The notes beneath the pieces were generated by a model. The model saw nothing but the letters and a program-made list of their open reading frames with translations. It ran no database searches and was not told the origin of the DNA. A stretch of 40,076 nucleotides of DNA, taken from positions 1 through 40,076 of the forward strand of contig NZ_QXIL01000019.1 of assembly GCF_004115745.1 (NCBI RefSeq), written 5' to 3'. The position numbers and the translations under genes were made by a program. This DNA is from Levilactobacillus suantsaii. Lineage in GTDB: Bacteria > Bacillota > Bacilli > Lactobacillales > Lactobacillaceae. Shown here piece after piece: positions 1-40,076 of the stretch. Positions within the stretch are counted from its first letter, which is position 1; every line of letters begins with the position of its first letter.

Positions 1-709
1 GGTTATAGGGACTGGCGGTGTAGAGCACGGGGACCTTGAGACCGGTGTCGGTCGCACCTGGTCGAAGAATCTCGACCTTTAACAAGTCACGTTGCCCATC
101 GTGGTCGGTGTCCTGTGAACTCTCCACGTAGACCACTTCGCGGCGCAAGTCATGAGTATCGAAGACCGCTTGGGCCTTACCGTTGAAGAGTAATGGCTTG
201 GGGGTGGTCGGGTCATGATAGAACGGCACGAAGTACCCGTGGGTGGTCAGTTGGTCGAGGAAAGTCTGGCCAGTCTTGGTGTGGGTGGCCAGTAATAGAT
301 ACCAGGCCTGTTTGAGTTCATCGAGAGTGAACTCGGTCGTTGCGTGAGGACTAACGGGAAGCTGAATCTTAGTCATCGCCGTCAGTGGATCGGCTAGGTC
401 GAAGTCTTGGCCCGGCGCAAAGTTGAGTCGTTGAAGCGCTAGGTTGTAAAAGACTGTGACCGGCACGTTATCGTGGCTGGTCAGAAACGTTTGGGCGTTT
501 TGGTCTGGCGTCGCTAACAAGTTAGTGAGCTGGACCGCAACGCTGGCATCGCTACTGAATTCGGGCCAACTTTTGACGTAAAAGGCACGTAAAAGTTGAC
601 TGGGCGTCGTGGCGGCTTCCGTGGTCGCGTCTAAGAAATGAATCCGTTGCAGTTCGACCAGCGCCTGTTGCGGTGTCGTGGGTCGGATGGCAAATTGATG
701 ATTACGCAT
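1..709 (-). CDS. pepX: Xaa-Pro dipeptidyl-peptidase PepX, N-terminal part (runs off the window)
   Basis: This is the first 236 codons of a minus-strand gene whose 3' part lies beyond base 1. The product begins [20 protein letters not shown]. It contains stretches typical of the N-terminal half of lactobacillar PepX, such as [20 protein letters not shown] followed by LYTASPYN at the window edge. PepX is a cytoplasmic serine peptidase (family S15) that removes X-Pro dipeptides from the N-terminus of peptides, a key step in using proline-rich casein or cereal peptides. That fits the Opp peptide importer elsewhere in the window. The ATG at 709-707 is preceded on the minus strand by AAGGTAGG at good spacing. 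The catalytic serine region is outside the window, so integrity cannot be judged. Confidence 0.85.
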
Positions 710-744
710 AAAATCGCCTACCTTAGATTAAGAATGAGTGAAAC

Positions 745-794
745 AAAAAAGTGGTCAGTACGAGCGCTGCGTACAGCTGCGTCGCACGAACCAC
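745..794 (-). terminator. Probable terminator of the amino-acid permease gene
   Basis: Read on the minus strand, a GTGGT arm (790-794) pairs with ACCAC (751-755). Further self-complementary GC-rich sequence lies inside the loop, and six T residues (745-750) follow. It sits just after the permease stop and before pepX. The outer stem is only 5 bp, so strength is uncertain. Confidence 0.5.
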
Positions 795-808
795 CCAGTG
801 AAAAGCGG

Positions 809-2201
809 TTAACTTTGATCGTTTAACTGACTGTGACGCAACCCGTAGGTCAAGTAAATCACGAGACCTAGGGCGAACCAAATCGTGGACGCAATCCACG
901 TTTCGGCGGGGAGTTGAAGCATCATATAGAAACAGAGTAAGCCCGAGATAATGGGTAAAACGGGGTAAAACGGAACCTTGAACCCAGTGTTGTGCGGCAT
1001 CTCGGGGAGATGCCGTAGACGCATAATCCCAAACGAGACGAACAGGAAGGCCACCAACGTCCCGATATTGACCAAGTTGGTCAGTTGGTCGAGCGGTACA
1101 AAACCGCCTAAGAGGGCAATGACCACGGTCACCACAGCCAAACTGTGCTTAGGTGTCCCGGTCTGGTCGTCGATCTTCCCCAAGAACTTGGGCAACAGAC
1201 CGTCGCGGCCAACAGAATAAATCAACCGTGACGAGCTGTAAATCATGGTGACCATCATCGTAAACATCCCGGCCAAAGCCCCCAGCGAGATGATGCCGGA
1301 CGTCCAATCCTGATGGACTAACGTCAGCGCAAAGGCAACGGGGTCAGCGACGTTGAGCTTGGTGTAAGGCACCATGCGTTAAGACGATGGCCACTAACAT
1401 GTAGAGTATCGTGGCGACGACCAAGGTGCCAATGATTCCAATCGGCATATTGCGCCGGGGATTCTTGACTTCAGCCGCCGATGAGGAAACCACGTCAAAG
1501 CCCAGGTAAGCAAAAAAGACGGTGGCCGCCCCACGGCGAATACCTGCCGAACCAAAGGGCGCGAAGGGTTGCCAATTCTCCGGCCGGACGTAAAAGGCGC
1601 CGACGACCACGAATAAAATAATAATGGCAATTTTCACGATGACGATGGCATTGTTGATGCGCATGGATTCGCGCATCCCCCGGTTGAGCAGCCAACTGAT
1701 GAGAAAGACGACCAGGATGGCCACCAGGTTGCCGTAGGTCCCTTTCGCTGGGTCGAAGGGTCCGGCGACAGCGGTGGGGATGGTCAGGTGAAAGCCGGCG
1801 ACGAATGATTTGAAGTAAGCCCCGAAGGCGTTGGCCACGGCGGCCACGGCTAAGACGTACTCAAGGATGAGCGCCCAGCCGAGCACCCAGCCGATGATTT
1901 CCCCGAAGACCAGGTTACCGTAGGAATAGGCGGAGCCGGCGACGGGTAAGACGGAGGCAAATTCGGCGTAGCACATGGCCGCCGTCGAACAGACGATGGC
2001 CGCCAGTAAGAAGGAGAGCACGATGCCCGGGCCACTATACTGGGCAGCAATGGTCCCGGGCAGAATAAAGATCCCGGTGCCAATGACCGCCCCGATGCCC
2101 AAGGACATCAGATCCTTGGCCGACATAGTTTTGGCAAAGTGTTGGTCGCTTTTGAGATAGTTGTCGAGTTTCTCGCGGCGAAAAAGACGTGAAATAGCCA
2201 T
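809..2201 (-). pseudogene. APC-family amino-acid permease, frameshifted
   Basis: Two overlapping minus-strand reading frames (2201-1344 and 1375-809) together make one permease of about 463 residues, a normal length for the CAT/YfnA-like branch of the APC superfamily. The N-terminal part has the consensus GIGAVIGTGIFILPG of transmembrane helix 1 (residues 35-49) and many hydrophobic segments. The C-terminal part continues smoothly from MVPYTKLNVADPVAF. At the junction the coding strand reads ACG-C-ATG-GTG near 1379-1371, where relatives have Thr-Gly-Met-Val. Two bases of a GGC glycine codon therefore seem to be missing. The start ATG at 2201 follows AAGGGGG. Such carriers import amino acids by proton symport. 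As read, the protein would stop after 285 residues and be non-functional. A sequencing indel is the alternative. Confidence 0.75.
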
Positions 2202-2361
2202 AAGAGGCCCCCTTGAAATAGTTGATATCTTGGCTAAGTGTACCCTAGTCGGAAATTAAAAGTCAATGAGAGTCCGACTAATTAAGGAGGAAATTCGCTA
2301 ATAATTTGACAGAACCAGGGGAAAATCTGGTGAACCGCTAGGCGAAGACCCGAGATTCCGA

Positions 2362-2367
2362 TATAAT
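2362..2367 (+). promoter_or_regulatory. -10 box for the NUDIX/kinase pair
   Basis: A consensus TATAAT lies 186 bases before the NUDIX start codon. No good -35 box is visible at 17 bases. Transcription would begin near 2374 and give a leader of about 180 nt. Confidence 0.45.
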
Positions 2368-2373
2368 GGGTGG

Positions 2374-2552
2374 TTGCAGTGAGTGGCGGGAACCTCTCCG
2401 CCATGACCAGGAAATTGACGGCAAATCATTAGCCCATTCAAGGCTTTTAGCTCTAAAATAGAACTTAGTGAACGTGTGCGTCCATAAGACGGGCGCGGGA
2501 TTGCCAGTGGCTTTAGCAGCACGTGGCAATGTAATCAGGGAGGTAACGAAAC
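2374..2552 (+). ncRNA. Long, possibly structured 5' leader of the NUDIX gene
   Basis: About 180 nt between a consensus -10 box and the GTG start hold no protein gene. A 6-bp hairpin TGGCGG/CCGCCA occupies roughly 2385-2404, and a second (GUGCGUC/GACGGGCGC) lies near 2475-2497. The 5' segment GUUGC near 2373 can pair with GGCAAU near 2525, which would close the whole leader into one domain just before the AGGGAGG ribosome-binding site (2537-2543). No T-box, purine, SAM or other riboswitch signature was recognised. It may be a cis-regulatory RNA, or simply a long leader. Confidence 0.3.
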
Positions 2553-2972
2553 GTGATAACTGAAAATGCAAGCGGCGCCGTGGTTTATCAATTGAAGGCG
2601 GGTCAGCCCCAATACCTGTTATTGAAGAGTGCGACCAGTGATTTTTGGGGCTTCCCCAAGGGCCACGTCGAAGGGACCGAAACGGACCTCGAAACTGCGC
2701 ACCGCGAGATTCAGGAGGAAACCAGTTTAGACGTGACCATTGACCCAGAATTTCACACGGTCTTAGATTATGACATGCGTAACGGCCACCATAAGCACGT
2801 GGTGTTATACACCGCCAAGGTGCCTAACGACGTGACGATTCACCGCCAAGCCGTTGAAATCAGTGACTTCGGCTGGTTCCCGTACCAAGAAGCCCGGGCG
2901 ACCCTGAGTTATGCTAACTTGCAGGGGGCTTTGGACCAGGCGCACGCGTATTTGACGGAGGGTGCCCAATGA
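2553..2972 (+). CDS. NUDIX hydrolase, diadenosine tetraphosphatase-like
   Basis: The 139-residue protein has the NUDIX box as GHVEGTETDLETAHREIQEETSL (about residues 37-59). That is the Gx5Ex7REUxEExGU metal-binding motif with the last glycine replaced. The preceding FWGFPKGH is typical of bis(5'-nucleosyl)-tetraphosphatases (Ap4A hydrolases), which clear stress-induced dinucleoside polyphosphates. The start is GTG at 2553 with AGGGAGG nine bases upstream. The stop overlaps the ATG of the next gene (ATGA), so the two are translationally coupled. Other nucleotide-derivative substrates are possible. Confidence 0.75.
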   Translation: MITENASGAVVYQLKAGQPQYLLLKSATSDFWGFPKGHVEGTETDLETAHREIQEETSLDVTIDPEFHTVLDYDMRNGHHKHVVLYTAKVPNDVTIHRQAVEISDFGWFPYQEARATLSYANLQGALDQAHAYLTEGAQ

Positions 2973-3529
2973 CCCCTAAAGTTCTCGTGATTACGGGTGC
3001 GACCGGCACGGGTAAGACCACGGTCCAACATTATTTGGCCCAAAACTACCCCGTGACCCGCATCGTGACCCATACGACGCGGCCCCCGCGCAAGGGAGAA
3101 GTGAATGGCCGCGACTACTACTTTGAGACTGAGGCGTCGTTTGCCCAGAAGCATTACTTGGAATCCGTGACCTATGCAGGCTACCATTATGGGTCATCGC
3201 GGGAAGGCATTGCGGCCGGGTTCAAACGCGCGCCGTTTCCAGCCATCGTGTTGGACACCAAGGGTGCCATCACCTACGCACAAACGCTGGGGGATCAGGT
3301 CGTTGTCTTATTTTTGACGGTCAGCGACACCACCCAGCTGCAGACGCGCCTGACCCACCGCGGTGATAATGGTGCTATGGTGAAAAAACGCCTGGCCAGC
3401 CCAGAATACCATCGGGATCTGACCATGCCGTTAGCCTTACGGGGACGGGCAATTGAACTCAATAATGACCATTGGCAACAGACGCAATTGAAACTAGACG
3501 ATTTAATGGCGCAATTGACCGCTGATTAG
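2969..3529 (+). CDS. Guanylate kinase-like P-loop kinase
   Basis: The 186-residue protein begins with a P-loop GATGTGKTT (residues 10-18). It then has HTTRPPRKGEVNGRDYYFET, the GMP-binding region of guanylate kinases (STTRxPRxGExxGxDYxF). Length matches the family. The later part is divergent, and the LID region is weakly conserved compared with housekeeping Gmk, so this is probably a paralogue whose natural substrate may not be GMP. It overlaps the NUDIX gene by four bases (ATGA). The pairing of a nucleotide kinase with a nucleotide hydrolase suggests nucleotide salvage or clean-up. That role is inferred from context only. Confidence 0.65.
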   Translation: MTPKVLVITGATGTGKTTVQHYLAQNYPVTRIVTHTTRPPRKGEVNGRDYYFETEASFAQKHYLESVTYAGYHYGSSREGIAAGFKRAPFPAIVLDTKGAITYAQTLGDQVVVLFLTVSDTTQLQTRLTHRGDNGAMVKKRLASPEYHRDLTMPLALRGRAIELNNDHWQQTQLKLDDLMAQLTAD

Positions 3530-3612
3530 GCTTCGTAGCGGTCAGTTGCGTTTCTTAAGAAGTATGCTAAACTAACAGAGAATTCGGAGGACTGACAAGG
3601 AGGCCGCTTACC

Positions 3613-4071
3613 ATGACAGAATCATTGACCGCCGCTGTGGCGATTTTAAAAAAGAACAAGCTAAAGTTGACCAAGCAACGGCACGCGTTATTGGCGTATC
3701 TCTTGACGAATCAGGGGCACTACACGGATGTGGTTGCCGTTGACGCGTACATGCGGACCGAATTTCCCGGGATGAGCCATAACACGGTGTACCGGAACCT
3801 CAAGGAATTCGAAGAAGTCGGCATCGTAGAACAAAACACGGAACAAGAGCGCACCCGGGTCAAGTACCAGTGTGATTTTCACCACCAGCATCACCACCAC
3901 TTTATTTGTCAAAACTGTGGCAAAGTGACCGAGCTTGAAATGTGCCCAATGGACTTTTTCACGGCGCAACTCCCGGGCTGCTCGGTGACGGGACACAGTT
4001 TTGAGCTGTATGGCTTGTGTGCTGACTGCCAGGCGACTGGCGCTCCCGCAACGACTTTAGTTAAAAATTAA
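3613..4071 (+). CDS. Fur-family metal- or peroxide-responsive repressor
   Basis: The 152-residue protein has the Fur winged-helix DNA-binding part (LKLTKQRHALLAYLL, then recognition helix SHNTVYRNLKEFEEVGIV, roughly residues 18-75). The C-terminal dimerisation part carries two CxxC pairs (CQNC and CADC) that form the structural zinc site. A striking HHQHHHH run at about residues 94-100 lies in the metal-sensing region. Members repress iron uptake (Fur), zinc uptake (Zur) or peroxide defence (PerR). The sequence alone does not decide which, although the His-rich sensor would fit Zur or Fur. The ATG follows AAGGAGG (3598-3604). It stands alone as a single-gene unit. Confidence 0.85.
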   Translation: MTESLTAAVAILKKNKLKLTKQRHALLAYLLTNQGHYTDVVAVDAYMRTEFPGMSHNTVYRNLKEFEEVGIVEQNTEQERTRVKYQCDFHHQHHHHFICQNCGKVTELEMCPMDFFTAQLPGCSVTGHSFELYGLCADCQATGAPATTLVKN

Positions 4072-4104
4072 GATAATTTTGATAAAATCTTTGGCGAGTC
4101 GTGT

Positions 4105-4110
4105 CATAAT
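4105..4110 (+). promoter_or_regulatory. Extended -10 promoter of the Ser-rich protein gene
   Basis: TGTCATAAT combines a TGn extension with the -10 hexamer CATAAT, about 38 bases before the start codon. A TTGATA at 4079-4084 is 20 bases away, too far for an ideal -35 box. Confidence 0.35.
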
Positions 4111-4147
4111 GACAACAGTTGACTTAGGAAACAAGGAGGAATGAAGC

Positions 4148-4651
4148 ATGGCGTACCGAACACCACCTTTTATCACGCCATTTGCAATTCTATCGATGGC
4201 ATTGGCACTGGGGGCGACCAACGTGGTCACCAACACGGTGACGCATACCCACGAAGGATCAAGCAAAGTCTCATCGACAATCTCGTCTTCGGGGCGGGTC
4301 TCGGATAGTTCCGATAAGAAGAAAGCTAGCGATGATAGCGATAAGAAGGATAAGGATTCCGATTCTTCTGATAGTAGCAGTAAGGACCAAGAGTCGTCGT
4401 CGAAAGATAGTTCTTCGACGGATACGCAAAGTTCCTCGGCGGATGACACCTCGGAATCCAGTAGTGATGATAGTAGTACAACGGGAACGACCGGTACCAC
4501 GAGCAATTCGACATCGAAGTACTCAAGCTCGTCGACCACCGGTACGACCGATGACGACACCACCAGTAGTAGTGACACTACGGATGACACCACGTCGAGT
4601 TCTACTGGGGCGACGACTACGAGTGGCACCACGGGTACGACCAGCCAATAA
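4148..4651 (+). CDS. Ser/Thr/Asp-rich exported or anchored protein with an early stop
   Basis: The 167-residue product starts with a hydrophobic stretch (FITPFAILSMALALGATNVV, residues 8-27) that can act as a signal or membrane anchor. The rest is almost entirely Ser, Thr, Asp, Lys and Gly (for example TTGTTGTTSNSTS). This low-complexity, extended tail is typical of cell-surface stalks in lactobacilli. No catalytic domain is visible. The TAA at 4649-4651 is followed in the same frame by 15 more codons of identical style (GTTTDDGTTTTYSGQ) and then TAA at 4697-4699. The visible stop therefore looks like a nonsense change near the natural end. The protein probably still folds and sorts the same way. 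A ribosome-binding site (AAGGAGG, 4134-4140) supports the ATG. Confidence 0.6.
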   Translation: MAYRTPPFITPFAILSMALALGATNVVTNTVTHTHEGSSKVSSTISSSGRVSDSSDKKKASDDSDKKDKDSDSSDSSSKDQESSSKDSSSTDTQSSSADDTSESSSDDSSTTGTTGTTSNSTSKYSSSSTTGTTDDDTTSSSDTTDDTTSSSTGATTTSGTTGTTSQ

Positions 4652-4719
4652 GGGACCACGACTGATGACGGGACGACCACGACTTATAGTGGTCAATAAA
4701 CCGGAAAGGGGGACCGAAG

Positions 4720-5691
4720 ATGCTAAGCTTTCTTGATATGGTGAACCATTATTTAGGGTACATTAACATCAGTTTAAAAATCAAAAATCGAATTTACACG
4801 GTTTTGGGTTTGCTAGGTGATTTTTACCTGTTTTACATTGCCGTGCGTTATATGAAGAACAGTCACCCATTTTGGGGACTATTGATTCTAGCCGTGGCGT
4901 TGATTTTACTATACTTCGCCTTCTTAAACGGGGTCTACTACTTCACGACGAAGAAGGCGCCCTTCGATATTTCACCGAAGATTGAGAAATTGTTGCACAT
5001 GAAGCCTAAAGAAGCCGAGGCTGAAGATAAACCGAAACAAAATGCTTACGGTCGCAATATCCCGGCCAACGGGTACTTCGACGAAAAGAAAATTTTGCCC
5101 GGGAAATTGACGGCTACGCCGGTGCAACAACAAAACGTGCAGAATCTGGCAACTCAGCTTCAACAAAATCGCTTACTCCACTTGGATTATTCCGGGTTGG
5201 GCGATCGCGAGATTATGGAACAGGTCCAAAAGGACGGTAAGCCGGTCTATGCTTCCGGTCCCGGCGTTTTGATCCCGTACTTTGAGATGCAACCGCAGGG
5301 CGACCAATTGGTAGTTTATGCCGGCTTGAACCAAGCTGATAAGCAACCGGTCGGTACTGTGAAAACAGTCGGTCTTCAAGATGTGCAGGAAGTCCGGGCC
5401 AAGTTCGACTTGTACTTGGCTAGCGCTACTCTGGTCGGGGGGCCGTTCAAGGTCATCGGCCGGACTACGCTGATTGAGCAAGTCAATGACTACGCGGTGG
5501 CAGTCCAAGTAGCGTATAAACGTCATGGCGCAGCTAAGCCCGCGGCAGCGGCTGACCCAGTCAGTGAGCCGGCGACGGCGACCGCAACGCGGCGTCAACG
5601 CTATGACCGGTCGTCGGCTTCGGCCGCGGCACCAGCCGGGGATGGCGATGAGCCGGAACCACAAACGCGGCGGGCTCGTTATCGGCGGTAA
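4720..5691 (+). CDS. LAB membrane protein of unknown function (DUF6681-like)
   Basis: The 323-residue protein has two membrane helices in the first 75 residues (around 26-44 and 50-75). A long soluble region follows, and the C-terminus is rich in Ala, Pro and Arg and ends in TRRARYRR. The architecture resembles a conserved lactobacillar family I believe is DUF6681, but this is from memory and needs a profile search. No enzymatic motif is seen. The ATG at 4720 follows GGAAAGGGGG. It lies 20 bases past the natural end of the Ser-rich gene, so the two are probably co-transcribed and end at the 5727 terminator. Confidence 0.6.
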   Translation: MLSFLDMVNHYLGYINISLKIKNRIYTVLGLLGDFYLFYIAVRYMKNSHPFWGLLILAVALILLYFAFLNGVYYFTTKKAPFDISPKIEKLLHMKPKEAEAEDKPKQNAYGRNIPANGYFDEKKILPGKLTATPVQQQNVQNLATQLQQNRLLHLDYSGLGDREIMEQVQKDGKPVYASGPGVLIPYFEMQPQGDQLVVYAGLNQADKQPVGTVKTVGLQDVQEVRAKFDLYLASATLVGGPFKVIGRTTLIEQVNDYAVAVQVAYKRHGAAKPAAAADPVSEPATATATRRQRYDRSSASAAAPAGDGDEPEPQTRRARYRR

Positions 5692-5726
5692 AACTATCGC
5701 AAAATAATTTAAGGCACAATGAAATG

Positions 5727-5757
5727 AGCTCGGACGATTAAGTTCGAGCTTTTTTTT
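5727..5757 (+). terminator. Rho-independent terminator
   Basis: A 9-bp stem (5727-5735 with 5742-5750), a 6-base loop and seven T residues follow the membrane-protein gene. Confidence 0.85.
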
Positions 5758-5994
5758 ATTTGGTGATTAACGCCCCAAACATGTTGGTAAATAACAGTTT
5801 TTAGGGGGTGACCACCATTTAAAACGTTGTTCGAACGGGGTAATGTTTTTGACCGGCCATTTTTTTTGGTTTAAACTCTAAATTAGACCCGATAAATTTA
5901 ACGATTTAGGGATCGTCAGGTGCCACAATAACTTTAACGGCTGGTCGCCGCCGATTGGGCGGGGCCAGTTGCTAACCTAGTGGAGGGAAAAAAT
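5758..5994 (+). other. Leader and intergenic region before the glutamine-type ABC operon
   Basis: No gene is seen here. The only clear structure is a GC-rich hairpin at 5941-5968: an 11-bp stem with one bulged G and loop GATTG, centred on CCGCC/GGCGG. It ends 14 bases before the ribosome-binding site GGAGGG (5982-5987). It has no T-run, so it is not a simple terminator. It may influence mRNA stability or ribosome access. Confidence 0.4.
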
Positions 5995-6732
5995 ATGTCA
6001 ATGATCGAATTTCACAACGTTGAAAAGTACTATGGCGACTTTCACGCGTTGCACAATATTAACTTAACCATCGAAGCGGGAGAGACGGTCGTCTTGATTG
6101 GGCCTTCCGGTTCAGGGAAGTCGACTTTGATCCGGTCAATCAACGGCTTGGAGCAGATTCGTGAAGGTCAATTAATCGTTAATGGCCAAGATCTCGCCGA
6201 CCCGAAAACTGACATTAACCGGATTCGAAAGAACGTCGGTATGGTGTTCCAACACTTTAACCTGTATGCCAACAAGTCAGTGCTGGAAAACATCATGTTG
6301 GCACCCCGGATTGTGTTACACCGTAAGGAAGATGAGAATAAAAAGATTGCCATGGAGATGTTGGACCGAGTCGGGTTAGCCGACCAGGCGACCAAGATGC
6401 CGGCCCAACTTTCTGGGGGCCAAAAGCAGCGGATTGCCATTGCTCGGTCACTGGCGATGCGGCCCAAGTGTTTACTCTTTGATGAACCGACCAGTGCGTT
6501 GGACCCCGAAATGGTCGACGATGTTTTGAATATTATGAAAACGATTGCCCGTGACTCCAGTATGACGTCGCTGGTCGTGACCCACGAAATGGGGTTCGCT
6601 CGCGAAGTAGCTAACCGGGTCATCTTCATGGCTGACGGACGGATTGTTGAGGACGACTCCAAGGATAAGTTCTTCAACGGTGAGCCCACGAACGAACGGG
6701 CCCGTCAATTCCTGAGCAAGATCTTACATTAA
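5995..6732 (+). CDS. glnQ: Polar amino-acid ABC transporter, ATP-binding subunit (GlnQ-like)
   Basis: The 245-residue ATPase has Walker A GPSGSGKST (about residues 36-44), signature LSGGQKQR, Walker B LLFDEPTSALDPE and the switch histidine in VVTHEMG. All are characteristic of the polar amino-acid (PAAT) ATPases such as GlnQ, HisP and ArtP. It energises uptake by the two permeases encoded downstream. I place the start at ATG 5995 because GGAGGG ends seven bases before it. A GTG five codons upstream overlaps that site and is unlikely. It heads a four-gene operon with the binding protein and two permeases. The exact amino acid (glutamine, glutamate, arginine or cystine) cannot be read from the sequence. 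Confidence 0.9.
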   Translation: MSMIEFHNVEKYYGDFHALHNINLTIEAGETVVLIGPSGSGKSTLIRSINGLEQIREGQLIVNGQDLADPKTDINRIRKNVGMVFQHFNLYANKSVLENIMLAPRIVLHRKEDENKKIAMEMLDRVGLADQATKMPAQLSGGQKQRIAIARSLAMRPKCLLFDEPTSALDPEMVDDVLNIMKTIARDSSMTSLVVTHEMGFAREVANRVIFMADGRIVEDDSKDKFFNGEPTNERARQFLSKILH

Positions 6733-6750
6733 GCGAGGAGGGCAATGGCT

Positions 6751-7587
6751 ATGAAAAAATTAATACGGCGCCTCGGCCTCCTACTAGCGCTGGTTACCCT
6801 AACGGTTGTGGTCAGTTCCTGTGGGTCGCAATCGCTGGCTTCCCGGAACGTGTTAAAAGTTGATCAACAATCTAAGACCATCACTTGGGGAGTCAAGGCA
6901 GATACTCGATTGTTCGGGTTACTGGATACCAAGGACGGTAAGATCAAAGGCTTCGAGGTCGACTTAGCCCGTGCGTTGACCAAGCAGATGCTGGGGTCAA
7001 AGGGCAAGGCTAAGTTTATCCAGGTGACCAGTTCGACGCGGATGCCAATGCTGAAGAACGGGAACATCGACGCAATTATTGCCACCATGACCAATACGCC
7101 AGAACGGCGGAAGCAAGTGTCCTTCTCGAAGACCTACTTCTATGCCGGGCAATCCTTACTGGTCAAGAAGGGCAGCTCCATTAAAAACGTCAAGGACTTG
7201 AACCAACAAAAAGGGACGGTCCTGGGTGTGGTGGGGTCCGATTCGGTCCAAAATGTTGCCAAGGTCGCGCCTAACGCCAAGGTTTTACAATTGACCGATT
7301 ACGCGCAAGCCATGACGGCCTTGAAGTCGGTCCAAGGGCAAGCCTTGACCACTGATAACGGGATTTTGTACGGGATGTCCGTGCAAAACCCTGACTACGT
7401 GGTCACGGGTGGAACCTTCGTGGCTGAGCCTTACGGTATCGCCGTGGACAAGGCGCAGACCCCGTTCTTAAAGAAGCTCAACCAAGCGCTTACTGAATTA
7501 CGGGCCAACGGTCAGTACCGAAAGATTCTGCACAAGTGGTTCCATAACGTTAAGGGCTTTGATTACGAGGAGGCGGCAAAAGAATGA
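6751..7587 (+). CDS. glnH: Amino-acid-binding lipoprotein of the ABC importer
   Basis: This is a solute-binding protein of family 3. The N-terminus (MKKLIRRLGLLLALVTL) is a lipoprotein signal ending in the lipobox VSSC, so the mature protein is tethered to the outer face of the membrane. The body has family marks such as GFEVDLARAL and MLKNGNIDAIIATMTNTPERR, the ligand-binding lobe. ATG 6751 is preferred over ATG 6745 because the GAGGAGGG Shine-Dalgarno is 8 bases away rather than 2. It starts about 18 bases after glnQ, and its stop overlaps the next start (ATGA). Confidence 0.88.
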   Translation: MKKLIRRLGLLLALVTLTVVVSSCGSQSLASRNVLKVDQQSKTITWGVKADTRLFGLLDTKDGKIKGFEVDLARALTKQMLGSKGKAKFIQVTSSTRMPMLKNGNIDAIIATMTNTPERRKQVSFSKTYFYAGQSLLVKKGSSIKNVKDLNQQKGTVLGVVGSDSVQNVAKVAPNAKVLQLTDYAQAMTALKSVQGQALTTDNGILYGMSVQNPDYVVTGGTFVAEPYGIAVDKAQTPFLKKLNQALTELRANGQYRKILHKWFHNVKGFDYEEAAKE

Positions 7588-8222
7588 TTCATATCTTTCA
7601 AGACTACGGCGGGACGCTACTCTACGGGCTCGGTCAGACGTTGCTGTGCAGTATCATCGCGTTGATTTGTAGCTTAATCATCGGAACGTTCTTCGCCTTA
7701 CTCGAAGAATCGCCGAATAAGTTTGCCCGCGGGATTGCCCGCATCTACATCGAAATTTTCCGGAACATTCCGTTACTGGTCATCACCATGTTCTTCTACG
7801 TGGTGATTCCCCTTTACGTCATGAAGATGAACGGGTTCACCGCCGGGACGATTGGTTTGACCCTGTACACGTCAGCCTTTATTGCTGAAACGGTGCGGTC
7901 GGGGATTCGTTCCGTGGATCCTGGCCAAATGGAAGGGGCCCGGTCCAACGGGTTGACCTTCTGGCAAGCGATGCGTTACATCGTGTTGCCCCAGGCCTTT
8001 CGCTACGTGATTCCACCGCTGGGGAACCAGTTCGTGAACCTGGTCAAGAATTCGTCGACCTTGGCCTTCGTCGGGGGCTTCGATTTGATGTACCAAGGAA
8101 ACGCGATTGCCTCCAGCTCGTTGGAAACGATGGCGGCCTACTCCGCGGTCGGGGTCTTATACCTGATCGTGACGATGCCCATCAGTTACTACATGCGCTA
8201 CTTAGAAAAGCGGTTAGCTTAG
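7584..8222 (+). CDS. glnP: Amino-acid ABC transporter permease (first)
   Basis: The 212-residue membrane protein has about five hydrophobic helices and the EAA loop with the ATPase-coupling signature (GARSNGLTFWQAMRYIVLPQAFRYVIPPLGNQ, about residues 118-149). This is diagnostic for His/Glu/Gln/Arg permeases. It overlaps the binding-protein gene by four bases. It forms the channel with the second permease, a heterodimer as usual for this family. Confidence 0.88.
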   Translation: MIHIFQDYGGTLLYGLGQTLLCSIIALICSLIIGTFFALLEESPNKFARGIARIYIEIFRNIPLLVITMFFYVVIPLYVMKMNGFTAGTIGLTLYTSAFIAETVRSGIRSVDPGQMEGARSNGLTFWQAMRYIVLPQAFRYVIPPLGNQFVNLVKNSSTLAFVGGFDLMYQGNAIASSSLETMAAYSAVGVLYLIVTMPISYYMRYLEKRLA

Positions 8223-8235
8223 GGAGGGACTTAAA

Positions 8236-8892
8236 ATGCTAAATAATTTTATTGCAGCGTACTCCCCGGATAACCTGCGCTACCTGTTTGGTGGGTTGGG
8301 TATTACGCTCTTGGTCTCGGTGGCTTCGATCATTGGTAGCTTTATTATTGGGGCCATCTTAGGCATCGTTCGGTACGTCAAATTTAAGTATTTTTCCGCC
8401 GTCGTCGGCTTTATTATCGACGTGATTCGGAACCTACCGCTGATTTTGATCCTGTTTTTTATCTACTTTGGCTTACCCAATATTGGGGTCAAACCCGAAG
8501 TGATTCCCGCGGCGATTTTTGCCATGACGATTTTTGAATCGGCGATGCTCGCGGAAATCGTGCGGTCGGGAATCCAAGCCGTGGATCCCGGTCAAATGGA
8601 AGGTGCCCGAGCTAACGGGTTGACCTATTGGCAAGGGTTGTGGCACATTGTGTTGCCCCAGGCATTGGTCAAGATGATTCCGGCCATCGTTAGTCAATTT
8701 ATTTCCCTGGTTAAGGATACGTCGTTAGCGACGATTATTCTGTTGCCAGAAATGCTGTATCGTTCGCAAATCATTTACGGGCAAAATACCAACTACATCA
8801 TTCCGATGTTCGTGGCGATTGCGGTGTTGTACTTCATCGTGTGCTATGCGCTGTCCGTGTTAGCCCACTACCTAGAAAAGCGGCAAGCTTAA
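8236..8892 (+). CDS. Amino-acid ABC transporter permease (second)
   Basis: The 218-residue paralogue of the preceding permease has the same EAA loop (GARANGLTYWQGLWHIVLPQALVKMIP). The ribosome-binding site AGGGAGG lies just before the ATG, 13 bases after the first permease. It completes the importer and ends at a strong bidirectional terminator. Confidence 0.88.
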   Translation: MLNNFIAAYSPDNLRYLFGGLGITLLVSVASIIGSFIIGAILGIVRYVKFKYFSAVVGFIIDVIRNLPLILILFFIYFGLPNIGVKPEVIPAAIFAMTIFESAMLAEIVRSGIQAVDPGQMEGARANGLTYWQGLWHIVLPQALVKMIPAIVSQFISLVKDTSLATIILLPEMLYRSQIIYGQNTNYIIPMFVAIAVLYFIVCYALSVLAHYLEKRQA

Positions 8893-8907
8893 ATTAAATA
8901 TGGACTC

Positions 8908-8944
8908 AAAAAGCCGCGCAGATTAACGTCTGCGCGGCTTTTTT
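8908..8944. terminator. Bidirectional terminator between the amino-acid importer and hflX
   Basis: A perfect 12-bp stem (8911-8922 with 8929-8940) is flanked by A-run and T-run on opposite sides. It can stop the importer transcript on the plus strand and hflX on the minus strand. Confidence 0.9.
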
Positions 8945-8958
8945 GTGTGAAGTAAAAC

Positions 8959-10254
8959 TTAAGATGGGTTGGAAGTGGGTTCCGTCACCACGTACTGCTT
9001 GAACCGATTGAAGTCGGCTTGGGGGAGTTCCACGCGGAGCTGGGTTCCCGCAGCTTGGTAATCCGTTTTAAGGACGTTGGCGTGGTCGTTTAGATAAGCC
9101 ACCACGTCGCCATCCGCAAATGGAATTAAAAAGTTGGCCGTTACGTAGTTGTGAAAGACCTTTTCCTTTAACGTCTGGACCAAGAGGTCGATTGACGCGT
9201 CATCGTTAGCGGAAAGAATCAGTTGATCACCGGCCCGGGTGGGGTACGGCGTTTCCGTAAGGTCAGCCTTGTTGAAGACCGTGACCATCGGCACATCGGT
9301 GACCCCGATTTCGCGCAGCGTTTGTTCCGTGGTTGCCATCATGGCGTCGCGGTTGGCATCTGCGTAGTCCACGACCTGAACCAACAAATCAGCGTTGGCG
9401 GCTTCGGCTAACGTCGAGCGGAAGGCTTTGACCAGCTGGGTCGGTAACTGACTGACGAACCCAACGGTGTCACTAAGCAACAGCTTCTTTTGGTCGGGGA
9501 AGACCAATTGCCGCACGCTGGTGTCCAGGGTGGCAAAGAGCATGTTTTTAACGAAGACCTGCTTGTCTTCGTTTTTACCGAAGCGTTGGACCAATGCATT
9601 CATCAAGGTTGATTTACCGGCGTTGGTGTACCCTACTAGTGCGATTGAAGGCAACTGGTTGCGATCACGTTGGGCCCGTTGCGTTTCGGCGGCCTGGTTG
9701 ATTTCTTTGAGCTCACGGTTGACGTGGGTGATGGACCGTTGGATCGTCCGCCGACTCATTTCGGTTTGCGATTCCCCGGCCCCCCGGTTAGTGAAACCGC
9801 CACCGCCGCCACTTCCAGTCTGTTGGTCTAGGCGTTGTGAGGCGCTAGTGTGCAAGCGGGGAAGTTGGTATTGCAGGGTCGCTAATTGAACTTGGAGTTT
9901 ATCTTCCCGGGATTGGGCCCGGTTGGCGAAGATTTCCAAGATCAAGCCGGTACGGTCGATAATTCGCGTGTTAGTACCAGCCTCCAAGTTTCGAATCTGA
10001 CTGGGGGTCAATTCATCGTTGACTACGATGGTGTCAACCCCGTCGTCCGCGGCGATGGTCGCCAGTTCTTCCACTTTTCCGGTCCCAGAGTAGGTGCCGG
10101 GGTTGGGCCTGGTCAAGGATTGCTGTACTTGTTCGACCACGGTCATGTGGTTGGCCTCGACCAGAGCCGTTAATTCGGTCATCGCGTAGTCAAACGTGGC
10201 TTGACCAGAATTGAGGCCTACGGTGATGACTGGTGTTGCGGGTGTTTCGTCCAT
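8959..10254 (-). CDS. hflX: Ribosome-associated GTPase HflX
   Basis: The 431-residue protein has the HflX N-terminal domain (TYSGTGKVEELATIA, about residues 54-68). A Gly-rich linker (TGSGGGGGFTNRGAGESQTE) follows, and then a GTPase domain with G1 GYTNAGKST, G3 DTVGF and G4 NKAD. HflX splits stalled or heat-damaged 70S ribosomes and acts in stress recovery and some antibiotic resistance. Full length matches the family. The ATG follows AAGGAGTG. The gene stands alone with its own promoter at 10289-10319. Confidence 0.93.
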   Translation of the reverse strand: MDETPATPVITVGLNSGQATFDYAMTELTALVEANHMTVVEQVQQSLTRPNPGTYSGTGKVEELATIAADDGVDTIVVNDELTPSQIRNLEAGTNTRIIDRTGLILEIFANRAQSREDKLQVQLATLQYQLPRLHTSASQRLDQQTGSGGGGGFTNRGAGESQTEMSRRTIQRSITHVNRELKEINQAAETQRAQRDRNQLPSIALVGYTNAGKSTLMNALVQRFGKNEDKQVFVKNMLFATLDTSVRQLVFPDQKKLLLSDTVGFVSQLPTQLVKAFRSTLAEAANADLLVQVVDYADANRDAMMATTEQTLREIGVTDVPMVTVFNKADLTETPYPTRAGDQLILSANDDASIDLLVQTLKEKVFHNYVTANFLIPFADGDVVAYLNDHANVLKTDYQAAGTQLRVELPQADFNRFKQYVVTEPTSNPS

Positions 10255-10288
10255 ATTGTCACACTCCTTGAATTATACTCATGGGGTC

Positions 10289-10319
10289 AGTATACCATGA
10301 CCGGAACCTTTGGGGTCAA
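10289..10319 (-). promoter_or_regulatory. Promoter of hflX
   Basis: On the minus strand TTGACC (10319-10314) and TATACT (10294-10289) are separated by 19 bases. The long spacer is compensated by an extended TGG just before the -10 box. Confidence 0.5.
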
Positions 10320-10654
10320 TTGCCGGTTAGGATACCTTACCAAAGCGGTCTGGACGGGCTCACGACCTGGTGATTAGCGGGCCTACAATGAAGATAAAAT
10401 GAGTATTTGCCATGAAACTGCTCATTTAAGATTAGAAATTATGCAGATTTAGTATGGGTAAAAAGCGGGAGTGACGGAAAATAAAAATAGTTATAAATTT
10501 TAAAGCTTGATACGATCACATTTATAACTTTTTACTAAAAATAAATTAGACATTCCTATTGATTTTAATCATTTTCTAATATACACTAGGGCTAATCAAA
10601 TTTGAGGCTGTTCGTCATGAGCCATGATTAAAGATTAAGAGGGGTTGAATTTAA
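10320..10654. other. Long AT-rich regulatory region upstream of oppA
   Basis: No gene is seen. A perfect 9-bp inverted repeat GTTATAAAT/ATTTATAAC (10490-10498 and 10520-10528, 21 bases apart) lies upstream of the oppA promoter. A weaker 7-bp repeat AAATGAG/CTCATTT lies near 10398-10428. The first repeat could bind a dimeric regulator of peptide uptake. No convincing CodY box was found by eye. Confidence 0.4.
10559..10585 (+). promoter_or_regulatory. oppA promoter
   Basis: TTGATT (10559-10564) and TATACA (10580-10585) are 15 bases apart. The whole element, extending to about 10613, recurs almost unchanged at 12460-12513, which supports its functional importance. Confidence 0.55.
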
Positions 10655-12292
10655 GTGAAGAAAATCAATTCAGTCGTTAAATTAGGGACGGTGGCTGCGT
10701 TCGCGGCAGTCTTTCTCGCCGCGTGTGGGTCATCGTCAAGTAGCAGTAGTTCCAGTGCAGCGAAGACTCAGACCTTGAACTGGATGGAAAGTTCGGCGTT
10801 GCCGTCCATGGATATTTCCACGACGACCGACGTGGTTTCGGGGGAGACCTTGAACAACACCAACGAAGGGTTACTCCGTATGGGCAAGAACAGTAAAGTG
10901 CACCCCGGCGTGGCTAAGAGCTATACCAAGTCCAAGGACGGGAAAACGTACACGTTCAACTTGCGGAAGTCTCAATGGAGTAACGGCGATCCCGTGACCG
11001 CTCAAGACTTCGTTTATTCCTGGCAACGGACGGTCAACCCGAAGACCGCTTCGCAATACGCTTACCTGTTTGCTCAGGTGAAGAATGCCAATGCCATCAT
11101 GAAGAGCAAGAAGCCAGTCTCTAGTTTAGGGATTAAAGCGGACGGCAAGTACAAGGTCGTGGTCACTTTGACTAAGGCCACGAACTACTTCCCGGACTTG
11201 GTCGCCAACCCGACTTTCTACCCGCAAAACAAGAAGGTCGTCCAAAAGTACGGCAAGAAGTATGCCTCTAACGCCAAGTCCAACGTTTATAACGGACCGT
11301 TCAAGTTGACTTACTGGACCGGGACTTCTGACAACTGGTCATTAACGAAGAACAACAAATATTGGAACGCCAAGAACGTGAAGTTAAAGAAAATCAACTT
11401 CAAGACGGTCAAGGATCCGCAAACGGCCGTTAGTCAATATCAAAGTGGCAAGTTGAGCGCCACCTACTTGAGTGGGCAACAACCAAAGAACTACAAGAAC
11501 AACAAGCAGTACGTGGTTCGAAAAGGGGCCTCGACCTTCTACATTGAATTGAACGAAAAGAAGGACGCCATCTTTAAGAACGTCAACGCCCGGAAGGCCT
11601 TGTCATTGGCCATCAACCGGAACCAATTCGTCAACAAGGTCTTGCAAGACGGTTCGACGGTCCCAAGTGGGTACGTGGCTAGCGACTTAGCCTCTTATAA
11701 AGGCCAGGACTTCGCCGATGCCTCTAAGACAAGCGAAGGTACGGCTTACAACTTAGCCAAGGCCAAGAAACTTTGGAAGAAAGCTTTGCAGGAAACCGGA
11801 AAGAGCAGTGCTTCTATCACGTTGATGGCTGACGATACCGCTGCTGGTAAGAACGCGTTGGAATACGTGCAAAGTCAGTGGTCGAAGTTACCAAACATCA
11901 AGGTCACGAACCAAAGCTTACCATTTAAGACACGGTTGAGTCGGTCGGAAAACGGAGAATTCGATGCTGTCGTTTCTGGCTGGGGGGCCGACTTTGCTGA
12001 CCCAATCTCCTTCTTGTCGCTGTTCACGTCGGACAACTCGTACAACAACGGGAAGTGGAAGTCGACTTCTTATGATAAGGATATCGATCGGGCCAACAAC
12101 GCGGATGCCAACAACGAAAGTGCTCGGTGGAACGATATGGTCAGTGCCGAAAAGACATTGATGAACGATCAAGGGATTATCCCGATTTATCAACAGGCTA
12201 AACCGCAGCTGGTCAAGTCGAACGTCAAGGGTGTTATTTACTTCCCAACTGGCGCTAACTGGGACTTCAGTAAGGCTTACATCGCAAAGTAG
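10655..12292 (+). CDS. oppA: Oligopeptide-binding lipoprotein OppA
   Basis: The 545-residue family-5 solute-binding protein has a lipoprotein signal (FAAVFLAACGSS, lipobox LAAC) and a Ser-rich linker. The SBP_bac_5 body includes typical stretches such as DPVTAQDFVYSWQRTVNP and VNARKALSLAINRNQFV. It captures peptides outside the cell for the OppBCDF channel encoded downstream. The start is GTG 10655 with AGAGGGG ten bases upstream. A decayed second copy follows at 12525. It has its own terminator at 12300, so expression can be higher than that of the permease genes, which is usual for binding proteins. Confidence 0.93.
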   Translation: MKKINSVVKLGTVAAFAAVFLAACGSSSSSSSSSAAKTQTLNWMESSALPSMDISTTTDVVSGETLNNTNEGLLRMGKNSKVHPGVAKSYTKSKDGKTYTFNLRKSQWSNGDPVTAQDFVYSWQRTVNPKTASQYAYLFAQVKNANAIMKSKKPVSSLGIKADGKYKVVVTLTKATNYFPDLVANPTFYPQNKKVVQKYGKKYASNAKSNVYNGPFKLTYWTGTSDNWSLTKNNKYWNAKNVKLKKINFKTVKDPQTAVSQYQSGKLSATYLSGQQPKNYKNNKQYVVRKGASTFYIELNEKKDAIFKNVNARKALSLAINRNQFVNKVLQDGSTVPSGYVASDLASYKGQDFADASKTSEGTAYNLAKAKKLWKKALQETGKSSASITLMADDTAAGKNALEYVQSQWSKLPNIKVTNQSLPFKTRLSRSENGEFDAVVSGWGADFADPISFLSLFTSDNSYNNGKWKSTSYDKDIDRANNADANNESARWNDMVSAEKTLMNDQGIIPIYQQAKPQLVKSNVKGVIYFPTGANWDFSKAYIAK

Positions 12293-12299
12293 GCGATTA

Positions 12300-12345
12300 A
12301 AAACAGGCTCATCGCTCGCTTGTCGGGCGGGGAGCTTGTTTTGAC
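12300..12345 (+). terminator. oppA terminator
   Basis: An 11-bp stem (AAAACAGGCTC region at 12300-12310 with 12332-12342) encloses a further 6-bp GC stem and ends in TTTT. It would separate oppA from the downstream opp genes. Confidence 0.75.
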
Positions 12346-12459
12346 CTCTCTGGCAAGCAACTGACTGGTGAAATGTGAAGCACACCGATATTTTTTAATT
12401 TATAATGCTGGTTTAGCGGTGTTTTCATTCGGAATGTTGTATAAAATTAAATGTAAGTG

Positions 12460-12486
12460 TTGATTTTAATGGATTTCTAATATACA
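12460..12486 (+). promoter_or_regulatory. Second copy of the oppA promoter
   Basis: TTGATT (12460-12465) and TATACA (12481-12486) with the same 15-base spacer as at 10559. The flanking sequence to about 12513 also matches the oppA leader. It precedes an oppA remnant and may now drive oppBCDF. Confidence 0.5.
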
Positions 12487-12524
12487 ATTGAAACCATTAA
12501 ATTTAAGGCCATTGCGAAGCGGAG

Positions 12525-12887
12525 ATGACCGGAATCGAGGTGCTGGCGGGAATTTTGGGGTTTCTTATGAACCTGTCAACTGGTGCGGAAAGTGTGGTGC
12601 CGATTGACAAGAGTGAGAAGACCAAAACCCATAAGCAAGAATCTAACTATTAGAACATGAAGAATGGTAAACTGAAGAAGATTCATTTCAAAATGATGGG
12701 GACCCGCCAACCGCTTAAAGCAGACCTTGGCGAATCGGGTTACGGTCCCGTTGGAATTGAGGGCGGTTCGCGCGATTAAGCAGAGCTGACCGCAACCAAT
12801 AAGTCCGTGGAGTTGCCGATGTCGTCCCGTCGTCATCGCCCGTCAGAATCGTTTGAGGAGTTGCTTATAAGCGTTATCGGGGAGTAA
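12525..12887 (+). pseudogene. Remnant of a second oppA gene
   Basis: One reading frame, interrupted by TAG (12651-12653) and TAA (12777-12779) and ending at TAA (12885-12887), encodes two recognisable pieces of an OppA-like protein. ESNY-stop-NMKNGKLKKIHFK matches NNKYWNAKNVKLKKINFK of the intact OppA (residues near 232), with the TAG replacing the Trp codon. TNKSVELP...RPSESFEELLISV resembles TNQSLPF...RSENGEFDAVVSG (residues near 418). The N-terminal 200 residues, the region between the two pieces and the C-terminus are missing. It is preceded by a duplicated oppA promoter, so this was a tandem oppA duplicate that has decayed. The similarity was read by eye and is weaker outside the two pieces. 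Confidence 0.65.
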
Positions 12888-12914
12888 GGATCAACCAGCC
12901 ATTGGTCCTTACTC
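12882..12914 (+). repeat. Hairpin at the end of the oppA remnant
   Basis: A perfect 9-bp inverted repeat (12882-12890 with 12906-12914) encloses a 3-bp CCA/TGG stem. It follows the last stop of the remnant, but only two T residues follow. It may be the decayed terminator of the lost gene. Confidence 0.45.
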
Positions 12915-13020
12915 TTCGATGTTATAGCAATCATTTATCACCTTATTGTTTTGGAAGAATCTTGGTTAAGTTGTGTCACTTAATGGTAACGAATAAGTCT
13001 ACTGATTGAGAGGTAAACAA

Positions 13021-13950
13021 ATGGCAAAATACCTAGCAAAACGGATCTTTTATTTGGTCCTGACCTTATTCATCGTGATTACCGTCACGTTTTTCCTGAT
13101 GAAATTGCTACCCGGAACGCCATTGACTAACCAAGCGAAGCTCTCGAAAAGCCAGATTGCGTTGATTTATCAGCAATACGGTTTGGACAAGCCCGTTTGG
13201 CAGCAATATCTGCTGTACTTAGCTGGTGCGGTCAGAGGAGATTTCGGGACGTCATTTCAATTCAGTGATCAACCGGTCTCCTACCTGATTTCCAGCCGAA
13301 TCGGGCCTTCCTTGCAGATTGGGCTGCAAGCGATGATTATTGGGGTCCTGTTGGGAATTATTATCGGGGCGTTTGGCGCGATGAAACAAAACACTTGGAT
13401 TGATACGTCAGCCACGGTGGTCTCCATCTTGGGGATTTCGATTCCATCTTTCGTTTTGGCCGTGTTACTGCAATACTACTTAGGGTTAAAGGCCGGCTGG
13501 TTCCCGATTGCCGAATGGGGCGGCTTCATCTATACCGTGTTGCCGACCTTGGCGTTAGGGGCGACCCCGCTGGCCGAATCGGCCCGGTTCGTCCGTACGG
13601 AAATGGTCGACGTGTTGAGTTCGGATTATATCGAGCTGGCGAAAGCCAAGGGACTCAGCAAGGCGGGGGTCATTTACCACCATGCGTTGCGAAACAGTTT
13701 GATTCCCCTGATTACTATCGTTGGCCCCTTAGCCGTGAACATCATGACCGGGTCGATGGTGGTTGAAAACATCTTCTCGATTCCTGGGATTGGGGAACAA
13801 TTTGTAAAGTCCGTGCTGACCAACGACTACCCAACGATCATGGGGCTGACCATCGTCTACTCCTTCATGTTGTGTGTGGTCCTGTTGATCACCGATATCC
13901 TTTACGGAATCGTTGACCCACGGATTCGGATTACAGGAAAGGCTAACTAG
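13021..13950 (+). CDS. oppB: Oligopeptide ABC transporter permease OppB
   Basis: The 309-residue membrane protein starts MAKYLAKRIFYLVLTLFIVITVTFFLMKLLPGTP, the typical OppB/DppB N-terminus. The EAA coupling loop ELAKAKGLSKAGVIYHHALRNSLIP lies near residue 210. It forms half of the peptide channel. I choose ATG 13021, preceded by GAGAGG. A TTG at 13006 would place the start before this ribosome-binding site. oppC follows 11 bases later. Confidence 0.92.
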   Translation: MAKYLAKRIFYLVLTLFIVITVTFFLMKLLPGTPLTNQAKLSKSQIALIYQQYGLDKPVWQQYLLYLAGAVRGDFGTSFQFSDQPVSYLISSRIGPSLQIGLQAMIIGVLLGIIIGAFGAMKQNTWIDTSATVVSILGISIPSFVLAVLLQYYLGLKAGWFPIAEWGGFIYTVLPTLALGATPLAESARFVRTEMVDVLSSDYIELAKAKGLSKAGVIYHHALRNSLIPLITIVGPLAVNIMTGSMVVENIFSIPGIGEQFVKSVLTNDYPTIMGLTIVYSFMLCVVLLITDILYGIVDPRIRITGKAN

Positions 13951-13961
13951 GAGGTAAATAA

Positions 13962-14990
13962 ATGGCAGATACAGTAAAACTCCCAGAAGATAGCTTTAAG
14001 CCAATGACGCCAGAGGACCGGGGGTCACTCGACAGTGAAAAAATTGCGGCCCCGTCGCTAACTTTCCGGCAAGATGCCTGGCGGCGACTGAAGAATAACA
14101 AGGGGGCATGGGTGTCCCTCATTGTCTTAGCGATTATCTTCATCATGGCGTTCGGGTCATTGTTCGTTTCGCCGCATAACCCCAACGCCGTCCACCCATC
14201 ATACGCTAACTTACCCTCGAAGATTCCGGGGATTGGCGTGAACGGGTTCAACGGGACATTGGTCCAAGCGGGTCAACGTATCGACGCCTACAAACAAGCA
14301 GGCATTGGCACGGGCACGTACTACATCATGGGGACCGACTATTTAGGCCGGGATTTGTTCTCCCGGGTCCTTTACGGGACGCGAATCTCCCTGATTATTG
14401 CGTTAGTGGCCACGCTGTTTGACTTGACCATTGGTGTCACTTACGGGATGATATCCGGCTGGAAAGGTGGTCGGGTCGACACGATAATGCAACGTATCAT
14501 CGAGATTATCCTGTCGATCCCCAACTTGGTCATCATCGTCTTACTGATTTTGATTCTGAAACCGGGGATGACCTCGATCATTATCGCCATCGCATTGACC
14601 TCGTGGGTGAACATGGCCCGGCTGGTCCGAGCCCAGACCATGGAGCTAAAAGAACAAGAATTTATTTTAGCGGCCAGGACACTGGGCGAAAGTTCAATGA
14701 AGATATCCTTTAAACACTTGCTACCGAACCTATCGAGTGTGATTATCATCAACACCATGTTCACCATCCCGAACGCCATCTTCTTCGAAGCAACCCTGTC
14801 CTATATCGGGATTGGGATTTCTTCCCCACAAGCGTCACTAGGGACGTTGTTGAACGATGGGCAGAAGAACTTTCAGTTCTTGCCGTATCAGATGTGGTGG
14901 CCCGCATTGGTTCTTTCCATTGTCATGTTAGCCTTTAACCTCTTAGGTGATGGGCTACGGGACGCCTTCGATCCACGAACGAAAGAGTAG
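13962..14990 (+). CDS. oppC: Oligopeptide ABC transporter permease OppC
   Basis: The 342-residue protein has an N-terminal cytoplasmic extension and a first helix at about residues 45-68 (WVSLIVLAIIFIMAFGSLFVSP). A large extracellular loop leads to MGTDYLGRDLFSRVLYGTRISL, a hallmark of OppC/DppC. The EAA loop ILAARTLGESSMKISFKHLLPN and a C-terminal LGDGLRDAFDPR complete it. It pairs with OppB in the membrane. The ribosome-binding site GGAGG lies close to the ATG. Confidence 0.92.
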   Translation: MADTVKLPEDSFKPMTPEDRGSLDSEKIAAPSLTFRQDAWRRLKNNKGAWVSLIVLAIIFIMAFGSLFVSPHNPNAVHPSYANLPSKIPGIGVNGFNGTLVQAGQRIDAYKQAGIGTGTYYIMGTDYLGRDLFSRVLYGTRISLIIALVATLFDLTIGVTYGMISGWKGGRVDTIMQRIIEIILSIPNLVIIVLLILILKPGMTSIIIAIALTSWVNMARLVRAQTMELKEQEFILAARTLGESSMKISFKHLLPNLSSVIIINTMFTIPNAIFFEATLSYIGIGISSPQASLGTLLNDGQKNFQFLPYQMWWPALVLSIVMLAFNLLGDGLRDAFDPRTKE

Positions 14991-15003
14991 GTGAACGTCA
15001 GTT

Positions 15004-16104
15004 ATGGATAACGAAAAAGATATTTTGGAAGTTCGCAATCTAGAAGTTAACTTTAAAACCTACGCGGGGGACGTCAAGGCGATTCGCAACGTCAGTTTCG
15101 ACCTGCGAAAAGGTGAGACGTTAGCGATTGTGGGTGAATCTGGTTCTGGGAAGTCGGTGACGACTCGGACCATCATGGGCTTGAATGCCCGCAACGCCGA
15201 CATCGTGAACGGCTCCATCATGTATAAGAATGAAGACCTCTTAAAGAAGTCAGATAAGGACATGGAGGGCATCCGGGGCCAAGATATCGCGGAAATTTTC
15301 CAAGACCCGATGACGTCCTTAGACCCGACCATGCGCATTGGCCGCCAGATTGCCGAACCATTAATGATTCACAAGGGAATGAAGAAGGAAAAGGCGCTGG
15401 CTCAGGCGTTGGAAATGATGAAGCTGGTTGGAATCACCGACGCGGAGAACCGAATCAACGACTATCCGCATCAATTTTCTGGTGGGATGCGGCAACGGAT
15501 CGTGATTGCGATTGCGTTGGTCAACTACCCCGAAATCTTGATTGCCGATGAACCCACGACGGCGCTCGACGTGACGATTCAGGCCCAGATTTTACACTTG
15601 ATGAAGGAATTGCAGGATAAAATCTCGACCTCGATTATTTTCATCACGCATGATTTGGGCGTTGTGGCCGGCATGGCTGACCGGGTCGCCGTAATGTACG
15701 CCGGTCAAATCGTCGAGTACGGGACCGTGGATGAGATTTTCTACAATCCTAAGCATCCGTATACCTGGGGCTTACTGAGTTCGATGCCGACGCTGGACAC
15801 GAAGTCTGATGTCTTACCGTCGATCCCCGGGACGCCGCCAGATTTATTGGATCCGCCAGCAGGGGATGCTTTTGCGGCGCGGAACGAATATGCATTGAAG
15901 ATTGATTCGCAGCGGCAACCACCATTCTTTAAAGTCTCCGATACGCACTATGCCGCAACCTGGTTATTGCACCCGGATGCGCCCAAAGTGACGCCCCCAG
16001 CACAAATCGTGGCGCGCCAAAAGAAGTTTGCGCAAATGCAACAGGAGCTGTTCAAGCAACAGCAACAAAGTCATCGCGTTGAAGAAGAGGAGGAACAGCA
16101 ATAA
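15004..16104 (+). CDS. oppD: Oligopeptide transporter ATPase OppD
   Basis: The 366-residue ATPase has Walker A GESGSGKS (about residues 44-51), signature FSGGMRQR, Walker B ILIADEPTTALD and switch HDLG. The C-terminal oligopeptide-transporter domain contains HPYTWGLLSSMP. It powers peptide uptake together with OppF. The C-terminal tail is very rich in Gln and Glu. Its TAA shares one base with the ATG of oppF (TAATG), indicating coupled translation. Confidence 0.92.
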   Translation: MDNEKDILEVRNLEVNFKTYAGDVKAIRNVSFDLRKGETLAIVGESGSGKSVTTRTIMGLNARNADIVNGSIMYKNEDLLKKSDKDMEGIRGQDIAEIFQDPMTSLDPTMRIGRQIAEPLMIHKGMKKEKALAQALEMMKLVGITDAENRINDYPHQFSGGMRQRIVIAIALVNYPEILIADEPTTALDVTIQAQILHLMKELQDKISTSIIFITHDLGVVAGMADRVAVMYAGQIVEYGTVDEIFYNPKHPYTWGLLSSMPTLDTKSDVLPSIPGTPPDLLDPPAGDAFAARNEYALKIDSQRQPPFFKVSDTHYAATWLLHPDAPKVTPPAQIVARQKKFAQMQQELFKQQQQSHRVEEEEEQQ

Positions 16105-17063
16105 TGGATTACGAAAATGCCAAAAAAATCCTCGAGGTCAAGCACCTCAAACAATACTTTAACGTAGGGAAGGCCGACGAGGTCCGGGCGGTCGATGACA
16201 TTTCCTTTGATATTTATGAAGGCGAAACCTTTGGCCTCGTTGGGGAATCCGGTTCCGGGAAAACCACGGCTGGACGAGCCATCCTCCACCTGTATGAACC
16301 AACGGCGGGCGAAATCTTGTTTGACGGGAAGAACGTCGATAATTTCACCAGTATGGAAGACAAGGCCGAGTTTCACCGGAAGATGCAAATGATTTTCCAA
16401 GACCCGTACGCGTCGTTGAATCCACGGATGAAGGTCAAAGATATTGTGGCCGAGGGCATTGACATCAACCATTTGGCAAAAGACGATGCTGACCGGACCA
16501 ACCAGGTCGAGACCTTGCTCGAAACCGTGGGGTTGAACAAGGACCACTCGAGTCGTTACCCCCACGAATTCTCTGGTGGGCAACGGCAACGGATCGGGAT
16601 TGCTCGGGCGTTAGCTGTTCACCCCAAGTTCGTGATTGCTGATGAACCGATTTCGGCGTTGGACGTGTCGATTCAAGCCCAAGTCGTCAACCTGATGAAG
16701 AAACTCCAACGTGAGCAGAACTTGACGTACCTGTTCATCGCCCATGACTTGTCGATGGTCAAGTACATTTCGGACCGTATCGGCGTATTGCATTACGGCC
16801 GGATGTTGGAGATCGCGGATGCTGATGAGATTTACGCGCACCCCCTCCACGATTACACCAAGAGTCTGTTGTCGGCCGTGCCGGTGCCGGATCCTGAATT
16901 TGAACGGACGCGTCAAGAAATCAAGTACGATGCGAGCCGGGAGAACGATGGCAAAGAACGGCATTTAGTCGAGATTGCGCCGCACCATTATGTGCGAGCG
17001 GCTCCTGATGAAATCGACATGTACAAGCAACGGGCGCACGCCGCGTCATTACTCAAAGAATAG
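16104..17063 (+). CDS. oppF: Oligopeptide transporter ATPase OppF
   Basis: The 319-residue ATPase has Walker [10 protein letters not shown], signature FSGGQRQR, Walker [12 protein letters not shown], switch HDLS and the family motif [15 protein letters not shown]. OppF forms the heterodimeric motor with OppD. The overlapping start is preceded by GAGGAGGAA within the end of oppD. It is the last gene of the opp operon and is followed by a terminator at 17083. Confidence 0.92.
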
Positions 17064-17082
17064 GTCTCCTGTGAGGGACGGT

Positions 17083-17124
17083 AACGGATTCTAACCGCGT
17101 TGGCGGTGGGGTCCGTTTTATTTT
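17083..17124 (+). terminator. Terminator of the opp operon
   Basis: AACGGA (17083-17088) pairs with TCCGTT (17112-17117) and ACCGC (17094-17098) with GCGGT (17103-17107). A TTTTATTTT tail follows. Confidence 0.8.
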
Positions 17125-17136
17125 GTCACGGTAAGC

Positions 17137-17185
17137 TAAAAAGGCCCGCTAACTTTGGCACTGATAGTCAAAGTTAGCGGGCCTT
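17137..17185 (-). terminator. Second minus-strand terminator behind the DUF2798 gene
   Basis: A perfect 17-bp stem (17141-17157 with 17169-17185) has an A-run only on its left side, so it is a terminator for minus-strand transcripts. It also faces the opp operon end and may insulate the two. Confidence 0.8.
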
Positions 17186-17237
17186 GAAAGGTTTAATTAA
17201 AGGGTCAGCCTGGAGTTGTGGGTGATCTCCAGACCGT

Positions 17238-17275
17238 AAAAAAACGTCGCCCTACAAGTGGAGTAGCGGCGACGT
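17238..17275 (-). terminator. First minus-strand terminator behind the DUF2798 gene
   Basis: An 8-bp stem (17244-17251 with 17268-17275) is followed on the minus strand by seven T residues (17244-17238). It lies directly after the stop of the gene at 17288. Confidence 0.8.
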
Positions 17276-17287
17276 GAAATTGAGTGA

Positions 17288-17797
17288 TTAGTCTTCGACG
17301 GGTTCAGCTGAAGCTTCGGTAGCGGTCTTGGCCGCGGTCCGCTTCTGAACGGCTCCTAAAATAGCCCGGGCAATCGGCCCGACAATCAGGAGCTGCAGTG
17401 GTAACGCCATGAAGAGGTTAAAGATCCAGGTGTGCAAGTAAGTTAGGAAGAAGTTGCCCCCGAAGTTTTGGGTGACGACCATCCTGAACAAGGACATCAA
17501 GGTGACCATCCCGGCGACCATCAAGCAGGAGATCGTCAGGGCAATCCGAATCTGTTTACGTTTCATGTAATCATTAATAATGAAATGGAAAAAGAGGTAT
17601 TTGACGCCGGGACCAATGATTCCCAAATCACAGATGGCCGCCACGATGAGGGCCAAAGGATATCCCACGAGGACCTCACGAATGTAGTGGTGACCAAAGC
17701 CATCGGTCAAGGCGATGTTGTAGCCCGCCATGACCAAGACCATCAGGCCGGCCATCACAGCGGTGAATAAAAGTTCTTCTTTAAAATTTTTAGGCAT
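17288..17797 (-). CDS. DUF2798-type integral membrane protein
   Basis: The 169-residue protein has four hydrophobic helices in two similar halves. Each half ends in a motif of the style (L/Y)P.AL....DLGIIGP or LPLQLLIVGPIAR, the duplicated DUF2798 pattern. The function of this family is unknown. The C-terminal tail is hydrophilic (KRTAAKTATEASAEPVED). The ATG follows AAGGAG on the minus strand. It appears monocistronic, with two consecutive terminators downstream. Confidence 0.7.
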   Translation of the reverse strand: MPKNFKEELLFTAVMAGLMVLVMAGYNIALTDGFGHHYIREVLVGYPLALIVAAICDLGIIGPGVKYLFFHFIINDYMKRKQIRIALTISCLMVAGMVTLMSLFRMVVTQNFGGNFFLTYLHTWIFNLFMALPLQLLIVGPIARAILGAVQKRTAAKTATEASAEPVED

Positions 17798-17910
17798 TAA
17801 GTTACTCCTTAGTTGAAATTCCCACGAGCAACTAGCGTATCATAGTCGGCGACCTTTTGTAAGCTATTTTATTCATGAAAACGCGACCAGTTTTAATGTC
17901 TACTTATTTC

Positions 17911-18345
17911 TTAGGAATCAGAGCGGGTCGAGACCATGATGACGTGGGCGTCGCGGGAGGCGATGGCCCAATTTTCGCCGTTAAAAGCGTAATGGTCGTC
18001 GAAGCGGACGCTAAAGACGCTGGTGATGCCCTTGTCGCCCACAGTCTTGATCTGGGCGTTCACTTGGCCGTCAGCGGTCCCGTTATCGGTATCCAGCGTG
18101 ATTAAAGGCTGGGCGGTCAAGGTAAAGTGTTTAGGGTAGCGTTGGCCCCAGCGAGTCAACGCCTGAGTCAGATCATCTGTCCCGGTCAATTCAGTGACCA
18201 CGTGGTCGTCGCGGTAGACCCGGAAGGTAGCCGTGGGTGTCATCAGCGCCACTTGGTCAGCCACGCGATGCTGGTCGGCGTAGAGGCCCCATTGGGTGAC
18301 GAGGCGGTTTAAAATTAGGGTGCTTTCTGCTTCACCGTATGTCAT
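17911..18345 (-). CDS. NTF2/SnoaL-like protein
   Basis: The 144-residue protein begins MTYGEAESTLILNRLVTQWGLYADQHRVADQVALMTPTATFRVY. This is the layout of the SnoaL-like branch of the NTF2 fold: an N-terminal helix pair followed by a beta sheet with a central cavity. Members include small hydrolases, isomerases and ligand binders, and no substrate can be inferred. The start ATG at 18345 has AAGGAG about 10 bases upstream on the minus strand. An upstream in-frame ATG would place that site inside the gene. Confidence 0.65.
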   Translation of the reverse strand: MTYGEAESTLILNRLVTQWGLYADQHRVADQVALMTPTATFRVYRDDHVVTELTGTDDLTQALTRWGQRYPKHFTLTAQPLITLDTDNGTADGQVNAQIKTVGDKGITSVFSVRFDDHYAFNGENWAIASRDAHVIMVSTRSDS

Positions 18346-18484
18346 GATATTAAAATTCTCTCCTTCAAGCTCTTTGTAGGCGTGCAACCCCTTATTATAA
18401 CCAGGAAAGTGGGGAAAGCCAACTCCATAAAACCGGGTTAAGGGGTTTCATGAAGCGTGATTGGAACGGTGACTCGGTGGCCCC

Positions 18485-19369
18485 CTAAGCTTCCAGGCTG
18501 GCCGTCAAAATCGCCAAGACTTTTTGCTGGGTAGGGGTCAGCACATGGGTGGTCCGGGAAACGATACTGGTGATGAATTCGGGTTGTTCGTCGTCTAACA
18601 GGGTCAACCGGACCACGTCGGAACGTTGCTGGGCGGCAATACTGGTCAAGAAAGTCACCCCGACGTCAGCGGCCACCATATTCATGATGACGTGAGTGTT
18701 GTTGGAGCGGTAGACCACGGTTGGGCGGAAATGATTGCGGCGGGTCAATTGGTTGAAGGCGGCATTATGGACGAAGTCGTCGGTGAAGAGGATGAAGTGT
18801 TCGTGACGCAATTCGCTAAAGGTAATGCGGCGGCGTTTGGCTAAGGGGTGGTGCTTGGACACAAAGATGGCGAAGGGTTGGTGGTCAAATTCACGGACCA
18901 ACAATTGCTGGTAGGAGAGAGGTTCAATGGATCCCAACAGGGCAATATCGGCTTCGCCGTTGCGAATGGCCCGCCGTAAGGTGACTGAGCCGCCTTCGAT
19001 GATGTGGATATCTTGAAGCATGTTTTGGGCTTGCAACTGTGCAGCAATCCGGGGAAAGTAGTGAGTCTCGATGATGGGCGGGAGAGCCAGGACGGTCTGT
19101 TGTTGCGTCAAACGATCGATTTCTTGGCGGGCAATCGACAATTCGTTTAACACAATGGTCGCGTGGGCCATGAGTTGTTGACCGGTGGGGGTGATGGTCA
19201 GCCGATTATGGACTCGGTCGCGTTGGACCAGGGTGGTGTGGTACTCGGCTTCGAGGCGCTTGATGGCCATGGTGATAGTCGGCTGGGTGACGTGAAAGTA
19301 GTCGGCGACCTTTGAAAAACTTTTTTGTTGAATTAATTGGTAAAAATAGGCTAAATCCTTGGTGTTCAT
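18485..19369 (-). CDS. LysR-family transcriptional regulator
   Basis: The 294-residue regulator starts MNTKDLAYFYQLIQQKSFSKVADYFHVTQPTITMAIKRLE, a typical LysR winged helix-turn-helix (residues 1-60). A two-lobed ligand-binding domain follows. The N-terminus resembles MleR-type regulators of lactic acid bacteria, but no malolactic gene is nearby. It is transcribed divergently from the aldehyde dehydrogenase/sulfoquinovose operon, 613 bases away. That makes it the best local candidate for the operon's regulator, an inference from position. ATG 19369 is chosen because GGAGGAAATT immediately precedes it. Confidence 0.85.
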   Translation of the reverse strand: MNTKDLAYFYQLIQQKSFSKVADYFHVTQPTITMAIKRLEAEYHTTLVQRDRVHNRLTITPTGQQLMAHATIVLNELSIARQEIDRLTQQQTVLALPPIIETHYFPRIAAQLQAQNMLQDIHIIEGGSVTLRRAIRNGEADIALLGSIEPLSYQQLLVREFDHQPFAIFVSKHHPLAKRRRITFSELRHEHFILFTDDFVHNAAFNQLTRRNHFRPTVVYRSNNTHVIMNMVAADVGVTFLTSIAAQQRSDVVRLTLLDDEQPEFITSIVSRTTHVLTPTQQKVLAILTASLEA

Positions 19370-19509
19370 GAATTTCCTCCTGATGAGCTGATAAATGGTG
19401 GCGCAATAAGGGGTCTTGATCGCGATGGGACGTTCTAAGCCGTATGTTGGCCTAGTCAATAAAAGCGTGGTTACGCCAATCAGCAACTCTTTGATTGCAA
19501 GCTTGTGGC

Positions 19510-19537
19510 TTGACGTCAGGCTAAATCATGGTAAAAT
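19510..19537 (+). promoter_or_regulatory. Strong promoter of a non-coding transcription unit
   Basis: TTGACG (19510-19515) and TAAAAT (19532-19537) are separated by 16 bases. Transcription would start near 19544. Confidence 0.6.
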
Positions 19538-19543
19538 TTGAGA

Positions 19544-19813
19544 GATTTACCACGGGTCTTAGAACCAGTTTGCCACGTTTAACGCCGATAGCCAAGAGAC
19601 TGGCCCTATTTTGGCGGGACGAATCGTCTCGCTGGACGGTCTAAGCACGTGACTGCACCCACAGAATAGAAGAAAGATTTGATTCAGGCAAAGTACGATT
19701 TAGCGAAGTCGCTTCAAATGTGGGGATGTTGCGACGAGATTGTGAAGACTTTGAGAACTCTATTACGGACTATAAACCACTAACGGCTGCTTCCTTTGGG
19801 AGCAGCCGTTTTT
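19544..19813 (+). ncRNA. Candidate structured small RNA or regulatory leader, about 270 nt
   Basis: Between the promoter at 19510 and the strong terminator at 19783 there is no credible protein gene. The longest frame is 38 codons, begins inside the promoter and lacks a ribosome-binding site. The sequence folds locally. A 7-bp hairpin GCGGGAC/GTCTCGC with loop GAATC is enclosed by AGACTG/CGGTCT around 19597-19653. A GTCGC/GCGAC pairing lies around 19710-19737. No known class (6S, SRP, tmRNA, RNase P, T-box) was recognised. It may be a free sRNA, or an attenuating leader of the operon that starts at 19983. Confidence 0.45.
19783..19813 (+). terminator. Strong terminator ending the non-coding unit
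   Basis: A 12-bp stem (19783-19794 with 19798-19809), loop TTT and five T residues. Confidence 0.85.
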
Positions 19814-19982
19814 GCGTATCGTTAGCTGTATACCGGGATTTAGATTACTTTAAATAAGGTGAAGGGTTGGTAAAGTTTCCGCCTTTTCTTAAGGCTATTT
19901 TGACCTTTTCTTCAAAACTTTCACAAATCAGAACTGCATACTTAATTTTAATTTCTTAGCAATCCTGAAAGGCGATGGTGAG
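19814..19982 (+). other. Region between the terminator and the sulfoquinovose operon
   Basis: It holds AT-rich sequence with a small hairpin GCCTT/AAGGC (19881-19895). Two copies of an AAAGTTT motif lie in inverted orientation, near 19873 and in the AAAACTTTC stretch that begins near 19914. These could be LysR-type operator half-sites. No clear promoter or catabolite-response element was found by eye. Confidence 0.3.
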
Positions 19983-21329
19983 ATGTCTCAAGAGACAGTG
20001 CTTCAAACAAATGTGGAACCGGTGACCGCTGAACAGTTAGAAAAGGCGTTAGCGGCGGGGGCAGATTATTTTGCCCACCAACCGAGTTCGCAGTTTGATC
20101 GGTGCCAGCAATTATTGAAGCTGGCGCAGTTGTTCGACGATCAAGCTGAGCAATTGGGTGTCCAAGCGGCCCATGATATGCATAAGCGTTTGGTTGAAGG
20201 ACAACAGGAGGCTCACGCAGCAGCTAATATCATCCGCTACTACGCCAATAATGGACCCGCATTGTTAAGCCCCAAACCATATGTGTACGGGCAAAATGAT
20301 GCGCATGCACAATTAGAGTATGACCCGCTAGGAATCGTCTTAGCGGTAGAACCTTGGAACTTTCCGTACACCCAAGTTATTCGGGTCCTAGCCCCTAACT
20401 ATCTTGCGGGGAATCCCGTGTTATTGAAGCCTGCTCGGTCGGTGGCCGGTTGTGCTCAGGCGATGGTCGCCTTGACCGAAAAGGCCGGCTTTCCGACCGG
20501 GGCTTTTACCAGCTTGAATTTGTCCCACGACCAAGTGGCTAACGTCATTGGCGATGACCGAATTCAAGGTGTCGCGGTTACTGGCTCAACTGCGGTTGGT
20601 CGCCACTTGGCCAGTCTGGCAGGCCAAAACGTTAAGCCGAGCACTCTGGAACTGGGGGGCAGTGATGCTTGCTTAGTTCTCGACGATGCGGATCTAGCAA
20701 CGGCCATTCTGGAGATGGCGACGTCGCGGTTACGGAATTCTGGTCAAACCTGTACGTCGGCTAAACGCTTCATCGTGCGACGCGAAGTGGCTGACCAAGT
20801 AATTGATGGTTTGACTAAAATCTTTAATCGTCAAACTATCGGTGATCCATTGGATGCGGCAACGACCTTAGCTCCGCTGGCGTCCAAGGCTGGTCAAGAA
20901 CGTTTGACGGCCCAAGTCAAATTGGCTCTCGACCACGGGGCTAAAGCGCTGGTCAAAGGTGGAGCCGTTGGTGAAACTGGCTTTCAACCAACGTTACTGA
21001 CGAATCTAACCGCCGATAACCCGGCGAGCCAAGAAGAATTCTTCGGTCCAGTAGCGCAACTATACGTCGTTGATTCTGATGAAGAAGCGATTCAGGTCGC
21101 CAATTCAACCCCATTTGGCCTGGCTGGGAGCATCTTTTCCCAGGATCTTTCACGGGCCAAGCATTTGGCTAGTCGCATGGCGACGGGTCAAGTCTTCATC
21201 AACAAGGGTTCTAGCGGAATTCCTGAATTACCATTTGGTGGCATCAAGCAATCCGGTTACGGCCGGGAGATGAGTGACCTGGGAATCTTAACGTTCATGA
21301 ACGCCAAGATTGTCGTGTTGCCAGATTAG
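19983..21329 (+). CDS. NAD(P)-dependent aldehyde dehydrogenase, probable sulfolactaldehyde dehydrogenase
   Basis: The 448-residue ALDH-superfamily enzyme has the cofactor motif PWNFP (124-128), GSTAVG (201-206), the catalytic base Glu223 in LELGG and the nucleophile Cys257 in SGQTCTSAKR. By sequence alone it belongs to the succinate-semialdehyde-dehydrogenase-like group. It is the first gene of an operon with a sulfoquinovosidase and a transaldolase. Its likely role is therefore to oxidise 3-sulfolactaldehyde to 3-sulfolactate, the terminal step known in sulfo-ED and Bacillus sulfo-TAL pathways. The specificity is inferred from context. The next gene follows after 12 bases. Confidence 0.8.
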   Translation: MSQETVLQTNVEPVTAEQLEKALAAGADYFAHQPSSQFDRCQQLLKLAQLFDDQAEQLGVQAAHDMHKRLVEGQQEAHAAANIIRYYANNGPALLSPKPYVYGQNDAHAQLEYDPLGIVLAVEPWNFPYTQVIRVLAPNYLAGNPVLLKPARSVAGCAQAMVALTEKAGFPTGAFTSLNLSHDQVANVIGDDRIQGVAVTGSTAVGRHLASLAGQNVKPSTLELGGSDACLVLDDADLATAILEMATSRLRNSGQTCTSAKRFIVRREVADQVIDGLTKIFNRQTIGDPLDAATTLAPLASKAGQERLTAQVKLALDHGAKALVKGGAVGETGFQPTLLTNLTADNPASQEEFFGPVAQLYVVDSDEEAIQVANSTPFGLAGSIFSQDLSRAKHLASRMATGQVFINKGSSGIPELPFGGIKQSGYGREMSDLGILTFMNAKIVVLPD

Positions 21330-21341
21330 GAGGTGGTGTGA

Positions 21342-22754
21342 TTGGAAACCACAACCACACAAACAAAAGTAAAGAGTTTTCCCCGGACGACCACATTACG
21401 CAATAAGATTGGGTATGCCATGGGAGACGTTGGTAACAACTTTTTATTCGACATGGGGCAGTTGTACCTGTTGAAGTATTATACAGACGTTTTGCAACTC
21501 CCATCGGCTTTGGCCGGCACGGTTTTCTTAGTGGCGAAGATTTGGGACGCTTTCATGGACATGGGGGTCGGCACCTGGATCGATAACCGCCAAAATATTG
21601 GGCCGCGGGGGAAATACCGACCATTCTTACTTTGGGCGGCCATTCCGTTAGCCTTACTGTTGATCGCCAATTTCTCCATCCCGGATTTTTCCATTACCGG
21701 GAAAATGATTTGGGCATATGTGTCCTACATGATTTTTGGGACCTGCTACAGTATTTCTAACGTGCCGTTCGGGTCGATGATTCCAACCATGACGCGGAAC
21801 AGTCAAGAACGTTCCGAACTCTCGTCGTTTCGGCAAGCCGGCTCTAACCTCGGCTTGATGTTGGCAACGATTGGGTTCATGCCCATCGTGAATCGCCTCC
21901 CGACGGATAAGAGTGGCTACTTAGTCGCGGTCGTGAGTTTTGCTGTGATTGGGGTATTGTGCCAGTGGACCGCTTACGCGAACATCCGCGAGGTTTATAA
22001 GGAACCCGCTAAACCTAAGCCCACTAAAGAAGATTTGAAAAAGAGCTTCCGGGCATTATTGAAGAACCGTCCGTTGGTGACATTGTGCCTGGTGAACCTC
22101 TTTACCTTCTCAGCTTTTAATTTAAAACTGACCGTGCAAGTTTACTATTGTGAATATGTGTTAAAGGACAATACAGCGATTTTTTGGCTCGGGGTCTTCA
22201 GTATCGGCATGGTCTTTGTTGCCGTCGCGTTGGTCCCGATGCTCACGAAATTTCTCGATAAAAAGACCGTTTACGTGATGGGTTGTCTGATTTGGGCGAT
22301 TGCCGATATTTTGGGCTTCTTCCTGGCCAGCAACACCACCATGTTAGTGATTTTGACTAGTATCGCCTACTTAGGTGATGGGTTTACCAGTGCCTTGAAC
22401 TGGGCGTTAGTTTCCGATTGTGTTGAATACGGTGAGTGGCAAAGTGGTATTCGGTCCGAAGGGATGGTCTACTCGGCTTTCACTTACTTCCGGAAACTTT
22501 CCCAAGCAATCGCCGGCTTCATTCCTGGTGTTATCTTGACTTGGGTCGGCTACGTGCCGAATCAGACGCAGACCGCCACAGCGATTCTAGGAATTCGCGG
22601 CTTGATGTTCTTCTATTCAGCGGGGATGGCGATTATGACCATCGTCGTGATGTATTACCTGTATCCACTGACTGAAGCCCGCTACCGGAAGATTCTAGCG
22701 GACTTGATCCACCGGCGCAAACGCGAACGCGCGACGGTTGCGAGTCAAAACTGA
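21342..22754 (+). CDS. GPH-family sugar/cation symporter, probable sulfoquinovose importer
   Basis: The 470-residue, roughly 12-helix membrane protein has the glycoside-pentoside-hexuronide (GPH) pattern. The N-terminal segment is KIGYAMGDVGNNFLFDMGQLYLLKYYTDVL, followed by AKIWDAFMDMGVGTWIDNRQ and GKYRPFLLWAAIPLAL. The start is TTG 21342 with AGGAGGTG nearby. Members import glycosides with H+ or Na+. In E. coli the sulfoquinovose locus uses GPH carriers (YihO, YihP), so import of sulfoquinovose or its glycerol glycoside is the natural reading. No sulfonate exporter is encoded in this operon. Confidence 0.8.
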   Translation: METTTTQTKVKSFPRTTTLRNKIGYAMGDVGNNFLFDMGQLYLLKYYTDVLQLPSALAGTVFLVAKIWDAFMDMGVGTWIDNRQNIGPRGKYRPFLLWAAIPLALLLIANFSIPDFSITGKMIWAYVSYMIFGTCYSISNVPFGSMIPTMTRNSQERSELSSFRQAGSNLGLMLATIGFMPIVNRLPTDKSGYLVAVVSFAVIGVLCQWTAYANIREVYKEPAKPKPTKEDLKKSFRALLKNRPLVTLCLVNLFTFSAFNLKLTVQVYYCEYVLKDNTAIFWLGVFSIGMVFVAVALVPMLTKFLDKKTVYVMGCLIWAIADILGFFLASNTTMLVILTSIAYLGDGFTSALNWALVSDCVEYGEWQSGIRSEGMVYSAFTYFRKLSQAIAGFIPGVILTWVGYVPNQTQTATAILGIRGLMFFYSAGMAIMTIVVMYYLYPLTEARYRKILADLIHRRKRERATVASQN

Positions 22755-22768
22755 AAGGAAGGGCATAA

Positions 22769-23440
22769 ATGAAATACTTTTTAGACAGTGCCAAATTAGA
22801 TGAAATCAAATTAGCTTATGAAAATTACGGTATCGATGGGGTCACGACCAATCCTAAGCACATCAAGAACAGTGGTCAACCATTCATGGTCGTGGTGCAC
22901 CAGCTCGCGGATTTTGCCGCTGATAAACCCGATTTTCCCATCTCCGTTGAGGTCAACCCACATTTGAGCACCAGCAAAGAAATGGTGACCATGGCGCAAC
23001 AATTACACGCCATCTCAGCCAATTTCGTCATCAAGATTCCCTGCACGCCGGCTGGCTTAGTGGCCGCCCGGGAATTGGAACAACAGGGGATTCGGACCAA
23101 CGTGACCCTAGTGTTCTCCGCGGCTCAGGCGTTGTGGCCAGCCCATTTTCAGGCGAAATACGTCTCACCATTCGTTAACTGGCAAGATATGACCGGTCAA
23201 GCGGGCATCCAAACGGTTCAAGAAATCACCAAAATTTATCGCAACTACGATTATCATACAGAAATCATCGTGGCTGCCGTACAAAGTGGGCGCCAGATGG
23301 TCGATGCGGCGTTGAGTGGGGCTGATATCGTGACGGCGGGGCTGGCGATTTACCAGCAAAGCTTTACGCACCCGTACACTGACGTGGGCCTGCAACGCTT
23401 CCAAGCTGCTTGGGACCAAACTAAAAAGGAGGCGGATTAG
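22769..23440 (+). CDS. sftT: Small transaldolase, probable 6-deoxy-6-sulfofructose transaldolase
   Basis: The 223-residue protein has the FSA/TalC-type fold: D6 in FLDSA, GIDGVTTNP (21-29), and the Schiff-base lysine K89 in FVIKIPCTPAGL. In ordinary small transaldolases the segment YVSPFVGR carries a phosphate-binding arginine. Here it reads YVSPFVNW (131-138), so that Arg is replaced by Trp. Loss of the phosphate anchor fits a sulfonated donor. In sulfo-TAL pathways SftT splits sulfofructose into sulfolactaldehyde and passes dihydroxyacetone to glyceraldehyde-3-phosphate or erythrose-4-phosphate. It is two bases from the isomerase gene. The symbol rests on operon context and is not proven. 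Confidence 0.75.
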   Translation: MKYFLDSAKLDEIKLAYENYGIDGVTTNPKHIKNSGQPFMVVVHQLADFAADKPDFPISVEVNPHLSTSKEMVTMAQQLHAISANFVIKIPCTPAGLVAARELEQQGIRTNVTLVFSAAQALWPAHFQAKYVSPFVNWQDMTGQAGIQTVQEITKIYRNYDYHTEIIVAAVQSGRQMVDAALSGADIVTAGLAIYQQSFTHPYTDVGLQRFQAAWDQTKKEAD

Positions 23441-23442
23441 CT

Positions 23443-24779
23443 ATGGCGATTGTTTATTTACCCTTAGTGCGACCACAATTTGACGCCAAATTGGCTGAGC
23501 AACGTTTTACCGCGTCGCTAGCCGCCTTGAAGTTAAGTATTCCGGACCTAGTGAGTCCGCAGAAACCTTTAACGGCGCCCGCCGAGTTGCTCGCGTTCAT
23601 CGAGAACTTACCGGCAGACCCCACGGCTTTGATCATTCACCAATTGACCTTTACCGGCCAAGAATTTAGTGATGAGGTCGTCAAACGCTACGCCGTGCCA
23701 ACTTTGATTGTGGCTGAAGAGGAACCGAGCGTCCACGGGTGGTTACACCTAAACGCGTTGACTGGTCTCTTGAGTACCGCTAACAATCTGCATACCCATG
23801 GACTGCCATATCAGCAGTATTTGGGTGGACTGGACACGTCAGCAGGGACCCAAGTGGTTCAACAATTCGTCAGCTCAGTTCAAGCTTACGATGCCTTACA
23901 ACACCTTACTTTGGGAGTAGTCAGCACTTATCCGCTGGGCTTTAACTTTTCGGGGACGCAACCGAATCGGTTACGGCAAACGTTTGGGGTCCGGTTACGG
24001 CACTACAGCATTGATCAGGCCTTCAAGGATGCCGAACAATTGGCGCCACAAGATTATGCGGAACAATTGACGTACGCCCAACAAAATTTGAAAGGGCTAG
24101 ACCCGAAGGACCCGCGGGCCATTCGGATGGCCCAGTACTTGACGGTGATGCACCAAAAAGTTGACCAAGATCACTTGGGCGCCATTGCGTCACGGTGCTG
24201 GCCCGACTTCTTCGATAAGTTTGACAGCGCCCCGGGTGGGGTCTTCTCACAGTTGACGGATCAACTCACGCCGGTCGCCGAAGAAGGAGATATCCACGGA
24301 GCTGTCTCGATGGCGTTACTGCAAGCTTTGACCAATAACCAGTCACCGGCATTCTTGGGTGACGTGACGCGCTTAGATCCAGAAGACAACACGGTGACTC
24401 TCTGGCAGATTATGGGGCTTACCAACTTTGCAACCCGGATTATCCGGCAACAGCAGGCGTGCACCCGAACCGGCATATCGGCGTGAGCGTCGATGGGGCC
24501 TTGAAGCCTGGCCCGGTAACGTTAGTTCGAGTCCACTGGGACGGGCAACACTATCAACTGGTGACCCTGACTGGGAAGGTCTTGGCAGCCGAACCACAAT
24601 TCAACGGGGTTTCTGGTAAGGTTCAAATCACGCTTCCCGTGAATACCTTATTAGATGAATTGGCTCAAATGGGAGCCGAATCTCACTTTGCCTTGATCTA
24701 CGGTAACTATGCGGCGGCCATCACCTGGCTAGGACGCTGGTTAGGCGTTCCTGTAACGACTTTAACAAAGGGGGAATAG
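23443..24779 (+). pseudogene. L-fucose-isomerase-like protein (probable sulfoquinovose isomerase), frameshifted
   Basis: Frame 23443-24486 (347 residues, ending ...RIIRQQQACTRTGISA) and frame 24459-24779 (106 residues) join into one protein of about 445 residues. Family marks are AEEEPSVHGW, SRCWPDFF, EEGDIHGAVSMALLQ and FLGDVTRLDPEDNTV in the first part, and SHFALIYGN in the second. These place it in the L-fucose/L-arabinose isomerase superfamily. One base is missing near 24457-24459: restoring it gives QQQA-VHPNRHIGVSVDG. In sulfo-TAL operons an aldose-ketose isomerase converts sulfoquinovose to sulfofructose, which is its expected job here. It starts two bases after the transaldolase with GGAGG and ends three bases before the GH31 gene. 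Confidence 0.7.
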
Positions 24780-24782
24780 CCC

Positions 24783-26843
24783 ATGAAAATTGTCCTGGCG
24801 GCAGGAAAATTGAGTGTTATGGATCCTACGGTCGTGGACGACTGGCAGCTCCAGTGGGCTCAACCCGCCGAAACGATTCTTCACAGTACTGCGGCCCAAC
24901 CCGCCATTTTGGTGGGGGAAGGTCACGGAGACTTCAAAATGACGAATGGTAACTTTCGTATCACGGAACAACGGCATTCGCAGATTGGGTTGCCCTGGGT
25001 CCGCAACCTCGAGCAGGCGGGGAACACGGTTCAATTTGATTTGGCACCGACCCCGACGAGTCCCAGCTACTTACAGCTGACGCTCCATTACCGGACGGCT
25101 GGATGGCACTTGGATTTTCGGCCGCTAGCGGGACAGTTGAATCGCTTTTGGTTGCGGCTCTTGGCCCAACCTAGTGACCGTTTCTACGGGGCTGGCGAGC
25201 AGTTTAGTGCCTTCGAATTGTCTGGCCGACGGTTCCCCATTTGGACTTCAGAACCGGGAATCGGCCGGAATAAGCAAACGGCAGTGACCCAGGCCGCTGA
25301 CCGAGCTAACGGGGGCGGTGGTGATTACTACACCACTAATTATCCACAGGCCACTTATTTGACCAGTCGACACCAATTGGTCCACTTGGCGACCAGCGCC
25401 TATGCCGTCTTAGACTTTCAAGACCAACGCTTCACGGAGCTTTCAGCCTGGGAGATTCCTACGGCACTTTATTTGGGGCACGCGGAAACTTTAGCCGCTA
25501 CTGTGGCCTTGAATAAGGATTGGTTTGGTACCCAACCACCACTACCCGATTGGTTACTTAGCGGTGTCGTGCTAGGGCTCCAGGGAGGCACCACTGCAGT
25601 TAAAACGGCGGTGACTCAGGCCCAACAGGCAGGAGTCAATATTGCTGGGGTATGGACACAAGACTGGGTCGGCCCGCTGACCACCAGTTTTGGTAAACGT
25701 CTGCACTGGGATTGGCACTTAGACGAAAAGACCTATCCGCAGTGGCCACAACAGGTCCGGCGTTGGCGGCAACAAGGCATTCGTTACCTGGGGTACATCA
25801 ACCCTTATTTAGTGACGGATGGCCCACTGTTTAAGACGGCTGCCGATAACCAATATTTGGTCCAGACTCAGGCGGGGGAACCGTACCTGATTGATTTTGG
25901 TGAATTTGAGTGTGGTACGGTCGATCTGTTGAATCCGGCAGCTTTTCACTGGTTCCAGACGTTGATTGAGACCCGATTGATCGGCGGTGGCATGAGTGGC
26001 TGGATGGCTGATTTCGGCGAGTATTTACCGACCGATGCACGACTCTACGGCAACGTGGATGCAGAAACGGCACATAACCGGTGGCCGGTCCTGTGGGCCA
26101 AATTGAACCGCGCGGCCTTAGACGCAACGGGAACGACCGGTGACGTGGTTCCGTTCTTTCGTTCTGGCGGCGTAGGCACGCAAAAGTACGCACCACTTCT
26201 GTGGGCTGGTGATCAGAGTAGCGATTGGACCCCGGATGATGGGATTCCTTCCGCGGTGACGGGAATGCTAACGACGGGCCTCACCGGTAATGGTCTCACC
26301 CATAGTGACATTGGGGGGTACACGAGTCTGTACGGCGTTAAACGCAGTAAGGAATTATGGCTTCGGTGGGCGGAACTGGCGGCGTTCACGCCAGTAATGC
26401 GGACCCACGAAGGCAACCGGCCAGCGGAAAACTTCCAACCGAACCAAGATCAAGCCGCCTTACGCCAATTGGCGCGCCTGACCACGATTCACCGCCATCT
26501 CTTACCGTATTTCCGGCGGGTGATGGCAGAAAATACGGCGACGGGGTTACCCGTGATGCGACCGTTGATGCTAGCGGATGAGGCCAATCAAGCCTTGTGG
26601 CATGAACACAGTAGTTTCCTGTTGGGGAATGATTTGCTCGTAGCCCCAATCTTGCATCCGCACACGACCCAACGGACCGTGACCTTGCCTGCTGGTGACT
26701 GGGTTCACCTGTGGAGCGGGCGGCAACTGACCGGGGGACAAACAGTCTCGGTCGTAGCGCCCTTGGGTCAGCCCCCAGTCTTTTACCGGGCTGATGCGGC
26801 GGATCAAGCGACTTTTAAAGCGTTATGCGATAAAGAGAATTAA
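24783..26843 (+). CDS. yihQ: GH31 sulfoquinovosidase (YihQ type)
   Basis: The 686-residue glycosidase aligns by eye along its length with E. coli YihQ, for example GWMADFGEYLPTD and HSDIGGYTSLY. The catalytic nucleophile is D410 in WMADFGEYLPTD and the acid/base is D477 in WAGDQ. The three residues that bind the sulfonate in YihQ (R301, W304, Y508) correspond to R306 and W309 in GKRLHWDW and Y513 in DIGGYT. All five key residues keep a constant +5 offset. It hydrolyses sulfoquinovosyl glycerol or sulfolipid headgroups to free sulfoquinovose. No signal peptide is visible, so it acts in the cytoplasm after import. It is the last gene of the operon and ends at the 26854 terminator. Confidence 0.92.
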   Translation: MKIVLAAGKLSVMDPTVVDDWQLQWAQPAETILHSTAAQPAILVGEGHGDFKMTNGNFRITEQRHSQIGLPWVRNLEQAGNTVQFDLAPTPTSPSYLQLTLHYRTAGWHLDFRPLAGQLNRFWLRLLAQPSDRFYGAGEQFSAFELSGRRFPIWTSEPGIGRNKQTAVTQAADRANGGGGDYYTTNYPQATYLTSRHQLVHLATSAYAVLDFQDQRFTELSAWEIPTALYLGHAETLAATVALNKDWFGTQPPLPDWLLSGVVLGLQGGTTAVKTAVTQAQQAGVNIAGVWTQDWVGPLTTSFGKRLHWDWHLDEKTYPQWPQQVRRWRQQGIRYLGYINPYLVTDGPLFKTAADNQYLVQTQAGEPYLIDFGEFECGTVDLLNPAAFHWFQTLIETRLIGGGMSGWMADFGEYLPTDARLYGNVDAETAHNRWPVLWAKLNRAALDATGTTGDVVPFFRSGGVGTQKYAPLLWAGDQSSDWTPDDGIPSAVTGMLTTGLTGNGLTHSDIGGYTSLYGVKRSKELWLRWAELAAFTPVMRTHEGNRPAENFQPNQDQAALRQLARLTTIHRHLLPYFRRVMAENTATGLPVMRPLMLADEANQALWHEHSSFLLGNDLLVAPILHPHTTQRTVTLPAGDWVHLWSGRQLTGGQTVSVVAPLGQPPVFYRADAADQATFKALCDKEN

Positions 26844-26853
26844 ACCTAACCAT

Positions 26854-26899
26854 AAAATGGGTTCTGAAGACCACGTTAGTGGTCTTCAGAACCCATTTT
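26854..26899. terminator. Bidirectional terminator between the sulfoquinovose operon and the phosphatase gene
   Basis: A perfect 21-bp stem (26854-26874 with 26879-26899) with loop GTTA begins with AAAA and ends with TTTT. It can serve both convergent units. Confidence 0.92.
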
Positions 26900-26909
26900 G
26901 ATTACAGCG

Positions 26910-27575
26910 TTAGTTGATTTTACCGGTCGTATTATTGTAATCGTCGACGCGGTAGTGGCCGTTTTTAACGGTCAGTTTGGTAATACTGCCGTTATCGACC
27001 GGGACCGAAATATCGATGTCCGGACCAAACTTGGACACGATACTGCGAATAGTCGTACTGTGAGTGGCGATGACGATTTTATCGCCGTCGCTGGCTTGGG
27101 CGACCACACGGTCTAAGGCGGGTTGGACTCGCTCCCAGAACTCGGCGTTATCTTCGGCATCACCGTAAGGATCTTGGGCCTTGAACATGTCCTTGGTCTT
27201 TTCGATGGTCAAATGCCGAATCATCGCGTTGAAGGAGTCTAAACCTACAGGACTGCCAATGGCATGCCAGACGAAACCAGTATCGAGGCCTTCGAAGTAG
27301 CCAAAGTTCTCTTCGCGAAAGGCCGGTTCCGTTTGTAAGTCACCGACGGCCAAAGCCTGGTTAGCCGTCAAGATGTGTTGGGCCGTGGTCTGCGCCCGGT
27401 TGGTGTCGCTGGCGTAAGCAGCGGCTAGGGGTAACTTGGCTAACCGCTCGCCAGCATTCTTAGCGTCGGCAATTCCCTTCGCGGTTAAGGGGGAATCGGA
27501 CCACCCCTGAATACGGTGGTATTTATTCAAATAGGTTTGGCCGTGACGGACCAAATAAAGTTCAACTGTCGCCAT
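26910..27575 (-). CDS. Histidine phosphatase superfamily protein (phosphoglycerate mutase-like)
   Basis: The 221-residue protein starts MATVELYLVRHGQTYLNK with the catalytic RHG motif (residues 10-12). A second histidine lies in IVIATHSTTIRSIV near residue 175. This is the layout of cofactor-dependent phosphoglycerate mutase-like phosphatases (GpmB group), which dephosphorylate small metabolites. The substrate is unknown. The gene lies 52 bases downstream of the antiporter gene on the same strand and is probably co-transcribed with it. Confidence 0.85.
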   Translation of the reverse strand: MATVELYLVRHGQTYLNKYHRIQGWSDSPLTAKGIADAKNAGERLAKLPLAAAYASDTNRAQTTAQHILTANQALAVGDLQTEPAFREENFGYFEGLDTGFVWHAIGSPVGLDSFNAMIRHLTIEKTKDMFKAQDPYGDAEDNAEFWERVQPALDRVVAQASDGDKIVIATHSTTIRSIVSKFGPDIDISVPVDNGSITKLTVKNGHYRVDDYNNTTGKIN

Positions 27576-27627
27576 GTACGCGTACCTCTCTTTCTCTCAA
27601 AGCAATACGTCCCATTCTAACATAGAC

Positions 27628-29487
27628 TTAGTTGAGAATCCCGAGTTCCTGGCGGATTTGTTGCGCCGTTTCGGGGGTACTGGTAAAAATCAGCCGGTCG
27701 TTGAGTTTCAGTGTAGTCGAGCCGGTCGGTCGGATGAAGTGACGGTCGCGGAAAATTTGGCTGATGGTGATTTGATCCACGAACGGCATTTGGCGAATGG
27801 CCTGTTCGGTGTAACGCCGGTTGCGCAATGTCACTTCGTAAACGGTGGTTTCCGACGAGGTCAACAGTTCCAGGGTCGTTGGCGCTTCAATCAGGCTGCG
27901 CAGCATGGCGATGGTCACGGCTGGTGTGTTGAAGACTTCGATGCCCATCTGGGTCAGTTCGGTTTCCCGGGCGTCCAGAACGTTACGGTCCTCGAAGCGA
28001 GCAATGACTCGCTTAACCCCATAAGTCTTGGCGGCCTTAGCCAGTTCGTAATTCTTAGTCGCGTTGAAGTGGCCTAAGACGACGATATCCGCATCGAAGG
28101 CTTGTTGAGCGGTAACGTCTTCGGGGTTGAGGTTATCTAGTAATTCAGTTTTGATTTCGGAGTTGTAGGTACGGTAGTTGGCGGCTTTGTCGGTGTACAT
28201 GGTGATGTCGTACCAGTTCTTAGCTAATTGTTGGGCGACAGGTACCGTCCACAGGTTGGCGCCAATGAAGTGGACCTTGGCTTTCTTGGTCTTTTCGGCT
28301 TGGGGATTGTAGAAGACGTTGAAAGCCAGTGGCCCCAGGATACAAGTCAAAATTGCAGCTAACAGGAAGGCGCCAGATTGTTGAGTCGTCACGACTTTCA
28401 TGGATTTTGCGACTTGGAGCACGGCCAAGACCATGGTGACGGTGGCCCCGGAAATCGTGGCCCCCGCTAAGGCATTGCGCCGGTGGAACCGGAGCCGTAA
28501 AATCCAGTAAATGGCCACTTTAGAAAGCACGTAAGCGACAAAGAACGCTGGAATGAGGAGAAGTGTGGCGGAATCGGATAGCAAGGTCCGAAGGTTGATG
28601 TCGACCCCACTTAACATGAAGAAGATAGGGATGAAGAAGCCGTAGCCAATCCCATCGAGCCGGACCCGAGTTTCTTCATGGGGTTGTAAGAGCTTCATGA
28701 CGATTCCGGCGACGAAGGCCCCCAGAATATTTTCGGCACCCACAGCGTCAGCGATGACCACCAGGCTAAAAATTAGGAAGAACGCCAACCGAATATCCAG
28801 TTGAGTCGTGGATTTGTTGATACGTTCGAAAAAATTGAAGAAGGGTTTGAAACGTATGAATAAAACGCCGGCCGCTAAGAAGACCAGCAAAAGAAGCCAC
28901 AGAGACCGACTATTATTACCAAAAATCGAGGCGTAAATGGTCAACGCAAATAAGGGCACGATTTCTCCTAAAGCGGCAATCAATAGCGTTGTTTGGCCAA
29001 AGGGCTTACTCAGGAGCTCTTTTTCCTTTAAAGTGGCAATCACGACCCCTAAAGAAATCGTCATGAAGATGATGGTCGCAAGCCAAGGATCCTTGAATAG
29101 CCCGGTTAGTTTGCAAATCCAGCCTAAAGCCAAGGAAACGACCACGACACTGACGTAACTAGTGACCGCTAGAAAAACGGGTGAATACTTGGGTGCTTGT
29201 TGGGCCGCTTTGGCCGCCAGGGGGGTCTCCGGGACCCGGCGACGACTGAAGAGGCTGAAGTCGATTTCCATCCCACTCAGGAACATCAAGAAGATGACCC
29301 CAGTGTTGGACAATAAGGTCAACGTGTCATTGCTACTGTGAACCACGTTAAACAAGCTGGGTCCCAGTAGGATACCGACTAAAATTTCCACGACGGCAGT
29401 TGGTAAGATGCTTAACCGTAACCGAGCCATGATTAACGGGGTTATCAGCGCAGCCGTTAAAATGATGAGTAATGAGATTTGATCCAT
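27628..29487 (-). CDS. CPA2-family cation/proton antiporter with TrkA domains
   Basis: The 619-residue protein has a KefB/CPA2-like membrane part of about 12 helices. It includes MDQISLLIILTAALITPLIMARL at the start and AVGAENILGAFVAGIVMKLL in the middle. A cytoplasmic RCK/TrkA-N Rossmann domain follows (VHFIGANLWTVPVAQQLA, about residue 425 onward), then a TrkA-C-like C-terminus (LKLNDRLIFTSTPE). Such proteins exchange K+ or Na+ for H+ and serve pH and osmotic balance, often gated by nucleotides. Which ion is moved is not visible. The ATG follows GAGGGG. The -10 box TATAAT lies at 29521-29516. Confidence 0.88.
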   Translation of the reverse strand: MDQISLLIILTAALITPLIMARLRLSILPTAVVEILVGILLGPSLFNVVHSSNDTLTLLSNTGVIFLMFLSGMEIDFSLFSRRRVPETPLAAKAAQQAPKYSPVFLAVTSYVSVVVVSLALGWICKLTGLFKDPWLATIIFMTISLGVVIATLKEKELLSKPFGQTTLLIAALGEIVPLFALTIYASIFGNNSRSLWLLLLVFLAAGVLFIRFKPFFNFFERINKSTTQLDIRLAFFLIFSLVVIADAVGAENILGAFVAGIVMKLLQPHEETRVRLDGIGYGFFIPIFFMLSGVDINLRTLLSDSATLLLIPAFFVAYVLSKVAIYWILRLRFHRRNALAGATISGATVTMVLAVLQVAKSMKVVTTQQSGAFLLAAILTCILGPLAFNVFYNPQAEKTKKAKVHFIGANLWTVPVAQQLAKNWYDITMYTDKAANYRTYNSEIKTELLDNLNPEDVTAQQAFDADIVVLGHFNATKNYELAKAAKTYGVKRVIARFEDRNVLDARETELTQMGIEVFNTPAVTIAMLRSLIEAPTTLELLTSSETTVYEVTLRNRRYTEQAIRQMPFVDQITISQIFRDRHFIRPTGSTTLKLNDRLIFTSTPETAQQIRQELGILN

Positions 29488-29515
29488 AAGTTACCACCCC
29501 TCAAAAGTTAGGTCC

Positions 29516-29521
29516 ATTATA
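29516..29521 (-). promoter_or_regulatory. -10 box of the antiporter gene
   Basis: A consensus TATAAT on the minus strand about 30 bases before the start codon. The expected -35 position falls inside the palindrome at 29532-29553. Confidence 0.5.
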
Positions 29522-29531
29522 GCAAAAAACA

Positions 29532-29553
29532 GCGTCAACCTTATCGTTGACGC
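29532..29553. promoter_or_regulatory. Palindrome in the antiporter/helD intergenic region
   Basis: A perfect 8-bp inverted repeat GCGTCAAC/GTTGACGC with a 6-base centre. On the minus strand a T-run (29529-29524) follows, so it could be a small attenuator-like terminator. It also covers the expected -35 region of the antiporter gene, so it could be an operator. No minus-strand gene lies upstream to be terminated. Confidence 0.45.
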
Positions 29554-29660
29554 TTGCGGACAGAATCCTTTATTTGTCGGGGAAATAAGTGTAGTATGGT
29601 TAGGCGAATTATGACAAATTTGACGGTTAGGATGTCCAGTCTTAGCAAGGAGGAATTGCA

Positions 29661-31973
29661 TTGGCAGACTCAATTAAAGCCCAAGAGCAACAACATTTGG
29701 ATATGGTCGTTGCTAAGATTAAACAGGCCCAAACGGCAGCGAAGAAACGTATTGGCGTGGCCGAAAGTGACGAAGCGGGGATTCGGAAGAATTTCGTCAA
29801 CGACCTGCGACTTAAAACGGACAGTTATGAAGGCATTATGGAAACAGCCCTGTCCGTGCGACAACAGCAACAGATGTTAGCCGAACGGCAGAATAGCTGG
29901 CAACACGCGACTACTGAACTGAGTACCCTGAAACGACTCGAAAAGCGGGCTTACTTTGCGCGAATCGATTTTCAAGAAACGCCCACGTCTAAGCCTGAGA
30001 CCATCTACATTGGGTTAGGGTCTTTCTCGGATACCCCTGACCACTTCTTGATTTACGATTGGCGGGCGCCCATTTCTAGTATCTATTATGATGGGGAACT
30101 CGGTGCGGTTAGCTACCAGACGCCAGACGGGGAACAGACTGTCGACGTGCAACTCAAGCGGCAGTTCCAAATCGAAGACGGGCAAATCGTGACGTTGTAC
30201 GATACTGACCAAACGGTAACCGACCAGATGTTACTGTCGGCGTTGAGTGAACATTCCGATACCCACATGAAGAGTATCGTCACGACCATTCAAAAGGAAC
30301 AAAACCAGATTATTCGGGACACCCATTCGGACTTGCTGTTCGTCCAGGGGGCCGCGGGTTCCGGGAAGACGGCGGCGATTCTTCAACGAGTAGCATATTT
30401 GTTGTATCGGTACCGAGGCAAGTTGAACGCGGGCCAGGTCATTCTGTTCTCGCCCAACCAACTCTTTAACGATTATATCGACCAAGTGTTGCCAGAACTC
30501 GGGGAACACAACATGGTTCAGATGACTTATTACCAATATGCTGGTCGCCGGTTGCCAAAGATTGACATTGAAACCTTGGCGCAACGGTTTGCGGAAACTA
30601 ATTCACCGGTCCAAAAACGACTAAACGCTCTCAAGGGGAGCCTGGCGTTCTTTAACGCGGTGACGGGCTATGCGGACCACTTGGAACAACGCGACATGTT
30701 GTTCCGCAACATCGTCTTTCAGGGGAAGGTCTTTATTCCGAAAGAAAAAATCCAAGATATTTACTACAGCTTCAACCGGAACTACCATCTAGGCAACCGG
30801 CTCCAGGCCACTAAGGAAGCCTTGGTCCGCATCCTTAACCGGCGAATCTCCAGTGAAATGAAGAGTAAGTGGGTCGAAGATACCATCCAGGACCTAAGTA
30901 AGGAACAGTTAGATTCGTTATACGGTGATCACCCGCGGGAATTCGAGTCGGCCGATAAGGAATACCAGTTCTTAGCACGGCGAGTCGTCATGACTTCTCT
31001 GGAACCCGTCCGTAAGGCGATTGTCCGGGCCCGGTTCTTGACCATCAATAATCAGTATGTCCATATGTTACGGCAGATGCCGGAACGAATCGACCTGGCC
31101 CAGTACCACTTGACGACTGCCGAGTGGCAAGCCGGCGTGGATGCGACCGTAGCTGCGTTGCGCGATCATCAGATGCAACTGTTGGATACCACACCATATT
31201 TGTACCTGTACGATAAAATGGCGGGTAAGTCCGGCGACCGGGACATGCGCTACGTCTTCTTGGATGAGGTGCAGGACTACAACGCCTTTCAGCTAGCCTT
31301 TCTGAAGTCGACCTTCCCGCGAGCCCGCTTTACCATGCTTGGAGACTTGAACCAAGCCATCTTTACTAAGGAAAACAGTCACACCTTGTTGCACGAACTC
31401 AGTACCATGTTCGATCCGGATAAAACGCGGGTGGTCCAACTGACCCGTTCGTACCGTTCGACACAACAGGTCACGGACTTCACCAAGCATATCTTGAAGA
31501 ATGGGGAAGCCGTGACGTCCTTTGCCCGCGAAGGCGAATTGCCGACGGTGACCGTGGCGAGTGATGAAACCGCGGCGATTGCGCGAGTCAAAGCTGAATT
31601 GGCCCGTAACGATGCGGACCATGAGACCACTGCCATCATTGGAAAGGACCTGGCAGATTGTCAAGATTTGACGACACGATTACGGGCGGTCGGCGTCAAG
31701 GCGACGCTGATTCAGTCCGAAAACCAACGGCTGGCGCCCGGCGTTATCGTGGTACCGTCATTTCTGTCCAAGGGGTTGGAATTCGATGCCGTCATCGTCT
31801 GGGAAGCGTCTGCTAGTCGCTACCAAGACGATGATGAACGCCAGTTGCTCTACACGATTTGCTCCCGAGCAATGCACCGCTTGAGCTTAGTCGCCGCGGG
31901 GACCTTATCACCGTTACTCGATGACGTGCCGGCGGATGAATTTACCGTCGTGCCCGCGGTTCCCGTGGATTAA
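29661..31973 (+). CDS. helD: RNA polymerase recycling motor HelD (UvrD/Rep-like)
   Basis: The 770-residue protein has the HelD N-terminal coiled region (about residues 1-100). It then has IYIGLGSFSDTPDHFLIYDWRAPISSIYYD, diagnostic for HelD, and a split superfamily-1 helicase core. Walker A is GAAGSGKTA near residue 230, Walker B is VFLDEVQDYN, and a C-terminal VVPSFLSKGLEFDAVIVW follows. HelD removes stalled RNA polymerase from DNA and can contribute to rifamycin tolerance. The start is TTG 29661 with a perfect AAGGAGG seven bases upstream. The gene is monocistronic with its own terminator. Confidence 0.92.
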   Translation: MADSIKAQEQQHLDMVVAKIKQAQTAAKKRIGVAESDEAGIRKNFVNDLRLKTDSYEGIMETALSVRQQQQMLAERQNSWQHATTELSTLKRLEKRAYFARIDFQETPTSKPETIYIGLGSFSDTPDHFLIYDWRAPISSIYYDGELGAVSYQTPDGEQTVDVQLKRQFQIEDGQIVTLYDTDQTVTDQMLLSALSEHSDTHMKSIVTTIQKEQNQIIRDTHSDLLFVQGAAGSGKTAAILQRVAYLLYRYRGKLNAGQVILFSPNQLFNDYIDQVLPELGEHNMVQMTYYQYAGRRLPKIDIETLAQRFAETNSPVQKRLNALKGSLAFFNAVTGYADHLEQRDMLFRNIVFQGKVFIPKEKIQDIYYSFNRNYHLGNRLQATKEALVRILNRRISSEMKSKWVEDTIQDLSKEQLDSLYGDHPREFESADKEYQFLARRVVMTSLEPVRKAIVRARFLTINNQYVHMLRQMPERIDLAQYHLTTAEWQAGVDATVAALRDHQMQLLDTTPYLYLYDKMAGKSGDRDMRYVFLDEVQDYNAFQLAFLKSTFPRARFTMLGDLNQAIFTKENSHTLLHELSTMFDPDKTRVVQLTRSYRSTQQVTDFTKHILKNGEAVTSFAREGELPTVTVASDETAAIARVKAELARNDADHETTAIIGKDLADCQDLTTRLRAVGVKATLIQSENQRLAPGVIVVPSFLSKGLEFDAVIVWEASASRYQDDDERQLLYTICSRAMHRLSLVAAGTLSPLLDDVPADEFTVVPAVPVD

Positions 31974-31987
31974 ATCAGTGTGAATTG

Positions 31988-32025
31988 AAACGGCCGTGTC
32001 CTTGATCAAGGACACGGCCGTTTTT
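31988..32025 (+). terminator. helD terminator
   Basis: A perfect palindrome (31988-32005 with 32006-32023) ends in TTTTT. It may weakly terminate the convergent minus-strand gene as well. Confidence 0.88.
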
Positions 32026-32027
32026 GG

Positions 32028-33251
32028 TTAATTAAGGTGTTGGGCTTGGTCGACCTGCTTGAAAAGACTGATAGCGGTCTTTTCGGTGGACCAGGTCGGC
32101 CACATGGTCGCCTTGGTGAAACTATTGGATAAGAAGACGACGCCGGTCTTGCCGTTGCGACTCAACACGAAGGTCGCTTCGTAGTTGTCCCGGAGACCGT
32201 GACCATAGTAACCACTTTGGCCCAGGTGATAGAGTCCACCGGTGTAGTGTGCCGTGGTCGATTTAGCCTGATGGAGTGTTTGGGCCCCACTTGAGTTTAG
32301 TAGGAGCTTCCCCTGGATGACGGCTCGTTCGGCGCGAAACAGGTCGCCGGCGCTCATCATGACGTTCCCAGTCCCGACCCGCGTGGCCAATGGGGCTGCG
32401 GCGGGAATGTGGGGCGTTTGGTAAAGTCCCGGACGACTGCCAGTGTAACTAACGGTCATGGTCCGTGAGTGACGGAAGACTTCCGCAAATTTTGTGTGGT
32501 TCAGATTCAACGGGGTCACGATTTGTTGGTAGAACCGTTGATAGTAGGATTGGTGGGTGACTTGATGTAAAATGCCTGCCAATAGCGTGTAGTCGATGGG
32601 CTGGTAATCGAATTGACCAATCTTGGTGGTGTCAATCTTGGCGTGGGTGGCGGCCTGATGATAGACGGCTCGTTCGCTAAGGTAGCGACTTTGGGGCACG
32701 GTACCGTAGATGCCAGCAGTCATGTTGAGCATCTGCCGAATGGTGATCGTCCGGCTATGCTTGATTTTAGGGTAGTATTGACTGAGATGGTCATTAAGAC
32801 TCAGTTGATCGTCCTGGACAGCACGCATGATGAGTTGGCCAGTCAAAGCCTTTTGCGTGGAGTTGATGAGGTAGGGGGTCGTGGTCGTGTTCTTGCGATG
32901 TTGTTCCCGGTTGGCCCAACCGAACGCGCGTTGGTAGACCACGCGGTTATTTTTGACCACCAATGCAGTCCCTACGAAATGTTTGGCTTTTAGTTGCTGG
33001 GTGACTTTAGTGGCGAGCTTGGGCGCCGTTTGACTGGTTGTTTCGCGGTCGAACTGCGTTTTGGTGCTATGGCGTTGCTGAGCACTGACATGGGCGTCAT
33101 GAGCAATCCCGTGCCAGGTCCGTACGGCCGTTTGACGGGTCACTGAGTGAGTCGCGGGGTGGATCCAAAACCAGATGCCGGTCCCCCCTAAAAAGACTAA
33201 AATAATGAGACCAACCAAAATAAAGAATTGCTTGCGGGGCCGGTTCGCCAT
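32028..33251 (-). CDS. Membrane-anchored serine hydrolase of the beta-lactamase/PBP4* family
   Basis: The 407-residue protein has one N-terminal membrane anchor (FFILVGLIILVFLGGTGIWFW, about residues 9-29), a spacer, and a class C beta-lactamase-like domain. The active-site SxxK is STQK in YLINSTQKALTG. The usual Tyr-x-Asn motif reads YQP in FDYQPIDYTLLAG, so the Asn is not obvious. The third motif is HGLRD. Relatives act as DD-peptidases or esterases on cell-wall or small substrates. The ATG follows AAGGAAG. A TATAAT for this gene lies on the minus strand at 33297-33292. Confidence 0.82.
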   Translation of the reverse strand: MANRPRKQFFILVGLIILVFLGGTGIWFWIHPATHSVTRQTAVRTWHGIAHDAHVSAQQRHSTKTQFDRETTSQTAPKLATKVTQQLKAKHFVGTALVVKNNRVVYQRAFGWANREQHRKNTTTTPYLINSTQKALTGQLIMRAVQDDQLSLNDHLSQYYPKIKHSRTITIRQMLNMTAGIYGTVPQSRYLSERAVYHQAATHAKIDTTKIGQFDYQPIDYTLLAGILHQVTHQSYYQRFYQQIVTPLNLNHTKFAEVFRHSRTMTVSYTGSRPGLYQTPHIPAAAPLATRVGTGNVMMSAGDLFRAERAVIQGKLLLNSSGAQTLHQAKSTTAHYTGGLYHLGQSGYYGHGLRDNYEATFVLSRNGKTGVVFLSNSFTKATMWPTWSTEKTAISLFKQVDQAQHLN

Positions 33252-33415
33252 GGTGCCGCTTCCTTTCCGATTACTGAGTGAATCATCTTTTATTATACTG
33301 GAAGTTTACGGGATACTAGCATCTTTTTGTTTAAGTCTTGGTAACGGTTTCGTGTAGCTTGACTGTTTCATGGCGTATCCAAGAATCTGCGCTCTTTTTT
33401 CGCGACACAATGCGT

Positions 33416-33421
33416 TATAAT
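33416..33421 (+). promoter_or_regulatory. -10 box of coaA
   Basis: TATAAT 41 bases before the coaA start. The -35 region is T-rich (33393-33400) but not consensus. Confidence 0.5.
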
Positions 33422-33462
33422 GGGAGGATAAAATCTGAAACTAATTTTTTCGAGGTGTCTTC

Positions 33463-34386
33463 ATGAGCGATCCCATCAATTACAATGCGTTTACCCGTGA
33501 CCAATGGAAGGCATTCGCTAACGCCGCCACGTTACCGCTGACCCAGGAAAGTCTGCGGCAAATTAAGGCGTTCAACGACCGGATATCCCTTCAAGATGTG
33601 CAGGATATCTACATTCCTTTGATTCATCTGTTGCGGCTACAGGTCAAGCACTACCAACTTCTTCAGCGCGACAAGGCGTCGTTTTTACACCAAAAGCCGC
33701 GCCGGGTACCCTTTATCATCGGTATCGCCGGCAGTGTAGCGGTCGGTAAGAGTACCGCCGCCCGGTTGCTGGAAGTCCTGCTGAACCACTACCTTCCCAA
33801 CCAACGCATCCAATTGATTACGACCGACGGTTTTCTTTATAGTAACCAAGAACTCAAACAACGTAACCTGATGGCGCGCAAGGGTTTTCCGGAAAGTTAC
33901 GACATGTCGGCGTTGATTCGGTTTTTAAATGCGGTCAAGGGTGGTGAACCACTCATTAAAGCGCCAGTTTATTCGCATAAGGTTTACGACATCGTGCCCG
34001 ACCAGTTTGACTACATCGTGCACCCGGATATCCTAATCGTGGAGGGCATCAATACCTTACAATTGCCAACTAATGAACAGATTTACGTCAGCGATTTTAC
34101 GGACTTTTCGATTTACGTGGATGCCGACCCAACGCTGATTGAGAGCTGGTTTCTAGAACGGTTCGAATTGCTATTGGAAACGGCCTTTCAGGACCCGGTC
34201 AATTACTATTACCCGTATGCTATCGGCGACCATGACCGGGCAATGGCTAAGGGGCGGCAGGTTTGGCACGACATTGATTTGAAGAACCTTGAGGAGTACA
34301 TTTTGCCTACTCGGAATCGGGCGGACATGATCATTCATAAGACCTTTCATCATCGGGTCGACCGCTTATTGTTACGTAAGTATTAG
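33463..34386 (+). CDS. coaA: Type I pantothenate kinase
   Basis: The 307-residue kinase carries Walker A GSVAVGKST (about residues 90-98), TTDGFLYSNQELKQRNLMARKGFPESYD and VEGINTLQ, all hallmarks of bacterial CoaA. It phosphorylates pantothenate, the first and usually rate-limiting step of coenzyme A synthesis. Length matches the family. It has its own promoter and is followed 55 bases later by a GNAT gene. Confidence 0.95.
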   Translation: MSDPINYNAFTRDQWKAFANAATLPLTQESLRQIKAFNDRISLQDVQDIYIPLIHLLRLQVKHYQLLQRDKASFLHQKPRRVPFIIGIAGSVAVGKSTAARLLEVLLNHYLPNQRIQLITTDGFLYSNQELKQRNLMARKGFPESYDMSALIRFLNAVKGGEPLIKAPVYSHKVYDIVPDQFDYIVHPDILIVEGINTLQLPTNEQIYVSDFTDFSIYVDADPTLIESWFLERFELLLETAFQDPVNYYYPYAIGDHDRAMAKGRQVWHDIDLKNLEEYILPTRNRADMIIHKTFHHRVDRLLLRKY

Positions 34387-34441
34387 CGGGCCCAGCGTCT
34401 CTGGGGAAAGACACTTAAAAGGGCAATGAGGGGGGAGTCAT

Positions 34442-35023
34442 ATGCTACGTGATGCAACGGTGGTTGACGCCGACACGGTGTCAATCCTGGTTTTACATGA
34501 GTTGGAACGGCGGCAATTACGGCAATTGCGTCGGGTCACCAAGGAACAACTCTCGCAGCTGTTATTCGTCGGTTATCATCAGCCTAAGTTTCGCTACGGC
34601 TACCCGCACGCGCGAGTCTACGAGAATCAAGGAGTCGCCGTGGGGGCGGCCTTTGGCTACCCCGCATCCGTGGAGGTGCAGCTGGATAACCAGTGGACGG
34701 CGCTGTTTGAACGCTTGCAGGTGAGCCCGCCACAAGTGCCGGTCATAACGCCCCGCGCACTAGCCGATGAATGGTACTTGGACCTGCTGACCGTGAACCC
34801 GCGTTACGCTCGCAAAACGTATCTGCAGCGGTGGTTTGACGAATGGTTGATGGGCGATGTTTTGGCGCGCGCCACGGCTAGTGGTCAACCGGTGGTGGGA
34901 CTAGACGTCCGGCCGGGAAGTCGCTTGGCTCAGATGGCCGCCCAGTTTGGCTTCGTGGGGACCCAGCGCCGGCTCTTAGACCGGCAACCCTATTACCACT
35001 TACGTTACCGGTTGCGTGAATAA
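34442..35023 (+). CDS. GNAT-like acetyltransferase
   Basis: The 193-residue protein starts MLRDATVVDADTVSILVLHELE. It has a GNAT-like layout, with a C-terminal half (YLDLLTVNPRYARKTYLQRWFDEWLMGDVLARA...) in the position of the acetyl-CoA site. The usual R/QxxGxG/A loop is degenerate here (NPRYARKTYL). The final GFVGTQRRLLDRQPYYHLRY is typical of these proteins. The substrate is unknown. A strong GGGGGGAG precedes the ATG. Confidence 0.6.
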   Translation: MLRDATVVDADTVSILVLHELERRQLRQLRRVTKEQLSQLLFVGYHQPKFRYGYPHARVYENQGVAVGAAFGYPASVEVQLDNQWTALFERLQVSPPQVPVITPRALADEWYLDLLTVNPRYARKTYLQRWFDEWLMGDVLARATASGQPVVGLDVRPGSRLAQMAAQFGFVGTQRRLLDRQPYYHLRYRLRE

Positions 35024-35033
35024 CTGAATTATG

Positions 35034-35062
35034 TTGACCCTCGTTTCAAAAGCCGGTATGAT
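35034..35062 (+). promoter_or_regulatory. guaA promoter
   Basis: TTGACC (35034-35039) and TATGAT (35057-35062) with a 17-base spacer. The leader is only about 40 nt, too short for a purine riboswitch. Confidence 0.7.
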
Positions 35063-35106
35063 AAGGACAGTGTTTTTTTAGCAGACAGAAAGAAAGGGTG
35101 AATGGC

Positions 35107-36663
35107 TTGGCAAACGTTGATCTGTCTAAGTTCGATAAAGTCATCGTCTTAGACTTCGGGAGTCAATATAATCAATTGATTACCCGCCGAATCCGGGACT
35201 TGGGCGTTTACTCCGAGCTCAAGGCGCACACGATGAGTGCTGCTGAGATTAAGGCTTGGGGCCCGAAAGGAATTATCTTTTCTGGGGGACCGAACAGTGT
35301 CTACGATCAGGATGCCTTAAAGGTCGATCCAGAGATCTTTAACCTCGGAATTCCAATCTTGGGTATCTGTTACGGGATGCAGCTGATGGCTTACTACTTA
35401 CCAGGTGGGAAGGTCGAAGCGGCTGCTAACCGGGAGTATGGTCGCGCAGAGATTCAAATCACGTCTGACGATGCGCGGTTATTCAAAGATACACCCGAGA
35501 CACAGACCGTTTGGATGAGTCACGGGGACTTGGTGACCAAGGAACCGGACAGCTTTGATGTGGTCGCAACCAGTGAGAACTGTCCGATTACGGCTATTCA
35601 AGACGTGGACCGTAACTTCTATGGGATTCAATTCCATACTGAGGTACGCAATACCGAATATGGGAACCAGATTCTGAAGCACTTTACGTTCGACATCTGT
35701 GGCGCCAAGGCCAACTGGTCGATGGATGATTTCATCGACTTACAAATTGACCAGATTCGGCGCACGGTTGGCGACAAGAAGGTCTTACTGGGCCTTTCCG
35801 GTGGGGTCGATTCCTCCGTGGTCGGGGTCTTGTTACACAAGGCTATCGGCAATCAATTGACCAGTATCTTCGTGGATCACGGCCTGTTACGCAAGGGCGA
35901 AGCTAAGCAAGTCATGGATAGCCTGGAAGGTAAGTTTGGGTTAAACATCGTCAAGGTTGACGCGCAAGACCGCTTCTTGAAGAAGTTGGCCGGGGTGACG
36001 GAACCCGAAAAGAAACGGAAGATCATCGGTAACGAGTTCATTCAAGTCTTTAACGACGAAGCCCAAAAGCTGGACGGTATCGACTTCTTGGCCCAAGGGA
36101 CGCTCTACACCGACGTCATCGAAAGTGGGACCGATACGGCGCAAACCATTAAATCTCACCATAACGTGGGGGGACTGCCCGAAGACATGCACTTTGAGTT
36201 GATTGAACCACTACGTTCCCTGTTCAAAGATGAAGCGCGTGAATTAGGTGAAAAGCTGGGGATGCCTAGCGACCTGGTTTGGCGTCAACCGTTCCCTGGT
36301 CCCGGTTTAGGGATTCGGGTCTTAGGTGAAATCACCCCCGAAAAACTCCAAATCGTCCGGGACAGTGATTTAATCTTACGGGAAGAAATCAAAAAAGCGG
36401 GCTTAGACCGCGACATTTGGCAGTACTTCACCGTGCTCCCTAACATTAAATCCGTTGGGGTCATGGGTGATGGCCGGACCTACGATTATGCCGTAGGGAT
36501 TCGGGCCGTGACGTCCATTGATGGGATGACGGCCGACTTTGCTCACATTCCGTGGGACATTTTACAGGAGATCTCCGTGCGCATTGTTAATGAAGTGCAG
36601 CACGTGAACCGCATCCTGTATGATGTCACGAGTAAGCCGCCTTCGACAATTGAGTGGGAATAG
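35107..36663 (+). CDS. guaA: GMP synthase (glutamine-hydrolysing)
   Basis: The 518-residue enzyme has an N-terminal class I glutamine amidotransferase domain with [21 protein letters not shown] and the nucleophile Cys in GICYGMQL. The ATP-pyrophosphatase loop is [10 protein letters not shown], and the C-terminal GMP synthase dimerisation domain ends PPSTIEWE. It converts XMP to GMP. The start is placed at TTG 35107 because AAAGGGTG precedes it by about 6 bases; a GTG at 35098 would overlap that site. No terminator is visible before the insertion sequence, 58 bases downstream. Confidence 0.95.
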
Positions 36664-36728
36664 GCTCCCACAAAATTAGAAGCATTGAGTTAAAACCATA
36701 TGCAACGAAATCCTATAAATAAAGTGAA

Positions 36729-36767
36729 CCCCTAAGGTTGGACACTAAATCCAATCTTAGGGGTTTT
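36729..36767 (+). promoter_or_regulatory. Hairpin at the IS left end covering the transposase ribosome-binding site
   Basis: A 13-bp stem (36729-36741 with 36751-36763, one G-T pair) and a 9-base loop are followed by TTTT. The right arm contains the AGGGG ribosome-binding site (36759-36763) of orfA. Read-through RNA from guaA would hide the site or be terminated. Confidence 0.6.
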
Positions 36768-36770
36768 ACT

Positions 36771-37298
36771 ATGACTAAATTTAATTTAGATTTTCGTATA
36801 AAGGTTGTTACTGAATATTTATCTGGTAAAGGTTCAACATCTTTAGCCAGAGCGTATGGCGTCAGCACGCATTCAATCGTTCTAGATTGGGTTCACCGGT
36901 TTGAGCGGCGAGGCATTGAAGGTCTGAAAAATCGGTCAATGTCTCAAGAATATTCTAGTCAGTTTAAAGTCGATGTATTAAACTGGAAGAAACAACATCA
37001 AGCTTCGCTTCCAGTGACAGCATTACACTTTGACCTATCATCGCCAAGTACGATTTGGCAATGGGAAAGACGATTCAAGGAATCTGGAATTGTGGGACTT
37101 GAGCGAAAACGAGGGAATCCTAAGCACATGGCTAAACATAACCAGGACAAGCCCCAAACCACGACAACACCGACCCCAGCCGCAGAGTTGAAACAGTTGA
37201 AACAAGAGAATCAAATGTTAAAAATTGAAAATGAATTCTTAAAAAAACTCGATGCCTTAGCACGGAAGAAGTCAAAACACACGAACTCATCGAACTAG
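36771..37298 (+). CDS. IS3-family transposase OrfA
   Basis: The 175-residue protein has two helix-turn-helix units (LARAYGVSTHSIVLDWVHRF and a second centred on LSSPSTIWQWERRF). A Pro/Thr linker and a C-terminal leucine-zipper-like coil (AELKQLKQENQMLKIENEFLKKL) follow. This is the DNA-binding half of the IS150-group transposase. I start at ATG 36771 after AGGGG; a TTG at 36738 lies in the terminal repeat region. The A7 run at 37241-37247 within its 3' end is the likely slippery site. Confidence 0.85.
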   Translation: MTKFNLDFRIKVVTEYLSGKGSTSLARAYGVSTHSIVLDWVHRFERRGIEGLKNRSMSQEYSSQFKVDVLNWKKQHQASLPVTALHFDLSSPSTIWQWERRFKESGIVGLERKRGNPKHMAKHNQDKPQTTTTPTPAAELKQLKQENQMLKIENEFLKKLDALARKKSKHTNSSN

Positions 37299-38176
37299 TA
37301 GACGAGTTAGGGCAGGCGTTTCAAGTTTCCATCAAACTAGTTCTTAAAGCAGTTCATATTCCTCGTAGTACGTACTATTACGCTAAGGAACATCGTGGTC
37401 GCGATTTAGATGATTCACAAATTATTCAAGCCATTGACGAGATTCGTCAACAAGATCCGAAGTACACCCGTAAATATGGCTACCGACGAATAACTGATGT
37501 TTTACATGATTACGGCTTTAAAATCAATCACAAGCGGGTCTTACGTATCATGCGGGAGCAAGACTGGTTATGTCGAGCTTTTAATCGTCAGAAGCGAAAA
37601 TATAATTCATACAAAGGAACCATTGGGATAATCGCGCCTAATCGGCTTAAACGACGCTTCAAAATAGATCGACCTTACCAGAAGTTGGTCGCCGATGTTA
37701 GTGAATTTCGATACGGAAACAATCGTCAAGACGAGCGGGTCTATTTAGAACCAATTTTAGATCTCTTTAACGGCGAAGTTTTAGCCTTCAATATTAGTGA
37801 TCACCCCACCGTTGAATTCACCGTAAAGCCTTTGAAAGAAGCCTTAAATCAGATACCGGTGTTAGATTATCGCACCACCGTCCATACTGACCAAGGATTT
37901 CAATACCAGCATCGTCACTGGCAAAACGTGCTTAAAGACCACCATGCATTTCAAAGTATGTCTCGTAAAGCGACTTGTCTCGACAACGCCGCCATGGAAT
38001 CGTTCTTTCACATCATGAAAGTCGAAGTTATGGATGAACAGTTTGAGACCAAAGCAGCACTTATCAAAGCTATGACCGAATGGATAGATTTCTATAATCA
38101 CCGTCGCATCAAAACAAAACTGGACGGTAAGTCCTCGGTAAAATACCGGGAACTTACCGCCCAGAAAGCAGCTTAA
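37247..38176 (+). CDS. IS3-family transposase OrfB (catalytic, reached by -1 frameshift)
   Basis: In the -1 frame relative to OrfA, an open frame runs from the A7 slip site to 38176 (310 codons). It holds the HTH_21 region (KYGYRRITDVLHDYGFKINHKRVLRIMRE). The rve integrase core has the DDE triad D in VADVSEF, D in HTDQGFQY and E in DNAAMESFFH. There is no independent strong start, so it is most likely made as an OrfAB fusion. All catalytic residues are present, so the element may be active. Confidence 0.85.
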   Translation, partial: TRCLSTEEVKTHELIELVDELGQAFQVSIKLVLKAVHIPRSTYYYAKEHRGRDLDDSQIIQAIDEIRQQDPKYTRKYGYRRITDVLHDYGFKINHKRVLRIMREQDWLCRAFNRQKRKYNSYKGTIGIIAPNRLKRRFKIDRPYQKLVADVSEFRYGNNRQDERVYLEPILDLFNGEVLAFNISDHPTVEFTVKPLKEALNQIPVLDYRTTVHTDQGFQYQHRHWQNVLKDHHAFQSMSRKATCLDNAAMESFFHIMKVEVMDEQFETKAALIKAMTEWIDFYNHRRIKTKLDGKSSVKYRELTAQKAA

Positions 38177-38205
38177 TAAAGTTGTCCAAGTTTAAGGGTT
38201 CACTT

Positions 38206-39079
38206 CACATTTTCGGTTTTTTATATTCCGAGTAGAACAGCAGCAGTGCCTAATTTTTTTAAAAAAGAAGTAGTTCAAAAAACTGAAGCTATTTTTAATG
38301 TTTCAGATTTTCTGTTTCTGGTTGTTGGGAAGCTGTTTTGTGGTTTTCTATTAGGAATATCTGTCTCATATGGACTATTAGTCTTAATTGATAGCTTTAC
38401 ATTTTTAGTTTCTGGATTTTGTAATTACTTTTTTTACAAAATGTATGTTAAAAAAGTTATTATTTCAAAAAATAATACAGTTATTAAATCGAAGAATAAA
38501 ATCTTTAAGATATTTTTACGTCAGGATCTAAAAATGATTTTAGCATCATTTGTTATCTTAAACCTCAGCATTGGTGGACTAATGGAAAATGCATTACCAA
38601 CTATACTTATAAAAAATAATCCAACCAACTACAAACAATGGTTTTCCATCTTAAATTCTAGTTTTGATATTGGAATGCTTGTAAGTAATTTGATTTTCTT
38701 AAAAATCTTTTCTAAATCGGAGTTAAATACCAAGCTTATTGCAATACCTGGTGTTGTCTCTTTATTGGTAATTGGTTTATTTTTATCACCTAACATATTG
38801 AAATTCTTTTTAATTTTTAGTATTGGCGGCTTAGCATCTTGGCTTGATGTAGCGACAGTTGTTTATATGCAAACTAATTTGCCAAGAGAAAGTTTAACTT
38901 CAACTTTTACGGTTATTGGTTCCGTTTCTAAAACTCTAGAACCAATTTCTTCGTTGATTTACATGGGCCTTTGCCTGGGCAGCAATATTTACGTGAAATT
39001 AATTTCGTTCAATTTGATACTGTTAATACTTGCTTCAGTATCGGTGATTGCCTTCAAAAATAAGAGGGGTGTTGTATGA
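38206..39079 (+). pseudogene. MFS exporter, N-terminus removed by the insertion sequence
   Basis: The frame is open from the IS edge (FSVFYIPSRTAAVPNFFKKE...), with a GTG start possible at 38246. The segment FYIPSRTAAVPNFF is typical of the end of helix 4 in major-facilitator drug exporters. Eight or so hydrophobic helices follow, ending ...SVIAFKNKRGVV. Roughly the first 100 residues are missing, so the carrier is dead. Base composition is clearly AT-richer than the region before guaA, a sign of transfer. It overlaps the following GNAT gene by four bases (ATGA), so they were one operon. Confidence 0.72.
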
Positions 39080-39531
39080 TTAAGTATTCGAAATACACGG
39101 GAAATAAACGTGATCAATATATGAGGCTGTTTTTAATCGGCGATGAGGATGAAAGTAAAGTTCGTGAGTATATCAATCAAGGTTGTTTGTTTTTAGCTGA
39201 ACAGAGTAATACGGCTGTTGCTGTAGCGATAGTTGTTCCAACAAGTGATGGTAACGTTGGTGAACTCAAAAATATTGCCGTTGATGCCAAGGCCCAAGGT
39301 CAAGGAATTGGATCAAAAATGATAGCTTATGTATTTGAACAGGCCAGAGATCGATATAATACGATTTTAGTGGGTACTGGCGATGCTGATGTTCAGAATA
39401 TCTTATTTTATTTAAAAAATGGATTTAGATTTTCTGGAATTAAAAAAGATTTTTTTGATGAATATAAGGAACAAATTATTTCTAATGGTGTTGTACTGAA
39501 AGATATGGTTTTATTGACAAAAAAGGTGTAA
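39076..39531 (+). CDS. GNAT-family N-acetyltransferase
   Basis: The 151-residue protein has the acetyl-CoA motif LKNIAVDAKAQGQGIGSKMIAYV (about residues 70-92, with the Q-x-x-G-I-G loop) and a C-terminal FYLKNGFRFSG. That is a classic single-domain GNAT. The substrate is unknown; partnership with an exporter suggests modification of a small molecule or antibiotic. GAGGGG precedes the ATG. The base composition is AT-rich like its neighbours. Confidence 0.82.
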   Translation: MIKYSKYTGNKRDQYMRLFLIGDEDESKVREYINQGCLFLAEQSNTAVAVAIVVPTSDGNVGELKNIAVDAKAQGQGIGSKMIAYVFEQARDRYNTILVGTGDADVQNILFYLKNGFRFSGIKKDFFDEYKEQIISNGVVLKDMVLLTKKV

Positions 39532-39740
39532 CAAATAAGTAGATAATTGTTTGTCATGACCAAAGCTTATGGATAGAGATTATATTATTAAACGCACTCT
39601 TATTGTTGTAAAGAGTCTTAAGGTTGGTTTTAGTCAGATGTAGAGCGTTGCCACAGGTCTTTAAATGATAACTGGGGATTATGTAATAAATCGTGTCAAA
39701 CTCTGATTTGGCAAAATGTAAACAATAATTTGGAGAGAAA
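39532..39740. other. AT-rich gap
   Basis: No gene, terminator or convincing promoter is seen in these roughly 200 bases. Confidence 0.3.
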
Positions 39741-40076
39741 ATGAGTAATAATGTTCCAAAGTGGGAACAAGATATTTTGAACAAGAATGAATCAATAACT
39801 GTAAAACGGTTGGTTCAACACTTGTTACGATACCTTGATGCTGCATTTGTAAATATTTATGATATAAATTTAGAGAATTAGTTGGGATCTATAGTTTTTG
39901 ATAAAGAACCAGTCTCACTGATCAAGCAAGACTTTTTCCGAAGAAGACTTAAAAATATTCCCAAATTGCAAGAACAAATTAGCCACACGACAAATCCTAT
40001 TAAATCAGTATTTTCATTAATATTCATATTTTATGGACTTAACTTAACCGGCGGAAGCAGCGGAGAAAAGCTCTTT
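39741..40076 (+). pseudogene. Unknown gene interrupted by an in-frame stop, runs off the window
   Basis: An ATG at 39741 with GGAGAG upstream opens a frame: MSNNVPKWEQDILNKNESIT...YDINLEN. It meets TAG at 39879-39881 and then stays open to the window edge (LGSIVFDKEPVSLIKQDFFRRRLKNI...). The uninterrupted continuation of the same style suggests one gene of at least 111 residues with a nonsense codon. No family was recognised. It is AT-rich like the rest of the accessory stretch. Confidence 0.5.

Follow-up and report, generated by a model that had tools for sequence, protein, structure and literature searches.

A sulfo-transaldolase-type operon with a split isomerase gene in Levilactobacillus suantsaii

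The 40,076 nts of Levilactobacillus suantsaii DNA analyzed here (the window) include an operon that, by its sequence, is of the sulfo-transaldolase (sulfo-TAL) type, with homologues of all five functions present. This is a known gene set for growth on sulfoquinovose (SQ), the sugar of plant sulfolipid. A frame break divides sftI, the isomerase gene for an early step, and the strain as sequenced is therefore probably unable to run the pathway. The reading we favor, with a probability of about 0.6, is that this is a sulfo-TAL operon with the aldehyde-dehydrogenase (sulfolactate-forming) layout, whose isomerase would have been lost recently in this genome by a real mutation. Table 1 collects the genes and the other features of the locus.

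Table 1. The sft operon and neighboring features, in window coordinates.
Feature	Position	Strand	Evidence
LysR-type regulator, flanking	18485..19486	-	PF00126/PF03466
Terminator-like stem and T run	19781..19816	+	By-eye reading of the sequence; absent from the terminator scan list
Candidate promoter/operator block upstream of sftD	19885..19942	+	Alignment, conserved in six Levilactobacillus operons; putative function
sftD-like aldehyde dehydrogenase, putative sulfolactaldehyde dehydrogenase	19983..21329	+	PF00171 369 bits
sftA-like GPH symporter, putative SQ / SQ-glycoside importer	21342..22754	+	PF13347 294.7 bits; TIGR00792 459.6 bits (cut-off 231)
sftT, sulfofructose transaldolase	22769..23440	+	BmSF-TAL 8bc3 283.9 bits; clade 100/100
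sftI piece 1, SftI-homologous residues 1-321, then ~25 out-of-frame residues	23443..24486	+	NF048012 232.1 bits
sftI piece 2, C-terminal portion read from the second frame	24459..24779	+	NF048012 76.1 bits; PF02952 30 bits
sftG, YihQ-type GH31, putative sulfoquinovosidase	24783..26843	+	NF007746 836.8 bits (cut-off 553)
Histidine-phosphatase (phosphoglycerate-mutase-like) gene, right end of shared locus	26910..27575	-	PF00300

An earlier note on this DNA described five closely spaced genes of a lactobacillus, and read them as sulfo-TAL rather than as the EMP or ED variants. The host is indeed a lactobacillus, of the same genus as Levilactobacillus zymae and L. brevis, and all five families are confirmed, tightly spaced on the forward strand; the isomerase, however, is two overlapping frames and not one gene. 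The choice of sulfo-TAL also holds. Family searches of the operon genes find neither an SF kinase nor an aldolase for SF-1-phosphate or KDSG, and in a tree with 22 rows on the SF-transaldolase side and 25 other transaldolases, SftT falls on the same side of a branch as BmSF-TAL, the solved Bacillus enzyme, with support 100/100. The tree rules out a phosphate-type transaldolase identity: SftT had been expected to cluster with the phosphate-using FSA/TalC enzymes if the proposal was wrong, and it groups with BmSF-TAL instead. Amongst solved structures, the best transaldolase outside the BmSF-TAL entries scores 163.5 bits against SftT, below the BmSF-TAL score in Table 1.

SftG is of the YihQ type, a putative sulfoquinovosidase (SQase). 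Seven out of seven YihQ residues are matched in SftG (Q267, Q293, R306, W309, D410, D477 and Y513) at a constant offset of +5, which includes the five residues named previously and also YihQ Q262 and Q288. We take these seven positions to be the catalytic Asp pair and the sulfonate pocket. Against solved structures, six YihQ/SQase-type sequences score 622-669 bits and the next GH31 155. The nearest is 8r56, titled only "Glycosyl hydrolase, family 31", followed by the E. rectale SQase 6pnr.

With an aldehyde dehydrogenase in the operon, the likely product is sulfolactate, but the residues of this enzyme are not diagnostic. SftD carries an Arg134/Arg251 pair and a WNF motif, common to the 20 out of 20 cluster proteins compared (the window's included). 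Set against the published description, it lacks the His164/Asn280 pair and the FNV tripeptide that the available part of PMC10599462 gives for Bacillus megaterium SlaB. The same part of that paper proposes for RlGabD the Arg/Arg pair that SftD has, and notes this Arg pair in human succinate semialdehyde dehydrogenase as well, so the sulfolactaldehyde role of SftD is still based on context. Among the operon genes, a family search finds no member of the sulfolactaldehyde reductase (SftR) family, PF03446; the genome has 9 matches to this family, none of them on the window contig.

The break in sftI, the gene for the SQ isomerase (SftI/SqvD), is at about 24406-24413 and was missed in the earlier note. 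The two pieces match successive parts of the NF048012 model (positions 3-323 and 342-441), and in a genome-wide search with this model they cover positions 2-324 and 327-441, with the C-terminal part scoring 93.3 bits from 24414. Piece 1 ends at the stop at 24484, with the alignment of its relatives reaching 24417, and the frame of piece 2 is open from 24363, with homology from about 24408. The curated NF048012 cut-off of 700 bits is reached by neither piece, and in none of 397 Lactobacillaceae genomes, so the identity of SftI is based on context, similarity and fold. As the L. zymae SftI sequence finds only weak, unrelated matches among solved structures, and the SftI profile only weak arabinose-isomerase matches (E 0.27-0.63), we folded this intact relative; the predicted model has an arabinose/fucose isomerase fold, with TM 0.84 to 2ajt. 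Two residues, His322 and His415 (L. zymae numbering), are invariant in SftI, and presumably are metal ligands by analogy with the arabinose/fucose isomerases. In the window, the frame switches past residue 321, so that the product would be left without the C-terminal domain bearing both histidines. Profile searches of the strain's own genome find no second SftI-model match and no fucose-isomerase C domain (Fucose_iso_C).

The two parts and their surroundings bear on whether the break is real. Relative to L. zymae, the parts are 79% and 84% identical, with pN/pS of 0.188 and 0.141 (dS is saturated); relative to three more distant species, pN/pS is 0.31-0.35 for the C-terminal part, slightly above the 0.27-0.29 of the N-terminal part. 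Both parts thus look constrained, and the break is either very recent or not real. The latter is the alternative that survives best, although we consider it less likely than a real mutation: the operon would be intact and working, and the SftI break a sequencing or assembly error in the window contig. The retained identity to L. zymae favors it, as does the state of the genome, a draft in 70 contigs, and so does a second split gene on the same contig, an APC permease at 809-2201. SftI and this permease are the two frame-broken cases among 31 orthologues on the contig, and two on one contig make a local assembly fault possible. Against an error, 100 orthologues compared over 159 kb sampled from this genome have no frame breaks inside genes, in a count that covers changes of frame and not internal stops. 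The stops in the compared orthologue frames lie near the N end, ahead of the next methionine, and we read them as start-choice effects; the exception is a frame of 176 residues that has another stop at residue 131. The 159-kb sample gives no support to a generally poor assembly, though the window contig may have a local fault. Also against an error, DUF4867 is missing from the genome as well, and operons of relatives are damaged too, an example being L. brevis CD0817 with its transposase gene.

Other accounts fare worse. One in which the pathway serves another sulfosugar, or a sulfofructose source requiring no SQ isomerase, so that the loss of SftI is tolerated, would suit the remaining four genes, all open and apparently constrained; we consider it improbable, given that the other six Levilactobacillus genomes with sft all have an unbroken SftI and that the GH31 has the SQase residues. 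Programmed frameshifting could in principle make a full SftI, as the frames overlap and differ by a one-base shift. We reject it because SftI is in a single frame at 19 of the 20 named loci, the exception being S. similis, broken elsewhere in the gene; by eye, there is also no slippery heptamer at the site. An ordinary alpha-glucoside and fructose-6-phosphate aldolase set, which the generic family names (TIGR00875, "alpha-glucosidase") would suggest, is just as implausible, since SftT scores 203 with TIGR00875, under the cut-off of 246, and since the SF-TAL clade and the seven SQase positions speak against it.

Our favored reading, a sulfo-TAL operon that recently lost its isomerase, takes the working pathway to be that of the intact relatives. 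In those, SftA would bring in sulfoquinovosyl glycosides or SQ, SftG would cut the glycoside in the cytosol, and SftI would convert SQ into sulfofructose. SftT would then transfer the glycerone unit of sulfofructose onto glyceraldehyde-3-phosphate, with fructose-6-phosphate and sulfolactaldehyde as the products; SftD would oxidize the sulfolactaldehyde to sulfolactate, which would exit the cell.

DUF4867 (SftX, a putative mutarotase) has no matches in the window genome, in a search that is positive in the other 8 of the 9 genomes (known carriers included). With SftI split, and with no second SftI or Fucose_iso_C, this absence weakens for the window strain the previous suggestion that it could make sulfolactate. 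Amongst Levilactobacillus genomes, DUF4867 is present in 6 of the 7 that bear sft and in 3 of the other 28, and in the sft-bearing ones the gene stands alone, elsewhere than the operon. DUF4867 may not be a strict requirement for sulfo-TAL, and its co-occurrence with sft as a stand-alone gene provides a natural test of its role.

The operon is found in 7 of 35 Levilactobacillus genomes, and related operons occur in four further genera. L. zymae, L. brevis CD0817, L. cerevisiae, L. suantsaiihabitans and L. angrenensis have the same D-A-T-I-G gene order as the window, and in the stretches holding both flanks the operon is at the same site, between oppF and the phosphatase-like gene. The other Levilactobacillus carriers differ from the window in their unbroken SftI and in having DUF4867 in the genome. 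The operons of Paucilactobacillus, Secundilactobacillus, Ligilactobacillus ubinensis and Liquorilactobacillus sicerae have SftD, SftA, SftT and SftI homologous to the window's; unlike the window, they hold DUF4867 (one member by Pfam, the others by similarity) within the operon, ahead of sftI, and sftG at the start, except for two species (L043, L049) where it is not found within the stretch. Five of 19 sft operons are visibly broken, the window's counted: in L. brevis CD0817 a transposase gene is located within sftG, and there are frame breaks in the operons of the genome G381, S. similis and S. paracollinoides. Loigolactobacillus has a sulfo-EMP2-like gene set.

Compared to the sulfolactate-forming sulfo-TAL (sulfo-SFT) of Bacillus (Priestia) megaterium and B. 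aryabhattai, the window has in common SftT, an SftI-type isomerase, an SQase and an aldehyde dehydrogenase; it differs in the Arg/Arg residues of SftD in place of the His/Asn of SlaB, in the split SftI and missing DUF4867, and in having no operon gene resembling a separate exporter. To the DHPS-forming sulfo-TAL of Agathobacter (Eubacterium) rectale and Enterococcus gilvus it is linked by the nearness of SftG to 6pnr, but it has an aldehyde dehydrogenase where those have a sulfolactaldehyde reductase. Sulfo-TAL itself is already known, and the operon in the window is a further example, here probably decaying. In the titles and abstract starts that we searched, the 2020 iScience founding paper and supplements being outside that search, we found no report of sulfo-TAL in a lactobacillus. 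The term "Lactobacill" is absent from the available main text of PMC12890257, PMC13219744, PMC8397734 and PMC10599462, and the available text of PMC12330013 has it twice, both for a Ligilactobacillus variant of falling abundance.

From sulfolactate-type sulfo-TAL operons in at least five genera, together with the Loigolactobacillus clusters, we tentatively suggest, as a view that could well be wrong, that lactic acid bacteria are an overlooked and eroding guild of sulfoglycolysers. By our bookkeeping, glyceraldehyde-3-phosphate would be regenerated via phosphoketolase, with reducing power as the surplus. Heterofermenters would then need an outside electron sink to gain from sft operons, and for this reason the operon would be kept in some niches only and lost repeatedly. 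The window strain would be caught mid-loss, its isomerase broken and DUF4867 already gone. Plant sulfolipid meets these bacteria in silage, sourdough and fermented leafy foods. Were the intact operons functional, SQ would be converted by lactobacilli to sulfolactate, a compound reportedly used by Bilophila wadsworthia, according to the introduction of PMC11489063. The window strain is also a warning that gene-content calls overstate pathways: homologues of the five functions are there, and the pathway is probably off.

Upstream of sftD, at the block 19885-19942, the pattern scan lists no promoter, and its single entry there is a weak terminator-like stem (19881-19895). Over the whole window, the scan is not informative, with 6 promoter-like sites versus 6.8 in shuffles and 12 terminator-like ones versus 9.4. 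The window has no tRNA, and no structured RNA at gathering thresholds. The flanking LysR-type regulator is probably not dedicated to sft, because it is kept at the same locus in five sft-less Levilactobacillus stretches (L127, L131, L146, L147 and L156). The phosphatase-like gene on the other flank has a best match with at least 69% identity in 35 of 35 Levilactobacillus genomes.

The contig that forms the window belongs to a 2.43-Mb genome in 70 contigs. An earlier note had described five closely spaced genes for a sulfo-transaldolase (sulfo-TAL) pathway of sulfoquinovose (SQ). The order, families and spacing of these sft genes stand, and the fourth, the isomerase gene sftI, is in fact two frames rather than one gene. 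The window copy of the operon is probably off.

Features of the sft operons, their surroundings and related clusters
Feature	Location	Strand	Remarks
sft operon, window	19983-26843	+	order: aldehyde dehydrogenase (sftD), GPH symporter (sftA), small transaldolase (sftT), fucose-isomerase-like protein (sftI), GH31 (sftG); intergenic gaps 2 to 14 bases
sftI piece 1, window	23443-24486	+	SftI model positions 3-323 (genome scan: 2-324)
sftI piece 2, window	24459-24779	+	SftI model positions 342-441 (genome scan: 327-441)
APC-type amino-acid permease, window	about 809-2201 (809-1375 and 1344-2201)	-	split, two frames
Terminator-like stem, window	19781-19816		
Two ORFs, window	36738-38176		resemble IS3-type transposase pair (by eye); near right contig end
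563-aa gene, L. zymae L032	2474-4165		between LysR gene and sftD
sftG with transposase gene, L. brevis CD0817 L035	9337-12945		sftG residues 94-135 on both sides
Loigolactobacillus jiayinensis L050, Loigolactobacillus binensis L051	about 5.2-15 kb		SftI-like isomerase adjoining class II aldolase (PF01116)
Lacticaseibacillus kribbianus L048	6.3-10.3 kb		SftI-like isomerase adjoining class II aldolase (PF01116)

The sulfoquinovosidase SftG scores 836.8 bits against the YihQ-type model (cut-off 553); among solved GH31 enzymes, six sequences of the YihQ/SQase kind reach 622-669 bits and the others at most 155. All five residues claimed earlier to match E. coli YihQ at a constant +5 do so, as do two more, such that YihQ Q262, Q288, R301, W304, D405, D472 and Y508 correspond to Q267, Q293, R306, W309, D410, D477 and Y513, which we take to keep their catalytic and sulfonate-binding roles. 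For the transaldolase SftT, the top three solved sequences score 284-276 bits, one of them named as the Bacillus megaterium enzyme BmSF-TAL, and the next 163.5; a scan of 398 genomes from the class gave three others at 270-285 bits and the next at 165.5. The SftT tree has 47 rows, leaving out L111 (internal stop), the short SftT of Secundilactobacillus similis (L038) and L053, the second transaldolase of the window's genome, with no match at the cut-off used. A branch with 100/100 support, at which long branches meet (a program warning), sets apart 22 rows: the window, 16 named lactobacillus rows, G123 (also Lactobacillaceae), BmSF-TAL and three more rows from Bacilli. The window SftT thus groups with BmSF-TAL, and its assignment to the sulfo-TAL type is upheld.

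For the aldehyde dehydrogenase SftD, PMC10599462 proposes Arg171/Arg289 of RlGabD as sulfonate contacts, and reports His/Asn at these positions in B. megaterium SlaB and an Arg pair also in human succinate semialdehyde dehydrogenase. The window SftD, with Arg134 and Arg251, resembles RlGabD and differs from SlaB. The pair is present in 20/20 cluster proteins compared (window included, and two from sulfo-EMP2-like clusters), and its second Arg is absent from the three other ALDH-family proteins of the genome. Because the human enzyme carries the pair, and the best NCBIfam model for SftD is succinate semialdehyde dehydrogenase with a score below its cut-off, we infer the substrate from context.

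The isomerase model is matched in 44 of 397 Lactobacillaceae genomes, none of which passes the curated cut-off of 700 bits. Half of them (22) have strong matches, 231-576 bits for the best piece, and two of these are split: this genome and G295 (S. similis). The other 22, at 28-105 bits, are probably other isomerases. An AlphaFold2 model of L. zymae SftI (pLDDT 89.3, pTM 0.90) resembles L-fucose isomerase and L-arabinose isomerase, with a TM of 0.84 to 2ajt for the latter; E281, D307, H322 and H415, shared by all 17 rows compared, are presumably metal ligands by analogy with AraA/FucI. Homology of window piece 1 stops near residue 321, and both histidines are lost. The L. zymae and G381 proteins (the latter from a related sft-bearing genome) align with one frame over 23443-24417 and with a second over 24408-24770. 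The genome contains no other SftI-model match and no other Fucose_iso_C.

Frame changes inside orthologues are 0/100 for 159 kb of another contig of this genome (C33) against matching G381 stretches, and 0/98 in the reverse-direction control. The window has two in 31 orthologues, SftI and the APC permease (815-2201 in this comparison); the permease genes of G381 and L. zymae, about 96% identical, are unbroken. The pN/pS of SftI against L. zymae is 0.188 before the break and 0.141 after it, inside the span of the other genes (0.106-0.241), and against L. cerevisiae, L. suantsaiihabitans and L. angrenensis 0.271-0.288 before and 0.311-0.345 after, with dS saturated in most comparisons. The sequences suggest no clear relaxation of constraint, and the break would therefore have arisen very recently or reflect a contig fault; we lean towards a recent break.

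Seven Levilactobacillus genomes bear sft (G000, the window's own, G111, G234, G327, G381, G399 and G400, the last matching L. cerevisiae L033 base for base across 14,571 bases of its stretch). The relatives sharing operon and flanks are L. zymae, L. brevis CD0817, L. cerevisiae, L. suantsaiihabitans and L. angrenensis. The operon lies between oppF and a phosphatase-like gene in the five genomes whose stretch holds both flanks, and the other two have a single flank within reach; in sft-less species this gap is down to about 0.1 kb. The 563-aa gene of L. zymae, read by eye as a malate-type enzyme, has no significant match in window 19487-19982; the terminator-like stem lies in the corresponding interval.

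Breakage is found in 5 of 19 operons examined gene by gene (the window and 18 others, several being drafts that may carry their own errors), a count that leaves out L002 and, as another pathway type, L048, L050 and L051. The broken genes are sftI in the window, sftG in G381, sftG and sftA in S. paracollinoides, sftG, sftA and sftI in S. similis, and sftG in L. brevis CD0817, where an ISL3-type transposase gene lies inside. From the repeated residues flanking it, this insertion seems to have brought a duplication of about 126 bases. Two operons (L043, L049) lack sftG within the stretch; single stops in L039, L045 and L047 precede called starts and are not counted as breaks.

PMC11968277 links DUF4867 (SftX) to sulfo-TAL as well as to further sulfoglycolytic clusters, and a mutarotase or ring-isomerase role is proposed for it. 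It precedes sftI in Paucilactobacillus, Secundilactobacillus, Ligilactobacillus and Liquorilactobacillus (Pfam-tested in one member), whereas in Levilactobacillus it is away from the operon; of five stretches, two were read, and neither has an sft gene next to it. It occurs in 9/35 Levilactobacillus genomes, 6/7 sft-bearing and 3/28 others (G317, G337, G347; Fisher p = 0.0003, uncorrected for kinship; sft absence judged at the shared locus alone in 8/28, the other 20 searched whole as well). The seventh sft-bearing genome, which has none, is that of the window.

In the pathway described by PMC9594981, SQ becomes sulfofructose, a transaldolase then makes the transfer to glyceraldehyde-3-phosphate, and sulfolactaldehyde is oxidised in aerobic Bacilli or reduced in anaerobic Firmicutes. 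This genome has two phosphoketolase genes. A heterofermenter would convert fructose-6-phosphate to glyceraldehyde-3-phosphate, acetyl-phosphate and CO2, and the transaldolase acceptor would therefore be regenerated. Oxidation of sulfolactaldehyde would add reducing power, to be dumped on fructose, oxygen or similar, and the need for an electron sink would limit the operon's usefulness to some niches; this agrees with its patchy distribution without proving it.

The sulfo-TAL pathway and its enzymes are already known; a literature search, mostly of papers outside subscription, found none on sulfo-TAL in lactobacilli. Pfam finds in L050 also PFK (PF00365), an aldehyde dehydrogenase and an NMT1-type ABC transporter, and L051 shares the same protein clusters by similarity; judged by its families, this Loigolactobacillus cluster would be the set described for sulfo-EMP2. 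Within the family, the SftI of L002 (G123, which shares its genus label with Loigolactobacillus G170 and G191) scores highest against the model, at 576 bits. There SftI adjoins SftT and GH31, and SftT groups with Bacillus enzymes (87/90), which those of other lactobacilli do not.
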